Positions 1-64,000 of a DNA stretch of 64,000 nt are shown here, one piece after another (the first letter of the stretch is position 1; every line of letters starts with the position of its first letter). The notes below the pieces were generated by a model. It was given only the letters and a program-made list of their open reading frames with translations. It was not told where the DNA came from and made no database searches. Where the stretch lies: positions 1 to 64,000 of the forward strand of contig JAPUEK010000081.1 in NCBI GenBank assembly GCA_027492585.1, read 5' to 3'. The position numbers were made by a program, and so were the translations under genes. This stretch comes from Paracoccaceae bacterium. Lineage in GTDB: Bacteria; Pseudomonadota; Alphaproteobacteria; Rhodobacterales; Rhodobacteraceae.

Positions 1-1498
1 ATTTGTTGAAGGCCATGTTGGTGAAGGAGGAGGAGAGGCCGTTGTGCCAGAAGCCTCCGTCGCCGATGATCGCCACCGGCCGCCGCTCCCCGCCGCCATC
101 GAAGGCGCCGTTGGCCGCCGGGCCAAGGCCGAAGCCCATGGTCGCGCCGCCGATCTCGAAGGGCGGCAAGGAGGCGAACAGATGGCAGCCGATATCGGCG
201 GCGATCTGGTGCTTGCCGAGCTCCTTTTCCACAAGCTTCATCGCGGCGAAGATCGGGCGCTCCGGGCAGCCGGTGCAGAATCCCGGCGGGCGGATCGGCA
301 CGGTCTTCGTCAGGTCCGGGATCTGCGGCGGGTCCTCGTTCGGGGCGCGCACCACGGCGGCGAGCATCTGCGGCGCTGCGGTTTTCAGGAAATTCGTGAT
401 CCCGTCCAGCATCACCTGCCCGGTGTATTCCCCGGCCATCGGCAACATGCCCTTGCCGTGCAGCTTCACCGCCGATCCGGCGCGGTAAAGGAAGGAGCCG
501 AGCGCCTGCTCGATGAACTCCGGCTGGCCCTCCTCGATGACGAGGATCTGCTCCTTGCCCTCGCAGAAAGCGAGAAACTCCGAGGAAACAAGCGGATAGG
601 TGACGTTCAGAACGTAAAGCGGCACTGAGGTTTCGCCGTAGATATCGGCAAGGCCAAGACGCTGGAGCGCGCGGATCACGCCGTTGTACATCCCCCCCTG
701 AAGCACGATGCCGACGGGGGCCGATTTCGGCCCGAAATGCTCGTTCAGGGCATTGTCGAGGATGAACTTCTCGGCCGCCGGCCAGCGGTTCTTGATCTTG
801 TCCTGCTCATGGACATAGGACATCGGCGGCAGCACCACGCGGGCGAAATCGCTGCGCGGATTGGACAGGGCCTCGCGCACCGACAGCTTCGGCCGCTGGT
901 TCTCGCGGGTGGCAAAGCTGCCGGTCACATGGCAGGAACGGATCCGCATGGTCAGCATCACCGGGGAATTCGAGGCCTCCGACAGGGCGAAGCCGTCACC
1001 CACCGCCTTCACGAGGCTCGGCAGGTTGGGGCGCGGGTCCAGAAGCCAGAATTGCGATTTCATCGCAAAGGCATGGCTGCGCTCCTGCATGATCGAGGAG
1101 CCTTCGCCGTAATCCTCGCCGAGGATGACCAGCGCCCCGCCCGTCACCCCCGAGGAGGCGAGGTTCGCCAGGGCGTCGGAGGCCACGTTGACCCCGACCG
1201 GCCCCTTGAAGGTCACCGCCCCCCGGATCGGGTAATGGACCGAGGCCGCCAGCATCGCCGCTGCCGCCGCTTCGTTGGCATTGGCCTCGAAGCGCACGCC
1301 AAGCTCGCCCAAAAGCTCCTCGGCATCGGCCAGCACATCCATCAGATGGCTGATCGGCGCGCCCTGATAGCCGCCGACATAGCCGACCCCGTTTTCCAGA
1401 AGCGCCTTGGTGATCGCCAGGATCCCTTCCCCGGTGAAGGTCTCCCCCGCGCCGAGACGCAGATCCTCGACCTCGGCCTTGAAGCTCCGTTCTGCCAT
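1..1498 (-). CDS. Indolepyruvate:ferredoxin oxidoreductase alpha-like TPP enzyme (partial)
   Basis: Thiamine-pyrophosphate-dependent 2-oxoacid oxidoreductase of the IorA type. The family oxidatively decarboxylates aryl 2-oxoacids to acyl-CoA with ferredoxin as acceptor. About 499 residues are visible and the C-terminus lies beyond the left edge. The N-terminal half matches the pyrimidine-binding fold. The IorA-type motif CTGCPERP sits at about residues 408-415 (Cys408, Cys411), followed by a TPP-binding GDGGFWHNG stretch near residues 473-481. The start is the ATG whose complement is 1496-1498. It is the last visible gene of the minus-strand isatin hydrolase operon, 12 bp after the VOC gene. 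The usual beta subunit is not visible and may lie just outside. In this setting isatinate (2-aminophenylglyoxylate) is a conceivable substrate, but that is inference. Confidence 0.8.
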   Translation of the reverse strand, partial: MAERSFKAEVEDLRLGAGETFTGEGILAITKALLENGVGYVGGYQGAPISHLMDVLADAEELLGELGVRFEANANEAAAAAMLAASVHYPIRGAVTFKGPVGVNVASDALANLASSGVTGGALVILGEDYGEGSSIMQERSHAFAMKSQFWLLDPRPNLPSLVKAVGDGFALSEASNSPVMLTMRIRSCHVTGSFATRENQRPKLSVREALSNPRSDFARVVLPPMSYVHEQDKIKNRWPAAEKFILDNALNEHFGPKSAPVGIVLQGGMYNGVIRALQRLGLADIYGETSVPLYVLNVTYPLVSSEFLAFCEGKEQILVIEEGQPEFIEQALGSFLYRAGSAVKLHGKGMLPMAGEYTGQVMLDGITNFLKTAAPQMLAAVVRAPNEDPPQIPDLTKTVPIRPPGFCTGCPERPIFAAMKLVEKELGKHQIAADIGCHLFASLPPFEIGGATMGFGLGPAANGAFDGGGERRPVAIIGDGGFWHNGLSSSFTNMAFNK

Positions 1499-1510
1499 GA
1501 TATCAATGCC

Positions 1511-2098
1511 TTATTTGGAAGGGTCGGTATTCGACCACAGCACCGGCCCGCCGTCTTTCTCGTAGGCCATGCCCTGCGGGAAGGAGATCGCTTCGAGCTG
1601 AAGCCCCCAGGGCGCGAAGAAATAGAGGATGCTCTGCCCCGCCGCCGGGCCTTCCGTCACCGGAAGCGGCCCCATCAGGCTGCGGATGCCCTTGTCCTTC
1701 AGATAGGCCGCCACGGCGTCGATATCCTCGACATAGAAGGCGATGTGGTGGCCGCCGATGTCGCTGTTGCGCGCGCTGACGGTCTTCTGGTCGGGGGCGG
1801 TGTAGTGGAAAAGTTCGATGTTGGAACCGAAGCCGCAGCGCAGCAGCACGATCTCCTCGACCACGGCGCGCGGGTCCACATCCAGCAGATCCTGCATGAA
1901 GCTGCCCTTGTCATCCCGGAACGGCCCGAAGGAGGTGGCCTTCTGGCAACCCATGACATCGGTGAAGAAGCCGGTCGCCTCGGCCAGATCGGGAACCGTC
2001 AGGCCGATGTGGTTGATGCCGCGCACCCCCGGCATCGGTTCGGCGGCGGCAACGAGGGGCAGAAGGCAGAGCAGCGGGGCAAGAAGGCGTTTCATCAT
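1511..2098 (-). CDS. Exported VOC (glyoxalase/dioxygenase-fold) protein
   Basis: A 195-residue protein starting with MMKRLLAPLLCLLPLVAAA, a typical Sec signal peptide with AAA before the mature part. The remainder is a vicinal-oxygen-chelate module: INHIGLTVPDL in the first half (residues about 30-40), then GGHHIAFYVEDID and a C-terminal ILYFFAPWGLQLEAIS strand. A longer in-frame ORF begins further upstream, but the start at 2098 has a purine-rich AGGGAACCC ribosome-binding region and gives the signal peptide. VOC proteins include metal-dependent dioxygenases, lyases and binding proteins, so no reaction is assigned. Export to the periplasm is unusual for the family. It sits between marR and the IorA-like gene and is probably co-transcribed with them. 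Confidence 0.75.
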   Translation of the reverse strand: MMKRLLAPLLCLLPLVAAAEPMPGVRGINHIGLTVPDLAEATGFFTDVMGCQKATSFGPFRDDKGSFMQDLLDVDPRAVVEEIVLLRCGFGSNIELFHYTAPDQKTVSARNSDIGGHHIAFYVEDIDAVAAYLKDKGIRSLMGPLPVTEGPAAGQSILYFFAPWGLQLEAISFPQGMAYEKDGGPVLWSNTDPSK

Positions 2099-2147
2099 GG
2101 GTTCCCTGTTCCGATGTGGCATGAGGCTGCACGAGGAGGGGCTGGCG

Positions 2148-2621
2148 TCAGATCTCGTGCTTTCTGATGTTCGCCAGCATTTTCTGGAGCGTGCCGACAA
2201 AGGCCCGCCGTTCATCTTCCGGGACGCCGCGGAACATCCGCGCCTGCGCCATGGCCATATGCGGCCAGAGGCTTTCGAAGGAGGCCCGCCCGGCCTCGGT
2301 GATGAAGATGCGGGTGGCGCGGCTGTCGTTGGCATCCGTCTCGCGGCGGATCAGGCCATCGGACTGCAACTGGTCCAGCGACCGGCTCAGCGTCGATTGC
2401 TCCACCACCGTCAGAACCGCCAGCTCGCGGATCAGCGGGCCTTCGACCACCGAAAGGACGGCAAGGGCGCGCATCTTCGGCGTGGTCAGCCCCAGATCGG
2501 CCATCTCCTCGCGCAGGGAGGCGTTGTAGCGCCCCATGATGCGGTTCATCAGATAGGGGGCGAAATTGGTCAGGCCGACCTCGCCCAGTCGCGGCATCGG
2601 GGTGGGGGGTTCGTCGTTCAT
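2148..2621 (-). CDS. MarR-family transcriptional regulator
   Basis: A 157-residue winged-helix regulator. The core covers roughly residues 40-115: an effector/dimer helix, the helix-turn-helix VVEQSTLSRSLDQLQSDGLI, and a wing with RRETDANDSRATRIFIT, matching the MarR D-x-R signature. It overlaps the upstream flavoprotein stop by 4 bp (ATGA), so it is translated as part of the isatin hydrolase operon. Regulators of this family usually repress adjacent catabolic and transport genes and release DNA when an aromatic ligand binds. The likely target is the 100-bp divergent promoter region at 4987-5088. That target is inferred from position; no clear MarR palindrome was identified there. Confidence 0.85.
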   Translation of the reverse strand: MNDEPPTPMPRLGEVGLTNFAPYLMNRIMGRYNASLREEMADLGLTTPKMRALAVLSVVEGPLIRELAVLTVVEQSTLSRSLDQLQSDGLIRRETDANDSRATRIFITEAGRASFESLWPHMAMAQARMFRGVPEDERRAFVGTLQKMLANIRKHEI

Positions 2622-4195
2622 GCGCCGAGCCTCTTCGCTGCGTTGAAGCCGGAACCGCCGCCGAGGCCGGGGCCGGGGTGGGTGGAAGCGCCGATATGGA
2701 TCAGTCCGCGCAGGGGGCCGGTGCCGTTGGTCGAATGGGCGAAGGGCCGCCAGATGAAGAACTGGTCGATGGAGCAGGCCCCGCCATAGGGGTCGCCGCC
2801 GACGAGGTTGACGTTCATCCGCTCCAGATCCTTCGGGGAATAGGCGGCGCGCGCGAGCTTGATCCGGTCGAAACCCTTGATATGGCGGGACAGGATCGCC
2901 TCCAGCCGGTCGGCGAAAGCCTCCTTCACCGCATCCCAGTCCTCGCCCGCGATCTCTCCCGCCGCATCGCCCTTGATCACGCGCGGCGCGTCGGGGATCT
3001 GGAGCCAGAGCACCGCCTTGCCCTCCGGGCAGCGCGAGGGGTCAAGGCGGGAGGGCTGGCCGACGCAGATCGTGGGCGTCGCCGGCAGCATCCCGCGCTC
3101 GGCCTCGTTGGCGGATTTCGACACGGCGTCGATCCCGTCCGACAGGTGGATCAGCGCCACATCCTCCAGCCCCGGCGTCAGCCATTCCGGGGCGGCATCG
3201 AGCGCGTAATGAAGCTGGAAATCCCCGCGCCCGTGGCGATAGCCCTTCAGTGCGGCGCGATCCTCCGGCAGGTTCACCCCTTCCAGCAGCCGGCCGTAAA
3301 GGTGGCCCGGTGCGACGGAGGCGAGGACGGAGCGGCTCTCGATCACCTCGCCCGAGGTCAGGCGGACGCCGGTGACGCGGCCCTCGCGGGTGGTGATGCG
3401 GTCCACATCGGCGCCGGTGCGGATCTCGCCGCCCTTCTCGGTGATGAGCCCGGCAAAGGCCTTGGCCGCCGCCCCTGCCCCGCCCTTGGCGATCGGCGCA
3501 CCCGCAACCTCCAGCGCGAAGGCCACGACCTTGGCCATCTGCCCGGAATAGGCGCTTTCCGGGGTCAGCCCGCAATGCAGCACCCAGGGCGCCCAAAGGG
3601 CCTGGACGAGCGGGCTTTGATACTGGCTTTCGAGCCAGCCCCGCGCCGGGGCGAGCGCGCTGCCCATCCAGGCCGCAAGCCCGCGCAGACCCCGCTTGCG
3701 GACCTGCCCGAACAAGAGCTTCGCCGTCCCCCAGGACCAGAGGCTGCCGCCGAGCAGCGCGAAGAGGAAGGACGCATCCGCCCCGATCCCGCCCACGTCG
3801 CGGCCGTGCTGGTCGCCGTCGCCTGCAGCCAGCGCGTTGAAGGCGGCGATGTTGCGGGCGGGGTCCATGCTCAGCACAAGGGCGGAGCCGTCGGGGCGCA
3901 GCACCGCGGTCGGATGCGGGCTGTGACAATACTCAAACCCGTGCCGCGCCAGATGCGGCCCGAGGGCCGCCCCGGCGGGCGAGGTCAGGAACAGGACGAA
4001 AGTGGCGGCCATCACATCATGGGTGAAGCCGGGCAGCGTCGCCTCGGTGCTGTAAAGACAGCCGCCGATCCGCGCCTCCCGCTCCAGAAGCAGCACCTTG
4101 TCGCCCTTGAGCGCCAGAAGGCTCGCCGCCACCAGCCCGTTGATCCCGGAGCCGATGATGATGTGGCCGAATCTCTCGGCATTGGCCGCCGCCAT
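2618..4195 (-). CDS. FAD-dependent oxidoreductase, phytoene desaturase/PYROXD2-like
   Basis: A 525-residue flavoprotein with the N-terminal dinucleotide-binding motif GSGING (residues 15-20), followed by ERE-ARIGG, as in phytoene desaturase and amine-oxidase-type FAD enzymes. The C-terminal GASTHPGPGLGGGSGFNAAK segment is the second FAD contact typical of this family. It belongs to the NAD(P)/FAD oxidoreductases often annotated as PYROXD2-like, whose substrates are mostly unknown. There are no carotenoid genes nearby, so a role in carotenoid synthesis is unlikely. It starts 2 bp after isatin hydrolase and overlaps marR. A paralogue of the same length lies on the opposite strand at 5089. The two could act on an indole-derived substrate or on two steps of one pathway; this is inference. 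Confidence 0.8.
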   Translation of the reverse strand: MAAANAERFGHIIIGSGINGLVAASLLALKGDKVLLLEREARIGGCLYSTEATLPGFTHDVMAATFVLFLTSPAGAALGPHLARHGFEYCHSPHPTAVLRPDGSALVLSMDPARNIAAFNALAAGDGDQHGRDVGGIGADASFLFALLGGSLWSWGTAKLLFGQVRKRGLRGLAAWMGSALAPARGWLESQYQSPLVQALWAPWVLHCGLTPESAYSGQMAKVVAFALEVAGAPIAKGGAGAAAKAFAGLITEKGGEIRTGADVDRITTREGRVTGVRLTSGEVIESRSVLASVAPGHLYGRLLEGVNLPEDRAALKGYRHGRGDFQLHYALDAAPEWLTPGLEDVALIHLSDGIDAVSKSANEAERGMLPATPTICVGQPSRLDPSRCPEGKAVLWLQIPDAPRVIKGDAAGEIAGEDWDAVKEAFADRLEAILSRHIKGFDRIKLARAAYSPKDLERMNVNLVGGDPYGGACSIDQFFIWRPFAHSTNGTGPLRGLIHIGASTHPGPGLGGGSGFNAAKRLGA

Positions 4196-4197
4196 GT

Positions 4198-4986
4198 TCA
4201 GCGCGCCACCAGCGCGAGGGCGCGGATCGGCGAGCCGGTGCCATGCTCGATCTTCAGCGGCGCCGCGATCAGGATCGCGCCCTTGGGCGGCAGCTTGTCG
4301 AGATTGGCGAGGCTGGCCAGACCGAAGCGGTTGTTGGCGTGCAGCAGGTTATGCGCCGGATAGGGCGGGGTCATGCCGCCCGCCATGCCGGCATCGGTGC
4401 CGATGCACTGGTTGCCCCAGCCGACGATGCCCTTGTCCACCAGATACTGGATGACTTCCGGGGTCGGACCGGGGGTATGGGGTCCGGTTTCGTCGGCATT
4501 GAGGAACTTCGCCTCGTCATCCGCGAAGCGGTCCCAGTCGGAGCGCAGGAGCACCCATTCGCCCGCCTTGATCTCCCCATGCTCGGCCTCCCAGGCCTTC
4601 ACATGGTCGATGGTCAGCAGGAAATCGGGGTTCTCCGCCGCTTCCTTCGAGATGTCGATGACATTGGCCGGGGCGATCAGGCGCTGCACGTCGAGCGTGT
4701 CGGTATAGCCTTCGGGATAGTCCTTGCCGGTGATCCAGTGATGCGGCGCGTCGAAATGAGTGCCGGAATGTTCGCCGAGCTCCAGCCAGTTCCAGGCCCA
4801 GAACGGCCCATCCTTGTCGTATTCGCTGATGCGGTGGATCTTGATCGGCGGGGTGTCCTTGGCGAAATCAGGCGGCAGTTTCAGCAGCGGGGTCTTCGGC
4901 CCCAGAACCCCGGTGCAATCGACCACCTCGACTTTGCCCGAGGCCAGCAGACCGGCCAGTTCGGCCAGCGCGGTTGCAGATGTCAT
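4198..4986 (-). CDS. Isatin hydrolase (cyclase family, Mn-dependent)
   Basis: A 262-residue cyclase-family hydrolase opening the lactam ring of isatin to isatinate. The HSGTHFDAPHHW motif is present. Counting from the ATG at 4986, His73, His77, Asp79 and His83 fall in the metal site, and His212 and Ser225 fall where the proton-wire residues of characterised isatin hydrolase are reported. This positional match both supports the function and favours the ATG over the GTG one codon upstream (4989). A GGGAG ribosome-binding site lies 6 bp before the ATG. Kynurenine formamidase is the alternative within the family, but the positional agreement and the IorA-like neighbour favour isatin. It is first in the minus-strand operon and divergent from the importer operon. 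Confidence 0.88.
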   Translation of the reverse strand: MTSATALAELAGLLASGKVEVVDCTGVLGPKTPLLKLPPDFAKDTPPIKIHRISEYDKDGPFWAWNWLELGEHSGTHFDAPHHWITGKDYPEGYTDTLDVQRLIAPANVIDISKEAAENPDFLLTIDHVKAWEAEHGEIKAGEWVLLRSDWDRFADDEAKFLNADETGPHTPGPTPEVIQYLVDKGIVGWGNQCIGTDAGMAGGMTPPYPAHNLLHANNRFGLASLANLDKLPPKGAILIAAPLKIEHGTGSPIRALALVAR

Positions 4987-5088
4987 CACGATCTCCCTGA
5001 ATGCGGCGGCTGACCCGCCTTGCGATGAATCAGACTAGACAGAATTAAATGCGTTTGCAAATATCCTCTCGTCAGCGAGAGGGAAGAA
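4987..5088. promoter_or_regulatory. Divergent promoter region with hairpin at the plus-strand ribosome-binding site
   Basis: This 102-bp region separates the isatin hydrolase and importer operons and must hold both promoters. It is AT-rich in its centre (5030-5064). On the minus strand TTGCAA and TAGTCT are 17 bp apart and could be -35/-10 elements. Immediately before the plus-strand start is a perfect 7-bp stem CCTCTCG/CGAGAGG (5065-5071 and 5076-5082) with loop TCAG. Its 3' arm contains most of the Shine-Dalgarno sequence of the gene at 5089. The nearby marR product is the likely regulator. The promoter assignments are weak; the stem is plainly visible. Confidence 0.5.
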
Positions 5089-6663
5089 ATGCCGCCGAAC
5101 CCCGCCAGCAGCTTTGATGCCGTCTTCATCGGAGCCGGGCATAACAGCCTTGCCTCGGCGCTTCATCTGGCGTCGAAGGGCTGGAAGGTCGCGGTCTATG
5201 AACAGGCGGCGGTTGCGGGCGGCGCGGCGAAAACCGGCGAATACACCCTGCCAGGCTACCGCCATGACTGGGCGGCAATGAACCTGTCGCTTTTCGGCGG
5301 ATCGGCGTTTTTCAAGGCAAATGGGCCGGAACTGATGCAGAACGGGCTGGAATTCGTGCCTGTTTCCAAGCCCTTCGCCTCGGCCTTCCCGGACGGAGGC
5401 TGGTGCGGCGTCTCTACCGACCTTACCGAGACCGTGGCAAATATCGCCCGGTTTTCGGCCGAGGATGCGGAGACCTGGCAGCGCCTCGCCGCGGATTTCC
5501 CCACCGAGGCACCGCATCTTTTCGGGCTTCTCGGCAGCCCGATGAAAATGCGTGCGCTTGCATATTTCGTGTTCAAAACGATTCGCACCAAGCGGCTCGG
5601 CGGCACATTGGATTTCGCCCGGTTCCTGCTCCAGACCCCGCGTGACTTCCTGCACGGGACCTTCCGCGCGCCCCAGGTGCAGGCGATGCTCGGCGCCTGG
5701 GGGATGCACCTCGATTTCGCGCCCGACATCGCGGGGGGCGCGATGTTCCCCTATCTCGAAGGGATGGCGGGTCAGGCCTTCGGCATGGTGATCGGCAAGG
5801 GCGGCGCGGATACGGTGATCCGGGCGCTGACCGCGGCGCTGACCGCGCGCGGCGGCGTGGTGGAAACCGGAGTTCGGGTGGTGCGGGTCCTGCACGGGAA
5901 CGGCCGCGCCACGGGGGTCGAACTGGCGGATGGGCGGGTGATCACGGCGGGCCGCGCGGTGATCGCCTCCACCGCGCCCTCCGCCCTGCCCCGGCTGACC
6001 GGCACCGACACGCCCTTCGACCAGAGCCTCAGGGCCTATACCCATGCCCCCGGCACGATGATGATCCATCTTGCGCTGTCGGATCTGCCGCAATGGCGCG
6101 ATCCGGCGCTGCGCCGCTATGCCTATGTGCATCTGGCGCCGAGCCTTGACCAGATGGCGCGGACCTATCAGCAGGCCGTCGCGGGTCTTCTGCCGGAGGA
6201 GCCGGTTCTGGTGGTGGGCCAGCCCACGGTGGTCGATCCCTCCCGCGCGCCGGAGGGGCGGCATACGCTCTGGCTTCAGGTGCGGATGGCGCCCGGCACG
6301 ATCAGGGGCGATGCGGCGGGCGCGATTGCCGCGACCGACTGGGCGGAGGCGGCGGCCCCCTTCGCCGAGCGCGCACTCGACATTCTGGAACGCTATGCGC
6401 CCGGCACCGGGGCCACGATCCTTGGCAAGCGCATCGTGCCGCCGACCGAGCTTGAGGCGGACAACCCGAACCTCGTCGGCGGCGATCAGGTCTGCGGCAG
6501 CCACCATCTTTCGCAGCATTTCCTCTTCCGTCCGGTGCGGGGCCATGCCGACGGCTCCACCCCGATCCGCAACCTGCACCTGACCGGAGCCGCCGTCTGG
6601 CCCGGTGCGGGGCTCGGGGCGGGATCGGGCTTTCTTCTCGCCCAAAAACTAACGGGCAAATAA
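5089..6663 (+). CDS. FAD-dependent oxidoreductase, phytoene desaturase/PYROXD2-like (second copy)
   Basis: A 524-residue paralogue of the flavoprotein at 2618-4195. The nucleotide-binding loop is GAGHNS (residues 15-20), with Ser where the last Gly of GxGxxG normally sits, followed by EQAAVAGGAAKTGE. The C-terminal LTGAAVWPGAGLGAGSGFLLAQKL is the conserved second FAD segment. The start ATG has GAGGGAAG just upstream, within a small stem-loop. It is the first gene of the plus-strand operon; the substrate-binding protein gene starts 26 bp after its stop. An oxidase or dehydrogenase role on the imported compound is the simplest reading, but the substrate is not shown by the sequence. Confidence 0.8.
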   Translation: MPPNPASSFDAVFIGAGHNSLASALHLASKGWKVAVYEQAAVAGGAAKTGEYTLPGYRHDWAAMNLSLFGGSAFFKANGPELMQNGLEFVPVSKPFASAFPDGGWCGVSTDLTETVANIARFSAEDAETWQRLAADFPTEAPHLFGLLGSPMKMRALAYFVFKTIRTKRLGGTLDFARFLLQTPRDFLHGTFRAPQVQAMLGAWGMHLDFAPDIAGGAMFPYLEGMAGQAFGMVIGKGGADTVIRALTAALTARGGVVETGVRVVRVLHGNGRATGVELADGRVITAGRAVIASTAPSALPRLTGTDTPFDQSLRAYTHAPGTMMIHLALSDLPQWRDPALRRYAYVHLAPSLDQMARTYQQAVAGLLPEEPVLVVGQPTVVDPSRAPEGRHTLWLQVRMAPGTIRGDAAGAIAATDWAEAAAPFAERALDILERYAPGTGATILGKRIVPPTELEADNPNLVGGDQVCGSHHLSQHFLFRPVRGHADGSTPIRNLHLTGAAVWPGAGLGAGSGFLLAQKLTGK

Positions 6664-6689
6664 ACAAGCAAAACCAACAGGGAACGACC

Positions 6690-8210
6690 ATGAAACTGAA
6701 CAGACGCGCGCTTTTGCAACTTTCCGCCGCGACGGCGGCTCTCGGGTTTTCGGGCCTTGCGGCCCGCGCCCAGGCGATCGACGAACTGGTCATCGCCTAT
6801 AACGTCACCCTGCCCGCCTGGGACCCGACCACCGGGCCTTCGGCGGTGAACCCGACGATCCAGGGCATCTACCAGTCGGTCTTCGATCAATACATCCTCC
6901 AGCAGCCCGACCTGAAACCGGCGCCAGGCCTGCTGACCGAATGGGGCTGGAACGAGGACAAGACCAAGGTTTCCATGACCGTCCGCGAGGGCGTGAAATG
7001 GCATGACGGTTCCGATTTCACCGCCGAGGACGTGGCCTGGTCGCTGACCCGCGCCGCCGATCCGGCCACGGGCAACCCGATCCAGTTCGTCTGGGGGACG
7101 CTGGCCAACATCAAGGCCGAGGGCAACAAGGTCACCGCCGATGTGGCACAGTTCGACCCGACCATCTTCAAATGGATGTATTTCCTGACCGGCTACGTCC
7201 TGCCGAAGGCCTATTACGAAAAGGTCGGAGCCGAGGGTTTCGAGGCGGCGCCCGTCGGCACCGGCCCCTACATGGTCGAGAAGTTCGAGCGCAACGCCTT
7301 CGTGCGGCTGAAGGCCAACGAGAATTACTGGGGCGGCGCACCGGAGTTCAAGACGGTGACGATCAAGTTCGTGACCGATGCCGCCGCCCGTGTGGCCGAG
7401 GTGGAATCGGGCAATTCCCATGTGACGCTGGAAGTGCCTTACGAGGAATACGACCGGCTGAAAGCCACGCTGACCGGGGTGGCCAAGCCCGTCTCCGACA
7501 TCGGCATGATCTTCCTCAACGACATCGACGTGATGCTCGACGCCAATGTGCGGAAGGCAGCGGCCCATGCCATCGACAAGCAGGCGATCATCGACCGGCT
7601 GCTGTCGGGCTATGGTGTGAAGATCGACACGCTGGAGACCCCGGAATACGACGCCTATGACCCCACGATCACCGTGGAATACAGCCCCGAGAAGGCGGTG
7701 GAGCTGCTGGCGGCCTCCGGCTACAGCGTCGACAATCCGGTGAAGTTCAAGATCCAGACCACCAAAGGTTTCAAGCCCAAGGATTACGAGATGGTGCAGG
7801 CCATCGTCGGCCTGTGGCGCAAGGTCGGGATCGAGGCGGAGATCGAGGTTTACGAGATCGCCAAGCATTACGAGCTGCGCGCTGCCGACCAGCTCGCCCC
7901 CGCCGCCTTCTACAACTGGGGCAATTCGGTCGGCGATCCGACGACCTCCACCGGCTTTGCGATGTTCGGCCCCTCGCCGCACTCGGTCTGGGACGGCAAG
8001 GATCTGATCGACATGATCGGCCCGCTGTGGGGCGAGAAGGACGAGACCAAACGCATCGACGGCTGGAAGGCGGTGGACCGCTATATCGCCGAGAACGCGC
8101 TGGTGATCCCGCTCTTGCAATATGTGCAGCCGATCCTGTCGGCGCCGGGTGTGGTGGTGACGCCCCATGCCTCCGGGGCGCTGCTGCCGCATCTGATGAA
8201 GCGCGCCTGA
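6690..8210 (+). CDS. ABC transporter substrate-binding protein, family 5 (dipeptide/oligopeptide type)
   Basis: A 506-residue periplasmic solute-binding protein of the SBP_bac_5 class. The N-terminus MKLNRRALLQLSAATAALGF has a twin arginine followed by a hydrophobic stretch and an ARAQA cleavage region, so Tat export is likely. The family hallmarks WGWNEDKTKVSMTVREGVKWHDG and FTAEDVAWSL are present near residues 85-120. Family members bind peptides, opines, nickel or other small amides. Here the neighbouring isatin hydrolase and flavoproteins suggest an indole-related or amide compound. The permease and ATPase genes for a complete importer follow. The GGGAACGACC leader supports the start. Confidence 0.9.
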   Translation: MKLNRRALLQLSAATAALGFSGLAARAQAIDELVIAYNVTLPAWDPTTGPSAVNPTIQGIYQSVFDQYILQQPDLKPAPGLLTEWGWNEDKTKVSMTVREGVKWHDGSDFTAEDVAWSLTRAADPATGNPIQFVWGTLANIKAEGNKVTADVAQFDPTIFKWMYFLTGYVLPKAYYEKVGAEGFEAAPVGTGPYMVEKFERNAFVRLKANENYWGGAPEFKTVTIKFVTDAAARVAEVESGNSHVTLEVPYEEYDRLKATLTGVAKPVSDIGMIFLNDIDVMLDANVRKAAAHAIDKQAIIDRLLSGYGVKIDTLETPEYDAYDPTITVEYSPEKAVELLAASGYSVDNPVKFKIQTTKGFKPKDYEMVQAIVGLWRKVGIEAEIEVYEIAKHYELRAADQLAPAAFYNWGNSVGDPTTSTGFAMFGPSPHSVWDGKDLIDMIGPLWGEKDETKRIDGWKAVDRYIAENALVIPLLQYVQPILSAPGVVVTPHASGALLPHLMKRA

Positions 8211-8241
8211 GGGCGGAGCTGCGGTAAAGAACGCGGGAAAG

Positions 8242-8297
8242 CCGGGGGGCTTCGCGCCCCCCGGACCCCCTGCGGGATATTTGAGCCAGTATGAAAG
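8242..8297 (+). repeat. Dispersed intergenic repeat, copy 1
   Basis: A GC-rich stem-loop (9-bp arms CCGGGGGGC at 8242-8250 and GCCCCCCGG at 8256-8264, loop TTCGC) is followed by ACCCCCTGCGG and the tail GATATTTGAGCCAGTATGAAAG. The same tail recurs at 15676-15703 and 55026-55060, with related inverted copies at 14861-14905 and 55061-55105. It lies between the binding protein and first permease gene. It supplies an in-frame TTG at 8281 that lengthens the permease ORF artificially. The stem could act as an intra-operon processing or attenuation signal. Confidence 0.75.
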
Positions 8298-8307
8298 CCG
8301 GGGCCGG

Positions 8308-9339
8308 ATGCGCTCCGTGGAAAGGTGCCTGACCTTGCTGCGCGCTGTTCTCAGCCGATTGGCGACGACGCTGATCACCCTGATCGGGGTGGCGGTGATC
8401 GTCTTCTTCGTGATCCGGGTGGTTCCCGGCAACCCCATTGCCATGATGGTGGCGCCCGGCGCGACCGAGGCCGACATTGCGGCGCTGAAGGCGCAATACG
8501 GGCTCGACAAGTCGATCCCGGTGCAGTTCGGCATCTGGCTGTCGGGAGTGGTGCATGGCGATTTCGGCACCTCGATCACCACGCGCCAGCCGGTGCTGTC
8601 GCTCGTGCTGTCGCGGCTGCCGGCGACGCTGGAGCTGTCGGTGATGGCGCTGATCATCGCCATGATCCTCGGCGGATTTGCGGCGCTGACCGGGACGCGG
8701 CTGCGCGGCACCCGGACGGAGGCCGCCATCGACGTGGGCAATGGCATGGCCCTGTCGGTGCCGGATTTCCTCTGGGGGCTTTTGCTGATCCTCGGCTTCG
8801 GGGTGCTTCTGCCGGTCTTCCATATCTCCGGCCGGGTGACGCCCTCGCTCGATCTGCCCTTCGTGACGAATTTCTACCTGACCGAGGCGCTTCTTCGCCT
8901 GCGCTTCGATCTCTGGGCGGATATCGTCAGCCATATGTTCCTGCCGGCCCTGGCCCTTGCCATTCCCCTGGCGGCGATCATCGGCCAGCTTCTGAAGCAG
9001 AGCCTCAAGGAAACCATGCATCTCGATTACGTCACCCTGTCGCGCACCAAGGGTTATGGCGAGAACCATGTCATCCTGCGCGAGGCCCTGCCCAATGCAA
9101 TCCTGCCGACGCTGACGCTGGTGGGGGTGCAGTTCACCTTTCTGATCGGCGGCACGGTGATCATCGAGCGGCTGTTTTCCTACGAGGGGCTTGGCAACAT
9201 GGCCATTGATGCGGTGATCAACCGCGATCTGCCGCTGATCCAGGGGATCGTGATCCTCTTTGCGCTGATCTTCACGCTGGTCAATCTGGCGGTCGATCTG
9301 TGCTATGCGGCGCTGAACCCGAGGCTGCGTCATGGCTGA
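8308..9339 (+). CDS. ABC transporter permease, DppB type
   Basis: Inner-membrane permease of the dipeptide/oligopeptide class, about 343 residues from the ATG at 8308. The N-terminal helix LATTLITLIGVAVIVFFVIRVVPGNP is characteristic of DppB/OppB. The C-terminal region carries the EAA-type loop that contacts the ATPases (EALPNAILPTLTLVGVQF). The ORF can be read back to a TTG at 8281, but that codon is inside the dispersed repeat. A TTG at 8335 preceded by GGAAAGG is another plausible start and would give the short N-terminus usual for the family. The stop overlaps the next gene by 8 bp. Confidence 0.88.
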   Translation: MRSVERCLTLLRAVLSRLATTLITLIGVAVIVFFVIRVVPGNPIAMMVAPGATEADIAALKAQYGLDKSIPVQFGIWLSGVVHGDFGTSITTRQPVLSLVLSRLPATLELSVMALIIAMILGGFAALTGTRLRGTRTEAAIDVGNGMALSVPDFLWGLLLILGFGVLLPVFHISGRVTPSLDLPFVTNFYLTEALLRLRFDLWADIVSHMFLPALALAIPLAAIIGQLLKQSLKETMHLDYVTLSRTKGYGENHVILREALPNAILPTLTLVGVQFTFLIGGTVIIERLFSYEGLGNMAIDAVINRDLPLIQGIVILFALIFTLVNLAVDLCYAALNPRLRHG

Positions 9340-10198
9340 GGGGGTCAAGATGGACGGACGCGGCGCCGTGCGGCGGCGGATGCCGCTGCGGCTGGTGCTT
9401 TCGGCGGGCTGGCTGACGGTGCTGGTGCTGGCGGCGCTGCTGGCGCCCTGGATCGCGCCGAAGGACCCTCTGGCGCAGGACCTGTTCCTTGGCCGGATGC
9501 CGCCCTTCTGGGTGGCGGGGGCGGAACCGGGATACCTTCTCGGCACCGACAGCCTTGGCCGCGACGTGCTGAGCCGCATCCTGTACGGGGCGCGGCTGGC
9601 GCTGACGGTGGCGCTTGTGGCGGGCGGCCTGACCTGTCTCATCGGGGCGACGCTGGGTCTGATGGCGGGGTTCCTGCGCGGCTGGGTGGATCTGGTGATC
9701 TCGCGGCTCATCGACATCTGGATGGCCTTTCCGCCGGTGCTCTTCTCCATCCTTCTGATCGCTGTGCTCGGGCCGGGGCTGAGTTCCATCATCATCGCCA
9801 TCGTCGTCATCGACTGGACGCGCTTTGCCCGCGTGGTGCGGGCCGAGGCGATGGCGCAGGGGGCGATGGATTATGTCGCCTCTGCCCGCGTGGCCGGGCG
9901 CGGGCGCTTTTCCACCATGCTGACCGAGATCCTGCCCAACGTGCTGCCGACCATCCTCGTCCTGCTGACGCTGGAGATGGGGGTGGCGATCATCGTCGAG
10001 GCGATCCTCTCCTTCGTGAACCTGTCGATCTCCACCGACGATCCGACCTGGGGCGGCATGATCGCCGAGGGCCGCGCCTCCATCCATCAGGCATGGTGGG
10101 TGCTGATCTTCCCGCTGGTGACGCTGTTCCTGACCGTCCTGTCCTTCAGCCAGCTCGGCGAGGGGCTGAAGGACCGCTATGATCCGGTGCTGAGATGA
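9332..10198 (+). CDS. ABC transporter permease, DppC type
   Basis: A 288-residue inner-membrane permease, partner of the DppB-type protein. The N-terminal helix (LVLSAGWLTVLVLAALLAPWIAP) is followed by the family motif LLGTDSLGRDVLSRILYGARLAL near residues 68-90. The EAA loop is at VRAEAMAQGAMDYVASARVAG. The hydrophobic profile suggests five to six membrane helices. It overlaps the preceding gene by 8 bp and the following ATPase by 4 bp, indicating translational coupling within a dpp-like operon. Confidence 0.9.
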   Translation: MAEGVKMDGRGAVRRRMPLRLVLSAGWLTVLVLAALLAPWIAPKDPLAQDLFLGRMPPFWVAGAEPGYLLGTDSLGRDVLSRILYGARLALTVALVAGGLTCLIGATLGLMAGFLRGWVDLVISRLIDIWMAFPPVLFSILLIAVLGPGLSSIIIAIVVIDWTRFARVVRAEAMAQGAMDYVASARVAGRGRFSTMLTEILPNVLPTILVLLTLEMGVAIIVEAILSFVNLSISTDDPTWGGMIAEGRASIHQAWWVLIFPLVTLFLTVLSFSQLGEGLKDRYDPVLR

Positions 10199-11082
10199 GC
10201 TTTCTGGAAATCCGCAACCTGTCGGCAAAGGTGAAGGGCAACCCCGTGCGGCTTCTGCGCGGCGTGAGCCTTGAGGTGGAGGCGGGAGAGGTCCGCGGCC
10301 TTGTCGGTGAAAGCGGGGCGGGCAAGTCGATGATCGGCAAGGCCATTCTCGGCACGCTGCCCGCATCGGTCGAACTGACGGCGGGGCAGATCCTGCTCGG
10401 CGGCGAGGATCTGGGGGCTTTGTCGCCCAAGGCGCGGCGGAGCCGGATCGGCGCCACCTGCGCGCTGATCCCGCAGGACCCGCTTACGGCGCTCAACCCC
10501 TCGCGGCGGATCGGGCCGCAGATCACCGACCGGCTGGTGGACATCCTCGGCTGGGGGCGGGCCAAGGCCGAAGCCCGCGCTCTGGAGCTGCTGGCCGAGG
10601 TCCATATCCCCGACCCCGCCCGCGTGCTGCGCGCCTATCCGCATGAGCTGTCGGGCGGGATGCGGCAGCGCATCCTCATCGCCTCGGCCTTCGCCGCCGA
10701 GCCGAAGCTGATCGTGGCCGACGAGCCGACCACGGCGCTCGACGTGACGGTGCAGAAGCAGATCCTGAAGCTGATCGCCGAGATGCAGGCGCGGCACGGC
10801 ACGGCGCTGCTCTTCGTGACCCATGATCTCGGCGTGGTCTCCAAGGTCTGCGACCGGCTTTCGGTGCTTTATGGCGGCATGGTGGTGGAGGATACGACCA
10901 CCCGCGCCTTCTTCGCCGGCCCGTCCCACGCCTATTCCCGCGCGCTTCTGGCGGCGACGCCGAAATACACCGATCCCGAGGGCAGCCTGACCCCGGTGCC
11001 GGAGGAGGTGCTGGTGGCGGTTCAGGGCGAGCTTGTGATGGCGGACCGGGCCTATGGGCGCGCAGGAGGCACGCATGGCTGA
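10195..11082 (+). CDS. ABC transporter ATP-binding protein, DppD type
   Basis: A 295-residue cytoplasmic ATPase subunit. Walker A is GESGAGKS (residues 38-45), the signature is LSGGMRQR, and Walker B with the catalytic Glu is LIVADEPTTALD. The length and the C-terminal extension after the H-loop are as in oligopeptide/dipeptide DppD proteins. It overlaps both neighbours (4 bp upstream, 8 bp downstream). Paired with the DppF-type protein it forms the heterodimeric motor of the importer encoded from 6690. Confidence 0.9.
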   Translation: MSFLEIRNLSAKVKGNPVRLLRGVSLEVEAGEVRGLVGESGAGKSMIGKAILGTLPASVELTAGQILLGGEDLGALSPKARRSRIGATCALIPQDPLTALNPSRRIGPQITDRLVDILGWGRAKAEARALELLAEVHIPDPARVLRAYPHELSGGMRQRILIASAFAAEPKLIVADEPTTALDVTVQKQILKLIAEMQARHGTALLFVTHDLGVVSKVCDRLSVLYGGMVVEDTTTRAFFAGPSHAYSRALLAATPKYTDPEGSLTPVPEEVLVAVQGELVMADRAYGRAGGTHG

Positions 11083-11875
11083 TCTCATCGAGGTGCGCGA
11101 TCTGCGCCTGTCGCTGGCCGACATGGCGAGAAAGCCGGTCTTCGGCCCCGCCCCGCGGCTGGAGATCCTGAAGGGCATGAGCTTCACCATTCCGAAGGGC
11201 GAGGTGCTGGGCATCGTCGGCGGCTCCGGTTCGGGGAAATCGACGCTCGGCCGCGCCCTGGTGCGGCTGCTGGAGCCTTCGGCGGGCCGGATCACCTTCG
11301 CGGGGCAGGACATCACCCATCTGCCCGAGGCGGCGCTGCGGCCCTTGCGGCGGCGCTTCCAGATGATCTTTCAGGACCCGATGAGCAGCCTGAACCCGCG
11401 CCATCGGGTCGGGCGGCTGATCGCGGCGCCGCTGGCGCTGCATGGGGTGGCCGATCCGCAGGCGGCGGCGCTTGAGGCGCTCGATCACGTTGGCCTGCCG
11501 CGCAGCTTTGCCACCCGCTATCCGCATGAGCTGTCGGGCGGGCAGCGGCAAAGGGTCGGCATCGCCCGCGCCATCGCGCTGCGCCCGGAGTTCATTCTGG
11601 CCGATGAGATCGTCTCAGGCCTCGATGTGTCGAGCCAGGCGCAGGTGCTGAACCTGCTGGAGCGGCTGGTGAAGGAGCTGGGGCTGACGCTGGCCTTCAT
11701 CAGCCATGATCTGTCGGTGATCCGGCGGCTCTGCTCGCGGATTCTGGTGCTGCATCACGGGGAAATCGTGGAACATGCGGAAACGGCGGCGCTTTTCCGC
11801 GCGCCGAAGGCGGCCTACACGCGCGAGCTTCTGGCGGCGATCCCCCTGCCCGACCCGGATCAGCTCTGGGCCTGA
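11075..11875 (+). CDS. ABC transporter ATP-binding protein, DppF type
   Basis: A 266-residue ATPase with Walker A GGSGSGKS (residues 49-56), signature LSGGQRQR and Walker B LADEIVSGLDVSSQ. The usual DEPTS is replaced by DEIVS, but the catalytic Glu is kept. The ATG at 11075 is preferred over an upstream ATG at 11054 because AGGAGG lies 5 bp before it and it gives the normal N-terminus. It is the last gene of the plus-strand operon. The sequence after it becomes an extended non-coding GC-rich region. Confidence 0.9.
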   Translation: MADLIEVRDLRLSLADMARKPVFGPAPRLEILKGMSFTIPKGEVLGIVGGSGSGKSTLGRALVRLLEPSAGRITFAGQDITHLPEAALRPLRRRFQMIFQDPMSSLNPRHRVGRLIAAPLALHGVADPQAAALEALDHVGLPRSFATRYPHELSGGQRQRVGIARAIALRPEFILADEIVSGLDVSSQAQVLNLLERLVKELGLTLAFISHDLSVIRRLCSRILVLHHGEIVEHAETAALFRAPKAAYTRELLAAIPLPDPDQLWA

Positions 11876-12371
11876 GGGCGCATAGCCCCCTCCCCGTGGG
11901 GGAACCGCAGCTTCCGCACGGGAGCGCCCCTCGGCCTACCCCGTCTGTCCCTCGTGCCGGGGGCAGCATCGGTTCTCACGCCCCCCCTGTTCTTCCGCGC
12001 CGACCTTCCCCGTCATGGGGGAGGGACGGGAGGGGGCCTCCCCCTCGGGCGGATCAGTAAACGCCCTGCGTTTTCCCGCCCGCTTGGAAACGGGTCCGCT
12101 GGACCGCGGATCCCATGCGACCACGGAGGCAGGCTTCCGCCCCGGTGGCCCCCTCTCCGGGCGGGCGGGGGTGGCCCACGCCATATCCCCGCGACTTTCT
12201 TTTCATCGGCCCATCTCCGGGGGGCGGGGGTTGGCCGGCGGCCTTGCGGCCACCGGCGGAGACCGCCGGCCATTTCGCGCGGCGACAGCGATGGCCTCTG
12301 CCGGTCCCCCCCTCTCCCCGCTTGACCGCCCCCTGCCCTCAAGGCAGGTTGCCCAAAACGGAGGAGACCAG
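11876..12371. other. GC-rich non-coding region with repeated elements
   Basis: This roughly 500-bp gap has no convincing gene; its open frames have no recognisable composition or start signals. It contains C- and G-rich blocks. A direct repeat of about 25 bp (CCCTCTCCGGGCGGGCGGGG at 12151 and CCATCTCCGGGGGGCGGGGG at 12211) has a spacing of 60 bp. A 9-bp inverted repeat is GGCCGGCGG/CCGCCGGCC (12233-12241 and 12263-12271). Multiple CCCC-to-GGGG pairings such as CCTCCCCGTGGGGG (near 11890) could form hairpins. The promoter of the mutarotase gene must lie at its right end, but no clear -35/-10 pair is visible. Confidence 0.5.
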
Positions 12372-12818
12372 ATGCTCAAAGGACTTGACCCGCGCCTCAA
12401 CGCCGATGTGCTGCACGCTTTGCGCGCCATGGGTCATGGCGACATGCTGATCCTCTGCGACACCAATTTCCCCGCCCATGCCGTCGCCGCGCGCACCGTC
12501 CTCGGTCGCCTGCTGACGATGGAGAATCTGTCCTCCGGCGAGGCCGCCCGCGCCATCCTCTCCGTCCTGCCGCTCGATACCTATGTGCCGGACTGGGCGG
12601 CGCGGATGGAGGTGGTGGGCGACCCGGAAGCCCTGCCCGAAGCCGCCGCCGATGTGCAGGCCGAACTCACCCGCGCGGGCGAGGCGCGGGTCCTGCCGCG
12701 GGTCGAACGCTTCGCCTTCTACGAGCTTGCCAAACAGGCCTATGCCGTCATCCAGACCGGCGAGACCCGGTTCTACGGCTGCTTCATGCTGCGGAAAGGC
12801 GTCATTCCGCCCGGCTGA
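12372..12818 (+). CDS. RbsD/FucU-family sugar mutarotase
   Basis: A 148-residue protein of the RbsD/FucU fold, which interconverts anomers of fucose, ribose or related sugars. The conserved N-terminal [27 protein letters not shown] includes the catalytic-type His of MGHGD. The C-terminal [34 protein letters not shown] is typical of FucU and reaches the shared C-terminal sugar-binding edge. The AACGGAGGAGACCAG leader gives a strong ribosome-binding site. No fucose or ribose pathway gene lies next to it, so the sugar cannot be named. It converges with and overlaps the phosphomannomutase gene by 17 bp at their 3' ends. Confidence 0.85.
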
Positions 12819-14157
12819 TCAGCCCGCGCAGAAGCGCCACCTTCTCCGCCACCAGATCCGCCCGCCCCCGCGCCTCCACATTCAGCCGCAACAACGGCTC
12901 GGTATTCGAGGCGCGCAGGTTCAGCCGCCAGTCGGGAAAGGCGAGGCTCAGCCCGTCTGTCCGGTCAAGCTGCGCGCCGGGGGCAAGCTCCGCCTCCACC
13001 GACGCCATCACCGCCTTGGGGCTGCCCACGCGGAAGTTGATCTCCCCCGAAGACGGGAACCGCGCCCGCCGCTCCGCCAGCAGATCGGCAAGGCTGGCCC
13101 CCGTGCGCCCCATCAGCTCGGCCACCAGCAGCCAGGGGATCATACCGCTGTCGCAGCACATGAAGTCGCGGAAATAGTGATGCGCCGACATCTCGCCGCC
13201 GTAAACCGCCCCGGTGCGCCGCATCGCGGCCTTCAGGTAAGCATGGCCCGTCGGCGCCAGCACCGAGCGCCCGCCCGCTGCCGCCACCACATCCTCCGTG
13301 TTCCAGAGAACGCGCGGATCATGGACGATCGCCGCCCCCGGCTCCTTGGCCAGAAACACCTCCGCCAGAAGGCCGACCACATATTCGCCCGCAACGAAGC
13401 CGCCCTCGGCATCGAAAAGGAAACAGCGGTCGAAATCCCCGTCCCAGGCGACGCCGAGATCCGCCCCCGCTGCCCGCACCGCCTCCGCCGTCACCGGCTG
13501 GTTCTCGGGCAGAAGCGGATTGGGGATGCCGTTCGGAAACCTGCCGTCCGGCGCATGGTTGATCCTGGTGAAGCGCAAAGGCGCGCCGCGCGCCGCCAGC
13601 CCCCCGGCAAGCGCATCGAAAGCCGGCCCCGCAGCGCCGTTGCCGGCATTGACGACGATGTGCAAGGGGCGCAAAGCCGCGACATCGACGAAGGACAACA
13701 GCCGCTCCACATAGGCCGCGCGGCAAGAGGCGGCCTGCCGCCGCGGTGGCGCGCCCGCGACCTCCGCCGCCTCCGCCGCCGCCCGCACCGCCGCGAATTC
13801 GGCATCGCTCAACGGCACCGCCCCAGGCCCCACCATCTTCAACCCGTTGTAATCCATCGGATTGTGGGAAGCCGTCACCTCGATCCCGCCCTCCGCACCC
13901 AGATGCGCCGTGGCGAAATACATCTCCTCCGTCCCGCAAAGGCCAAGGTCCAGCACCTCCGCCCCCGCCGCCGCCAGCCCCTCGGCCACCGCCCCCGCCA
14001 GAGCCTCCGACGACAGCCGCGGATCGCGGCCCAGAACCACACGGCTGGCCCCGAGCACCGAGGCGAAGGCAGAACCGATCCGCCGCGCCACCGCCTCGTT
14101 CAGCTCCTCGCCGAGCCGCCCCCTCACATCATAGGCCTTGAAACAGCTCAAACCCAC
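12802..14157 (-). CDS. manB: Phosphomannomutase/phosphoglucomutase
   Basis: A 451-residue alpha-D-phosphohexomutase, converting mannose-6-P to mannose-1-P (or glucose-6-P to glucose-1-P) for nucleotide-sugar supply. It closely follows the ManB/CpsG pattern. It has [16 protein letters not shown] at the N-terminus, the phosphoserine loop TASHNP (Ser97), the metal loop DGDFDR, the sugar-specificity loop [12 protein letters not shown], and the phosphate site [13 protein letters not shown]. The start chosen is GTG at 14157, preceded by GGGAGAG; a TTG two codons later would also fit. The open frame extends further upstream, but that part overlaps hisB antisense. It probably serves the polysaccharide locus about 3 kb to the right. 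Confidence 0.9.
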
Positions 14158-14222
14158 CGCGAACTCTCCCGTTTTCCGCACCTTCCCCCGCCCCGCCGCC
14201 AAGGTCCAGCCCCGTTGCCGCT

Positions 14223-14250
14223 TTGCAAGCCCCGCGCCCGCCCCTATAAG
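14223..14250 (+). promoter_or_regulatory. Candidate hisB promoter
   Basis: TTGCAA (14223-14228) and TATAAG (14245-14250) are separated by 16 bp on the plus strand. They end about 20 bp before the hisB start. An AAGGAG ribosome-binding site follows at 14259-14264. The assignment rests on consensus similarity and position only. Confidence 0.45.
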
Positions 14251-14271
14251 GACGCACGAAGGAGAAAGCCC

Positions 14272-14859
14272 ATGCGTCAGGCCGAAATCACCCGCACCAC
14301 CAACGAGACCGCCATCTCGGTCTCCGTCAACCTCGACGGCACCGGCACCTCGCGCTGCCAGACCGGGGTGGGCTTCTTCGACCACATGCTCGACCAGCTC
14401 GCCCGCCATGCGATGATCGACTTGGAAATCAGCGCCAAGGGCGATCTGCACATCGACGACCACCACACGGTCGAGGATGTCGGCATCGCCCTCGGCCAGG
14501 CACTTGCAAAAGCGCTCGGCGACAAGCGCGGCATCCGCCGCTACGGCCATTTCCGGCTTGCCATGGATGACACGCAGGTGGCCTGCGCGCTCGACCTCTC
14601 CGCACGTCCCTTCCTGATCTTCACCCTCGCCTTCCCGACCGCGAAGATCGGCACCTTCGACACGGAACTGGTGCGCGAATTCTTCCAGGCGCTCGCCACC
14701 CATGGCGGCATCACGCTGCACATCGACCAGATCCACGGGCTGAACAGCCACCATCTCGCCGAGGCCGCCTTCAAATCCGTGGCGCGCGCCTTGCGCGAAG
14801 CGGTGGAACCCGACCCCCGCCTCGGCTCCGCCCTGCCCTCCACCAAAGGCGCGCTCTAG
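14272..14859 (+). CDS. hisB: Imidazoleglycerol-phosphate dehydratase
   Basis: A 195-residue enzyme of histidine biosynthesis (step six, imidazoleglycerol phosphate to imidazole acetol phosphate), cytoplasmic and Mn-dependent. The conserved metal-binding motifs are present: [27 protein letters not shown] and [18 protein letters not shown]. The length is that of the monofunctional enzyme, with no phosphatase domain. The ATG at 14272 follows an AAGGAG box. It is divergent from manB and is followed after 70 bp by hisH. Confidence 0.97.
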
Positions 14860-14860
14860 C

Positions 14861-14905
14861 CTTTCTTCTCTTTCCAAATATCCCCGCCGGAGGCTCCCGC
14901 CGCCG
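14861..14905 (-). repeat. Dispersed intergenic repeat, copy 2 (inverted)
   Basis: Read on the minus strand this is GGCGGGAGCCTCCGGCGGGG followed by ATATTTGGAAAGAGAAGAAAGG. It is a variant of the GATATTTGAG element seen at 8242, 15645 and 55026. It fills most of the hisB-hisH gap. Confidence 0.65.
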
Positions 14906-14929
14906 GTGCCCCGCGCCAAGGCCCGACCG

Positions 14930-15580
14930 ATGCTCACCACCCTCGTCGATTACGATTCCGGCAATCTCCATTCCGCCGAAAAAGCCTTTCAGCGCATGGC
15001 GCGGGAAACCGGGGCCGGTGAGATCCTCGTGACCTCGCGGCCCGAGGATGTGGCCCGCGCCGACCGGATCGTGCTGCCCGGCGACGGCGCCTTCCCGGCC
15101 TGCCGGGCCGCGCTCGGCACCTATGGCGGGCTCTTCGAGGCCATCGAAGAAGCGGTGATGAAGAAGGGCCGCCCCTTCCTCGGCATCTGCGTGGGGATGC
15201 AGATGCTCGCCACCTGGGGACGCGAATACCGCGATACGCCCGGCTTCGGCTGGATCGGCGGCGAGGTGGTGCGGATCGCCCCGACCGATCCCGCGATGAA
15301 AGTGCCGCATATGGGCTGGAACGATCTGCGGCTCGACGCGCCGCAAGGCCCCGCGCATCCGGTGCTGGCAGGACTTTCCAGCGGCGACCACGCCTATTTC
15401 GTCCATTCCTACCACTTCCGCGTCGAAACCCCGGCGGAGCGGCTGGCCCATGTCGATTACGGCGGCGAGATCACCGCCATCGTCGGGCGCGACAACCTGA
15501 TCGGCACCCAGTTCCACCCGGAGAAATCGCAGGCCAACGGGCTGCGGCTGATCGGGAATTTCCTGACCTGGAAGCCATAG
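14930..15580 (+). CDS. hisH: Imidazole glycerol phosphate synthase, glutamine amidotransferase subunit
   Basis: A 216-residue class I glutamine amidotransferase supplying ammonia to HisF in histidine biosynthesis. The N-terminus is [15 protein letters not shown], the nucleophile is in [11 protein letters not shown] (Cys87), and the His/Glu pair of the triad is in [10 protein letters not shown]. The ATG at 14930 gives the normal N-terminus; an upstream GTG at 14906 lies in the repeat region. hisA and hisF are not in the window; a glycosyltransferase-like gene on the other strand follows instead. Confidence 0.96.
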
Positions 15581-15644
15581 GACCGGCGGATCCTGCCAAG
15601 GTTGCCCCGAGGCTGATCGACATATCCCGCGCCCCTGTCTGGCG

Positions 15645-15703
15645 CCGGAGGGGTTTTGCACCCCTCCGGACCTCCCCGCAGGATATTTGAGGCAAGATGA
15701 AGG
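15645..15703 (+). repeat. Dispersed intergenic repeat, copy 3
   Basis: A stem-loop with 9-bp arms CCGGAGGGG (15645-15653) and CCCCTCCGG (15661-15669) precedes ACCTCCCCGCAGGATATTTG and AGGCAAGATGAAGG. Its layout (hairpin, C-rich linker, GATATTTGAG tail) is the same as copy 1. It lies between the converging hisH and glycosyltransferase-like genes. Confidence 0.75.
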
Positions 15704-15730
15704 AGGGGGCGATCAGGCGGTCCGAAGACC

Positions 15731-16732
15731 TTACCGCAGCCACAGCCCTTCCTTCTTCAGAACCGAGCGGATCGCCTGCTCGCGCCGCGGCAGGTCGGCC
15801 CGGTCGAAAAGCGCGCGCACCTTGCGGCCGCGGTTCTGGTAGATCATCAGCTTCGCAGGCTCATGGCGCCGCAGGATCTTCCGCAGCTCCTGCTGGCCCG
15901 CCACCGCCTCCAGCATCTCGACCACGGCATCGCTTTCGCGCGCATAAAGCAGGGGCAGCGTCCGGTAATGGCAGGTCACATCGCCATCGAGCCCCGCGAG
16001 CTCCGGCCCCGGGCGCCCGCCGCCGAAGGCATGGATCACCAGCGGCAAGGCGATCTGGTCAAGCCAAGGGTAAAGCTCCTGCACGACCAAAGCTTCGGGC
16101 GGGTTATCCCTGATTTCCCTCGCATACTCCAGAAACCGCGCCCCGAAGGCCGAGGGGCTTTGATGAAAGAACCAGCCGGCGTTGAAGTAGAGGAAGCGCC
16201 GCCAATACTCCTCCGGCTCCGCCAGATCGAGGGTCGGTGCGAACTCCAGCCCGAAGCGGTCATAAAGCGATTTCCACACCTGCGAGGGGGTCGGCCCGTA
16301 AAGCTCCTGCTTCGGCCAGGTCCCCTCCCGCCGCATCGAGGCCGAGGGCCGGGCGAAATCGAAGCCGACCGCGCCCAGATCCCCGGTCACCAGCGTATCG
16401 GTATCCAGAAACAGGAAGGGCGCCTCGGGCAACGCCGCAAGCGCCTCGATCTTGTTGCCATGGGGATAGCTTTCCCCGAAAACCCGCGAGGCAAAGGGCA
16501 GAAACTCCACCCCGAGCGCTTCGAGCGCCGCGCGCACATCGGTATCGGCCACCCGCGGGTCCTGCCGCCACAGCGGACCGGGCTGCGGCTCGGCAAGGTA
16601 GAGCCGCCCCGCAAAACCGGGATTGCTCGCCCGGAGCGAGGCGGCAAGCAGAAGCGCCTCATATTGCAGGCGCCCCGACTGGACGACGGCGAGGATGTTG
16701 AAAGCCCCTTGCGGCGGGGTCGCTTCGGCCAT
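15731..16732 (-). CDS. Glycosyltransferase-like protein with DxD motif
   Basis: A 333-residue protein with features of a nucleotide-sugar-dependent glycosyltransferase of the GT-A type. These are FNILAVVQSGRLQYEALLLAASLRASNP near the N-terminus, a FLDTDTLVTGDL stretch (DxD-like metal/nucleotide site, about residues 115-125), and later LYFNAGWFFHQSPSAFG. The pattern recalls GT8-like folds, but the family is not certain. The start at ATG 16732 is chosen because the ORF upstream is low-complexity and non-conserved in appearance, and CAGGAACC lies before it. It stands alone between hisH and the polysaccharide locus, to which it may contribute. Confidence 0.6.
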   Translation of the reverse strand: MAEATPPQGAFNILAVVQSGRLQYEALLLAASLRASNPGFAGRLYLAEPQPGPLWRQDPRVADTDVRAALEALGVEFLPFASRVFGESYPHGNKIEALAALPEAPFLFLDTDTLVTGDLGAVGFDFARPSASMRREGTWPKQELYGPTPSQVWKSLYDRFGLEFAPTLDLAEPEEYWRRFLYFNAGWFFHQSPSAFGARFLEYAREIRDNPPEALVVQELYPWLDQIALPLVIHAFGGGRPGPELAGLDGDVTCHYRTLPLLYARESDAVVEMLEAVAGQQELRKILRRHEPAKLMIYQNRGRKVRALFDRADLPRREQAIRSVLKKEGLWLR

Positions 16733-17069
16733 GGGCGCGTCCGGTTCCTGAGTGTCGGGCGCAGTATAGGCGGGGAGCGGGGAGCACAAAAGCGAAAGGA
16801 GCGGCGGCGACGCAGGATAATGTGCTGCGCCCCAGGCGCCACAGGGGGATGCTCCGCTCCCCGCTTCCCGGCTTTGCCCGATCAACCGGCAAATGCCCGC
16901 CGGAAATACGCGTAAGACTACAACTCCCGAGTTTGATGGTTGAACCAGCACGCGACTGCCGCTAGAGGCAGGCCGGGATCACGGTCAGTGCCACCTGCAA
17001 GGGCAGCGATAACCCCCGCCGGGCGCGAACCCCACCCCGGACAGAACGCTGGAAGGACGCAGGCGCAAG
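16733..17069. promoter_or_regulatory. Intergenic region upstream of the polysaccharide locus
   Basis: This 337-bp divergent region holds no recognisable gene. It must contain the main promoter of the plus-strand polysaccharide operon. A candidate is TTGAAC (16940-16945), 17 bp, TAGAGG (16963-16968). The -10 candidate lies inside a small palindrome CTGCC-GCTAGA-GGCAG (16956-16971), which could be an operator. An AAGGA ribosome-binding site for the epimerase is at 17053-17057. No JUMPstart/ops-like element was seen. Confidence 0.4.
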
Positions 17070-18086
17070 ATGGCAAGACGGGTTTTCATCACCGGAACCG
17101 CAGGTTTCATCGGCTTCCACCTCGCCAAGCTGCTGCTCGCCGAGGGCTTCATCGTCCATGGCTATGACGGGATGACGGATTACTATGATGTCCGCATCAA
17201 GCAACGCCGCCACGCCATGCTGCGCCAGAATCAGAACTTCCATGCAACCGAAGGGATGCTGGAGGATATGGAGCTGCTGAGCGAGACGGTCCACAGCTTC
17301 AAACCCGATGTGATCATCCATCTCGCCGCCCAGGCCGGGGTGCGCTACAGCCTCGAAAACCCGCGCGCCTATATTCAGGCGAATATCGTCGGTACTTTCA
17401 ACGTGATGGAACTGGCGCGCGCCCTGCCCGTCCAGCATCTGCTGATGGCCTCCACGAGCTCGGTCTATGGCGCGAACGAGCTGATGCCCTTCACCGAGAC
17501 CGAAAAGGCCGATACCCCCCTGACCATCTATGCGGCGACGAAAAAGGCCAATGAATCCATGGCCCATTCCTATGCCCACCTCTACGATCTGCCGACGACG
17601 ATGTTCCGGTTCTTTACCGTTTACGGCACCTGGGGCCGCCCCGATCTCGCGCTTTACAAATTCGTCGATGCCATCCTCGATGACCGCCCCATCGACATCT
17701 ACAACCACGGCGACATGTTCCGCGACTTCACCTATGTCGACGATCTGGTGCGTGGCATCCGGCTGCTGATCGACGCGGCCCCCGTGCGCCCGGCGACCCG
17801 TGACGCGGTGGAGCCGGGCGACAGCCTTTCCCCGGTCGCACCCTTCCGCATCGTCAATATCGGCAATTCGGAGAAGGTGCGGCTACTGGACTTCATTGAT
17901 GCAATCGAGGATTGTCTCGGCAAGAAAGCCATCCGCAATTACATGCCCATGCAGACCGGCGACGTGCCGGCGACATGGGCAGACGCCAATTTGTTGAAAC
18001 GCCTGACCGGCTATCGCCCAGAGACACATTTCCGTGACGGTATTGCGCGATTTGTCGAATGGTTCCGCGACTATTATGGGAAGTGA
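17070..18086 (+). CDS. NAD-dependent epimerase, UDP-glucuronate 4-epimerase type
   Basis: A 338-residue extended SDR enzyme. It has GTAGFIG (residues 9-15) for NAD binding, the [11 protein letters not shown] segment characteristic of uronate epimerases, the serine-rich ASTSSVYG, and the YxxxK pair as YAATK. The segment [20 protein letters not shown] is typical of UDP-GlcA/GalA 4-epimerases (LspL/CapI/GAE class). It starts the polysaccharide operon and is 4 bp from a nucleotide-sugar 6-dehydrogenase, so the real substrate could be the N-acetylated uronic acid made by that enzyme. No UDP-glucose 6-dehydrogenase was seen. Confidence 0.85.
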
Positions 18087-18090
18087 TTTC

Positions 18091-19359
18091 ATGACGGATG
18101 CTCCTCTCGCCATCATCGGGCTCGGCTACGTCGGCCTGCCTCTTGCCGTGGAGTTCGGCAAGAAGCGACCCGTAGTGGGCTTCGACATCAACAAGGCCCG
18201 GATCGCGGCGCTTGGCGCGGGCCACGATGCGACGCTGGAGGTGGACAGCGCAGAACTGGCAGAGGCGCGTCATCTGCAGTTTTCGACCGATCTTGAGGAT
18301 CTGCGCGCCTGTACGATCTTCATCGTCACCGTCCCGACCCCGATCGACGCCCACAAGCGCCCCGACCTCACGCCGCTGATCAAGGCCTCCGAGACAGTGG
18401 GTCGGGTGCTGAAGCGCGGCGATATCGTGATCTATGAAAGCACCGTCTACCCCGGCGCCACCGAGGAAGATTGCGTGCCGGTGCTCGAACGGGTCTCCGG
18501 TTTGAAATTCAACACGGATTTCTTCTGCGGCTACAGCCCGGAGCGGATCAACCCCGGCGACCGGCAGCACCGGCTGCCCACCATCCGCAAGGTCACCTCC
18601 GGTTCCACCCCCGAGGTCGCCGAGACGGTGGACTCCCTTTACCGCAGCATCATCACCGCCGGCACCTACAAAGCTGAAACCATCCGCGTCGCAGAAGCCG
18701 CCAAGGTGATCGAGAACACCCAACGGGATCTCAACATCGCCCTGATGAACGAATTGGCCATCATCTTCAACAAGATGGGCATCGACACCGAAGCCGTTCT
18801 CAAGGCCGCCGGAACGAAGTGGAACTTCCTGCCCTTCCGCCCCGGCCTCGTCGGTGGCCATTGCATCGGCGTGGACCCCTATTACCTGACCCACAAGGCC
18901 GAGGCGATCGGCTATCATCCGCAGGTGATCCTTGCCGGCCGGCGGATCAACGACGGGATGGGGGCCTATGTTGCGGGTCAGATGGTCAAGGCCATGCTGA
19001 AGCGCCGCATCCAGGTCGAAGGTGCGAGAGTTCTGGTCCTGGGCCTGACCTTCAAGGAAAACTGCCCGGACCTGCGGAACACGCGGGTCGTGGATGTGGT
19101 GCGGGAGTTGGAGGATTTTGGGGTCAGCGTGGATGTCCACGACCCTTGGGTCACGGCTGAAGAGGCCTGGCATGAGTATGCGATCCGCGCCATCAGCGAA
19201 GCAGAGCTTGCAGCTTATGATGGGGTGATTCTCGCGGTTGCTCATGACCGCTTCCGGGAAAAAGGGCCGGAATGGGTGCATAACCTGCTTTCCGATCGCG
19301 CGGTTCTCTATGATCTTAAATCGGTATTTTCAGCCGAACTGTCCGGCCTGCGGCTTTAG
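18091..19359 (+). CDS. Nucleotide-sugar 6-dehydrogenase, WbpO/TviB type
   Basis: A 422-residue UDP-sugar dehydrogenase oxidising C6 of a UDP-N-acetylhexosamine to the uronic acid in two NAD-dependent steps. The Rossmann motif is GLGYVG (residues 10-15), and the catalytic Cys258 lies in [17 protein letters not shown]. The segments [18 protein letters not shown] and [17 protein letters not shown] are hallmarks of the UDP-HexNAc branch (WbpO, TviB) rather than UDP-glucose dehydrogenases. The start at ATG 18091 has GGGAAG 7 bp upstream; an in-frame ATG at 18076 is possible. It probably makes UDP-GlcNAcA or UDP-GalNAcA for the surface polysaccharide. Confidence 0.88.
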
Positions 19360-19436
19360 GTGGATTTACAGGTGTTTTTTTACGGGACCGCTTGGGACCC
19401 TGATCTGACCACACATTCTTGAAGGATGAACAGAAT

Positions 19437-20465
19437 ATGGAAATTCGCAAAGTCCTGATCACCGGCGGGACCGGCTCTTTCGGCAAGACCATGCTGCGCG
19501 GGCTTCTGGAAACCGGTGTTGAGGAGGTGCGGGTTCTCAGCCGCGACGAGGAAAAGCAGGATGCGCTCCGCAATGACCTGCGCGATGCCCGGGTCCGGTT
19601 CTTCATCGGCGACATCCGCGACCGGGAAAGCGTGGAGCGGGCGGTGCGCGGGGTCGATTGCGTCTTCCATGCCGCTGCGCTGAAGCAGGTCCCCTCCTGC
19701 GAATTCTTCCCGATGGAGGCGGTGCGGACCAATGTGACCGGCTCGGAGAACGTCCTGCGCGCTTCCGTCGCGGCGGGGGTCCGCAGCGTCGTCTGTCTCT
19801 CGACGGACAAGGCGGTCTTTCCGGTCAATGCCATGGGCATGTCCAAGGCCATGATGGAAAAGGTCGCGCAATCCATCGCTCGCAGCCTCGGCCCGAATGC
19901 GGAGACGACCATTTCCATGGTGCGCTACGGCAATGTCATGTGTTCGCGCGGCTCGGCCATTCCGCTCTTCATCAACCAGATCAAATCCGGTCGCCCGATC
20001 ACGGTGACAGAGCCGCTGATGACCCGCTTCCTGATGCCGCTGCGCGATTCCGTGGCGCTCGTCCACCATGCCTTCAACCATGCGCGCCAAGGCGATCTCT
20101 TCATCCGCAAGGCGCCTGCCTCGACCATCGCGGATCTGGTGACGGCGCTGAAGGAGCTGTTCGCGCGCACCGATCATCCGGTGGAGATCATCGGCTGGCG
20201 CCATGCCGAAAAGCTTTACGAGACGCTGGCAAGCGCCCAGGAACTGACGCAGAGCGAAGATATGGGCGACTACTACCGGATCGAGATGGATGCCCGCGAT
20301 CTGAACTACACCCCCTATTTCTCCGAAGGGGACCGCGAAGTGGTTCAGCATGAGGATTATCATTCCCACAACACCCATCGGCTTTCGGTGCATGAGATCA
20401 AGGAATTGCTGATGTCGCTGCCCGAGGTGAGCAGCGAGGTCGCGGCCTGGACGGCGGCGCAATGA
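19437..20465 (+). CDS. capE: UDP-GlcNAc 4,6-dehydratase/5-epimerase (CapE/FnlA type)
   Basis: A 342-residue SDR of the FlaA1/CapE group, first enzyme of UDP-N-acetyl-L-fucosamine synthesis. GGTGSFG (residues 10-16) binds NADP. STDKAVFPVNAMGMSKAMMEK shows the MxxxK pair that replaces the usual YxxxK in CapE-like enzymes. The start at ATG 19437 follows AAGGATG. The gap of 77 bp before it contains a T-tract (19374-19380) but no clear hairpin. It overlaps the next gene by 4 bp. The CapE-CapF-CapG order matches the S. aureus and E. coli fnlABC pathway. Confidence 0.92.
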   Translation: MEIRKVLITGGTGSFGKTMLRGLLETGVEEVRVLSRDEEKQDALRNDLRDARVRFFIGDIRDRESVERAVRGVDCVFHAAALKQVPSCEFFPMEAVRTNVTGSENVLRASVAAGVRSVVCLSTDKAVFPVNAMGMSKAMMEKVAQSIARSLGPNAETTISMVRYGNVMCSRGSAIPLFINQIKSGRPITVTEPLMTRFLMPLRDSVALVHHAFNHARQGDLFIRKAPASTIADLVTALKELFARTDHPVEIIGWRHAEKLYETLASAQELTQSEDMGDYYRIEMDARDLNYTPYFSEGDREVVQHEDYHSHNTHRLSVHEIKELLMSLPEVSSEVAAWTAAQ

Positions 20466-21580
20466 AAATCGTCATCACCGGCGCGGCGGGATTGATCGGC
20501 TGGCATACCGCGGTGCGCCTCCATGCCCGGCTCTGCGCGGCGCGGTTCCGGGGCGAACCTGCCCCGCATGATATGGTCCTGCTCGACCATGCCGGTTTCG
20601 AGGCGGACGAGACCCTGCACGCCGCTCTGCGCGGTGCCGATGCAGTGCTGCATTTCGGCGGGGTGAACCGCGCCGGAAGCGATGCGGAGGTGGAGGCCGC
20701 CAATCCCGCCATCGCCCGCCGGCTGGTCGAGGCCTGCCGCAGGGCCGGCGCCCTGCCCCATATCGTCTATGCCAATTCCACCCACGCCGCCTCGGATACG
20801 CCCTATGGCCGCTCCAAGCGCATCGCCGGAGAGATCCTTGCCGGCCTCGGCGGGCGTTACAGCGATCTCGTCCTGCCCCATATCTTCGGGGAGGGCGCGA
20901 AGCCGCGGTACAACAACGTCACCGCGACCTTCATCGAGGCGACGATTGCCGGCCAACGGCCCGAGGTGAACCCTGAGGGGCGGGTCGCGCTGCTCCATGC
21001 CGGAGCGGCGGCGGAAACGGCGCTCGAGGCAGTGCTGACCGGCCAGACCGGGCGGATCACGCCCGAGGCCCGCCCCATGGGGGTGCCGGATCTGCTCGAC
21101 AGGCTCGCCGCCTTCCATGACGGCTATCAGCGCAACATCTTTCCCGACCTTGCCGATGATTTTACCCGGCGGCTTTTCAACACCTATCGCGCAGCCCTTT
21201 ACCCGGCGGGTTTTCCGCGCCCGCTGAAGCTCAACACCGATGCGCGCGGCACCTTGTTCGAGGCGGTGAAGGGCGGCGGCGGCGGCCAGACCTTCCTCTC
21301 CTGGACCGAGCCGGGTGTGACGCGCGGCGAACATTTCCACCTCGGCAAGGTGGAACGCTTTCTTGTGCTGGAAGGCGAAGCCCTGATCCGCATCCGCCGC
21401 GTGCTCGGCGGTCCGGTCTGGGACTACCGGGTGGATGGCAAGACCCCCGCCCCCGTCGACATGCCGACGCTGCATACGCACAATATCACCAATATCGGCG
21501 ACCGGCCGCTGCTGACCCTGTTCTGGACACATGACCTGTTCGACCCGGCAGCACCGGATACCTATGCCGATCCCGTCTGA
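20462..21580 (+). CDS. capF: Bifunctional reductase for UDP-L-FucNAc synthesis (CapF/FnlB type)
   Basis: A 372-residue two-domain enzyme. The N-terminal SDR domain starts MKIVITGAAGLIGWHTA and holds LHFGGVNRA and a YGRSK catalytic pair (about residues 118-122). The C-terminal roughly 120 residues form a cupin with RGEHFHLGKVERFLVLEGEALIRIR carrying metal-binding His residues. In the known pathway the cupin part epimerises C3 and the SDR part reduces C4 of the CapE product with NADPH. It is translationally coupled to capE (ATGA) and followed by capG. Confidence 0.92.
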   Translation: MKIVITGAAGLIGWHTAVRLHARLCAARFRGEPAPHDMVLLDHAGFEADETLHAALRGADAVLHFGGVNRAGSDAEVEAANPAIARRLVEACRRAGALPHIVYANSTHAASDTPYGRSKRIAGEILAGLGGRYSDLVLPHIFGEGAKPRYNNVTATFIEATIAGQRPEVNPEGRVALLHAGAAAETALEAVLTGQTGRITPEARPMGVPDLLDRLAAFHDGYQRNIFPDLADDFTRRLFNTYRAALYPAGFPRPLKLNTDARGTLFEAVKGGGGGQTFLSWTEPGVTRGEHFHLGKVERFLVLEGEALIRIRRVLGGPVWDYRVDGKTPAPVDMPTLHTHNITNIGDRPLLTLFWTHDLFDPAAPDTYADPV

Positions 21581-21588
21581 AAGGCCAA

Positions 21589-22752
21589 ATGATGACCAAG
21601 CTGAAAGTGATGACCATTCTCGGCACCCGTCCCGAGATCATCCGTCTCTCGCGGGTGATGGCGCGTCTCGATGATTTCACCGATCACGTCATCGTCCATA
21701 CCGGCCAGAACTGGGATTACGAGCTGAACGAGGTCTTCTTCGAGGATCTGGCGGTCCGCAAGCCGGACCATTTCCTCGGGACCGGCGGCGGTACGCTGGG
21801 TGAGACGCTGGGCAAGATCCTCACCGAAAGCGAAAAGGTGATCCGCGCCGAAAAGCCCGATGCGGTTCTGGTGCTCGGCGATACCAACTCGGCGATTTCG
21901 GCGATCATGGCGCGGCGGATGAAGGTTCCGGTCTATCACATGGAGGCGGGCAACCGCTCCTACGACCGCAACGTGCCGGAAGAGACGAACCGCAAGCTCG
22001 TGGACCACATCTCGGATTTCAACCTCGTCTATACCGAACATGCGCGCCGGCACCTTCTGTCCGAAGGCATCCATCACCGCCGCATCTACCTGACCGGCTC
22101 CCCCATGCGCGAGGTGCTGGAGCATTACCGCCCGCGTATCGAAGCCTCCGATGTGATCGCGCGGCTGGGACTGAAGGAGCGTGGCTATTTCATCGTCTCG
22201 CTGCACCGCGAAGAGAATGTGGACAACAGCACCCGCCTGCGTTCGCTCTTCGAGACGCTGAACGCCCTTGCCGCCGCTTATGACATGCCGGTCATCGTCT
22301 CCACCCATCCCCGGACCCGCAAGCGGCTGGAGGCGCTTGAGGGCGCCGTGATCGACGAACGGGTGCAATATATGAAGCCCTTCGGCTTCCACGATTACAA
22401 TGCCTTGCAGATGGGGTCCTTCTGCGCGATCTCCGACAGCGGTACGATCGCCGAGGAAAGCTCCATCCTGGGTTTCCCCGCGATCACTCCGCGCGACGCC
22501 ATCGAGCGGCCCGAGGGGCTCGATGTCGGCTGCATCGTGATGACGGGGCTGCACAAGGACACGATCATGGATGCAGTGCAGGCGGTGACCCGCATGTTCT
22601 CTGACCGCCTCACCACAGGCCGACCGAACCCGGTTCCCGCCGATTACTGCATCGACAATACTGCCGACCGCGTGGTCAGCCTGATCCTCGGCACCGCAAG
22701 GCTGTCGAACGGCTGGGACGGCATCAGGATGAATGATGTGGGGGCGGGGTGA
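21589..22752 (+). CDS. capG: UDP-sugar 2-epimerase, non-hydrolysing (CapG/FnlC type)
   Basis: A 387-residue GT-B-fold epimerase of the WecB/CapG family; the last step to UDP-N-acetyl-L-fucosamine by C2 inversion. Conserved elements are TILGTRPEIIRLSRVM, VLGDTNSAISA, HMEAGNRSYDRNVPEETNRKLVDH, the VSLHREENVDN motif, and SDSGTIAEESSILGFPAITPRDAIERPE. These follow the CapG/WbpI subtype more closely than WecB. Two ATG codons (21589, 21592) can serve as start after AAAGGCC. The following glycosyltransferase begins at a GTG overlapping the stop. Confidence 0.93.
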   Translation: MMTKLKVMTILGTRPEIIRLSRVMARLDDFTDHVIVHTGQNWDYELNEVFFEDLAVRKPDHFLGTGGGTLGETLGKILTESEKVIRAEKPDAVLVLGDTNSAISAIMARRMKVPVYHMEAGNRSYDRNVPEETNRKLVDHISDFNLVYTEHARRHLLSEGIHHRRIYLTGSPMREVLEHYRPRIEASDVIARLGLKERGYFIVSLHREENVDNSTRLRSLFETLNALAAAYDMPVIVSTHPRTRKRLEALEGAVIDERVQYMKPFGFHDYNALQMGSFCAISDSGTIAEESSILGFPAITPRDAIERPEGLDVGCIVMTGLHKDTIMDAVQAVTRMFSDRLTTGRPNPVPADYCIDNTADRVVSLILGTARLSNGWDGIRMNDVGAG

Positions 22753-23933
22753 GCGACGATCCGATCATGGCACGACATAGGGGCAAGCCTGATCGGCGCA
22801 CGGTCCTGTTCATCTCGATGCTCGATTTTACCAAGGACGGAGCAGCACAGAAACGCTTCAGATTTCTTGCCGAAGCGATGACCCCATCCGGCCATGACGT
22901 GATCGTGGTGAACCCACAGTGGTCCTTCCCAAATCCGGGCCATGCGACTGTGGCAACCCTTCCTGCGGGTCTGCAATTCCTGCAATGGCGTATTGCCGCC
23001 TCTCTTTGGCTCCTCCCCGCGATCCTTCTCGCAGCAAGAAGAAGTTCTGTCATAGTCTGCTTCGACAGGACATGGATTTCCATGTGCGCCGCAATGATTG
23101 CACACAGGATTACTCGCTTGCCGCTTCTGCATGAGGCGACTGAACATCCCGCCGTGATTGTACCCACCCATTGGGGTGGAAAATTCTCGCTGTTCATATG
23201 GCAAAAGATGGTTCGGAGCCTTGACGGGGCTGCTGTAATTTCCCTGGCTTTGAGCAATCTTTTTGCTAAACTTAACCCTCTGGCCGATCTCATCATCCTC
23301 CCCGCAATCTCAGAAATCCCGCCTCTACCTGAGGCGCGGCCGGAACCGGGAGGCAAGACACTTTTCCTCTACTCCGGTTCCCTGATCGAGGCGAAGGATG
23401 GTGTATTGTCGCTCGTTCGTGCCTTTCACCTCGCCTGGCAACGCAATCCCGACATGCGCCTGCGAATCGTCGGCTACGGGAGTGAAGCACAAAGATCCAC
23501 GCTTGCAGCTCTTGTGGCCGAGCTTGGTATTCCGGAACAGGTCGAAATCAGTGCCGCCATCCCGCAAGAAGAGGTGCCTGCAATCCTTGCGGGCGCGGAT
23601 GTGCTGGTTCTCTGCCGCCCTCTCTCGCGGCAGGCCGCTTACGGCTTTCCGACCAAGCTGGCCGAGTATCTCGCTTCGGCCCGCCCGGTGATCACGACGA
23701 TTACCAGCGATATCGGCCATTATTTGCGCGATAAGGAAACAGCCTATCTGGTGCCGCCCAATGACATTCAAGCCTTTGCAGATGCAATGGTCTCGGCGGC
23801 CAGTGACCCGGTGGGACGCGAGACCATAGGCAAGAACGGCTGGCAGATCGCGGAGCGTTGCTTCAATGCCGAAATCTGCGGCACCCGTTTCGCCGAATGG
23901 GTCGGGGGTTTTGCCTCACGGAGAGCGCGATGA
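22749..23933 (+). CDS. Glycosyltransferase, family 4 type
   Basis: A 394-residue GT-B glycosyltransferase. The C-terminal donor-binding half has LFLYSGSLIEAKDGVLSLVRAF, LRIVGYGSEAQRSTL, then the GT4 E-x7-E-like region YGFPTKLAEYLASARPVITT. The N-terminal acceptor half has a hydrophobic segment (LWLLPAILLAARRSSVIVCF) that may contact the membrane. It starts with GTG overlapping the capG stop (GTGA). The acceptor and linkage cannot be read from the sequence; it adds one sugar of the lipid-linked repeat unit on the cytoplasmic face. Confidence 0.85.
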   Translation: MSDDPIMARHRGKPDRRTVLFISMLDFTKDGAAQKRFRFLAEAMTPSGHDVIVVNPQWSFPNPGHATVATLPAGLQFLQWRIAASLWLLPAILLAARRSSVIVCFDRTWISMCAAMIAHRITRLPLLHEATEHPAVIVPTHWGGKFSLFIWQKMVRSLDGAAVISLALSNLFAKLNPLADLIILPAISEIPPLPEARPEPGGKTLFLYSGSLIEAKDGVLSLVRAFHLAWQRNPDMRLRIVGYGSEAQRSTLAALVAELGIPEQVEISAAIPQEEVPAILAGADVLVLCRPLSRQAAYGFPTKLAEYLASARPVITTITSDIGHYLRDKETAYLVPPNDIQAFADAMVSAASDPVGRETIGKNGWQIAERCFNAEICGTRFAEWVGGFASRRAR

Positions 23934-25060
23934 GGATCGGTCTAGGGGGAGATTTCTTCGTCGACAGGACGATGGCGCCGGACGAAGTGGTCGGCAAGAA
24001 TCTTGCCGCGCTTATCGAGGGTTGCGATGCCGGTTTCCTGAATTTTGAGGGTCCGGTGATCGCTGAAGGCGGCCGCGAGAGCTTCAAGACCGGCCCTAAT
24101 CTTCGCCAATGGACGGGCAGTTTGCCTCTGCTTGTCGATCTGGGCGTGACAGGTATCAGCTTGGCCAATAATCACGCCGCAGATTTCGGAACTGAAGGGT
24201 TGGCGGAGACGATCCGCCTCGCTGCCGGGGAAGGGCTGGGACTGGCCGGACTTGCCTCCGATGGCGGGCCATTGCCGCTGTATGTGCAAGCGCCGGGGCT
24301 GCGTCTGGCCATCTTGGCTTTTGCCGAACAGGAGTGGTGCGGAGATCAAGGTCACGACAGGAGAATCGCCCTGTTCGACCCCGTTTCAGCCGTTCGCGCC
24401 ATAAGGGCGGTAAAGTCTGCAGGCGATGCGGCAATCCTCTGTCTGCATGGCAACAACGAGCATAGCTCCCTCCCCCATCCGCAATTGGTCGAGACGTGCC
24501 GCTTTCTGATCGAAAGCGGCGCCGATGCCGTAATCCTGCACCATGCCCATGCTGTATCGGGCATCGAAAGATGGCAGGGCCGTCCCATTCTCTATGGGCT
24601 CGGCAATTTTTTCTTCACGCGCGCCTCCAGTTCACCGGGTTGGACAGAGGGGCTTTTCGCCATACTGACGGTCGAACGCGAAGGGGCGGATTTTCGGGTC
24701 GATGTCGATCTTCATCCGATCAACGTTCCAGCCGCTGGTGGACCTGTCGATCTTGCCTCGCCCCCCATTGCCGAGCGTATCGAAAATGAGGTCGCTGCCC
24801 TGTCGCAGATCATCGGATCCAGATCCTCTCTGGCCGCACATTTCGAGTTGTTCGTCACGGAGCATGTCGGGCTTTACGAGGAAATCCTGAACCCCTGGTG
24901 GCAGGAAAGCCGGTTGCGCCGCGGACTTGGCCGCAAATTTGCGGCATGGTTGTGGCGGCCCGGAAAACGTCGCGCCCTGCTGCTCAACGCTTTGCGTTGC
25001 GATTCCCACCGGGCGGCCCTTACCAAAGTCCTCGAAACCCGTCTGCGCGACAATCCCTAG
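23930..25060 (+). CDS. CapA/PgsA-like metallophosphoesterase-fold protein
   Basis: A 376-residue protein of the CapA (PGA_cap) family. Visible family motifs are FLNFEGPVI near the N-terminus, ISLANNHAADFGTEGL, LCLHGNNEHSSLPHP, HHAHAVSGIERWQGRPILYGLGNFFF. These residues place metal ligands (Asn, His) of a calcineurin-like fold. In Bacillus the family takes part in poly-gamma-glutamate export; in polysaccharide loci its role is not established. No signal peptide or membrane helix is evident, unlike CapA of Bacillus. The ATG at 23930 has GGAGAG upstream and overlaps the glycosyltransferase stop (ATGA). Confidence 0.85.
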   Translation: MRIGLGGDFFVDRTMAPDEVVGKNLAALIEGCDAGFLNFEGPVIAEGGRESFKTGPNLRQWTGSLPLLVDLGVTGISLANNHAADFGTEGLAETIRLAAGEGLGLAGLASDGGPLPLYVQAPGLRLAILAFAEQEWCGDQGHDRRIALFDPVSAVRAIRAVKSAGDAAILCLHGNNEHSSLPHPQLVETCRFLIESGADAVILHHAHAVSGIERWQGRPILYGLGNFFFTRASSSPGWTEGLFAILTVEREGADFRVDVDLHPINVPAAGGPVDLASPPIAERIENEVAALSQIIGSRSSLAAHFELFVTEHVGLYEEILNPWWQESRLRRGLGRKFAAWLWRPGKRRALLLNALRCDSHRAALTKVLETRLRDNP

Positions 25061-25069
25061 GTTCCCGCC

Positions 25070-26362
25070 ATGGCCATGCCGCGCCTGATCAGCAATATAC
25101 TCGGCGGGGTCGCAGGGCGGTTCCTGGGCCTTCTGGCGCCCTATATCGTAATGCCGTGGATGCTGGCCTACATGGGGGACCGCAGCTTCGGTCTTTGGTT
25201 GACCGCCACCAGCCTGACGAGCATGGCGGCCTTTCTGGACCTGGGGATCGGCAATGCCACCCTCACCCGGCTGGCCCGCAGTTTCGCAACCAGGAATGAC
25301 GCCCTCGCCCGCGAACAGATCACGATAGCCTATGCGGCGCTCGGCACCGTTGCGGGGCTGGCTTGGGGAGTCGGAGCACTGATTTGGTGGTTCGGCGGCC
25401 TCCCGTTTCTCGGACTGAACCTTCCTGAAGCGGTTGCAGATCGTGCTATCCTTGCCGCAACGCTGGGAGCTTTCGTTTTCGGCATCCCGCTTTCGACGAT
25501 CCACCGGATCTATTACGCGCGCCACGAGGTCTGGCGGAGCAGCCTTTGGAGCACGGTTGGCTCGGCGCTCGCTGTCGGATTGAGTCTGTCCTCCATCCTG
25601 CTCGCCCTGCCGGTCTGGCTCGTCGCGCTTGCCTATGCTGCCGGACCGATCCTGATGGCCCTGGTCGCCACACTGATCTTCTTCGCCCGCAACCGCCAGA
25701 TTGCGCCGCGCGCGGAGGAAATCTCGGTGCCTGCAACAATCACCCTCCTGCGTGAAGGACTGCATTTTCTGGGTCTCGCCGTACTGACCTCGGTGTTCCT
25801 GAACCTTGATCCGGTGATCATCGCCCATGTCGCCGGACCGGAAGCGGTGACGACCTATGGAGTGCCTGCCAAGCTCGGCTCGATCCTGATGCTGCTGGTT
25901 TCGACACTTTTCATGCCGCTCTGGGCGGAGAATGGCGCCGCCCTCGCGCGCGGAGAGCGGGACTGGGTTCGCCGGAATACCCTGCGGATGAGCCTCGGCG
26001 GAACGGCTCTGATCCTTGTTGCGGGTCTCGTGCTCGTGGCTCTTTCAGGACCTTTGATCTCGCTCTGGATGGGCCGAAGTTTCGAGGGGCAGCAATCCGT
26101 GCTTATAGCCATGACCTTCCTCTCCGCCGCCATGGCGATGACGTCCCCGTTCTTCATGGTTCTGAACAGTCAGGGCAGGACTGCAATCCAGATGGTCGTT
26201 TGGTCACTTTTTGGAGCAGTTTCTATACCTTTGAAACTATACTTTGTCGGAATTGATACGCTCTGGGCGGCACCTGTGATAAGTGCAATCGTATATACCG
26301 CAGCAATAACGCCAGCGATTGCGATCAGCGCACTTCGGATTTTGGGACAGAAACATGGTTGA
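25070..26362 (+). CDS. wzx: Polysaccharide repeat-unit flippase (Wzx type)
   Basis: A 430-residue polytopic inner-membrane protein with about twelve hydrophobic segments spread over its length, as in the Wzx/MATE-like oligosaccharide flippases. The early segment IVMPWMLAYMGDRSFGLWLTATSLTSMAAFLDLGIGNATLTRLAR is typical of this family. It would move the undecaprenyl-linked repeat across the membrane. The last 150 bp of the gene are visibly richer in A and T than the rest and run into the AT-rich polymerase gene. The symbol is by function; sequence conservation in this family is low. Confidence 0.85.
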   Translation: MAMPRLISNILGGVAGRFLGLLAPYIVMPWMLAYMGDRSFGLWLTATSLTSMAAFLDLGIGNATLTRLARSFATRNDALAREQITIAYAALGTVAGLAWGVGALIWWFGGLPFLGLNLPEAVADRAILAATLGAFVFGIPLSTIHRIYYARHEVWRSSLWSTVGSALAVGLSLSSILLALPVWLVALAYAAGPILMALVATLIFFARNRQIAPRAEEISVPATITLLREGLHFLGLAVLTSVFLNLDPVIIAHVAGPEAVTTYGVPAKLGSILMLLVSTLFMPLWAENGAALARGERDWVRRNTLRMSLGGTALILVAGLVLVALSGPLISLWMGRSFEGQQSVLIAMTFLSAAMAMTSPFFMVLNSQGRTAIQMVVWSLFGAVSIPLKLYFVGIDTLWAAPVISAIVYTAAITPAIAISALRILGQKHG

Positions 26363-27809
26363 CATGATCACTGATACTCCAGATCGGCGCCTTCTACCCA
26401 CAAAACGTCAAAGTATTGAAGCAGACCATTCCAAATCAGCCCTAGATTCAGCAGCACTTATTAATCATAAATACAAAACCGCTCGAAAGATCATCCTTGC
26501 GCCAGTAAAATATTCCGTTATTTATCTTGTGTCAACTTATCTTATTTTCCTTATAGGCCCGCTGGCACAGAGCTCCCCCGATATCGCAACCTTGTCCATA
26601 TTCGTATTTTCCACATATGGACTCTTTTTTGGAGGGTATTATCTATCAACATTGGGCGCAGAAAGAGGCGTTATAAATTCGCACAAGCAAGATTATGGCA
26701 ATAGCCGCACCCATTTATGGATGATTTGGCTTGGAACTGCTTACTTTTCAATATGGGGCATAAATATGATCAGAGAGTTCGGCGGCGGCAGCTTGTCTGA
26801 AATACTTGAAATGATCATGTCTCCCGGCGCCGCCTACAAAGCGAAATTTGAAGTATTTGAGCAACAAATTGCGACAAATCGCGTAAATAGAGTAACGCAG
26901 ATTTTGATCATATTCAGCATTATTTTTGGCCTTTTCATCCCTCTAATCACTGCCGCTTGGCCAAGAGTCCGTCGCGTAAATAAAATACTAGCTGTCATTT
27001 CGATCATAATTTATACCTCAGCATTTTTGTTCATAGGGACGATGAAAGGTGTTGGTGATGTAGCGTTGTTTATCATTTCAGGAGTAAGCGTTAGGTATGC
27101 GATCTCAATCATCTCAGGCACTGCAATCCGCACTCAAAAGGCACCAAGAACTGGCAGGGCAAAACTGTTGGTTACGATTTTTATGGTTGCCGGGTTCACA
27201 TATATGGTGACCAATCAGATGCAACGTGCCGCTGAGTTTCAAATTAGCGAGTCGAGATCTGTCGGGAATGTGAGCGGAACCTTACTGGATACTCTTTTTG
27301 GAGAATCCATTGCTTATGGCATATATGCAACGCTCGCCTATCCATCACATGGCTATCTGGGTCTTTCCTATAACCTTGAACAGCCTTTCATCTTCTCCAA
27401 TGGTGCGGGCTTCTCACAGGCTTTCGAATCTTACCGCTTCCAGTTCCTCGGCGGAGAAAACAATCTCTACAAAACCTATCCATACCGCACCGAAGCCAAG
27501 GGAGACTGGCCTGCGGGCATGTATTGGTCCACTATCTTCCCTTGGCTCGCTTCGGACATGAGCTTTTACCTTGTGCCTTTCTTCATGGGGTTTATCGGCT
27601 ATCTCTTCGGAAAATCGTGGATCGCCTGCCTTAAAAGTAAGGCACTACTTCCCTTAGCTGCTTTCTCCCAGTTTATCATAATGGTTGCATTCATACCCGC
27701 GAATAATCAGGTCTTGATGCAGCGCCAGGGGATCTGGATTGTTTTCAGCATAATCGGGCTGTCGCTCTTTAACAGTCTCGCAAAAGGCGCAACACGGGGA
27801 ATGCGCTGA
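26355..27809 (+). CDS. wzy: Oligosaccharide repeat-unit polymerase (Wzy type)
   Basis: A 484-residue integral membrane protein with around ten hydrophobic helices and a large loop rich in aromatic and charged residues (FSQAFESYRFQFLGGENNLYKTYPYRTEAKG). This is the usual outline of Wzy or oligosaccharide repeat-unit polymerases, which join repeat units in the periplasm. The start could be ATG 26355 or 26364. The first two thirds (to about 27300) are much more AT-rich than the surroundings, with frequent ATA, AAA and TTA codons, while the last third is closer to the local composition. This is typical of a recently acquired serotype-specific gene. Confidence 0.8.
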   Translation: MVDMITDTPDRRLLPTKRQSIEADHSKSALDSAALINHKYKTARKIILAPVKYSVIYLVSTYLIFLIGPLAQSSPDIATLSIFVFSTYGLFFGGYYLSTLGAERGVINSHKQDYGNSRTHLWMIWLGTAYFSIWGINMIREFGGGSLSEILEMIMSPGAAYKAKFEVFEQQIATNRVNRVTQILIIFSIIFGLFIPLITAAWPRVRRVNKILAVISIIIYTSAFLFIGTMKGVGDVALFIISGVSVRYAISIISGTAIRTQKAPRTGRAKLLVTIFMVAGFTYMVTNQMQRAAEFQISESRSVGNVSGTLLDTLFGESIAYGIYATLAYPSHGYLGLSYNLEQPFIFSNGAGFSQAFESYRFQFLGGENNLYKTYPYRTEAKGDWPAGMYWSTIFPWLASDMSFYLVPFFMGFIGYLFGKSWIACLKSKALLPLAAFSQFIIMVAFIPANNQVLMQRQGIWIVFSIIGLSLFNSLAKGATRGMR

Positions 27810-27810
27810 C

Positions 27811-28881
27811 ATGCCCATCATCCTCCAGCATTGTTTCGGCACTCCCGGTTCCGGCGGACCGGCCACGGCATTGGAACGGATGCTGAAAAGCTCCGGACGA
27901 TCCTATCCCGTGCTCTGGCAGGACCGGCCAGCCGGTGGAGTCTCGCTTTCACTCCTGCGGGATTTTGTGCGCCGGATCCGGGAGGTCGACCCCGATCTCA
28001 TCCATATCCGCGGGCTGGGAAACGAAGGTTTCCACGCGGCGGTGGCGGCACGACGGGCGGGGGTCCGCAAGGTGCTCGTGTCCATCCACGGCACGCAGCG
28101 CGATCTTGTCGCCCCTGCCAGCCGTTTGCGGAGCGCGGTTGTCGCAGGGATCCTGGAGCCGGTGACGCTGCGGCTTGCCGATCATATCGTGACCGTCTGC
28201 GATTTTGCGGCGGAACGTGATTTCCTGCGCCCCCATCGCAGAAAGCTGCTGGCGCCGGTTCCCAATGGTGTGCCATTGCCGACTGTCGACCCCGAAACGA
28301 GGCAGCGGATCAGGTCGGAACTGGGCATTGATCCGGAGCGTATGACACTGATCTCCGTTTCGCGGCTTTCGGTCGAGAAAGGTGTCGGGGATCTGGCCCA
28401 AGCCCTCGCCACCCTGCCGCCTTCGGCGCGTCCGCTTGATGTGATCATACTCGGCGACGGGCCGGACCGCCCTGGTCTGAAAGAAAAATTTTCACGACAA
28501 AGCGGGATCACGGCACATTTCACCGGCTTTCGCAAGAATGTCGGGGATTATCTGCAAGCGGCAGATCTCTTCGTCTTTCCGAGCTGGCATGAGAATCTGT
28601 CCAATGCCTTGCTGGAGGCGATGTCCTTTTCCCTGCCGGTTCTGGCAACTGCGGTCGGCGGAAATGTCGAGGTGCTTCGCAAGGGTGGCGGGGTCCTTGT
28701 TCCCGCGCAGAATCCGGAGGCCATGATGGCGGCGCTTCTTCCTCTTCTTGCCTCGGCAGAGCGGCGCGCGGCACTCGGCGCAGAAGCGCGCCGGGTCATC
28801 GAAGCGCAATACAGCATTGACAGGATGATCAACGGCTGGGAGCAGACGTATGACGCCATCCTCGCAGGAAAACCGGCATGA
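27811..28881 (+). CDS. Glycosyltransferase, family 4
   Basis: A 356-residue GT4 retaining glycosyltransferase. The N-terminus has the GTPGSGGPATALERML loop. The donor site shows VSRLSVEKGVGDLAQAL, the DVIILGDGPDRPGLKE strand, and FVFPSWHENLSNALLEAMSFSLPVLATAVGGNVEVL, which contains the E-x7-E motif. It starts one base after the polymerase stop and overlaps the next gene by 4 bp. The donor sugar is not determined. Confidence 0.9.
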   Translation: MPIILQHCFGTPGSGGPATALERMLKSSGRSYPVLWQDRPAGGVSLSLLRDFVRRIREVDPDLIHIRGLGNEGFHAAVAARRAGVRKVLVSIHGTQRDLVAPASRLRSAVVAGILEPVTLRLADHIVTVCDFAAERDFLRPHRRKLLAPVPNGVPLPTVDPETRQRIRSELGIDPERMTLISVSRLSVEKGVGDLAQALATLPPSARPLDVIILGDGPDRPGLKEKFSRQSGITAHFTGFRKNVGDYLQAADLFVFPSWHENLSNALLEAMSFSLPVLATAVGGNVEVLRKGGGVLVPAQNPEAMMAALLPLLASAERRAALGAEARRVIEAQYSIDRMINGWEQTYDAILAGKPA

Positions 28882-30089
28882 CACTTCCGAAATGCGTTCT
28901 GATCGGCTTCACAATTCCCGACGAGGACGCCAACCGGCTGTTTGCGATGGACCCAGTTCCGGCGGTCCAGACCCATAAATTCGCCTGGAGCCTTGCACGC
29001 AGTCTCGCAGCCGGCGGTTTCGAGTTGCGCCTTCTGTCCTCCTACCCGGTGCAGAGCTATCCCCTTGTGAAGAAAATAGTTTTCTACCCGATGCACTTCA
29101 TGCAGGGTGAATTCTCCGGTGATATCATAGGTTTTCTGAATATTGCAGGGGCCAAACATATCGGGCGGCTGCTGGGCTGCCTGACCCGGCTGGGTGGTTT
29201 TCTCGGCAAGAGACGGCCAGATGTGGTTTTCATCCATGGAGTCCATTCGCCCTATCTTCTCTTCGGTCTGCTGCTGCGCGCGCTCGGAATACCGGTCATC
29301 CCGGTTCTCACCGACCCCTCGGGAGTTGCTCTGGCGACCGATAGTGGTCTTTCCCGACGCCTGAAAGCCGTTGATCGCTTTCTGGTTGGCGGCATGTTGC
29401 AGCGCATGTCTGCTCTCGCAGCCTTGGCTCCGGAGCTGACGGCCCGCCTTGGCGGCAGGCTTCCCGAAGTGATCTTTCCGGGAATCGTCGGCAAGACTTG
29501 GCTCGATACCCTTGCGATGACACCACGACGCGGCGCGAATATTCGACCAACCGTTCTTTACGCAGGCACATTGATGCGGGCCTATGGCGCCGCCCTGCTG
29601 CTCGACGCCGCAAGGCAGATGCCGGAAGTGGATTTCCGTATTTTCGGGCGTGGAGAATGTGAGACGGAACTGCGGGAGTGCGGGCTGGCCAACCTTTACT
29701 ACGGCGGGCAACTCTCTGCTGACGCGCTTGCCGAAGAGATGCTTGCGGCGGATTTCCTGATCAACTGCCGACCGGCGAGCAGCGCACAGGCACGCGCCTC
29801 CTTTCCATCGAAGCTTCTGGAGTATCTTGCCGTCGGAAAGCCCGTCATCACCACCCGTCTTGCCGCGATTCCGCCCGAGCTTGCAGAGACTTTTCTCTAC
29901 ATAGACGGCGAAAGCCCGGAGGCTGTGGTGGCGGCGATCCGGTCGGCTTGTGCTCTGGACGCGGAGGCGCGGGCGGCATGGGGCCGGAAAGGCCAGACAG
30001 TTGCGATGTCCAATTATTCGGAGGAGGCCATCGGGCAGCATCTTGCCCGGCTGGTTGGCGCCCTCCCGTCGCACAGACAGATTGCGTAA
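28878..30089 (+). CDS. Glycosyltransferase, GT-B type
   Basis: A 403-residue protein with a GT-B layout. The C-terminal half carries PTVLYAGTLMRAYGAALLLDAARQMP, FRIFGRGECETELRE, and FPSKLLEYLAVGKPVITTRLAAIP, the last resembling the nucleotide-diphosphate region of family 4 enzymes. The N-terminal half includes RRPDVVFIHGVHSPYLLFGLLL, a hydrophobic acceptor-side segment. The gene is coupled to its upstream neighbour (ATGA). A gap of 79 bp follows before the next transferase. Donor and acceptor are unknown. Confidence 0.82.
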   Translation: MTLPKCVLIGFTIPDEDANRLFAMDPVPAVQTHKFAWSLARSLAAGGFELRLLSSYPVQSYPLVKKIVFYPMHFMQGEFSGDIIGFLNIAGAKHIGRLLGCLTRLGGFLGKRRPDVVFIHGVHSPYLLFGLLLRALGIPVIPVLTDPSGVALATDSGLSRRLKAVDRFLVGGMLQRMSALAALAPELTARLGGRLPEVIFPGIVGKTWLDTLAMTPRRGANIRPTVLYAGTLMRAYGAALLLDAARQMPEVDFRIFGRGECETELRECGLANLYYGGQLSADALAEEMLAADFLINCRPASSAQARASFPSKLLEYLAVGKPVITTRLAAIPPELAETFLYIDGESPEAVVAAIRSACALDAEARAAWGRKGQTVAMSNYSEEAIGQHLARLVGALPSHRQIA

Positions 30090-30168
30090 CACTGAACATG
30101 AGACCAAGTCCCGCCCATAGACTGCAGATAATTTTTCATCCTTTGTTTCAGAGGATTGCGCGCATTCC

Positions 30169-31395
30169 ATGACCAAACCCCGTATTATCTTCCTGAGCCA
30201 GTTGTTCGACCCCGAACCCACACTCAAGGGTCTGGCCTTCGTCAAGGCCCTGGCCGCCCACGGCTTCGAGATCGAGGTGGTGACGGGCTTTCCCAATTAC
30301 CCCGGCGGCAAGGTCTACCCCGGCCACCGCATCCGCCCGATCCGGCGCGAAGAGATGGAGGGGATTGCCGTCACCCGACTGGCCATCTACCCCTCGCACG
30401 ACCGCAGCGCGCTGCGGCGGATCGCATGTTACCTCAGCTTTTTCTTCACTTCGCTGTTCTACCTGCTTTTCCGTGCGCGGAGGGCCGATCTCGTCTACGT
30501 CTATTACCCCTCCCTGACCGCCGGGCTTTCAGCGGCGGCAGCGAAGCTTTTCCGGCGAACCCCGATTCTTCTCGATATCCAGGACATGTGGCCGGATTCG
30601 CTCGGCGCCACGGGAATGGTGTCGAGCCGGGCTTTTCTGGGGCTGGTCAATTTCTTCTGCGGCCTGCTCTACCGGGCCTGCGACCATATCATCGTCCTCT
30701 CGCCGGGATTCCGGGATCTTCTGATAAGTCGCGGAGTTCCCGCCGCCAAGATCAGTGTCGTCTACAACTGGACGGAAGAGACCGCTGGTTCCGAGGTCGG
30801 CAGGCGGCCGGCCGCCTTCGCGGCGGAGGACCGCTTCCGTCTGCTCTTTGCCGGAAACATGGGCGCAGCGCAGGATCTCGGCGTCGTTCTGGAGGCCGCG
30901 CAGATCGTCGGCGCCCGCGATCCGGGAATCGCCTTCTACTTCATGGGCAGCGGGCTGGAACTGGACCCTCTGAAGGCTCAGGCTAGGGCTTTAGGATTGC
31001 AGAACGTCCGGTTCCTGCCGCGCGTACCGATGGCGGAGGTGCAGAATTATCTTGCCGCGGCCGATTGTCTGCTGGTGCATCTGCGCGACGACCCGCTCTT
31101 CAGGGTCACCATCCCTTCGAAAACCCAAGCCTATCTTCATGCCGGCAAACCAGTGCTGATGGCCGTCCGGGGCGATGCGGCAGCGCTGATCGAGGCGGCC
31201 GGTGCAGGTCTCTGTGCAACGCCGGGCGACAGCGCGGATATCGCCGAGAAGATCCTCGCCCTCGCCGCGCTGCCGCCAGAAGATCTGGCGGATCTCGGCC
31301 GCAGGGGGCGCAGCTATTACGACCAGAATCTTTCGAAGGCACGCGGGATCGCACAAACTGCGGCTCTGGCCTTGCTCCACAGGCGGGCAGGATGA
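30169..31395 (+). CDS. Glycosyltransferase, WbuB-like (family 4)
   Basis: A 408-residue GT4 enzyme whose N-terminal FLSQLFDPEPTLKGLAFVKALAAHGFEIEVVTGFPNYPGGKVY and RTPILLDIQDMWPDS stretches are typical of the WbuB/WcaI group. WbuB is reported as an N-acetyl-L-fucosamine transferase associated with fnlABC loci, and capEFG in the same operon supplies that donor, so FucNAc transfer is a reasonable assignment. The donor site is at RLLFAGNMGAAQDLGVVLEAA and TIPSKTQAYLHAGKPVLMAV. The start ATG lacks a strong nearby ribosome-binding site; AGAGGA lies 13 bp upstream. Confidence 0.82.
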   Translation: MTKPRIIFLSQLFDPEPTLKGLAFVKALAAHGFEIEVVTGFPNYPGGKVYPGHRIRPIRREEMEGIAVTRLAIYPSHDRSALRRIACYLSFFFTSLFYLLFRARRADLVYVYYPSLTAGLSAAAAKLFRRTPILLDIQDMWPDSLGATGMVSSRAFLGLVNFFCGLLYRACDHIIVLSPGFRDLLISRGVPAAKISVVYNWTEETAGSEVGRRPAAFAAEDRFRLLFAGNMGAAQDLGVVLEAAQIVGARDPGIAFYFMGSGLELDPLKAQARALGLQNVRFLPRVPMAEVQNYLAAADCLLVHLRDDPLFRVTIPSKTQAYLHAGKPVLMAVRGDAAALIEAAGAGLCATPGDSADIAEKILALAALPPEDLADLGRRGRSYYDQNLSKARGIAQTAALALLHRRAG

Positions 31396-31462
31396 GAAAC
31401 GGCGACGGCAGAAACCGCGGGTCAGCCGGCCCGGCCGCAAGGACAGGAGGGACCACGCAGTC

Positions 31463-32083
31463 ATGAAGAGGTTCATCGACATTCTCGGCGCTTCACTGGG
31501 CCTTGTTCTCCTTTCACCGTTGCTGCTGTTTCTGGCGGTGAAGATCCGCCGCCAGATGGGCAGCCCTGTGCTCTTCCGGCAGGTCCGGCCCGGTCTGAAC
31601 GGCAAACCCTTCCGGATGATCAAGTTCCGCACCATGCGGGATGCGACCGATTCGGCGGGCAAGCCGCTCTCCGATGCCGAGCGGCTGACCCCTCTCGGCC
31701 GGTTCCTGCGGGCCACCAGCCTGGATGAGCTGCCGGAACTGTGGAACGTGCTCAAGGGTGAGATGAGCCTTGTCGGCCCGCGTCCGCTGCTGATGGAATA
31801 CCTGCCGCTCTACAGCCCGGAACAGGCACGGCGGCATGAGGTGCGTCCCGGCGTCACCGGCTGGGCGCAGGTCAATGGCCGCAATGCCATCGGCTGGGAC
31901 GAGAAATTCGCGCTGGATGTCTGGTATGTGGAGAATCGCAGCTTTGCGCTCGACCTGAAGATCCTCTGGCTGACGATCCGCAAGGTGATCTTCCGCGACG
32001 GGATCTCGGCGGAGGGTGAAGCGACGATGCCGAAATTCACCGGGCCGGCAACCGGCTCCGCGCCCCGCACGGAGCGCAGATGA
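31463..32083 (+). CDS. Initiating phosphoglycosyltransferase (PglC type)
   Basis: A 206-residue membrane enzyme that transfers sugar-1-phosphate from a UDP-sugar to undecaprenyl phosphate, starting repeat-unit assembly. It has the single re-entrant hydrophobic N-terminal segment (LGASLGLVLLSPLLLFLAVKI), then KPFRMIKFRTM, the catalytic Asp-Glu dyad in SLDELPELWNVLKGEMSLVGPRPLL, and RPGVTGWAQVNGRNA. This is the short PglC-like form without the WbaP N-terminal domains. The ATG at 31463 follows a GGAGGG box. It overlaps the acetyltransferase gene by 4 bp, in the same order as pglC-pglD-pglE loci, so the first sugar is probably bacillosamine-like. Confidence 0.92.
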   Translation: MKRFIDILGASLGLVLLSPLLLFLAVKIRRQMGSPVLFRQVRPGLNGKPFRMIKFRTMRDATDSAGKPLSDAERLTPLGRFLRATSLDELPELWNVLKGEMSLVGPRPLLMEYLPLYSPEQARRHEVRPGVTGWAQVNGRNAIGWDEKFALDVWYVENRSFALDLKILWLTIRKVIFRDGISAEGEATMPKFTGPATGSAPRTERR

Positions 32084-32727
32084 CCGCGCTTTACGGCATC
32101 TACGGCACCGGGGGCCATGGGCGCGAGACGCTGCCGCTTCTGCGCGCGCAACTGGCCGGAGCGGGCGCACGGCTGGTCTTTGTCGATGACACCCCGCGGC
32201 AAGGCAGCGTCAACGGCGCCGAGGTCCTGGGATGGCAGGCTTTCCTGGCAGCGCCGGAAGAGGTGAAGCACGTCTCGCTCGCCATCGGCAATTCCCGCAT
32301 CCGGCAGGAACTGGATCAGCGATGCGTCGCAGCGGGCATCGGCTTTGTCGAGGTCCGCGCCACGAATGTTCTGGTGCTCGATACGGTGGAGATCGGCGAA
32401 GGGGCCATCCTGTCGCCCTTTTCGACCCTGACCTCGAATATCCGCATCGGACGGCATTTCCATGCCAACACCTATTGCAGCATCGCCCATGATTGTGTCA
32501 TCGGCGATTTCGTGACCTTCGCCCCCGGCGTGCGCTGCAATGGCAATGTGCATATCGAGGACCATGCCTATATCGGGTCCGGCGCGGTGCTTCGTCAGGG
32601 GCAGCCGGGCAAACCCCTGACCATCGGACGCGGCGCGGTGGTGGGCATGGGGGCCATCGTGACGAAGGATGTGCCGGCCGGGGTGACTGTCGTGGGCAAC
32701 CCCGCCCGGCCGCTGATCAAGGAATAA
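32080..32727 (+). CDS. Sugar N/O-acetyltransferase (PglD/NeuD type)
   Basis: A 215-residue acetyltransferase of the PglD family. The N-terminal small Rossmann-like domain has YGIYGTGGHGRETLPLL. The C-terminal left-handed beta-helix carries hexapeptide repeats (about residues 105-205), including FHANTYCSIAHDCVIGDFVTF, GNVHIEDHAYIGSGAVL and GAVVGMGAIVTKDVPAG. With the adjoining aminotransferase it would acetylate the 4-amino group of UDP-2-acetamido-4-amino-2,4,6-trideoxyglucose using acetyl-CoA. The exact acceptor is inferred from the neighbours. Confidence 0.85.
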   Translation: MTALYGIYGTGGHGRETLPLLRAQLAGAGARLVFVDDTPRQGSVNGAEVLGWQAFLAAPEEVKHVSLAIGNSRIRQELDQRCVAAGIGFVEVRATNVLVLDTVEIGEGAILSPFSTLTSNIRIGRHFHANTYCSIAHDCVIGDFVTFAPGVRCNGNVHIEDHAYIGSGAVLRQGQPGKPLTIGRGAVVGMGAIVTKDVPAGVTVVGNPARPLIKE

Positions 32728-32729
32728 CC

Positions 32730-33938
<1,209 letters not shown>

Positions 33939-33970
33939 CCTCCTGACCTTGCGTCACCGTCCGGTCCCAA

Positions 33971-34006
33971 GGCCCTGCCCCCTCCGGCAGGGCCGTTTCA
34001 TTTTTT
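33971..34006 (+). terminator. Rho-independent terminator of the polysaccharide operon
   Basis: A perfect 9-bp stem GGCCCTGCC (33971-33979) and GGCAGGGCC (33986-33994) with a 6-base loop is followed by GTTTCATTTTTT. This is a standard intrinsic terminator 32 bp after the aminotransferase stop. Confidence 0.9.
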
Positions 34007-34033
34007 ACCGCCGCCGCAGGCCGTGAAGAAATT

Positions 34034-34096
34034 GTTACATTGCCCCGTTACGAGAACTTGCAAGACTCGCCGGATGGCCGTTACATTTCTGTTACA
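34034..34096 (+). promoter_or_regulatory. Promoter region with repeated GTTACA motifs (Pho-box-like)
   Basis: Four GTTAC-type motifs lie at 34034, 34047, 34080 and 34091 ahead of the binding-protein gene. The last pair, GTTACATTTCTGTTACA, has the 11-bp direct-repeat period of PhoB boxes, and the motif at 34047 is 33 bp (three periods) from the one at 34080. TTGCAA (34058-34063) and TACATT (34082-34087) with an 18-bp spacer could be the promoter, with the last pair overlapping the -10 region. The match to the CTGTCAT consensus is partial, so phosphate control is only a hypothesis. Confidence 0.4.
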
Positions 34097-34185
34097 AACC
34101 GCACGCGCGGCTGTTGTGGAACTGGGGCGGGCAAGCCCCATGGGCCGGCGGGCAAGGCGGACGACTTTACCAACGGGAGAGACCC

Positions 34186-35292
34186 ATGACCAAACTGAAC
34201 ACGCTGTCGCTGTCTGTCAGCGTCCTCGCCATGCTGAGCGCCACCGTCGCTTCGGCCCAGTCGATGGACGAGCTGGTGGCTGCGGCCAAGGCCGAGGGCC
34301 AGCTGACCACCATCGCCCTGCCCCATGACTGGTGCGGCTATGGCGCCGTGATCGACGGCTTCAAGGCCAAATACCCGGAAATCACAGTCAACGAGCTGAA
34401 CCCCGATGCCGGTTCGGCCGACGAGGTCGAGGCCATCAAGGCCAACAAGGACAACAAAGGCCCGCAGGCGCCCGACGTCATCGACGTGGGTCTGGCCTAT
34501 GGCCCGTCCTCCAAGGCCGAAGGCCTGACCCAGCCCTACAAGGTTTCGACCTGGGACGAGATCCCGGACGGCATCAAGGACGCTGACGGCCATTGGTATG
34601 CCGACTACTATGGCGTGATGTCCTTCCTCGTGAACAAGGACCTCGTGCCGAACGTCCCCGCCGACTGGGCCGATCTCGTGAAGCCGGAATATGCCGGGCA
34701 GGTCGCTCTGGCGGGCGATCCGCGCGCCTCGAACCAGGCGATTCTCGCGGTCCATGCCGCGGGCCTCGGCAAGGGCGCCGAAGCGGGTGAAGCCGCCGGC
34801 AAGGCCGGGCTGGAATTCTTCGCCGAAGTGAACAAGGCCGGCAACTTCGTTCCGGTCATCGGCAAGGCCGGCACGCTGGCACAAGGCACCACCCCGATCG
34901 TCGTGATGTGGGACTACAACGCCCTCGCCGCCCGCGACACGCTCGCCGGCAACCCGCCGGTGGAAATCGTCGTGCCGAAGACCGGCGTTCAGGCCGGCGT
35001 CTACGTCCAGGCGATCTCCGCCTATGCGCCCCACCCGAATGCCGCAAAACTGTGGATGGAATACCTCTACAGCGATGAAGGCCAGCTCGCATGGCTGAAA
35101 GGCTACTGCCACCCGGCCCGCTTCAACGCCATGGTTGCCGCCGGCAAGGTTCCGCAAGAGCTGATCGACGCGCTGCCGCCGGCCGCCTCCTACGAAGCCG
35201 CCGTCTTCCCGACGGTTGAACAGGTGGATGCCAACAAGAAAGCCGTCGTGGACGGCTGGGACGCCACCGTCGGCGCCAATGTCGCCGAGTGA
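34186..35292 (+). CDS. ABC transporter substrate-binding protein (iron/phosphonate/polyamine class)
   Basis: A 368-residue periplasmic binding protein with a Sec signal peptide MTKLNTLSLSVSVLAMLSATVASAQ. The mature protein starts SMDELVAAAKAEGQL, as in the family-1 extracellular proteins binding ferric ion, sugar phosphates or 2-aminoethylphosphonate. No Tyr-pair ferric-iron motif is obvious. The GGGAGAGACC box before ATG 34186 is a good ribosome-binding site. The two permease and ATPase genes follow after a perfect hairpin. The substrate is not determined; the Pho-like repeats upstream hint at a phosphorus compound. Confidence 0.85.
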   Translation: MTKLNTLSLSVSVLAMLSATVASAQSMDELVAAAKAEGQLTTIALPHDWCGYGAVIDGFKAKYPEITVNELNPDAGSADEVEAIKANKDNKGPQAPDVIDVGLAYGPSSKAEGLTQPYKVSTWDEIPDGIKDADGHWYADYYGVMSFLVNKDLVPNVPADWADLVKPEYAGQVALAGDPRASNQAILAVHAAGLGKGAEAGEAAGKAGLEFFAEVNKAGNFVPVIGKAGTLAQGTTPIVVMWDYNALAARDTLAGNPPVEIVVPKTGVQAGVYVQAISAYAPHPNAAKLWMEYLYSDEGQLAWLKGYCHPARFNAMVAAGKVPQELIDALPPAASYEAAVFPTVEQVDANKKAVVDGWDATVGANVAE

Positions 35293-35307
35293 TCTGATCT
35301 GAACCGC

Positions 35308-35340
35308 CCTGCCCGCCCCTTGCCAAAAGGGGCGGGCAGG
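35308..35340 (+). terminator. Perfect 14-bp stem-loop after the binding-protein gene
   Basis: CCTGCCCGCCCCTT (35308-35321) and AAGGGGCGGGCAGG (35327-35340) form a perfect 14-bp stem with a 5-base loop. No U-tract follows (GTGTCTTCTGG). It is better read as an mRNA-stabilising or partial-termination structure that lets the binding protein be made in excess over the membrane subunits. Confidence 0.6.
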
Positions 35341-35399
35341 TGTCTTCTGGACCATGAAACGGGCCGTCAGAGCCCCGCCAATCCTCAGGGGGAAGCCCG

Positions 35400-36305
35400 A
35401 TGACCACCAGCGCGAGCGCCCCTCCGGCGCCCGAGGCCGCAAAGCCGTCGCCTGCCCGAAGGGGGCTGCCGCTGAGCTGGCTCGGCCTTCTGCCCTTCAC
35501 CCTTTTCGCGGTGCTGTTCCTGATCCTGCCGACGATGAAGATCGTCTTCGGGGCCTTCCAGACGCCGGATGGCAGCTTCACGCTGCAGAATATCCGCGAT
35601 CTGAACACCGAAAGCATCCTGATCTCCTACTGGACCTCGATCAAGCTGAGCCTGATCACCGCCCTCCTCGGCTGCGTGATCGGTTTTGCCATGGCGGCGG
35701 GAATGGTGCTCGGCGGGCTGCCCCGCGCGATCCGCGGACCGCTCCTGACCTTTTCCGGGGTCGCCTCCAATTTCGCGGGCGTGCCGCTGGCCTTCGCCTT
35801 CATCGCCACCCTCGGGCCGGCGGGGCTGATCACCATCTACCTGCGGACCGAATTCGGCATCAACCTGCGGGCCTACGGCTTCAACCTGCTGAGCTTCTGG
35901 GGCCTCGTCGCCACCTATCTCTTCTTCCAGATCCCGCTGATGATCCTGATCATCACCCCGGCCCTTGACGGGCTGAAGCGCGAATGGCGCGAGGCGGCGC
36001 AGGTTCTGGGGGCGAGCGTCGGGCAATACTGGCGCATGGTGGCGCTGCCGATCCTGTTCCCCTCGCTGCTTGGCACCTTCGCGCTCTTGTTCGCCAATGC
36101 CTTCGGGGCGGTCGCCACGGCCTATGCGCTGACCGGGCCGCAGCTCAACATCGTGCCGATCAAGCTCTTCGCGCAGATCCGCGGCGATGTGCTCGGCAAT
36201 CCCCATCTCGGCTATGCGCTCGCCTTCGGGATGATCGTGATCACCGGGATCGCCAATTTCCTCTACATCTGGCTGCGTGCGCGGTCTGAAAGGTGGCTGA
36301 AATGA
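35400..36305 (+). CDS. ABC transporter permease (PotB/ThiP-like), first subunit
   Basis: A 301-residue inner-membrane permease with six predicted hydrophobic segments. The N-terminal 35 residues are an Ala/Pro-rich cytoplasmic tail (SASAPPAPEAAKPSPARRGLP). The EAA loop with conserved Gly is at REAAQVLGASVGQYWRMVALPILFP, which contacts the ATPase. The class serves polyamines, iron, thiamine or phosphonates. The GGGGAAGCCCG leader fits the ATG at 35400. It overlaps the second permease by 4 bp. Confidence 0.88.
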   Translation: MTTSASAPPAPEAAKPSPARRGLPLSWLGLLPFTLFAVLFLILPTMKIVFGAFQTPDGSFTLQNIRDLNTESILISYWTSIKLSLITALLGCVIGFAMAAGMVLGGLPRAIRGPLLTFSGVASNFAGVPLAFAFIATLGPAGLITIYLRTEFGINLRAYGFNLLSFWGLVATYLFFQIPLMILIITPALDGLKREWREAAQVLGASVGQYWRMVALPILFPSLLGTFALLFANAFGAVATAYALTGPQLNIVPIKLFAQIRGDVLGNPHLGYALAFGMIVITGIANFLYIWLRARSERWLK

Positions 36306-37084
36306 CCCGCCTCCTCGCCTGGGCCGCGCTGCTCTTCGGCCTTCTCTATTTCTTCCTGCCGCTGGCCGGGATGACCGAGTTCTCGATGAAGATGCGGCGC
36401 GGGGTCTATTCCTTCGACGCCTATCGCGCCGTGCTCGGCGATGCGAAGTTTCAGGAAACCTTCGGCTATTCGGTGGCCATGGCCTTTGCCACCATCGTCT
36501 TCGGCGTGCTGCTCGTGGTGCCGACGGCCTATTGGGTGCGGCTGAAACTGCCGCGCGCCCGGCCCTATATCGAGTTCATCACCCTTCTGCCGCTGGTCAT
36601 TCCGGCGATCGTCATCGTCTTCGGCTATATCCGGCTTTACAACACGTCGAGCTGGCTGCCGCTGACCGGCTCCATCACCGGCACAAACTTCCTCCTGATG
36701 ATGGGCTATGCGACCCTCGCCCTGCCCTACATGTACCGCTCCGTCGATACCGGGCTCCGCACGATCGACGTGGCGACCCTGACGGAGGCGGCGCAAAGCC
36801 TCGGCGCGGGCTGGGTCACCATCCTCGCGCGGCTGATCCTGCCGAATGTGCTGGTTGCGGTGCTGTCGGGGGCCTTCCTGACCTTCGCCATCGTCATCGG
36901 CGAATTCACCATGGCGGCGCTGCTCGACCGGCCCGCCTTCGGCCCCTACATGCAGCTTCTCGGCGCCAACCGCGCCTATGAGCCTCCCGCCCTCGCCGTC
37001 ATCGCTTTTGTCATCACCTGGGGCTGCATGGGGCTGATCCAGCTCGTCACCCGGTTCTCCAAACACGAAAGGGCGAAAGCCTGA
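36302..37084 (+). CDS. ABC transporter permease (PotC-like), second subunit
   Basis: A 260-residue inner-membrane permease, partner of the preceding protein. The hydrophobic segments are regular, and the EAA loop is TLTEAAQSLGAGWVTILARLILPNVL (about residues 160-185). The ATG at 36302 overlaps the previous stop (ATGA); an in-frame upstream start would only add three residues. The stop shares a base with the ATPase start (TGATG). Confidence 0.88.
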   Translation: MTRLLAWAALLFGLLYFFLPLAGMTEFSMKMRRGVYSFDAYRAVLGDAKFQETFGYSVAMAFATIVFGVLLVVPTAYWVRLKLPRARPYIEFITLLPLVIPAIVIVFGYIRLYNTSSWLPLTGSITGTNFLLMMGYATLALPYMYRSVDTGLRTIDVATLTEAAQSLGAGWVTILARLILPNVLVAVLSGAFLTFAIVIGEFTMAALLDRPAFGPYMQLLGANRAYEPPALAVIAFVITWGCMGLIQLVTRFSKHERAKA

Positions 37085-38145
37085 TGTCCTTCCTTGAAAT
37101 CTCGCATCTTGAGAAATCCTTCGGCGCGAACCGGGTGGTGAAGGATTTCAACCTCGGCATCGAAAAGGGGGAGTTCATCTCGCTTCTCGGCCCCTCCGGC
37201 TGCGGCAAGACCACGGTGCTGCGGATGGTGGCGGGCTTCGAGACGCCAAGCTCGGGCGCCATCCGCATCGACGGCAAGGATGTGGTCGGGCAGCGCCCCA
37301 ATCAGCGCAACATCGGCATGGTCTTCCAGTCCTATGCGCTGTTCCCGAACCTGACCGTGGCGCAAAACGTCGCCTTCGGGCTGAAGGTGAAGGGTGTGGC
37401 CCGCGACGAGGCCGACAAGCGCGTGGCGGAAATGCTGCGCCTGATCGGCCTTCCCGATCTCGGCAGCCGCTTTCCCTTCCAGCTTTCGGGCGGCCAGCAG
37501 CAGCGTGTGGCCCTTGCCCGCGCGCTTGCCCCGCGCCCCCGCGTGCTTCTGCTCGACGAGCCGCTTTCCGCGCTCGACGCCAAGATCCGCGTCTCGCTCC
37601 GCAGCGAGATCCGCGAGATCCAGCGGGAACTCGGCATCACCACCATCTTCGTGACCCATGATCAGGAAGAGGCCCTGTCCATGTCGGACCGGATCGTGGT
37701 GATGAACGGCGGCATCGCCGAACAGGTCGGCGCGCCCTTCGACATCTACAACCGCCCGCGCACCCGCTTCGTGGCGAATTTCGTCGGCACGCTCAACACC
37801 TTCGAAGCGAAGGTGGAGGATGCGGGCCGCGGTCTCGTCTCCCTCGCCGGGGTGCCTCTGACCCTGCCGGAAGGCGCGGCGCCGGCGACGAACGGGGGCG
37901 CTCTCACCCTCGCCCTGCGCCCCGAGGCCGTGCATCTCGGCCGCAGCGATGGCCATGAAGTCATCCTGCCCGCCGTGATTTCGGATGTGGATTTCCTCGG
38001 CTCGGTGATCCGGGTGCGGGCGCAGGCAGGCGGCAGCACGGTGGCGCTTGACACGTTCAACCGCTCGGACACCCCGCCGCCCGCCGTGGGCGATGCGGTG
38101 GAGATCAGCCTGTCGGCCCGCGACGTGATCGTCCTTCAGGACTGA
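37084..38145 (+). CDS. ABC transporter ATP-binding protein (PotA/FbpC-like)
   Basis: A 353-residue ATPase subunit. Walker A is GPSGCGKT (residues 36-43), the Q-loop is at VFQSYALFPNLTV, the signature is LSGGQQQR, Walker B is VLLLDEPLSALD, and the switch His is in FVTHDQEEALSMSD. The C-terminal 110 residues form a TOBE domain (ALRPEAVHLG, VDFLGSVIRV), as in PotA/CysA/UgpC proteins. It completes the importer encoded from 34186. It converges with codA with 21 bp between stops. Confidence 0.9.
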   Translation: MSFLEISHLEKSFGANRVVKDFNLGIEKGEFISLLGPSGCGKTTVLRMVAGFETPSSGAIRIDGKDVVGQRPNQRNIGMVFQSYALFPNLTVAQNVAFGLKVKGVARDEADKRVAEMLRLIGLPDLGSRFPFQLSGGQQQRVALARALAPRPRVLLLDEPLSALDAKIRVSLRSEIREIQRELGITTIFVTHDQEEALSMSDRIVVMNGGIAEQVGAPFDIYNRPRTRFVANFVGTLNTFEAKVEDAGRGLVSLAGVPLTLPEGAAPATNGGALTLALRPEAVHLGRSDGHEVILPAVISDVDFLGSVIRVRAQAGGSTVALDTFNRSDTPPPAVGDAVEISLSARDVIVLQD

Positions 38146-38166
38146 TCCCGCGACGGAAGCCTGCGC

Positions 38167-39435
38167 TCAGACCCGCCGCCGCCGCACGGTGGCGGGCCGC
38201 CCCGGCAGCGACAGCCGCGCATCGTTGCGCGCCCGTTCCACGATGACCTTGCCCCTGGAGACCACCGCCAGCCGGTCCGGGCGCAGGCGCAGCGCCTCCA
38301 CCGGGTCGCCGGCATCGAGCACCACCAGCGAGGCCTGATCCCCGACCTTCAGCCCGTACCCCTGCAAGCCCATGATCGCCGCATTGTTTTCGGTGACCAT
38401 GGTGAAGCAGCGCGCCATCTCGGCCGGATGGGTCATCTGCGCGACATGCAGCCCCATGAAGGCCACGTCGAGCATGTCCGCCGTGCCGAGCGAATACCAG
38501 GGGTCGAGCACGCAATCCTGCCCCCAGCCCACGGTGATGCCCATGGCCTGCATCTCCTTCACCCGCGTCAGGCCACGGCGCTTCGGGTAGGTGTCGTGGC
38601 GTCCCTGAAGGGTGATGTTGATCAGCGGATTGGGAATCGCGGTCATGCCGCTTTCGGCGATCAGCGGCAGCAGTTTCGAGACATAGTAATTGTCCATCGA
38701 ATGCATGGAGGTCAGATGCGACCCCGCCGCCCGGCCGCCAAGCCCGTGCCGCGTCACCTCCGCCGCCAGCGTCTCGACATGGCGGCTCATCGGGTCATCC
38801 GTCTCGTCGCAATGAATGTCGAGCATCAGCCCCCGCTCCGCCGCCACCCGCGCCAGATCGCGGAGCGATTCCGCCCCCTCCTCCATCGTGCGCTCGAAAT
38901 GCGGGATGCCGCCGACCACATCGACACCCATGTCGAGCGCCCGGATCACATTCTCGCGCCCCGTCTTCGTGCGGTAGAGCCCGTCCTGCGGAAAGGCCAC
39001 CAGTTGCAGGTCCAGATAGCCGGCGACAAGGCGCTTCACCTCCAGCATCGCCTCCACCCCGCGCAGATGGTCGGGCGTGGTATCGACATGGGTGCGGATT
39101 GCCAGAAGCCCCATGGAGGCCGCCCAGTCGCAATAGGTCACGGCACGGGCGACCATCGCCTCGACCGTGGCGATCCCGCGCAGCTCGCCCCAGAGCGCGA
39201 TGCCTTCGAGCAGGGTGCCGGAGGCATTGACCCGCGGCAACCCGTAGGAGAGCGTCGCATCCATATGGAAATGCGGATCGACGAAGGGCGGCGCCACCAG
39301 ATCGCCGGTCGCGTCGATCACCCGCCCCGCGACGGCCTCCAGCCGTCCGACGGCGGCGATCCGGTCGCCCCTGATGCCGATATCGGCCACCTGTCCGTCC
39401 GGAAGCGTGCCGCCCCGGATGATGAGATCGAACAT
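38167..39435 (-). CDS. codA: Cytosine deaminase-like amidohydrolase
   Basis: A 422-residue metal-dependent amidohydrolase with the cytosine deaminase pattern. It has [14 protein letters not shown] (metal ligands His55 and His57), [37 protein letters not shown] and [20 protein letters not shown], where the catalytic Asp lies in the last segment. It would deaminate cytosine or a related pyrimidine or creatinine-like ring in the cytoplasm. It is the last gene of the minus-strand operon and shares one base with the upstream permease. The neighbouring BMP/Nup importer supports nucleobase or nucleoside salvage. Confidence 0.85.
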
Positions 39436-40382
39436 CACCGCTCTCCCTTGTTGTAAGGCACCATCAGCGCCGCCGGAACCTCCGCCCGCCGCGACATCAG
39501 GATCAGCGCGAGGATCGACAGGGCGTAAGGCACCATCAGAAAGACCTGATAGGGCAGCACGGCCCCGATCGGCGTCTGTTGCAGGCGGATCTGCAAGGCA
39601 TCGAAGCCTGCGAACAGCAGCGCCCCCAGCACCGCCTTGCCGGGCCGCCATGCGCCGAAGACGACAAGCGCCACGCAGATCCAGCCCCTGCCGTTGACCA
39701 TCTCGAAGAAGAAGCTCGAAAAGGCCGAAAGGGTCAGGAAGGCGCCGCCGACCGCCATCAGGCCCGATCCGACGACGACCGCCCCCATCCGCAGCCCCGT
39801 CACCGACAGGCCCTGCGCCTCGACCGCCGAGGGGTTTTCCCCCGCCGCCCGCACGGCAAGGCCAAGGGGCGTGCGGAAGAGGACGAAGCCCGTCAGCAGC
39901 GCCACCGCAAAGCCCGCATAGGTCAGCGGCGTCTGGGCGAAAAGCGCCTCGCCCAAGAGCGGGATCTTCGACAGGCCGGGGATGGCAAGCGGCTGAAACG
40001 GCTCGATCTTCGGCGGGCTGGTGACTTCGGGCAGGATCAGCCGGTAGGCGAAGGAACTGGTGGAGGTCGCAAGCAGCGTCACCCCCAGCCCCACCACATG
40101 CTGGCTGAGGCCGAACGGCACCGTCAGCACGGCGTGAAGGAAGCCGAAGGCCATTCCCGCCGCCATCGCCACGCCCACCCCGCCCCAGAGCGGCATCCCC
40201 TGATAGACCGCCATCCAGCCGGTGAAGGCGCCGATGACCATGATCCCCTCGATACCGAGGTTCAGCACCCCCGCCCTCTCGCAGATCAGCTCGCCCATGG
40301 TGGCGAAGATCAGCGGCGAGGCGATCCGCACCGCCGCCGCCCAGAAGCTCGCCGAAATCAGGATCTCCCACACAGCGCTCAT
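39435..40382 (-). CDS. ABC transporter permease, NupQ/BmpC-type (nucleoside class)
   Basis: A 315-residue permease of the branched-chain/simple-sugar class used by nucleoside importers. The conserved [27 protein letters not shown] is diagnostic for the NupQ/YufQ side. Later [40 protein letters not shown] is also typical. It has eight to ten hydrophobic segments. It overlaps the other permease gene by 4 bp and codA by one base. Confidence 0.9.
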
Positions 40383-41422
40383 CCCCGCACCACCCGGAAC
40401 CGTGTCAGCAGGATCGCCAGCACCATCAGGAGAAGCGCCACCGCCAGAAGCATGTCGGCGATATAGGTCGGCACCCCTGCGGCCCGGCTCATCGCATCGG
40501 AGCCGACGAAGATCCCGGCGACGAAGAGCGCCGCCACCACGACGCCAAGCGGGTGGAGCATGGCCAGCATCGCCACGATGATCCCGGTGTAGCCGAAGCC
40601 CGGCGACAGATCGAGGCTGAGGTGGCCCTTCAGCCCCGCCACCTCCGACCAGCCGGCAAGGGCCGCCAGTCCGCCGGACAGAAGCGCCGTCTTCACCAGC
40701 ACCGCGTTCACCGGTATCCCCGCGAAGCGCGCCGCCCCCGCGTTCTGCCCGACCGCCCGCATCTCGAAGCCGAGCGTCGCGCGCGTCTGCACCAGCCAGA
40801 CCAGCACCGCGGCGATCAGCGCAAGGCCGAAGCCCCAGTGCAGCCGCAAGCCTTCGACCAGCCGCGGCAGCCGCGCCTCCTTGATCAGCGCCGCCGATTT
40901 CGGCCAGCCCATGCCCATCGGGTCCTTCATCGGCCCCTCCAGCAGGTAGGAGACGAAAAGCAGCATGATGAAGTTGAGAAGGAGCGTGGTGACGACCTCA
41001 TCCACCCCGAGCCGGGTCTTCAGCAGCACCGGGCCAAGGAGCACCAAGGCCCCCGCCAGCATCGCCGCAAGGGCCGACACCGGCAGGACCAGCGGGCTGC
41101 CGAGCGCGCCGGTACCAAGCAGCACCGCCACGATGGCCCCGGCGTAAAGCTGCGCCTCCGCCCCGATGTTCCAGAGCTTTGCGCGGAACGCGACCGCCAC
41201 CGACAGGCCGGTGAAGATCAAGGGGGTGGCGCGGTTCAGCGTCTCCAGTGCCGCGAATTTCGATCCGGCCGCTCCTTGCAGGATCAGGCCGAGCGTGCCG
41301 AACGGCTCGGCCCCCGCCAGCAGCGCGAGGAGCGAGGCGATCACCACCGTCGCGCCAAGGGCTGCCGCCGGATAGCCGAGCCGCCGGGCAAGGGACGGGT
41401 TCGCCACAGGTTCAAGCCGCAT
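40379..41422 (-). CDS. ABC transporter permease, NupP/BmpB-type (nucleoside class)
   Basis: A 347-residue permease, partner of the NupQ-type subunit. The segment [34 protein letters not shown] and [36 protein letters not shown] are family hallmarks. Ten or so hydrophobic segments cover the length. Its start overlaps the ATPase gene end by 11 bp. Confidence 0.9.
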
Positions 41423-42953
41423 GATCGAACCCCTGTCCCGCCATCCACAGCCCCAGCTCCGCCGGGGTCATGGCTCCGCGCGCGAAACCCGGCGACAACC
41501 GCCCTTCGGAGATCACATGGATCACGTCCGACAGGCTCTGCACCTCGTCCAGATCCTCGGAAATCAGCAGCACCGCCGCCCCCTGATCGCGCGCGGCGAT
41601 CAGCCGGGAATGGACATAGGCGATGGCCCCCACATCGAGCCCCCGCACCGGCTGGTTGGCCAGAATGATCTCCGGACCCGGCTCCAGCACCCGGCCGAGG
41701 ATCAGCTTCTGCATGTTGCCCCCCGACAGAAGCCGGATGCGGGCCTGCGGGCCGGGGCAGCGGACATCGTAAGCCCCGATGATGCTTTCGGCAAAGCGCC
41801 GCGCCGCCGCCCAGTCCATCCAGCCCGCACGGCTGAAACCGGGGCGGAAATAGCCCTCCAGCACCGCGTTTTCGGTCAGGGTGAAATCGGCGATGGTGCC
41901 GGTCTTGTGGCGATCCTCGGGGATGCGCGCCACGCCCGCGCCGATGGCCGCCCGCGGGGTCCAGCCCGCGACCGGCACGCCGTTCAGCTCCATCATACCG
42001 GAGCCGGGCCGGATCAGCCCGGAGACCAGATCGGCCAGCGCCGCCTGCCCGTTGCCCGACACCCCCGCAAGCCCGGTGATCTGCCCGGCGCGCAGGTCCA
42101 AAGACAGCGCCTTCAGCCCCGGCGCCGCCCCGCGGTCGGGGGTGGAGACCCCGGCAAACCGCATCCGCACCGCGCCGGGGCTGCGCGCCTCGGCCTTGGG
42201 CATGGCAACCTCGCCGCCAACCATCAGCGCGGCCAGTTGCGCGCGGTCGGTGGTGCGGGTCGCAACCTCGCCCACCACCTTGCCGTGGCGCAGCACCACG
42301 CAGCGGTCGGCAATCGCCATGACCTCATGCAGCTTGTGGCTGATGAACAGGATCGACAGCCCCCGCGCGATCGCCTTCCGCAGCGTCTCGAAAAGCGCCT
42401 CCGTCTCCTGCGGGGTCAGAACGGCGGTCGGCTCGTCAAGGATCAGGATGCGCGCCTCGCGGTAAAGCGCCTTCAGGATCTCCACCCGCTGCCGCTCGCC
42501 CACGGAAAGGGAGCCGACCCGCGCCTCGGGATGCACCGCGAGCCCGAAATCGCGCGACAGATCGGCCACCCGCGCCCGCGCCGCCGCCCGTCCCTGCCCG
42601 CGTGACCACAGGCTTTCCGTGCCGAGCCGGATGTTGTCCAGCACCGACAGATTGTCGGCCAGCGTGAAATGCTGATGCACCATGCCCACGCCCGCCGCCA
42701 GAGCCGCACGCGGATTGCCGGGGGCAAGCGGGGTGCCGAAAACCTCCACCTGCCCCTCCTCGGCCACATAATGACCGAAGAGGATGTTCATCAGCGTCGT
42801 CTTGCCCGCGCCGTTTTCGCCAAGCAGAGCAATGACTTCGCCGCGCTTCAGCTCAAGCGACACCGCATCGTTGGCCAAGAGCGCGCCAAAGCGCTTGGTG
42901 ATCCGGTCAAGGCGCAGGACAACCTCCTGCGCCCCCGTTGCGCCCGTGCTCAC
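41412..42953 (-). CDS. ABC transporter ATP-binding protein, double ATPase (NupO/RbsA-like)
   Basis: A 513-residue fused ATPase. The first domain has Walker A GENGAGKT (residues 45-52), LSVGERQRVEILKAL and ILILDEPTAVLTPQE. The second half has GVSGNGQAALADLVSGLI in place of a normal Walker A and LLSGGNMQKLILGR with ANQPVRGLD, where the Walker B acidic residues are degenerate. This asymmetry is usual in the nucleoside and sugar members of the family. The start is GTG, overlapping the binding-protein stop (GTGA). Confidence 0.9.
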   Translation of the reverse strand: MSTGATGAQEVVLRLDRITKRFGALLANDAVSLELKRGEVIALLGENGAGKTTLMNILFGHYVAEEGQVEVFGTPLAPGNPRAALAAGVGMVHQHFTLADNLSVLDNIRLGTESLWSRGQGRAAARARVADLSRDFGLAVHPEARVGSLSVGERQRVEILKALYREARILILDEPTAVLTPQETEALFETLRKAIARGLSILFISHKLHEVMAIADRCVVLRHGKVVGEVATRTTDRAQLAALMVGGEVAMPKAEARSPGAVRMRFAGVSTPDRGAAPGLKALSLDLRAGQITGLAGVSGNGQAALADLVSGLIRPGSGMMELNGVPVAGWTPRAAIGAGVARIPEDRHKTGTIADFTLTENAVLEGYFRPGFSRAGWMDWAAARRFAESIIGAYDVRCPGPQARIRLLSGGNMQKLILGRVLEPGPEIILANQPVRGLDVGAIAYVHSRLIAARDQGAAVLLISEDLDEVQSLSDVIHVISEGRLSPGFARGAMTPAELGLWMAGQGFDHAA

Positions 42954-43960
42954 GTCGATTTCGGTTCGCTGTCGTCGATTTCCACGGTGAAGGTTCCGGC
43001 CTTGATCCCGGCCTCCCGCTCCGCCACCAGCGCCTTGGCGGTATCCGGCACCTGCGTTTCAAACGTGCCGAGCGGGGCAAGCGAGCAGCCGCCCGCGTTC
43101 ATGTAGGAATAGATCCCGTAGTTTTCCGCCTTGAAAGCGCCGGCGTTGATCGCCTCGATGGCCTTCTGCAAGGTCGGTTCGAAATGCCAGAGCGCCGAGG
43201 CCACCACCGTCTGCGGATAATCTGCCTGCGTGTCGATCACGTTGCCGATGGCCAGAACCCCGCGTTCCTTCGCGGCATCCGACACGCCGAAGCGTTCGGC
43301 ATAAAGCAGGTCCGCGCCGCCGTCGATCATGGCAAAGGCGGTCTCCTTGGCCTTCGGCGGATCGAACCACGAGCCGATGAAGCTGACCTGGAATTTGATC
43401 TCCGGATTGACCTCGCGCGCGCCCTTCATGAAGGCGTTCATCAGCCGGTTCACTTCCGGGATCGGGAAGCCGCCCACCATGCCGATATTGCCCTTGGTCA
43501 TCGCCCCGGCGATCAGACCCGAAAGGTAGGCCGCATCCTGGATATAGTTGTCGAAGACGGAAAGGTTCGGGGTCGCCTCGTCCGGCGGAAAGCTGGAACC
43601 GAGAAGGAAAGCCACGTCAGGATATTCCGCGGCGACCTCACGCGCCTCCTGCTCAGCGCCAAAGATCTCGCCGACGATGAGCTTGACGCCGCTTTCGCAA
43701 TATTCGCGCAGCACGCGCGGGTAGTCGGTGTTGGCGACGTTTTCGGTATAGGTGTAATCCACCTGCCCCGCCGCCTTGGCCGCCTCGGCGGCGGTATGGA
43801 TGCGGCTCACCCATTGCTGCTCCACCGGGACGGTATAGACCCCCGCCATCTTGATCGGCTCCGCCGCCATGCCGCGCCGGGGCAATACCCCCGCCGCGAA
43901 GGCTGCCGCACCGCTGAGCATCAGGCCACGGCGCGACACCGTAAACAGTCCCTTGGTCAT
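42950..43960 (-). CDS. BMP-family substrate-binding protein (nucleoside/nucleobase importer)
   Basis: A 336-residue binding protein of the basic membrane protein (PnrA-like) family. The N-terminus MTKGLFTVSRRGLMLSGAAA has a twin arginine (SRRGLML) and a hydrophobic stretch ending GMAAEP, so Tat export is likely. Family features include IKMAGVYTVPVEQQWVSRIH and AYLSGLIAGAMTKGNIGMVGGFPIPEVNR. The start at 43960 is preferred to a longer reading frame because it gives the signal peptide and has AGGTGATG upstream. It is the first gene of the operon; the downstream cytosine deaminase suggests a pyrimidine ligand. Confidence 0.9.
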   Translation of the reverse strand: MTKGLFTVSRRGLMLSGAAAFAAGVLPRRGMAAEPIKMAGVYTVPVEQQWVSRIHTAAEAAKAAGQVDYTYTENVANTDYPRVLREYCESGVKLIVGEIFGAEQEAREVAAEYPDVAFLLGSSFPPDEATPNLSVFDNYIQDAAYLSGLIAGAMTKGNIGMVGGFPIPEVNRLMNAFMKGAREVNPEIKFQVSFIGSWFDPPKAKETAFAMIDGGADLLYAERFGVSDAAKERGVLAIGNVIDTQADYPQTVVASALWHFEPTLQKAIEAINAGAFKAENYGIYSYMNAGGCSLAPLGTFETQVPDTAKALVAEREAGIKAGTFTVEIDDSEPKST

Positions 43961-44008
43961 CACATCACCTATCCCTGTTGAGGTCTTTGGGGTCTTGTTC
44001 TGGGTCTT

Positions 44009-44028
44009 GTTTGACCGGACGGTAAAAC
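44009..44028 (-). promoter_or_regulatory. RutR-like palindromic operator upstream of the BMP operon
   Basis: GTTTGACCGGACGGTAAAAC is a 20-bp palindrome with 9-bp arms and a single mismatch, 49 bp before the binding-protein start. Its core TTGACC-N4-GGTAAA resembles the RutR site TTGACCAnnTGGTCAA used in pyrimidine control. The resemblance fits an operon with cytosine deaminase. The regulator itself is not in the window. Confidence 0.5.
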
Positions 44029-44156
44029 TTATCGCCGATTCGGCACAAGCGCCCTGTGACGGTTCCATGACGCAAGGTCAGCCGAAACGCCGGTTTCTCC
44101 GGCATCTGCCCGGATTTTCCGCACCCGATCCCCCAAACGGGCGAAATCCGCCCGCT

Positions 44157-45032
44157 TCAGCCTGCGGAGAAGGCCGCATAGGCCTCGCGGTAGCGGCCCA
44201 TCGTTTCCTCGGTATAGCGGACGAAATCGACATCCAGCGTCGAATGGATCTCCGAGACCATGCTCCACAGCGCCTCGCGCAGCGCCGCCGCCGCCTTCAT
44301 CGCCAGATAGCTGCGCCAGAGCCCGGCATCGACCCGGCCGAAATAACGCTCCACCAGCCCCGCCTCCTGGATCGGATCGAGCCCGGCGTTGGCCGCCAGC
44401 CCGCCAAGGTCGAAGAGCGGGGAATTGAAGCCCGCATAATCCCAGTCGATCAGCCAGAGCCGCGTGCCGTCATCGAGGAAATTCGCCGGCAGCAGGTCAT
44501 TGTGGCCGAAAACGAGGTCGATCGGTCCGACCGCCGCCTCCAGCGTCTCCGCCTCGGCCATCAGGGCGGCAAGGGCGCCGAAATGCCGACTGCCGCCCTC
44601 GCGCAGGGTGGCAGCATAGTCGCGCAGCACATGGAAGACCCAGAAGCTCAGCACCGGACCGCGCAGGTGACGGGGAATCTCCCGATGCGCCCGCGTCACA
44701 AGGTCGAGCGCTTTGGCCAGCATCGCGTCCTGCCGCAGATCCTCCGCCGCGAGAGTGCGCGCCTCGATGTAATCGACGACCAGCAGCCCCGGCGCCTGAT
44801 AGAGCACCGCAGGAGAGATCCCCGCCGCATGGGCTGCGCGGCTCGCCGCCAGCTCGTTGAAGCGCATGACCTGATGGACCGGAATATCCTCGCCGATCCG
44901 CACCACGGCACGGCGGCGGGCATCGCTGACCAGAAGATTGACGTTGGTGATGCCGCCGGTCAGCGGCTCCACCCGGATCGGGCCTTCCCAGATCGGCAGC
45001 GCCGCAATCCGTTCGCTGATCTCCATCGCCAT
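44157..45032 (-). CDS. Choline/ethanolamine kinase-like phosphotransferase
   Basis: A 291-residue kinase-fold protein of the APH/choline kinase group. The Brenner-type catalytic loop is VFGHNDLLPANFLDD (about residues 172-186), and the metal-binding Asp is in LIDWDYAGFNSPLFDLGG, both as in choline kinases. LTGGITNVNLLV is the nucleotide-binding strand region. A substrate such as choline, ethanolamine or an amino sugar is possible; the sequence does not decide. It starts 7 bp after the soeC stop and may be co-transcribed, though no functional link with sulfite oxidation is known. Confidence 0.8.
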   Translation of the reverse strand: MAMEISERIAALPIWEGPIRVEPLTGGITNVNLLVSDARRRAVVRIGEDIPVHQVMRFNELAASRAAHAAGISPAVLYQAPGLLVVDYIEARTLAAEDLRQDAMLAKALDLVTRAHREIPRHLRGPVLSFWVFHVLRDYAATLREGGSRHFGALAALMAEAETLEAAVGPIDLVFGHNDLLPANFLDDGTRLWLIDWDYAGFNSPLFDLGGLAANAGLDPIQEAGLVERYFGRVDAGLWRSYLAMKAAAALREALWSMVSEIHSTLDVDFVRYTEETMGRYREAYAAFSAG

Positions 45033-45039
45033 CCCCCGC

Positions 45040-45915
45040 TCAGCGTTTGCCGTAGTAGAGCCCCACTACATGCTCGGCTTCTGCAAAAAACAACCACCGC
45101 GCGGCGAGGGCGCCGAGAAGATGGCTGGCCACCGCAAGCCCCACGACCCAGAGACGCCCCGGACCAAGCACCAGAAGCGCTGCCGGAACCAGCGTGGAGA
45201 ACAGCAGCGCCAGCACCCGCAGTCGTTCCGCATGTTTGCGCCCGACGACGAAAATCATCTCGCGCATCAGATAGTTGCCGGCGGTATGGGCCTGCTCGAA
45301 GACGGTGACGGAACCGATGGCCCCAAGCCCCGTCGCCGTGCCGAGCGTGGCGCCGACCTCGGCAAAGCGCCGGTCGCCGATGCGGAAAGCGGCGATCAGC
45401 ACGACGAGAAGGATCACGCAGAAGACCACCGCGACCCGCGGCTCCCCCGCCATCACCGCCCCGCCGGTGGCGGCAAAGCCGAGGAACAGCGCCGGGGTGA
45501 CGGGATGATTCCACCGCGGCACGGTGCGAAGCTGGGTGTAGATCATCGAGGTGGTGAAGACCGTCACCGCGCACATCACCGCCCCCGCCCAGCCGATCTG
45601 GCGGGGCCAGCCAAGGCCGAGCCAATCCGACAACGCCACCGGCGCGAGGAGAAAAAGCGTGGTCACCGCCGCCCAGCCCTCGCGGCTGAGCCAGCTCGTC
45701 CGCCATTGGGTGAAGGCGCGCAAGGCGCGCTGCGGATTGCCGAGATGCGCGGTCGAGGCGATCAGCCCGCCGACCGCCGCCGCATAGCCGATCCCCCAGA
45801 GAGCGAAGGCCGCCCAGCCCGCAGGCTGCACGAGGCCAAGGCCGAGAAAGGCCAGAAAGCCGAAGCCGAAGCCGGAAAAGACCGTGAAGAGAATGACGGA
45901 AGGGGCCGGATTCAT
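45040..45915 (-). CDS. soeC: Sulfite dehydrogenase membrane anchor SoeC (DmsC family)
   Basis: A 291-residue integral membrane protein of the DmsC family with eight hydrophobic segments, starting PSVILFTVFSGFGFGFLAFLGLGL. It anchors the iron-sulfur and molybdenum subunits at the cytoplasmic side of the inner membrane and passes electrons to quinone. STAHLGNPQRALRAFTQWRTSWLSREG is a conserved DmsC segment. It follows soeB immediately. The DMSO reductase anchor is the alternative; the missing Tat signal on the large subunit and the adjacent sulfite-producing genes favour SoeC. Confidence 0.82.
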   Translation of the reverse strand: MNPAPSVILFTVFSGFGFGFLAFLGLGLVQPAGWAAFALWGIGYAAAVGGLIASTAHLGNPQRALRAFTQWRTSWLSREGWAAVTTLFLLAPVALSDWLGLGWPRQIGWAGAVMCAVTVFTTSMIYTQLRTVPRWNHPVTPALFLGFAATGGAVMAGEPRVAVVFCVILLVVLIAAFRIGDRRFAEVGATLGTATGLGAIGSVTVFEQAHTAGNYLMREMIFVVGRKHAERLRVLALLFSTLVPAALLVLGPGRLWVVGLAVASHLLGALAARWLFFAEAEHVVGLYYGKR

Positions 45916-46653
45916 TCAGATCTTCCCCAGTATCCTGTCAAGCCAGCCGGCGAAGCCCGTGGCCTTGATGTCCAGAAGCGGCGCCAGCAGGCTCGCCTCC
46001 TGCGGGCGGTCCTTCTTGCGCGGCGGCAGGTAGCGGTTCACCGGCTTCGTCCCCATCTCGGGCATCAGCGCATAGCCGCCCCGCTCGGCACTCAACCGGC
46101 TGACCTTGCTCTGCGGGTCGGCGAAATCGCCGAAATGCCGCGCTCCGGTCGGACAGGTGCGGACGCAGGCCGGCTCCCGGTCCTCCTCCGGCAGGTTTTC
46201 ATTGTAGATGCGATCGACGCAAAGCGTGCATTTCTTCATCACCCCCGCCGCGAGATCCAGCTCCCGCGCGCCGTAGGGGCAGGCCCAGGCGCACAGCCCG
46301 CAGCCGATGCAGGCATCCTCATTGACCAGAACGATGCCATCCTCGGACCGCTTGTAGCTCGCCCCGGTCGGGCAGACGGTGACGCAGGGCGCATCCTCGC
46401 AATGAAGACAGGAGCGCGGGAAGGTGACGGTTTGTGCAGCGCCTTCAGCAGGTTGCACGGCATAGCTGTGAACCCGGTTTAGGAAGGTGCCGGAAGGGTC
46501 GGCACCATAGGGGTCCTGATCCGACAGCGGGACGCCATAGCCCTGATCGTTCCAGCCCTTGCAGGCGGTCACGCAGGCCTGACAGCCGACGCAGGTGTCG
46601 AGATCGACGACAAGGCCGAGCTTTTTGTCGGTGCTGGCGGGAAGTTGCGTCAT
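45916..46653 (-). CDS. soeB: Sulfite dehydrogenase iron-sulfur subunit SoeB (DmsB family)
   Basis: A 245-residue electron-transfer subunit with four [4Fe-4S] motifs: CVGCQACVTAC (residues about 21-31), CLHCEDAPCVTVC, CIGCGLCAWAC, and CTLCVDRI with CVRTC. This is the DmsB/SoeB arrangement. It has no signal peptide. It connects the SoeA active site to the SoeC quinone site. It lies 118 bp after soeA, with a string of short palindromes in the gap. Confidence 0.87.
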   Translation of the reverse strand: MTQLPASTDKKLGLVVDLDTCVGCQACVTACKGWNDQGYGVPLSDQDPYGADPSGTFLNRVHSYAVQPAEGAAQTVTFPRSCLHCEDAPCVTVCPTGASYKRSEDGIVLVNEDACIGCGLCAWACPYGARELDLAAGVMKKCTLCVDRIYNENLPEEDREPACVRTCPTGARHFGDFADPQSKVSRLSAERGGYALMPEMGTKPVNRYLPPRKKDRPQEASLLAPLLDIKATGFAGWLDRILGKI

Positions 46654-46663
46654 GCCACCTCCC

Positions 46664-46765
46664 CAAGGTCCTTGGAAGGACCTTGCAAGGGTTTTCCAAA
46701 ACCCTTGCGCGCCGCGCCGCGCGGCCCAATTCCTTCCAAGGAATTTGCAGCTTTCCTGAAGGAAA
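46664..46765 (-). repeat. Array of short palindromes between soeA and soeB
   Basis: Four palindromes lie in 102 bp: CAAGGTCCTT-GG-AAGGACCTTG (46664-46685), CAAGGGTTTT-CC-AAAACCCTTG (46686-46707), AATTCCTT-CC-AAGGAATT (46728-46745) and TTTCCT-GA-AGGAAA (46752-46765). Each has two spacer bases, and most share a CCTT/AAGG core. A GC-rich GCGCGCCGCGCC-type segment lies between the second and third. In the transcript they could stack as hairpins inside the soe operon, affecting mRNA processing or the soeA:soeB ratio. Confidence 0.75.
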
Positions 46766-46771
46766 AGTGTC

Positions 46772-49531
46772 TCATGCCCGCTCCCTCCCCATCGGAACCA
46801 CGCGCGGGATCGGCGGGAAGGCCGGCTCGGCCCGGTCGCGCGGCCCGACCCGTTCGATCTTCACCCGCAGGTCGAACCACGCCGCCTGCCCGGTCACCGG
46901 ATCGGAATTAGCCACCCGCCCCGGACCGGGCCGCAGCTCGGAGATGAGGTGGTTCAGAAGGAACCCTGTCGTCGCCTCCGAAGCCCCCTCGTCCAGCGCC
47001 CAGGCCGCCTTGCGCTTGCCGATGGCATTCCAGGTCCAGACGGTGTTTTCGTTCAACGCCGCCATATGCGCGACCGGCACCACGATCTCGCCGTTGGCGG
47101 AGGTGACGCGGGCGTAGTCGCCCTCGCGGAAGCCTTCCGCCACCCAGATCTTCGTCGGGACATACAGGTAATTCCGCCCCCGGATCTGGCGCAGCCAGGC
47201 ATTCTGGCTCCCCCAGGAGTGATACATGTCCATCGGCCGCTGGGTCAGGGCGTGGACCTTGTAGCCATCTTCGGGGTAGGGCGAATACCAGCTCGGCAGC
47301 GGGTCCATCGCCTGCCGCAACTGGTCGCGCAGATGCTCCGGCGGGCGGTAGGGGCCAAGCCCCTCGGCCGCCATCTGGAACTTCCGCATCGGCTCGGACC
47401 AGATCGAGAAGAGATAGGGCTGCGGCGATTCGTAGAAGGAAGTCGCCACTGCCCAGTCCTGATAGGCCGTGTTCCAGGGCTTGTAGAAGGCCCCCTCCTC
47501 CGGGACATGGGCCTGATAGAAGCCGCCGTTTTCGATGTAGCGGGCAAGCTGGTCGGGGTTGGCCTCGCCCCGCCCCTCCGCCGTGCCGTCGCCGCGAAAG
47601 CCGATGAGCGGGCCGACGCCGGGGCGGCGGATGTGGTTGACGATGTAATCGGCATAATCGGCGTATTTCGGGCTGCCATCCGCGTTCACCATCGGCGCAA
47701 GGCCGAGCCGCGCGCCAAGATCCAGCAGCACCGACTGGAAGGGCCGCACGTCCCTGTCCGGCTCCACCACAGGCCAGCGGATGCTGTCGCCCGCCGCATC
47801 GGGTTCGGAAATCGGCCGGTCGAGCAGGCTGATGCAATCATGCCGTTCGAGATAGGTCGTGTCCGGCAGGATCAGATCGGCATAGGCCACCATCTCGGAG
47901 GCATAGGCGTCGGAATAGATGATCCGGGGGATGACATATTCCCCATCCTCGCCGCGATCCGTCAGCATTTCCATGACCTTGGCGGAATTCATCGAGGAAT
48001 TCCACGCCATGTTGGCCATGTAGAGGAACAGCGTGTCGATCCGGTAGGGGTCGCCCGCATGGGCATTGGGGATCAGCATGTGCATCAGCCCATGGGCGGA
48101 AAACGGGTTCTCCCAGGTGAAGGCCTTGTCGATCCGTGCCGGCGAGCCATCCTCCTTCAGCGCGAGGTTCTCCGGGCCGCGCACATAGCCGAGATGCGGG
48201 CCGGAGAGCGGTTTTCCGGGGGCGGTGACGAAATGCGGGGTCGGATGGGCCTCCATCGGTTTCGGATAGGGCGGCTTCAGCCGGTAGCCGCCCGGCACCT
48301 CCACCGTGCCGAGCACGATCTGGAGCAGATGCAGCGCGCGGGCGGTCTGGAAGCCGTTGGCATGGGCCGAAATCCCCCGCATCGCATGGAAGGAGACCGG
48401 CCGCCCCGGCATGGAAGCATGGGCATTGCCGCGGAAATCGGTCCAGGGCTGCGGCAGTTCGATCGCCTCGTCGAAGGCCACCCGCGCCAGTTCCGCCGCA
48501 AGGCCGCGGATGCGCGCCGCCGGGATGCCGCAGCGGTCGGCAACCGCCTCGGGCGCGTGATCGGGGGACAGATACCGCTCCGCCATATGCTGAAAGACGG
48601 TGCGGTTGCCCTGCCAGACGGCGCCGAGATCCGGCTCCACCCCTTTGCCGTCCCAGGGCGCGGGCATCCCGGTGCGGCGGTCGATCACGAAGGGCTGGCT
48701 TTCGGCATTGCGGAGGATCAGGCCCTTCTCCGGTCCCTCCTCCACCACCAGGAGGGGCGCATTGGTGAACTGGGCAAGATAGGTCAGATCGACCTTCCCC
48801 GCCTCCAGCAGGCAATGGATCAGGCTCAGGATCAGCAGACCGTCGGTGCCGGGGGTGATGCCATACCAGTCATCAGCCACCGCATTGTAGCCGGTGCGGA
48901 TCGGGTTCACCCCGATCACCCGCGCGCCCCGCGCCTTCAGCTTGCCGAGGCCGATCTTGATCGGGTTGCTGTCGTGATCCTCCGCCACGCCGAAGAGGAT
49001 GAACAGCTTCGTCCGTTCCCAGTCCGGCTGGCCGAATTCCCAGAAGGCCCCGCCGATGGTATAGATCCCGCCCGCCGCCATGTTGACCGAGCAGAACCCG
49101 CCATGGGCCGCGTAATTCGGCGTCCCGAAGGCCTGCGCCCACCAGCCGGTGAAGCTTTGCGACTGGTCGCGCCCGGTGAAGAAGGCGAGCTTTTCCGGCG
49201 CCGCTTCCCGCAGGGGCTTCATCCAGTCCACCGCGGTTTGCAGCGCCTCCTCCCAGGTGATCTCCTCGAAAGCTCCCGACCCACGCGGCCCGACCCGGCG
49301 CAGCGGCGCGCGCAGGCGGGAAGGCGCCGTGACCTGCATGATGCCCGAAGCGCCCTTGGCGCAAAGCACCCCCTTGTTGATCGGGTGGTCGCGGTTGCCC
49401 TCGATATAGCTGACCCGCCCCTCTTTCAGATGGACATTGATCCCGCAGCGGCAGGCGCACATGTAGCAGGTGGTTTTCCTAATCTCCTCAGAGACTTCCG
49501 GCGACAGGTCTAGCTTCGGCTGGTGGGTCAT
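46772..49531 (-). CDS. soeA: Sulfite dehydrogenase molybdopterin subunit SoeA
   Basis: A 919-residue molybdopterin oxidoreductase of the DMSO-reductase superfamily. The N-terminal [4Fe-4S] ligands are Cys22, Cys25, Cys29 and Cys57 (CYMCACRCGIN... GVLCAKG). The remaining length carries the MGD-binding domains. There is no twin-arginine signal, so it acts in the cytoplasm, unlike DmsA. Size, the lack of export and the B and C subunits fit SoeABC, which oxidises cytoplasmic sulfite to sulfate and feeds quinone. The neighbouring Xsc releases sulfite in the cytoplasm. An antisense ORF of 854 codons over it is a high-GC shadow. Confidence 0.85.
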   Translation of the reverse strand: MTHQPKLDLSPEVSEEIRKTTCYMCACRCGINVHLKEGRVSYIEGNRDHPINKGVLCAKGASGIMQVTAPSRLRAPLRRVGPRGSGAFEEITWEEALQTAVDWMKPLREAAPEKLAFFTGRDQSQSFTGWWAQAFGTPNYAAHGGFCSVNMAAGGIYTIGGAFWEFGQPDWERTKLFILFGVAEDHDSNPIKIGLGKLKARGARVIGVNPIRTGYNAVADDWYGITPGTDGLLILSLIHCLLEAGKVDLTYLAQFTNAPLLVVEEGPEKGLILRNAESQPFVIDRRTGMPAPWDGKGVEPDLGAVWQGNRTVFQHMAERYLSPDHAPEAVADRCGIPAARIRGLAAELARVAFDEAIELPQPWTDFRGNAHASMPGRPVSFHAMRGISAHANGFQTARALHLLQIVLGTVEVPGGYRLKPPYPKPMEAHPTPHFVTAPGKPLSGPHLGYVRGPENLALKEDGSPARIDKAFTWENPFSAHGLMHMLIPNAHAGDPYRIDTLFLYMANMAWNSSMNSAKVMEMLTDRGEDGEYVIPRIIYSDAYASEMVAYADLILPDTTYLERHDCISLLDRPISEPDAAGDSIRWPVVEPDRDVRPFQSVLLDLGARLGLAPMVNADGSPKYADYADYIVNHIRRPGVGPLIGFRGDGTAEGRGEANPDQLARYIENGGFYQAHVPEEGAFYKPWNTAYQDWAVATSFYESPQPYLFSIWSEPMRKFQMAAEGLGPYRPPEHLRDQLRQAMDPLPSWYSPYPEDGYKVHALTQRPMDMYHSWGSQNAWLRQIRGRNYLYVPTKIWVAEGFREGDYARVTSANGEIVVPVAHMAALNENTVWTWNAIGKRKAAWALDEGASEATTGFLLNHLISELRPGPGRVANSDPVTGQAAWFDLRVKIERVGPRDRAEPAFPPIPRVVPMGRERA

Positions 49532-49693
49532 TCTGGCCTCGACACGCTGGGGGCCAGTCTGGACGGAAGCTTTTCACCGAACAAGCCGGATTGCGACACG
49601 CCGTCACGAAAGCGCACGGAAAAGCAGAATATTCTCCGCCGGGCAGGGTCGGACACGGGGTTTCTTCCCCCGTCCAACTCGGAGCCCCCCATA

Positions 49694-50770
49694 TCAAAGA
49701 TCCCGCGCGCGCAGGGCCATGGCCTCGGCCGCGATGGTGCGTTCCTCCTCGGCGGGGATCACCCAGACCGGCACCGGCCCCGCCCAAAGCAGATCCGCCA
49801 CGATGCCCTCGCGCATTTCGCGGTCATTCTCGCCGATGCCGCCGGTGAAGGCGATGCCGTCGAGCCCGCCCATCGCCGCGATCATGCTGCCCGCGTGGCG
49901 CACCGCCCAATAGCGGAAATGCGCGCGGGCAAAGGCCGCATCGGCCGTTTCCGCCTCCTGCAAGGCGCGCATGTCGCTTTGCCCGCCAAGCGCCAGAAGG
50001 CCGCTTTCACGGTTGAGGATGCGGCTCGCCCCGGCGATCCCGTGGCGCTCGGCCAGCTTCAGCACCGCATTGCCGTCGATGCCGCCGGTCCGCGTTCCCA
50101 TGGTCAGCCCGTCCAGTGGCGAATAGCCCATCGTGGTGGCCACAGACACCCCGCCCCGAATGGCGCAGAGCGAGGCACCATTGCCCAAATGCAATGCCAG
50201 AAGCCTTTTCGGCAGCGCATTTTCCGATATTTCTTTCACTTTTCGAACAATTCCGCTGTAGCTGATCCCATGGAAACCATAGCGGCGCAGCCCTGCCTCC
50301 CGCTCTGCCAAGGGCAGGGCATAGGTCACGGCGACCTCCGGATTGGTCGCATGGAAGGCGGTGTCGAAGCTGACATATTGCGGCAGATCGGGGGCGAGGG
50401 CAGCCAGCGCCGCGATGCCCGTCAGATTGCCCGGATTGTGCAGGGGGGCGAGCGGCACGCAGGCCGCGATCCCCTCCAGCACCTCCGGCGTCACCCGGCA
50501 GGGCGCGATCAGCGCCGCCCCGCCATGCACCACCCGATGCGCCGCCGCCTGAAGCGCGCTCAGTTGCACCCCATGCGCGGCCATCGCCTCAAAGCACAGG
50601 CCGAGGGCCGCGCGGTGATCCGCCGCCGCCACGTCGCGCGCCACCTCCCCCACCCGCAGCCGCCCTGCCCCGCCGATCTCCGTCACCGAACCGGCGATGA
50701 CCTGCGCCAGCCCGGCATCGAAGACCGCCAGCTTGACCGAACTTGACCCCGCATTGACGACAAGCAGCAT
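49694..50770 (-). CDS. ackA: Acetate kinase
   Basis: A 358-residue ASKHA-fold kinase, interconverting acetyl phosphate plus ADP with acetate plus ATP. The motifs VVNAGSSSVKLAVFD, HRVVHGG, FDTAFH (catalytic Asp), RRYGFHGISY, HLGNGAS and TGGIGEN are all present. It is somewhat shorter than the usual 400 residues but no core motif is missing. The start ATG shares one base with the TSUP stop. In this operon it would use acetyl phosphate released by Xsc. Phosphotransacetylase, the usual partner in taurine loci, is not in the window. A 25-base hairpin with arms GGACGGGG/CCCCGTGTCC lies just downstream at 49651-49675. Confidence 0.92.
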   Translation of the reverse strand: MLLVVNAGSSSVKLAVFDAGLAQVIAGSVTEIGGAGRLRVGEVARDVAAADHRAALGLCFEAMAAHGVQLSALQAAAHRVVHGGAALIAPCRVTPEVLEGIAACVPLAPLHNPGNLTGIAALAALAPDLPQYVSFDTAFHATNPEVAVTYALPLAEREAGLRRYGFHGISYSGIVRKVKEISENALPKRLLALHLGNGASLCAIRGGVSVATTMGYSPLDGLTMGTRTGGIDGNAVLKLAERHGIAGASRILNRESGLLALGGQSDMRALQEAETADAAFARAHFRYWAVRHAGSMIAAMGGLDGIAFTGGIGENDREMREGIVADLLWAGPVPVWVIPAEEERTIAAEAMALRARDL

Positions 50771-51513
50771 CAGAGCAGCGCCTTCACCAGACCCATCCCC
50801 GCAAGCCCCGCAAGCAGCAGGATGGCAAAGCGGCGGAAATCCTTGGGATCGGTGTTGAAGAAGTGCCGCCCGCCCAGCCAGTTGCCCAGGAAGACCAGCG
50901 GCAGACCGATCAGCCCGGCCCAGAGCGTGTCCCAGCTCACCAGCCCGTGCCACCAGTAAAGCGGCGCAGAATAGATATCGAGGATCGGGAAATAGGCGAT
51001 CAGCGTCGCCCGAAAGACCTGCGCCCGCATCGGCTGGGCGGCAAAGAAGGCCGCGACCGGCAGCCCGCCCATCCCCGGCGCATTGGCGATGCCGGAGGCG
51101 AGCCCCGCCGCAAGGTTCGCCGCCCGCCCCGCTTCGGCCCGCATCCGCCAGCCGATCAGCAGCACCCCGCACATCGCCAGCACATAGGCGGAGATCACCG
51201 CCCGCGCGGCATCCTCCGAAATCGAGGTCAGCGCCCAGAGGCCGAGCGGCAACCCCACGACCGCCCCCGCCACCAGCAGCCCGACCCGCCGCCAGTCCAC
51301 ATCCGGTCCGACGCCCTTCCAGGCTTGCAGCGTCATCACGGTTTCCCAGAGCATGACCACCGCGACGAAATTCAGCGGGCTGGTGGCCAGCCCCGAGGCC
51401 GCGATCACCAGCGCCGAAAAGCCGAAGCCCGAATAGCCGCGCACGAAGGCCGAGCCGAGAATGGCCACCGCCATCCACGCCAGCCCGACCGGCGTGAGAT
51501 CAAAGAGCGTCAT
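50770..51513 (-). CDS. TSUP (TauE/SafE) family sulfite/organosulfur exporter
   Basis: A 247-residue membrane protein with seven to eight hydrophobic segments. The N-terminus has AILGSAFVRGYSGFGFSALVIAA, the typical TSUP start with its Gly-rich repeat, and the second half repeats it at ANAPGMGGLPVAAFFAA. In taurine operons such proteins (TauE, TauZ) export sulfite or sulfate across the inner membrane. It overlaps xsc by 4 bp and ackA by one base, so it is tightly coupled with sulfoacetaldehyde breakdown. Confidence 0.87.
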   Translation of the reverse strand: MTLFDLTPVGLAWMAVAILGSAFVRGYSGFGFSALVIAASGLATSPLNFVAVVMLWETVMTLQAWKGVGPDVDWRRVGLLVAGAVVGLPLGLWALTSISEDAARAVISAYVLAMCGVLLIGWRMRAEAGRAANLAAGLASGIANAPGMGGLPVAAFFAAQPMRAQVFRATLIAYFPILDIYSAPLYWWHGLVSWDTLWAGLIGLPLVFLGNWLGGRHFFNTDPKDFRRFAILLLAGLAGMGLVKALL

Positions 51514-53282
51514 CCCCGCTGCGGCCGCATGTCGGCCTTCGAGATCCCCGCCACCGCCACCGGCTTTTTCATCGCATCGCGGCGGAAGGGCTCGCCCAGT
51601 TCCTGATTGATCATCGCCTCGATCAGCGTGGTCTTGCCGGCCTTCTGGTCCTCGATGGCCTGCCGCAGCGCCGCCGTCAGCTCCTCCATCGTGCGCGCGA
51701 TCACGCCCTGCAAGCCGCAGGCCTTTGCGATCCCGGCATAAGAGACCTGGGTATCCAGCTCCGTTCCGACGAAATTGTCGTCATACCACAGCGTCGAGTT
51801 GCGCTTTTCCGCACCCCATTGGTAGTTGCGGAAAACGACCTGCGTGATCGCGGGCCACTCGCCGCGGCCGATCGCCGTCAGTTCCGTCACCGCGATGCCG
51901 AAGGCGCCGTCGCCGGAAAAGCCCACCACCGGCACATCCGGGCAGCCGATCTTGGCGCCCACCACGGCGGGCAGACCATAGCCGCAGGGGCCGAACAGAC
52001 CCGGCGCCAGATACTTCCGCCCCGATTCGAAGGTCGGATAGGCATTGCCGATGGCGCAGTTGTTGCCGATGTCGGAGGAAATGATCGCCTCTTTCGGCAG
52101 CGCCGCCTGAATCGCCCGCCACGCCATGCGCGGCGACATCCATTCCGGCTTGTCGGCGCGCGCACGGGCGTTCCAGGTGGTGCCGGGATCGTCCTCTTCG
52201 TGATCCATGGAAGAAAGCTGCTGCGCCCAGGCCGATTTGGTCTGGGCGATCTTCGCCTTGCGTTCTACCCGCCCATGGTCACCAGCGGCAGAGGCGAGAC
52301 GCGCCAAAACCGCCTCGGCGACCTTTTTCGCATCGCCGACAATACCAACAGTCACCTTCTTGGTCAGCCCGATCCGATCCGGGTTGATGTCCACTTGGAT
52401 GATCCTGGCCTCTTTGGGCCAATAGTCCAGCGCGTATCCGGGAAGCGTTGAAAACGGGTTTAGCCGGGTACCCAGACAGAATACCACATCGGCCTGCGAA
52501 ATCAACTCCATTGCCGCCCTGGAGCCGTTGTAGCCCAGCGGCCCGGCGAAGAGCGGATGGCTGCCGGGGAAGGCATCATTGTGCTGATAGCCCACGCAGA
52601 CCGGCGCATCGAGCCGCTCGGCCAGCGCCATGGAGGCCGGGATCGCGCCCGCCAGCACCACCCCGGCGCCGTTCAGGATCACCGGGAATTTCGCGCCCGA
52701 CAGCAGATCCGCGGCTGCGGCAATCGCCTCCTCCCCGCCCGCCGGGCGCTCGAATTCCACCGGCACCGGCAGGTCGATGTCGATCACCTGCGTCCAGAAA
52801 TCGCGCGGCATGTTGATCTGCGCCGGGGCGGAGGCGCGCTTGGCGTTGATGATCACCCGGTTCAGCACCTCGGCAACGCGGGAAGGATCGCGGACCTCCT
52901 CCTGATAGGCCACCATGTCCTTGAAGAGCGCCATCTGCTCGACTTCCTGAAAGCCGCCCATGCCGATGGTCTTGTTGGCCGCCTGCGGCGTGACCAGCAG
53001 CAGCGGCGTGTGGTTCCAGTAGGCGGTCTTCACCGCCGTCACGAAATTGGTGATCCCCGGCCCGTTCTGGGCGATCATCATGCTCATCTTGCCGGAGGCG
53101 CGGGTATAGCCGTCGGCCATCATCCCGCCCGAACCTTCATGCGCGCAGTCCCAGAAGGTGATCCCCGCCCGCGGGAACAGGTCCGAGATCGGCATGAAAG
53201 CCGATCCGATGATCCCGAAGGCATGTTCGATGCCATGCAGTTGCAGGGTTTTGACAAAGGCTTCTTCGGTGGTCATCCGCAT
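51510..53282 (-). CDS. xsc: Sulfoacetaldehyde acetyltransferase
   Basis: A 590-residue TPP enzyme splitting sulfoacetaldehyde with phosphate into sulfite and acetyl phosphate. The length equals that of known Xsc. The N-terminal FVKTLQLHGIEHAFGIIGSAFMPISDLFP and DCAHEGSGGMMADGYTRASG, with the catalytic-type Glu in AHEGS, are as in Xsc. The TPP site is near VVGFSGDGAFGIAVTELTAIGRGEWP. The ATG at 53282 has GAGGAGAG 5 bp upstream. TauR-like repeats lie 65-97 bp before the start. It heads the xsc-TSUP-ackA operon. Confidence 0.96.
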   Translation of the reverse strand: MRMTTEEAFVKTLQLHGIEHAFGIIGSAFMPISDLFPRAGITFWDCAHEGSGGMMADGYTRASGKMSMMIAQNGPGITNFVTAVKTAYWNHTPLLLVTPQAANKTIGMGGFQEVEQMALFKDMVAYQEEVRDPSRVAEVLNRVIINAKRASAPAQINMPRDFWTQVIDIDLPVPVEFERPAGGEEAIAAAADLLSGAKFPVILNGAGVVLAGAIPASMALAERLDAPVCVGYQHNDAFPGSHPLFAGPLGYNGSRAAMELISQADVVFCLGTRLNPFSTLPGYALDYWPKEARIIQVDINPDRIGLTKKVTVGIVGDAKKVAEAVLARLASAAGDHGRVERKAKIAQTKSAWAQQLSSMDHEEDDPGTTWNARARADKPEWMSPRMAWRAIQAALPKEAIISSDIGNNCAIGNAYPTFESGRKYLAPGLFGPCGYGLPAVVGAKIGCPDVPVVGFSGDGAFGIAVTELTAIGRGEWPAITQVVFRNYQWGAEKRNSTLWYDDNFVGTELDTQVSYAGIAKACGLQGVIARTMEELTAALRQAIEDQKAGKTTLIEAMINQELGEPFRRDAMKKPVAVAGISKADMRPQRG

Positions 53283-53346
53283 GGCACTCTCCTCGGGCAG
53301 GCTGTTCGGCAGGCTGTGGCTTTTCTATCCTGCCGCCAAAGCCGCC

Positions 53347-53379
53347 ATAGGGCCAGACCTTCCTGCCTCATAAGTCCAG
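53347..53379 (-). promoter_or_regulatory. TauR operator pair upstream of xsc
   Basis: On the minus strand CTGGACTTAT (53379-53370) and CTGGCCCTAT (53356-53347) form a direct repeat with a 23-bp period. They match the CTGGACYTAA-type sites described for TauR in Rhodobacter. Orientation is towards xsc, consistent with activation. Confidence 0.8.
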
Positions 53380-53470
53380 TGAGAGTGTCAAAGGCAGCCC
53401 GACGGTCCGGGCGCATCCCGGCTGTCGGCCCCGAAGCGCCCCAGGCCGCACGAACGCCGGCACCGGCCCG

Positions 53471-54931
53471 TCACGCCCCGCGAATGGCCCGCCCGATCCG
53501 GGCGATGCCCTCCGGGATGCGCGCCGGCGGGATCGAGGAATAGGCGAGCCGGTAGTAGTTGCGCGGCGCGCGGGCCGGATCGAAAAAGGCCCGGCCCGGC
53601 TCGATCAGCACGCCCTCGGCGCGCAGGGCTTCGGCCAGCACTTCGGTATCCACCCCCTCCGGCGCACGCATCCAGAAGCTGGAACCGCCGAAGCCACCCT
53701 GCCCCGCCACCATCAGGCCCTGCGCCTGAATGGCCTCCTCCATCACCTGCCGCCGCCGCTTGTAGGCCGCCCGCATCCGGTTGATCAGCGCATCGTAATG
53801 GCCGAGTGACAGGAAATAGGCCACCGTCCGCTGGATATGCCCCGGCGGATGGCGCAGCATCATCAGCCGCAGCGCCCGCGCCTCGCGGATGAAGCTTGCG
53901 GGGCCGACCAGATAGCCCAGCCGCATCCCCGGAAAAACCGATTTGGAGAACGAGCCCGCATAGACCACCCGCCCCTCGCTATCGAGCGATTTCAGCGCCG
54001 GAGCCACGGGCTTGAGGAGGGACATCTCGAATTCGTAATCATCCTCGATGATGACGAAACCCTCGCGCCCCGCCGCCTCCAGCAGCGCCAGCCTGCGGTC
54101 GAGCGGCATGGTGGCATTGGTCGGGCATTGGTGGGAGGCGGTAGTGAACACCACATCCACCCCTTTCGGCAAGGCTTCCGGCGGCAGCCCGCCCTCATCG
54201 ACATCGACCGACAGCACCTCCGCGCCCGAAGCCGCGAGCAGCCCGCGCAGGCCGGTGTAGCCGGGGTTTTCCACCGCCACCCGCCGCCCCGGACCAAGCA
54301 GCACCGCCGCCGCGATCCAGAGCGCATTCTGCGCGCCCATGGTCAGCAGCACCTCCTCCGGCTCCGCCGCGATGCCCCGACGGGGCAGGATGGAGCGGAC
54401 GACATGCTCGATCAGCAAAGGGTCGTCGCGGTCGTAGTAATCTTGGGTCAGCGCCCCGAAATCCCGCCGCCCGAGCGCGCGCACCGCACAGAGCCGCCAG
54501 TTCTGGTGGTCGAACAGCGAGGGGTCGGCCTGCCCGTAGATGAAACCATAGGGATAGGCCTCCCAATCCACAGGGCGGGCCACCTGCGCGGTACTGCTGA
54601 ACCGCCCCTGCGCGAGCCGCGCGAAATCCGCCCCCTCCGCCTTCGGGGCGCGCAGGGGCAGGTCCGGCACGCGCGGCGCGTTTTCGGAAACGAAATAGCC
54701 CGAACGCCCCCGAGCGGTCAGATAATCCGAACTCACCAGCTCCGCATAGGCCAGCGTCACCGTGATCCGGCTGATGCCGAGATGCCCGGCCAGCCCGCGT
54801 GAGGAGGGCATCTTCTGCCCCTGCCGGAAGCGCCCGGCGAGGATGCCTTCCGTGACCATCTGCCGGATGCGCTGCTGCAGGCTGCCCCGCCCCGCACCGG
54901 GCAGGACGAAGGCTTCGGGAGGGATCGACAT
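53471..54931 (-). CDS. tauR: TauR, MocR-type GntR regulator of taurine genes
   Basis: A 486-residue regulator combining an N-terminal GntR winged helix (residues about 15-80, SLQQRIRQMVTEGILAGRFRQG, RGLAGHLGISRITVTLAYAEL) with a C-terminal aminotransferase-fold domain. The PLP lysine is in VVYAGSFSKSVFPGMRLGY. Such MocR proteins sense amino compounds through PLP; TauR activates taurine genes. It lies between xsc and tpa, in the tpa-tauR-xsc order known from Rhodobacter. A TauR-type repeat pair directly abuts its own start, suggesting autoregulation. The start ATG at 54931 follows no strong ribosome-binding site. Confidence 0.93.
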   Translation of the reverse strand: MSIPPEAFVLPGAGRGSLQQRIRQMVTEGILAGRFRQGQKMPSSRGLAGHLGISRITVTLAYAELVSSDYLTARGRSGYFVSENAPRVPDLPLRAPKAEGADFARLAQGRFSSTAQVARPVDWEAYPYGFIYGQADPSLFDHQNWRLCAVRALGRRDFGALTQDYYDRDDPLLIEHVVRSILPRRGIAAEPEEVLLTMGAQNALWIAAAVLLGPGRRVAVENPGYTGLRGLLAASGAEVLSVDVDEGGLPPEALPKGVDVVFTTASHQCPTNATMPLDRRLALLEAAGREGFVIIEDDYEFEMSLLKPVAPALKSLDSEGRVVYAGSFSKSVFPGMRLGYLVGPASFIREARALRLMMLRHPPGHIQRTVAYFLSLGHYDALINRMRAAYKRRRQVMEEAIQAQGLMVAGQGGFGGSSFWMRAPEGVDTEVLAEALRAEGVLIEPGRAFFDPARAPRNYYRLAYSSIPPARIPEGIARIGRAIRGA

Positions 54932-54932
54932 T

Positions 54933-54965
54933 CTGGCCTCAGACGCGAATTGCGACTGGACCTAT
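54933..54965 (+). promoter_or_regulatory. TauR-type repeat pair at the tauR start
   Basis: CTGGCCTCAG (54933-54942) and CTGGACCTAT (54956-54965) on the plus strand have the same 23-bp period as the pairs before xsc and tpa. They point away from tauR and begin 1 bp from its start codon, which would suit negative autoregulation. The first half-site is imperfect. Confidence 0.65.
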
Positions 54966-55025
54966 TGGCGCGGCGCGACCCCGGAAAGTCAATCCCGCAC
55001 CACCGCCCTGCCCCGGCCGGGGAAG

Positions 55026-55105
55026 CCTCCGGCGGGGATATTTGAGCCAGTATGAAAGGGCTTTCTTCTCTTCTCAAATATCCTCGGGGGAGGCGGAGCC
55101 GGGGG
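55026..55105. repeat. Dispersed intergenic repeat, copies 4 and 5 in head-to-head orientation
   Basis: The plus-strand copy is CCTCCGGCGGGGATATTTGA followed by GCCAGTATGAAAGGG (55026-55060), nearly identical to copy 1 at 8270-8297. Directly after it lies a minus-strand copy (55061-55105) reading GCCTCCCCCGAGGATATTTG and AGAAGAGAAGAAAG. Together they form a large inverted arrangement between tauR and tpa. Confidence 0.75.
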
Positions 55106-55165
55106 CGGAAGCCCCCCGAAGAGAGGCCTTGCCGCCGGGCCGACAGGCCCGGCGGCGCCGGTGGA

Positions 55166-56548
55166 TCAGCCGAAGACCTTGGTCAGCGCCTTGTCGATCG
55201 CCCCGGTGATCTGGTCGATGTCGTCCGGCGTTGCGATCAGCGCGGGCGACAGGCACAGCGTGTTGTTCAGCCCCGGCAGCGAGCGGTTGGTCATGCCGAT
55301 GATCACGCCCTGCGCGTTGCAATCGGCAACCACGGCGGCGACTTTCTTCTCGTCCATCGGCTCCTTGGTCTTGCGGTCCGCAACCAGTTCCGCCCCGCAG
55401 AACAGGCCCTTGCCGCGCACATCACCGATCACCTTGTGCTTTTCCATCAGCGCATTGAGGTTGTCGATCACCCGCGCGCCCATCTTGAGCGTGTTGTCGA
55501 GCAGGCCTTCGTCCTCGATGATCCGCATGTTTTCCAGCGCCGCCGCCGGCCCCGCCGTGCAGCCGCCGAAGGTGGAGATGTCGCGGAAATAGCTCATCGG
55601 ATCGCCGGCATCCTTGAACATCGAGAAGACTTCCTCGGTGGTCACGGTGCAGGAGATGGCGGCATAGCCGGAGGCCACGCCCTTGGCCATGGTCACGAAA
55701 TCCGGCTTGATGCCGTAGTGCTGATAGCCGAACCAGGTGCCGGTGCGGCCGACCCCGCAGACCACTTCATCAATATGCAGCAGGATGTTGTATTTTTTGC
55801 AGATTTCCTGCACCCGCTCCCAGTAGCCCGTGGGCGGGGTGATGACGCCGCCGCCCGCCGTCACCGGCTCCAGCACCAGCGCGCCGATGGTGTCGGGGCC
55901 TTCGCGCAGGATCACCTCCTCGATCGCATCGGCGGCGCGCTCGCCGTAATTCTCCACATCCCATTGCTTGCGGTACTCAAGGCAATGGGGGACCATAACG
56001 AAGCCGTCCGGATACGGCCCGTATTGCATCGCCCGCTCCGCCTGACCGGAGGTCGCAAGCGCGCCGATGGTGGTGCCGTGATAGTCGCGCTCGCGGTAGA
56101 GGATCTTCCATTTCTTGCCGCCATGATGCTTGTGGGCGATCTGGCGGACCATCTTGTAGACCTTCTCGTTGGCCTCCGAGCCCGAGTTGGAATAATAGAC
56201 GCGGCTCATCCCCGGCATCTTGGAGATCAGCCGTTCGGCAAAGAGCGCACCGGGGATTGACCCGCCGACGCCGGCGAAATAGTTCATCTTCAGAAGCGTG
56301 TCGCGCACCGCATTGGCGATGCTCTCGCGGCCATAGCCGACGTTCACCGTCCAGACCGCGCCGGACACCGCGTCGATGAATTCCTTGCCGCGCGCATCCC
56401 AGACCCGCAGGCCCTTGCCCTCGACGATGATGCGCGGATCGACCTCGGGGGCCTCGTAGCCCTTGTGCTGGCTCAGGTGGTGCCAGACATGCGCCTTGTC
56501 GGCGGCGACGACGGCACTGATATCATTGGCGTTTGCATAGCCTTCCAT
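55166..56548 (-). CDS. tpa: Taurine:pyruvate aminotransferase
   Basis: A 460-residue class III PLP aminotransferase converting taurine and pyruvate to sulfoacetaldehyde and alanine. Motifs include SGAVWTVNVGYGRESIANAV, YYSNSGSEANEKVYKM, YHGTTIGALATSGQ, the PLP Asp in LLHIDEVVCGVGRTG, and the Schiff-base Lys in FVTMAKGVASGYAAIS. It agrees with Tpa rather than omega-amino acid transaminases in its context with xsc and tauR. The start at 56548 has AGGTCTGGCC upstream. TauR repeats lie 90-122 bp before it. Confidence 0.95.
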   Translation of the reverse strand: MEGYANANDISAVVAADKAHVWHHLSQHKGYEAPEVDPRIIVEGKGLRVWDARGKEFIDAVSGAVWTVNVGYGRESIANAVRDTLLKMNYFAGVGGSIPGALFAERLISKMPGMSRVYYSNSGSEANEKVYKMVRQIAHKHHGGKKWKILYRERDYHGTTIGALATSGQAERAMQYGPYPDGFVMVPHCLEYRKQWDVENYGERAADAIEEVILREGPDTIGALVLEPVTAGGGVITPPTGYWERVQEICKKYNILLHIDEVVCGVGRTGTWFGYQHYGIKPDFVTMAKGVASGYAAISCTVTTEEVFSMFKDAGDPMSYFRDISTFGGCTAGPAAALENMRIIEDEGLLDNTLKMGARVIDNLNALMEKHKVIGDVRGKGLFCGAELVADRKTKEPMDEKKVAAVVADCNAQGVIIGMTNRSLPGLNNTLCLSPALIATPDDIDQITGAIDKALTKVFG

Positions 56549-56637
56549 GGCCAGACCTCATTTCATGGTGGTGGCACCGGCCGCCCTTTGCGGGCCGGTT
56601 TCCCTGATGCCAGTTTCGGGGATAGCACGGCAGTTCC

Positions 56638-56670
56638 TTATGTCCAGAACGGGGGCGGCGGTAAGTCCAG
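56638..56670 (-). promoter_or_regulatory. TauR operator pair upstream of tpa
   Basis: On the minus strand CTGGACTTAC (56670-56661) and CTGGACATAA (56647-56638) repeat with a 23-bp period, facing tpa. Both match the reported CTGGACYTAA motif at eight or more positions. Confidence 0.82.
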
Positions 56671-56740
56671 CCGACGGCCTGCCGCCCTGCCCCGGCATCG
56701 GGCCGGCCTTCCGCCGGTGCCGCCCGGATGCTTGACGGAT

Positions 56741-56774
56741 TGGAACGTTCTCATTATGAAATTGGAACGTTCCA
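56741..56774 (+). promoter_or_regulatory. Duplicated palindromic operator before the Gfo/Idh/MocA gene
   Basis: TGGAACGTTCTC (56741-56752) and the perfect palindrome TGGAACGTTCCA (56763-56774) are spaced 22 bp centre to centre, two turns of DNA. Flanking bases repeat too (ATTGGAACGTTC). The central CG recalls LacI-type sites. The LacI-family gene at 61940 appears to have a different operator (TTGCAACG), so the regulator is unknown. The sites lie 21-54 bp before the start of the gene at 56795, in the promoter zone. Confidence 0.7.
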
Positions 56775-56794
56775 TAAGAATCGGGGGGAAGCGG

Positions 56795-57790
56795 ATGATC
56801 TGGGGGCTGATCGGGGCGAGCACCATCGCATCGGAGCATATGATCGGGGCTTTCCGCGCCAATGGCGGGACGGTGGCGCATGTGGTCTCGGGTTCGGCCG
56901 ATCATGCGGCGGCCTATGCCAAGTCCCATGACATTCCCGCCCATGGCACCGATCTGGCCGCGATGCTGGCCGATCCGGCGATCGGGGCGGTCTATATCTC
57001 CTCCACCAATGAAAAGCACCGGGCGCAGGCGCTTGCGGCCATTGCGGCGGGCAAGGCGGTGCTCTGCGAGAAGCCGCTCGCCATGGAGATCGCCGAAGCC
57101 GAAGAGATGGTCCGTGCCGCCGAAGCCGCCGGGGTGGTCCTTGCCACCAACCACCACCTGCGCTGCTCCGGCAGCCATCAGGCGATCCGCGATCTGATCC
57201 GCGCCGGGCAGGTCGGCAAGGTCCTGTCGATGCGGGTTCACCATGCCGTCCACCTGCCGCCGCATCTGCAGGGCTGGCGGATCAACGATGCCAGCGCGGG
57301 CGGCGGGGTCATTCCCGACATCACCGTGCATGATGCCGATACCGTCCGCTTCCTTCTGGGCGAGGAGCCGGTCGCCGTGGTCGCCATGGCGGCGGTCTCC
57401 GGTCTCGGCGAGGGGGTGGAGGATTCGGTCATGTCGGTCTGGTCGATGCCCTCCGGCGCGCAGATCATGGCGCATGAAAGCTTCACCCACCGCCATGCCG
57501 GCACCGGGATCGAGGTCCACGGCACCGAAGGGTCCATCTTCGCAAGCGGGGTGATGACGCAGCGCCCGGTGGGCGGGATCCGCCTTGTCACCGCCGCCGG
57601 GGCGGAGCCGGTCCCCTATGCGCCGCATGATCTTTACGACTACGGCGTCGCGCGTTTCGTCGATGCGGTTGCGGGCAAGGGCAGGCCCGCGGCGGATGGC
57701 CGGGACGGGCTGCGCTCCCTCGCCATCGCCCTTGCCGTCCGCGAGGCCGCCCGTACCGGCGCCCGCCAGACCATCGCCTCCGGGGTCTGA
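56795..57790 (+). CDS. Gfo/Idh/MocA-family oxidoreductase
   Basis: A 331-residue NAD(P)-dependent oxidoreductase. The Rossmann start is MIWGLIGASTIASEHMIGAF, with GxGxxx read as GASTIA, and the family motif is AVLCEKPLAMEIAEAEEMV with the catalytic Lys of EKP. The C-terminal domain has INDASAGGGVIPDITVHDADTVRFLLG, in which the His and Asp are active-site residues. The substrate could be an inositol, sugar or amino-sugar derivative. The start ATG follows GGGGGGAAG. It opens a four-gene operon; the next start is 1 bp after its stop. Confidence 0.88.
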   Translation: MIWGLIGASTIASEHMIGAFRANGGTVAHVVSGSADHAAAYAKSHDIPAHGTDLAAMLADPAIGAVYISSTNEKHRAQALAAIAAGKAVLCEKPLAMEIAEAEEMVRAAEAAGVVLATNHHLRCSGSHQAIRDLIRAGQVGKVLSMRVHHAVHLPPHLQGWRINDASAGGGVIPDITVHDADTVRFLLGEEPVAVVAMAAVSGLGEGVEDSVMSVWSMPSGAQIMAHESFTHRHAGTGIEVHGTEGSIFASGVMTQRPVGGIRLVTAAGAEPVPYAPHDLYDYGVARFVDAVAGKGRPAADGRDGLRSLAIALAVREAARTGARQTIASGV

Positions 57791-57791
57791 C

Positions 57792-59363
57792 ATGGGCAAG
57801 CTCACCTCCCCCGCCGATGCCGCCGCCCGCATCAAGGATGGCGCGGTCGTCACCGTCTCCTCCTCCTCGGCGCTCGGCTGCCCCGACAAGATGCTGGAAG
57901 CCATCGGCGCCCGCTTCCGCGCCACCGGCCATCCGAAGGGGATCACCACGATCCACCCGATCGCCGCCGGCGACATGTATGGGGTGAAGGGCGTCGATCA
58001 TGTCGCGCAGGACGGGCTTCTGGCGCGGGTGATCGGCGGCAGCTACCCCTCCGGCTCCTCCAACCTGCCGATGCCGGAAATCTGGAAGATGGTGACGGAG
58101 GACCGGATTCCGGCCTACAACGTCCCCTCCGGCATCCTCTTCGACATGCACCGCGACGTGGCCGCCCGCCGGCCCGGCGTGCTGACCAGGGTGGGGCTTG
58201 AAACCTTCGTGGACCCGATCCGCGAGGGCTGTGCGATGAACGCCAAGGGGGCTGCCGCGCCCATCGTCAACCGGGTCGAATTCGGCGGCGAAACCTGGCT
58301 CCACTTCCCCAACATCGTGCCGGATGTCTGCATCCTGCGCGCCACCACCGCCGATGAGCATGGCAACCTGACCTATGAACACGAGGGCGCCTATCTGGGC
58401 GGGCTCGATCAGGCCATCGCCACCCGCAACCACGGCGGGCTGATCATCGCGCAGGTGAAGCGGATGACGGCGCGCGGCTCCCTGCGGCCGCATGACGTGC
58501 GGGTGCCGGGGCATCTGGTGGACCTGATCGTGCTTGACCCCGACCAGAAGCAGACCACCGAAACCCCCTATGACCCGGCGATCTCTGGCGAGGTGATCCG
58601 CCCCTGGGCGAGTTTCGCCCTTGCCGAGCATGGCGTGGAAAAGGTCATCGCCCGCCGCGCGGCGATGGAACTGCGCGCCGGCCAGACCGCCAATCTCGGC
58701 TTCGGCATCTCGGCCATGGTGCCGCGGGTGCTGCTGGAGGAAGGTCAGGAGCAGGCCGTCACCTGGGCCATCGAGCAGGGTGCCGTCGGGGGGATGCCCC
58801 TGACCGGCTTTGCCTTCGGCTGCGCCTCCAATGCCGATGCCTACATGCCCTCGCCGCAGCAGTTCACCTATTTTCAGGGCGGCGGGTTCGACGTGTCCTT
58901 CCTGTCGTTCCTGGAGGTGGATACCGACGGCAATGTCAACGTCTCCAAGCTTGGCAAAAAGCCTTACCTGACGGCAGGTTGCGGCGGTTTCGTCGATATC
59001 ACCGCACAGGCCCGCAAGATCGTCTTCTCCGGCTGGTTCGAGGCGGGCGCGGAGATGGCCCTGTCCGATACCGCCCTGTCCGTCGCCAGGCCCGGCAAGT
59101 TCACCAAGATGGTCAGCGCCGTCGAGCATGTCACCTATGCCGGCCGGCGCGGACAGAGCCTTGGTCAGGATGTGCTCTACATCACCGAACGCTGCGTGAT
59201 GCGCCTCGGCCCGCAGGGCTTGCAGGCAGTGGAGATCATGCCGGGCATCGACGCGGAGCGTGACATCGTTCAGGCTTCGCAGGGGCGGGTGACCATCGCG
59301 CCGGGCGCCGGGCCGATGCCCCTGTCGCTCCTCGCTCCCGGCCCGATGGGGCTGCGGCTATGA
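57792..59363 (+). CDS. Acyl-CoA:acetate/3-ketoacid CoA-transferase (propionate CoA-transferase-like)
   Basis: A 523-residue fused alpha-beta family I CoA-transferase. The catalytic Glu328 lies in AIEQGAVGGMPL, equivalent to the ESGxxGG signature. The N-terminal half has TVSSSSALGCPDKMLEAIGARF, and RAAMELRAGQTANLGFGISAMVP begins the second half. It transfers CoA from acetyl- or another acyl-CoA to a carboxylic acid. The partner acid is unknown. It overlaps the enoyl-CoA hydratase gene by 4 bp. Confidence 0.88.
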   Translation: MGKLTSPADAAARIKDGAVVTVSSSSALGCPDKMLEAIGARFRATGHPKGITTIHPIAAGDMYGVKGVDHVAQDGLLARVIGGSYPSGSSNLPMPEIWKMVTEDRIPAYNVPSGILFDMHRDVAARRPGVLTRVGLETFVDPIREGCAMNAKGAAAPIVNRVEFGGETWLHFPNIVPDVCILRATTADEHGNLTYEHEGAYLGGLDQAIATRNHGGLIIAQVKRMTARGSLRPHDVRVPGHLVDLIVLDPDQKQTTETPYDPAISGEVIRPWASFALAEHGVEKVIARRAAMELRAGQTANLGFGISAMVPRVLLEEGQEQAVTWAIEQGAVGGMPLTGFAFGCASNADAYMPSPQQFTYFQGGGFDVSFLSFLEVDTDGNVNVSKLGKKPYLTAGCGGFVDITAQARKIVFSGWFEAGAEMALSDTALSVARPGKFTKMVSAVEHVTYAGRRGQSLGQDVLYITERCVMRLGPQGLQAVEIMPGIDAERDIVQASQGRVTIAPGAGPMPLSLLAPGPMGLRL

Positions 59364-60127
59364 GCGCCATCCACCTCACCCTCGACGGCGGCATCGCCGA
59401 GCTGCGGCTCGACAATCCGGCCAAGCTCAACTCCCTGACGCTGGCGATGCTGGCCGATCTGTCGCGCCATCTCGACACGCTCGACAGGACCCCCGGCCTG
59501 CGCGCCGTGATCCTGACCGCCGAGGGGGAGCGCGCCTTCTGCACCGGCGCCGACATCACCGCCTGGGGGGATCTGTCGCCTGCCGATTTCGCCCGCCACT
59601 GGGTGCGCGACGGCCACCGGATCTTCGACCGGCTGGCGCGGCTGCATGTGCCGACCATCGCGGCGCTGCAAGGCCCTGCCTTCGGTGGCGGGCTGGAACT
59701 GGCCTCGGCCTGCGACCTGCGGGTCATGGCCCCTGCGGCGACGCTGGCCTTGCCGGAAACCGGGGTCGGCATCGTGCCGGGCTGGTCGGGGACACAGCGC
59801 CTCGCCCGCCTGCTGCCGGAGCCGGTGGTGAAGGAGATGGCTCTCTTCAACCGCCGCCTCTCGGCTGACCGCGCCCATGCCCTCGGCTTCATCGCCGAAA
59901 TCAGCGAAACCCCGCGCGAGACCGCGTTCGGGATCGCGGCAAAGCTTCTGCCCACCTCTCCCCGCGCGGCGGAAGTGGCGAAATACATGATCCATGCCGC
60001 GCGCGGCGAAGATGCTCCGGCGATGGTCGAAGCCCTCGCCTCCGGCATGATCGCCGCCTCCGGCGACAAGGCCGAGGGCGTCGCCGCCTTCCGCGCCAAA
60101 CGCAAACCTGAATTTCCGGGGACCTGA
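59360..60127 (+). CDS. Enoyl-CoA hydratase/isomerase
   Basis: A 255-residue crotonase-fold enzyme. The oxyanion-hole segments are AFCTGADITAW and GPAFGGGLELASACDLRV, and both catalytic-type glutamates are present, in LPETGVGIVPGWSGTQRL and VKEMALFNRRL. It would hydrate or isomerise a CoA ester made by the adjacent CoA-transferase. Coupled by ATGA to the preceding gene; the next start follows after one base. Confidence 0.9.
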   Translation: MSAIHLTLDGGIAELRLDNPAKLNSLTLAMLADLSRHLDTLDRTPGLRAVILTAEGERAFCTGADITAWGDLSPADFARHWVRDGHRIFDRLARLHVPTIAALQGPAFGGGLELASACDLRVMAPAATLALPETGVGIVPGWSGTQRLARLLPEPVVKEMALFNRRLSADRAHALGFIAEISETPRETAFGIAAKLLPTSPRAAEVAKYMIHAARGEDAPAMVEALASGMIAASGDKAEGVAAFRAKRKPEFPGT

Positions 60128-60128
60128 C

Positions 60129-61646
60129 ATGACCGCCCTCACCCTGATCCCCGCCACCGGCATCGCCCTTCCGGCCGCCCCCTTCCGGGGCCGCCACCTG
60201 ATCGGCAACCACTGGGTCGACAGCGCCGAGACCTTCTCGCGCATCTCCCCCTCGCATGGGGTGGAGGTTTCCATCTCCGCCAGGGGGACCGAGGCGGAAA
60301 CCGATGCCGCCATCGCCGCCGCCCGCGAGGCTTTCGAGGCGGCAAGCTGGTCCCGCGCGCCCGCCAGGACCCGCGCAGCCTTCCTTCTGCGCGTCGCCGA
60401 TCTGATCGAGGCGAATGTGGAGCGGATCGCCCTGCTGGAGACGCTGGAATCCGGCAAGCCGATCAGCCAGTCGCGCGGCGAGGTTTCCGGGGCCGCCGAT
60501 CTCTGGCGCTATGCCGCCTCCCTCGCCCGCACCATGCATGGCGACAGCCACAACAGCCTTGGCCCCGACATGCTCGGCGTGATCCTGAAAGAGCCGATCG
60601 GCGTCGTCTCGATCATCACGCCGTGGAATTTCCCCTTCTGGATCCTGTCGCAAAAGCTGCCCTTCGCCCTCGCCGCAGGTTGCACCTGCGTCGTGAAACC
60701 CTCGGAGATGACGCCCTCCACCACCGTCATGCTGGGCGAGCTGCTGCTCGAAGCGGGTCTGCCGAAGGGCGTCGTCAACATCGTCCTCGGCTTCGGCCAG
60801 CCGGTCGGGTCGCGGATGTCCACCCATCCGCAGGTGGACATGGTGACCTTCACCGGCTCCACCGCCGTCGGCAAGACCATCACCGCCGCCGCCTCCGGCA
60901 CGCTGAAGAAGGTGGCCCTTGAGCTTGGCGGCAAGAACCCGCAGATCATCTTCCCCGATGCCGATCTCGACAGCGCCGCCGATGCCGTGACCTTCGGCGT
61001 CTATTTCAACGCGGGGGAATGCTGCAATTCCGGCAGCCGGATCATCGTGCATGAGGATGTGGCCGAGGCCCTTGTGGCGCGGGTCGTGGCGCTGTCGCGC
61101 AAGGTGGCCTTCGGCGATCCGCTGCACCCCGACACCCAGGTCGGCGCCATCATCTCCACAGATCATCAGGGCAAGATCGACGCCCATGTGCGCGCCGCCG
61201 AGGCTGCGGGGGCGAAGGTCCATCTCGGCGGCGGCGCCCTTGAGGTGCCGGGGCTGGCGGGCCAGTTCTACCAGCCCACGGTGATCTCCGGCGTGACCAG
61301 CGACATGGCCATCGCCCGGGACGAGGTTTTCGGGCCGGTCCTGTCGGTCCTGACCTTCCGCACCGCCGACGAAGCGGTGGAACTGGCCAATGCCGCCACC
61401 TACGGCCTGTCGGCCGGGATCTGGAGCGAGAACATCCACACCTGCCTCGACCTCTCCCGCCGGATCAATGCCGGGACGATCTGGACCAACACCTGGATGG
61501 ACGGCTTCCCCGAACTGACCTTCGGCGGCTTCAAGCAATCCGGCACCGGGCGCGAGATCGGGCGCTACGGCTTCGAGGAATTCCTTGAAATCAAGACCCT
61601 GACCCTGCGGATCGGCCGCAGCCGCGCCAATTGGGTGCGCGGATGA
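60129..61646 (+). CDS. NAD(P)-dependent aldehyde dehydrogenase
   Basis: A 505-residue aldehyde dehydrogenase of the betaine-aldehyde/ALDH type. The cofactor segment is ITPWNFPFWILSQKLPFALAAGCTCVVKPSE, the general base is in LELGGKNPQIIF, and the nucleophilic Cys is in FNAGECCNSGSR (about residues 295-306). The C-terminal FGGFKQSGTGREIGRYGFEEFLEIKTLTL is normal. It ends the four-gene operon. The aldehyde cannot be named; it might be the product of the oxidoreductase encoded first in the operon. Confidence 0.9.
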   Translation: MTALTLIPATGIALPAAPFRGRHLIGNHWVDSAETFSRISPSHGVEVSISARGTEAETDAAIAAAREAFEAASWSRAPARTRAAFLLRVADLIEANVERIALLETLESGKPISQSRGEVSGAADLWRYAASLARTMHGDSHNSLGPDMLGVILKEPIGVVSIITPWNFPFWILSQKLPFALAAGCTCVVKPSEMTPSTTVMLGELLLEAGLPKGVVNIVLGFGQPVGSRMSTHPQVDMVTFTGSTAVGKTITAAASGTLKKVALELGGKNPQIIFPDADLDSAADAVTFGVYFNAGECCNSGSRIIVHEDVAEALVARVVALSRKVAFGDPLHPDTQVGAIISTDHQGKIDAHVRAAEAAGAKVHLGGGALEVPGLAGQFYQPTVISGVTSDMAIARDEVFGPVLSVLTFRTADEAVELANAATYGLSAGIWSENIHTCLDLSRRINAGTIWTNTWMDGFPELTFGGFKQSGTGREIGRYGFEEFLEIKTLTLRIGRSRANWVRG

Positions 61647-61869
61647 GCAAGGGCGGCGCGGATACCGGGCTGACTTGTGCCACCCGATCCGGCAAGCTCC
61701 ATGGAGCCTGCCAAGCGGGACAGGCGCAAGTGGTCGCCCGGTGGCCCAACGCCGCCGGGCAGCACCTGCCCCCCCACGGGCAGGTGTTCCGCAGCCGCAG
61801 GGGCAGGCGCTCCCCTCCGTCGTCTGCTGCTGCTGCGGTCCGGAGGAACAACCTCCGCATGATCGGGGC

Positions 61870-61896
61870 CGATCTTCCACCGGAAGATCGTCTTTT
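61870..61896 (+). terminator. Intrinsic terminator candidate after the aldehyde dehydrogenase operon
   Basis: A 9-bp stem CGATCTTCC (61870-61878) and GGAAGATCG (61882-61890) with a 3-base loop is followed by TCTTTT. The rest of the 61647-61939 gap holds no gene. It has a second stem CACCTGCCC/GGGCAGGTG (61763-61771 and 61778-61786) and several shorter palindromes such as CTCCATGGAG. The terminator is 220 bp past the stop, so it may serve a longer 3' end. Confidence 0.6.
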
Positions 61897-61939
61897 CCCT
61901 CCCAATGCAGGCGGGAATACGGGCCTGGCCGCCCCTTCC

Positions 61940-63049
61940 CTACAGAAACTCCAGCTTCGGGGAATGGAGAACCTGCAGATCCCCCGTCGCCTCTCCGGTC
62001 ATGGAGCGCAAAAGCACCTCGCCCATGCTGCGCCCGGCGGCCCAGAGATCCTCGAACACCGTGTCGATGGAGGGCCGCAGCAGATCGAAGATGCTCGACG
62101 CCCGCTTTGCCACCACATCAAGGTCGGTGCCGAGCTGCAGGCCGCTGTCGGTGATGGCGGCCAGAGTGCCGATGGCCGACACCTCGCCCACGCAGACGAT
62201 GCCGTCCGGCCGGTCGCCTTCGGCAAACCGGCGCTTCAGCCAGGCGACGGTCTCGGCCGGCGGAATGTCGAGATGCACGTCGCCGGGCAGCTCATAGCGG
62301 ATGCCGGCCTCGCGCGCCGCCGAGACCACGCCATGACGAAGATGCTGCGCGAAGGAATAGCGCGCATCGGGCAGCACCATCATCACATGCCTGCGGCCCT
62401 TTTCGACCAGCCGCTTCACCGCGGCGCGGGCGAAGGCCTCATTGTCGAAATCGACGAAGGGATGCGGCGCCGTGAGCTCGGTCCGGCCATGGCAGGCGAA
62501 GGGAAACCCCTGCTCGGTCAGATAGCGCACGCGGCTGTCGAAGGGCTCGGTCCGGTTGAAGATGATCCCGTCGCCCAGCCGGTTCTGCACGATCTGCATG
62601 ACCGAGCCGAGACGGTCGGACTGCAAGACATCCGGAAAGATCGTCACGGAATAGCCGGTGCCGGCCAGGGCCTCCGAAATGCCGCCGATCAGGTCATGGG
62701 TGAAGCCGAGGAATTCGTGGTCGAGGTTCAGCATGAGCTGCACGACCTTGGTGCGCCCGGTCCGCAGGCGCTGCGCGGCGCGGTCGGGAACATAGCCCTG
62801 CTGGCGGGCCGCCTCGGCGACGATGGCGCGGGTCGTGGCGGCGATGCGCGGGTCGTTGGCCAGTGCGCGGGACACCGTGGTCACCGCAAGCCCGGTGGCC
62901 GCCGCGATGCTTCGCAGCGTGGCCTTCTGGCGCGGCGGCGCGGAAAGCGTGGTCTGGGTCAGGATCGGCGCTCCAGGGGCAACGGGTTGGCGAAAGGGCT
63001 GAACCGGGACTATGCCACGAAGATGCAACGATACAACAAGAATCCGCAA
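61940..63049 (-). CDS. LacI-family transcriptional regulator
   Basis: A regulator with an N-terminal LacI helix-turn-helix (ATLRSIAAATGLAVTTVSRALANDPRI) and a hinge (YVPDRAAQRLRTGRT). A sugar-binding periplasmic-fold domain follows. The upstream boundary is uncertain. The coordinate given is the longest frame, from a TTG at 63049 with no ribosome-binding site. A TTG at 63028 lies inside an operator-like sequence. A CTG at 62962 has GGAG 8 bp upstream and would put the HTH close to the N-terminus, as usual for the family. It is divergent from the sugar-binding protein gene at 63198 and probably controls it. Confidence 0.88.
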   Translation of the reverse strand: MRILVVSLHLRGIVPVQPFRQPVAPGAPILTQTTLSAPPRQKATLRSIAAATGLAVTTVSRALANDPRIAATTRAIVAEAARQQGYVPDRAAQRLRTGRTKVVQLMLNLDHEFLGFTHDLIGGISEALAGTGYSVTIFPDVLQSDRLGSVMQIVQNRLGDGIIFNRTEPFDSRVRYLTEQGFPFACHGRTELTAPHPFVDFDNEAFARAAVKRLVEKGRRHVMMVLPDARYSFAQHLRHGVVSAAREAGIRYELPGDVHLDIPPAETVAWLKRRFAEGDRPDGIVCVGEVSAIGTLAAITDSGLQLGTDLDVVAKRASSIFDLLRPSIDTVFEDLWAAGRSMGEVLLRSMTGEATGDLQVLHSPKLEFL

Positions 63050-63156
63050 GGCCTGAAGACCGGGAGGGTGGATCGGCCGGATCAGGGATTTGCAACGTCA
63101 CATAGGTCAGAATTGCAAGAATCGTGTTGACCAATTAGCTGTTGCAACGTTTCAAT
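63023..63156. promoter_or_regulatory. LacI-type operator sites and promoter before the sugar-binding protein gene
   Basis: Three related sites share TGCAACG: ATGCAACGATACAA (63023-63036), TTGCAACGTCACAT (63090-63103) and TTGCAACGTTTCAA (63142-63155). The last is the most palindromic. It overlaps the -10 candidate TTCAAT (63151-63156), which lies 18 bp after TTGACC (63127-63132). The first lies at the 5' end of the regulator gene. Repression by the neighbouring LacI protein, relieved by sugar, is the likely scheme. Confidence 0.6.
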
Positions 63157-63197
63157 AACCGCGACCCTTGCGAGGGCGCATATCTGGGAGGATGACA

Positions 63198-64000
63198 ATG
63201 AAGATGATGAAGGGTTTCGCTTCGGCCATGGCGCTGACCGTCGGCCTGACCGCCGCCGCGCAGGCCGCGGATGTGGAGGTCCTGCACTGGTGGACCTCGG
63301 GCGGTGAGGCCGCAGCACTCAACGTTCTGAAGGAAGACCTCAAGGCCAAGGGCATCGGCTGGCTCGACATGCCGGTCGCAGGGGGCGGCGGCGAAGCCGC
63401 AATGACCGCCCTGCGCGCCCGCGTCACCGCCGGCAACCCGCCGACCGCCGTGCAGATGCTCGGCTTCGACATCCAGGACTGGGCCAAGGAAGGTGCGCTC
63501 GGCAACCTCGACGCCACCGCCGCCACCGAAGGCTGGGATGCCGTGGTGCCGCCCGCCCTGCAGGCCTTCTCCAAATATGACGGCCACTGGATCGCGGCGC
63601 CGGTGAACGTCCATTCGACCAACTGGGTCTGGATCTCCAAAGCCGCCCTCGACGCGGCCGGCGGCAAGGTTCCGGAAACCTGGGACGAGCTGGTCACCGT
63701 TCTCGACGCGATGAAAGCCAATGGCATCACCCCGCTCGCCCATGGCGGCCAGCCCTGGCAGGATGCGACCATCTTCGACGCGGTGGTCCTGAGCCTCGGC
63801 GCCGATTTCTACAAATCGGCGATGATCGACCTCGACCCCGCAGCCCTCGGCGGCGACAAGATGGCCGAAGCCTTCGACCGCATGACCAAACTGCGCTCCT
63901 ATGTCGATGACAACTTCTCGGGCCGCGACTGGAACCTCGCTTCCGCCATGGTGATCAATGGCGAAGCCGGGATGCAGATGATGGGGGACTGGGCGAAGGG
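63198..64000 (+). CDS. Sugar ABC transporter substrate-binding protein, family 1 (partial)
   Basis: The first 267 residues of a periplasmic sugar-binding protein; the gene runs past the right edge. The signal peptide is [23 protein letters not shown]. The mature start [24 protein letters not shown] is typical of carbohydrate-binding family 1 proteins, and [22 protein letters not shown] follows. The AACAATG start at 63198 has GGGAGG upstream. The adjacent LacI regulator supports a sugar ligand. Permease genes would be expected just outside the window. Confidence 0.92.

Follow-up and report, generated by a model that had tools for sequence, protein, structure and literature searches.

A conserved operon behind a tandem operator in a Paracoccaceae bacterium, and a candidate route for catabolism of a glucose-like anhydrosugar

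The operon and the genes that follow it

The window analyzed here is the whole 64,000-nucleotide stretch, and it contains a four-gene operon at 56795–61646 that is preceded by two operator copies. The first gene (56795–57790, + strand) encodes a Gfo/Idh/MocA oxidoreductase, assigned by Pfam, a PDB search, and synteny as an ortholog of 1,5-anhydro-D-fructose reductase (AFR). It is followed by a fused class I CoA-transferase of the YdiF/FadX type (57792–59363, +; Pfam and NCBIfam-type family matches), a crotonase-family enoyl-CoA hydratase (59360–60127, +; family assignment and invariant glutamates), and an aldehyde dehydrogenase (ALDH; 60129–61646, +; family assignment). The ATG start codon of AFR at 56795 is preceded by GGGGGGAAG. 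A gap of 1 bp separates the AFR and CoA-transferase genes, the CoA-transferase and crotonase genes overlap by 4 bp (ATGA), and crotonase and ALDH are again 1 bp apart; the coordinates agree with the tight packing, and the Pfam assignments with the protein families, given in the initial annotation. A terminator-like hairpin lies between ALDH and a convergent lacI gene (61870–61890, +), but such sites were not more numerous than in shuffles, and the promoter and terminator scan as a whole gave counts at or below those of shuffles.

The first enzyme had been described as a Gfo/Idh/MocA oxidoreductase, and it belongs to the characterized AFR family (2glx and 4koa), whose activity is the NADPH-dependent reduction of 1,5-anhydrofructose to 1,5-anhydromannitol. 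The best PDB matches were 2glx (7e-103, 347 bits) and 4koa (1e-99, 337 bits), and the next family followed at 2e-27 (99.5 bits). The protein is 52.4% identical to the Sinorhizobium meliloti AFR over 330 amino acids. The sequence of 4koa, an S. meliloti structure, is that of the AFR of the syntenic S. meliloti cluster but for one residue. The segments EKPLAM and DITVHDAD are identical between the window protein and the AFR alignments; the lysine of EKP and the Asp/His pair of the active site presumably have catalytic roles. Judged from its sequence, the first gene is an AFR ortholog set well apart from the other Gfo/Idh/MocA families. Inositol catabolism was rejected because the first gene is far closer to AFR than to inositol dehydrogenase.

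Glu328 of the CoA-transferase is invariant (45 of 45 sequences), as are the catalytic glutamates E113 and E133 of the crotonase (44 of 44). The same two protein families serve fatty acid β-oxidation as FadX/YdiF CoA-transferase and enoyl-CoA hydratase, but here their genes lie with those for a sugar importer and sugar oxidoreductases. Fatty-acid or branched-chain catabolism was rejected because the genes assigned in the window's cluster include no thiolase, acyl-CoA synthetase, or carboxylase, and a 670-amino-acid neighbor in relatives, considered as a carboxylase, is an SdhA-like flavoprotein.

The operon is real, but it is not complete in itself, since an importer and further enzymes follow. 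The sugar-binding protein (SBP) of an ABC importer occupies 63198–64000 of the window (+) and ends at contig position 64448. Outside the window, family assignments place two permeases (64570–65463 and 65463–66344), the importer ATPase (66465–67577), the GMC oxidoreductase GMC1 (67574–69061), a short-chain dehydrogenase-type protein denoted SDR (69058–69816), a second GMC oxidoreductase, GMC2 (69825–71411), a DUF993 protein (71430–72593), and, after a second LacI gene, a glycerate kinase (starting near 73775 and ending at 75037). The SBP is closest in the PDB to 4r2b (2e-196), presumably a glucose-bound structure from its title, and also matches the ABC sugar-binding proteins 5dvf and 8hqq and the glucose-binding 2b3b (6e-36). 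In structure comparison, the GMC1 model (pLDDT 90) resembled FAD glucose dehydrogenase, fructose dehydrogenase, and pyranose 2-oxidase, with Z scores from 39 to 32, and GMC2 is closest to a chloramphenicol-inactivating oxidoreductase, choline dehydrogenase, and alcohol oxidases.

The DUF993 model, built from two sequences with a mean pLDDT of 54.7, is near N-acetylneuraminate lyase (NAL) and DHDPS; in the structure search with this low-confidence model, the solved homolog 4dnh came first, and the other rows shown were of the DHDPS/NAL superfamily. Profile alignment with DHDPS by hhalign was weak (E 0.015, probability 2.9%), and in it Lys229 of the GIKxS motif, invariant in 29 of 29 sequences, pairs with the lysine of GVK in DHDPS. 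By its fold, DUF993 would be a class I pyruvate aldolase with a putative Schiff-base lysine. No mention of DUF993 was found in the open-access papers searched.

Tandem operator and two LacI regulators

The left operator copy, TTGGAACGTTCTCA (56740–56753), has two mismatches to TTGGAACGTTCCAA, and the right copy, TTGGAACGTTCCAT (56762–56775), has one mismatch to the 14-bp consensus and ends just before 56776, 19 bp 5' of the AFR start codon. The right copy contains the exact 12-bp palindrome TGGAACGTTCCA at 56763–56774, whereas the 12-bp core of the left copy, TGGAACGTTCTC at 56741–56752, has two mismatches. The two copies form a direct repeat of ATTGGAACGTTC, 22 bp apart, with one full palindrome; of the two palindromes about two helical turns apart that had been described, the spacing holds but only the right copy is perfect.

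Within the window, the motif is not beyond chance (three matches at ≤2 mismatches versus 1.72 expected), and the operator is judged real because it is conserved across loci. We analyzed 104 upstream regions (110 minus two with a short upstream stretch and four duplicates) against 20 rounds of dinucleotide shuffles. Among the 73 distinct regions in which AFR comes first (first genes 56–100% identical to the window's AFR), a match to TTGGAACGTTCCAA at ≤2 mismatches was present in 71 and two matches at ≤3 mismatches in 60, against none in shuffles for either; at least one site at ≤3 mismatches was found in 72 (shuffles: mean 1.25, largest 5). These regions are not independent, because the loci are related. 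The commonest spacings over all 104 regions were 21 bp (26 pairs) and 22 bp (21 pairs). Twelve of the 104 had no site at ≤3 mismatches, 11 of them being CoA-transferase-first, and a site at ≤2 mismatches occurred in just 18 of the 31 CoA-transferase-first regions, perhaps because the operon begins further upstream there. The conserved CG-centered palindromic site before the operon in relatives supports the specific operator proposed initially. A wider regulon, in contrast, was not evident above control in the organism's own genome: TGGAACGTTCCA at ≤1 mismatch occurred at seven places versus four for the control pattern, and TTGGAACGWTCCAA at ≤2 mismatches gave nine forward matches versus six. 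The sole 14-mer match at ≤1 mismatch outside the operon lies within the GMC1 coding sequence (contig position 68747). Since the genome matches do not exceed the control, we claim no further target.

The cluster holds two LacI-type repressor genes. The convergent LacI-family regulator (61940–63049, −; Pfam) has an uncertain start, the TTG at 63049 giving the longest reading, and LacI2 (72625–73704) lies outside the window on the same contig. A motif scan located ATGCAACGATACAA, which resembles an operator, in the part of the lacI/SBP spacer next to lacI (63023–63036), and a second type of operator, TTGCAACGTTTCAA, ahead of the SBP gene (63142–63155), the latter backed by conservation. The two operator types track the two LacI genes across loci. 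Control of the TGGAACGTTCCA operator by the convergent LacI instead of LacI2 is very improbable. In its favor, the convergent LacI is the nearest regulator, its own sites (TTGnAACGTTnCAA) look like the tandem operator, and loci bearing it have a tandem-type site at ≤2 mismatches before the first gene in 26 of 29 cases and before SBP in six of 29. Against this, the tandem site is retained in loci that lack the convergent LacI, and its separate motif stands before SBP in all 29 loci with the gene and in none of the 60 without (56 distinct sequences). Moreover, LacI2 is present in 31 of the 32 extended clade-1 loci, and the regulator of the syntenic S. meliloti cluster sides with LacI2 (41% identity versus 27% to the convergent LacI) and has a perfect TTGGAACGTTCCAA before lacI-AFR. 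LacI2 is thus the likely owner of the tandem operator, which gives a predicted name to the regulator that the initial annotation had left unidentified.

Gene order and alternative modules in relatives

As judged from homologous loci, the gene set is widely conserved in bacteria. In the 80 named loci, which are the best of 558 CoA-transferase matches and so biased to orthologs, the crotonase gene directly follows that of the CoA-transferase in 79 of 79 loci with enough flank, AFR stands directly before the CoA-transferase gene in 62 of 77, and ALDH is next after crotonase in 67 of 74. The corresponding counts in the family genomes (30 loci) were 30 of 30, 19 of 29, and 24 of 30; at least four of the 80 named loci share contigs with this set. 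The possibility that the genes are scattered in relatives was checked, and the order is kept across loci, which favors an operon; a chance neighborhood was rejected on the conserved adjacency.

Downstream stretches were added for 36 of 40 loci (L044, L047, L061, and L075 were left out), and gene calls in L058 and L075 missed genes seen by tblastn. In the 32 clade-1 loci, DUF993 is present in 16, a flavoprotein in 14, both in none, and neither in two. Glycerate kinase accompanies nine of the 16 DUF993-type loci and none of the 14 flavoprotein-type loci, which instead carry a KDG-kinase-like kinase in eight and a second Gfo protein in 12. The DUF993 module (often with glycerate kinase) and the flavoprotein module (often with the KDG-kinase-like enzyme) are mutually exclusive. 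The module kinase is nearest to 2-keto-3-deoxy-D-gluconate (KDG) kinase (8.5e-74 in the PDB; NCBIfam KdgK 248 bits, next 119), and its 248 bits lie below the KdgK cut-off of 400, so that KdgK is its nearest family but it is not classed as a member. The other six flavoprotein loci showed no such kinase in the stretch examined, some stretches ending close by. In Rhizobium CCGE531, the gene next after the module kinase bears a fructose bisphosphate aldolase annotation, a poorer fit to KDG. The nearest functionally named relative of the second Gfo protein is scyllo-inositol/L-glucose dehydrogenase.

AFR is present in all 16 DUF993-type loci and absent from nine of the 14 flavoprotein-module loci. 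A genome-wide search of those nine genomes and the genome of L054 found no AFR, the best relatives (in five of the ten) being 32–38% identical. AFR is not essential to the cluster, because it is missing from these loci and whole genomes. A sister cluster with a CoA-transferase 54–60% identical is found in nine loci of L070–L079, in S. meliloti pSymA, in Sagittula, and in Rhizobium 32-5/1; it keeps SDR, DUF993, and usually crotonase, while MDR, AKRs, an acyl-CoA dehydrogenase, and a sugar-isomerase-like protein replace AFR and GMC1.

The S. meliloti order is LacI-AFR-CoA-transferase-crotonase-ALDH-ABC-GMC1-SDR-GMC2-glycerate kinase, with DUF993 divergent. Its SMc numbers were placed by gene order relative to SMc04390–04392 and leuB (SMc04405), as given in PMC12542648. 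By this order, SMc04401 corresponds to the LacI2-type regulator of the S. meliloti cluster and has the perfect TTGGAACGTTCCAA before it; PMC4560400 lists it as a regulator whose predicted regulon averages 4.04 genes. In the window's cluster, by contrast, LacI2 is encoded late in the second transcription unit, and a convergent LacI with a separate motif is present in addition.

Proposed pathway and competing readings

We know of no standard pathway combining Gfo/Idh/MocA, CoA-transferase, crotonase, and ALDH enzymes, and in this we share the view of the initial annotation. The family assignments support its suggestion of enzymes suited to oxidation of a sugar-like substrate, to an aldehyde step, and to activation with CoA. 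Among the open-access papers listed in searches on anhydrosugars, none describes such a cluster, judging by titles and opening lines, and no open-access paper searched combines four or more of six terms for the cluster.

Here, we propose that the cluster probably imports a glucose-like anhydrosugar and oxidizes it in air via CoA esters of sugar acids. On the reading that we tentatively favor, the operon may form the leading transcription unit of a cluster that is repressed by LacI2 and breaks down a glucose-like 1,5-anhydrohexitol aerobically. The candidate substrates are 1,5-anhydroglucitol (1,5-AG), 1,5-anhydrofructose (AF), and 1,5-anhydromannitol (AM). LacI2 would sit on the tandem operator until released by the sugar or an intermediate, and the ABC importer would take up the sugar. 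GMC1 would oxidize C2, converting the glucitol to the fructose form, and AFR would reduce C2 to the manno form, so that C2 would be inverted. GMC2 and ALDH may then convert the C6 hydroxy group to an acid, which the CoA-transferase would turn into a CoA ester, and the crotonase would remove the C4 hydroxy group and H-5 from the ester. As these are cis, this would be a syn elimination, the stereochemistry with which crotonases act. Water would open the resulting cyclic enol ether to KDG, according to our stereochemical working, and the CoA-transferase would recycle CoA from the product to the next acid. DUF993 would cleave KDG into pyruvate and glyceraldehyde, and glycerate kinase would dispose of the triose. 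Other genomes would use the flavoprotein module, often with the KDG-kinase-like enzyme, in place of DUF993. Both the aldolase and the kinase-like modules fit KDG as an intermediate. The chemistry would resemble unsaturated uronate catabolism, in which a 4,5-unsaturated ring acid yields KDG, then acted on by a kinase or aldolase in the Entner-Doudoroff branch, but with a CoA thioester and a crotonase in place of a polysaccharide lyase and unsaturated-uronyl hydrolase. That such a CoA-thioester route opens the sugar ring to KDG and is the missing aerobic 1,5-AG pathway is distinctly doubtful. Several points count against the favored reading of the cluster: AFR is missing from nine of the 14 flavoprotein-module loci, six of the 14 showed no KDG-kinase-like enzyme in the stretch examined, the DUF993 model is of low confidence, and the scheme assigns no role to SDR, the Dabb protein, the SdhA-like flavoprotein, or the second Gfo protein and names no dedicated ring-opening enzyme. 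In addition, PMC4960864 reports induction by dextrin for SMc04396, which gene order makes the S. meliloti SBP.

A credible, if somewhat unlikely, alternative is that the same architecture and regulation serve a different glucose-like pyranose, be it glucose, an osone, a glucoside, or a rare sugar, in which case AFR would reduce 2-keto-aldoses from GMC1 and the CoA module would take the derived acid. AFR reportedly reduces osones as well (Kuhn, 2006), and the SBP has sugar- and glucose-binding proteins among its close relatives. The sister cluster without AFR and GMC1, and the nine flavoprotein-module loci without AFR, also fit this reading, but the presence of AFR in every DUF993-type clade-1 locus argues against it, as does the use of AF by rhizobia through AFR reported in PMC12441222.

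In the published proposal of Kuhn, Yu, and Giffhorn (2006), as cited in PMC12441222, Rhizobiaceae convert AF by AFR to AM, which a P450-like enzyme hydroxylates at C1 to mannose. The AFR ortholog is first in the operon here, in nearly the same gene order as in S. meliloti, but the cluster has a CoA module and no P450 was seen among its assigned genes. Mannose formation by C1 hydroxylation needs no CoA step, which counts against the CoA route; CoA-transferase, crotonase, and ALDH would then form a separate neighboring pathway. All 19 AFR-bearing genomes searched have P450 matches, one of them (G010) about 13 kb from the CoA-transferase, but none of the other 18 has one within 30 kb. CoA-transferase–crotonase adjacency in 79 of 79 loci (best 80 of 558 matches), AFR–CoA-transferase adjacency in 62 of 77, the 1-bp gaps, and the single operator argue for one pathway, and the mannose route with a separate CoA pathway is improbable here.

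The substrates presumed for the window's cluster are those of the anaerobic gut-bacterial 1,5-AG/AM pathway, which uses a PTS and the glycyl radical enzymes YbiW/PflD (PMC12441222). The present cluster is instead oxidative, with FAD and NAD enzymes and CoA, and neither a glycyl radical enzyme nor a PTS appeared in the Pfam and NCBIfam results for the cluster genes scanned. Section 5.1 of the same 2025 review gives the enzyme after AFR as unidentified and an analogous oxidative pathway for 1,5-AG as not described. A metabolite formed from 1,5-AG underlies the neutropenia of GSD1b and G6PC3 deficiency, and according to the review, a probiotic meant to lower 1,5-AG would need an enzyme acting on it in air. 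If the proposed route is true, the cluster would supply, in strains used in the laboratory, candidate genes, an importer, and a repressor for an aerobic 1,5-AG pathway, and the CoA-dependent ring opening would give a cyclic sugar alcohol a new way into the KDG branch.

Extent and conservation of the cluster

Gene calls and Pfam searches confirmed the four tightly packed genes of the operon (56795–61646) as they were first described: a Gfo/Idh/MocA protein, a CoA-transferase, a crotonase, and an aldehyde dehydrogenase (ALDH). The initial annotation was also right that the gene set is unusual, but it overlooked the extent of the cluster, its regulator, and the identity of the first enzyme, a 1,5-anhydro-D-fructose reductase (AFR). 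Beyond the window, the cluster continues on the same contig with genes for an ABC importer, a first GMC oxidoreductase (GMC1), an SDR, a second GMC oxidoreductase (GMC2), a DUF993 protein, a LacI regulator (LacI2), and glycerate kinase.

The CoA-transferase was matched in 89 of 295 family genomes (E 1e-80), with identities falling in bands of about 73–88%, 54–59%, and ~40%. Gene order was counted in 80 named contigs, the best 80 of 558 matches, and in 30 family-genome loci, each figure being limited to contigs with enough flank. The crotonase gene directly follows that of the CoA-transferase in 79/79 named contigs and 30/30 family-genome loci, and AFR precedes it in 62/77 and 19/29, respectively. 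Downstream lie ALDH (67/74 and 24/30), the binding protein SBP (63/70 and 24/30), and GMC1 (63/67 and 27/29). Thus, the four genes are not scattered in relatives. In the 10 loci of the 54–59% band, the crotonase is the only follower of the CoA-transferase, in 9 cases. Most of the named hosts are Rhodobacteraceae, joined by Rhizobium, Roseibium, Amaricoccus, and Oricola; plasmid matches added Sinorhizobium, Peteryoungia, and Microvirga, where the genes are arranged in nearly the same order.

Divergent from the operon, taurine dissimilation genes occupy 51510–56548 on the minus strand, including xsc (sulfoacetaldehyde acetyltransferase, an NCBIfam equivalog), a TauR-like regulator of the GntR/aminotransferase type, and a Tpa-like aminotransferase. 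This block seems to belong to another system; its neighborhood is the same in close relatives on one contig (L040 = L081) and partly so in locus L080. Downstream of the cluster, at about 76480–83365 of the contig (2480–9365 in locus L009), ORFs identified by eye encode a fused 2-oxoacid dehydrogenase E1-like protein, an HpaB-like flavin monooxygenase, and a Rieske-type oxygenase. A sister cluster, whose CoA-transferase is 54–60% identical, was found in Sinorhizobium meliloti pSymA (L172, L179), Sagittula (L175), Rhizobium 32-5/1 (L177), and loci L070–L079. It usually contains crotonase, SDR, DUF993, GMC2, and ALDH, sometimes glycerate kinase, and in place of AFR and GMC1 it has an acyl-CoA dehydrogenase, aldo-keto reductases, a zinc alcohol dehydrogenase, and a sugar-isomerase-like protein. 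It probably represents a related pathway for another sugar.

Operators and regulators

The duplicated palindrome ahead of the operon was borne out as two operator copies 22 bp apart, ending ~20 bp before the start codon, but the right one alone forms a perfect 12-bp palindrome, and the left carries two mismatches. Within the window, the motif gave three matches against 1.72 expected, which is not significant. Among 73 distinct upstream regions of AFR-first loci, 71 contain a site matching TTGGAACGTTCCAA with at most two mismatches and 60 contain two such sites with at most three mismatches, while 20 rounds of shuffled controls gave 0 for both counts. The dominant spacings of tandem sites are 21 bp (26 pairs) and 22 bp (21 pairs), over 104 regions in all.

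A second motif, TTGnAACGTTnCAA, precedes the SBP gene (≤2 mismatches) in all 29 loci carrying a convergent lacI between ALDH and SBP (here 61940–63049, minus strand) and in none of the 60 loci (56 distinct sequences) lacking it, whereas the tandem motif is retained in both groups. The S. meliloti cluster, at about SMc04389–04402 in the laboratory strain Rm1021, has a single LacI, of the LacI2 type (41% versus 27% identity), with a perfect TTGGAACGTTCCAA ahead of its gene. By-eye counting placed LacI2 in 31 of the 32 clade-1 loci that were traced far enough downstream; it is absent from L059. Taken together, these sequence patterns suggest that the tandem operator probably belongs to LacI2 and the TTGnAACGTTnCAA-type operator to the convergent LacI. 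A genome scan with the motif, proposed in the initial annotation as a way to co-regulated genes, revealed no further evident targets in this genome.

Enzymes of the cluster

In a search of all PDB sequences, the best matches of the Gfo/Idh/MocA protein were two 1,5-anhydro-D-fructose reductase structures at ~1e-100, the next family following at 2e-27. The AFR of the S. meliloti cluster is identical to the 4koa protein except for one residue; hence, this gene set includes a known AFR, whose gene adjoins those of the CoA-transferase and crotonase. According to section 5.1 of a 2025 review (PMC12441222), Rhizobiaceae convert anhydrofructose to anhydromannitol by an enzyme of the AFR kind, the next enzyme being unidentified, and an oxidative 1,5-anhydroglucitol pathway is not yet described.

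SBP is closest to 4r2b, together with sugar- and glucose-binding proteins. In several loci (L041, L045, L064, L069, L118, and others), the gene of the second permease and that of the ATPase are separated by another SBP match (48–49% identity), which would fit a duplication of the binding protein. The GMC1 model (pLDDT 90) is nearest to FAD glucose dehydrogenase, fructose dehydrogenase, and pyranose 2-oxidase, followed by cholesterol and C-glycoside oxidases. GMC2 is nearest to a chloramphenicol-inactivating oxidoreductase, choline dehydrogenase, and alcohol oxidases; the majority of these oxidize primary alcohols. The presumed catalytic glutamates are kept in 44/44 crotonases, and the presumed catalytic glutamate in 45/45 CoA-transferases. 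DUF993 has a solved relative, 4dnh (SMc04132), after which both structure comparisons, made with a poor model, ranked N-acetylneuraminate lyases and dihydrodipicolinate synthases. Its Lys229, in a GIKxS motif, is invariant (29/29), and the family (PF06187) appears to comprise class I pyruvate aldolases within the DHDPS/NAL superfamily; members are already named "dihydrodipicolinate synthase family protein" in records.

Downstream modules and the proposed route

Among 32 clade-1 loci followed downstream, DUF993 occurs in 16, all with AFR and SDR, and an SdhA-like flavoprotein in 14, accompanied by a second Gfo protein (12), a kinase nearest to 2-keto-3-deoxygluconate (KDG) kinase (8), AFR (5), and SDR (1). 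The two never occur together and two loci have neither (Fisher p 5e-7, to be read as indicative since the loci are related). Glycerate kinase accompanies DUF993 in 9/16 loci and the flavoprotein in 0/14. The ~690-aa SdhA/FrdA-like flavoprotein adjoins a Gfo/Idh/MocA protein and the KDG-kinase-like gene (L041, L042, L082, L083, L178, and others) in AFR-less and AFR-bearing clusters alike, and no iron-sulfur partner was seen next to it.

This swap would make sense if both modules worked on a common intermediate of the 2-keto-3-deoxyhexonate type: the DUF993 module would cleave it to pyruvate and glyceraldehyde by an aldol reaction, and the KDG-kinase-like enzyme of the flavoprotein module would phosphorylate it. 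Since this kinase scores below the KdgK cut-off, and its gene in Rhizobium CCGE531 is followed by one annotated as fructose bisphosphate aldolase, the swap is support, not proof. By our stereochemical working, C6 oxidation, C4–C5 dehydration, and ring opening of 1,5-anhydro-D-mannitol would yield exactly 2-keto-3-deoxy-D-gluconate, and 1,5-anhydroglucitol without C2 inversion would give the L-threo isomer. The inversion needed for the D-product would account for a route that starts with the oxidase GMC1 plus AFR. Crotonases catalyze syn elimination, which the cis C4 hydroxy group and H-5 would suit, and the CoA-transferase could pass CoA from the product back to the next acid.

Several points count against this route. 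Kuhn et al., as cited in PMC12441222, concluded that mannose is formed from anhydromannitol. Nine of the 14 flavoprotein loci lack AFR, and genome-wide searches found none in any of 10 genomes (those nine and one other). The proposed steps also have no place for the SDR, the Dabb protein, the flavoprotein, or the second Gfo protein. P450 matches were present in all 19 AFR-bearing genomes searched; in 18 of them none lay within 30 kb of the CoA-transferase, and in genome G010 one lies ~13 kb away (contig C1, about 695496–696050). Overall, the genes form a genuine and conserved catabolic cluster, probably under LacI control, that centers on an already known anhydrosugar-metabolizing enzyme and has a putative CoA-dependent route.
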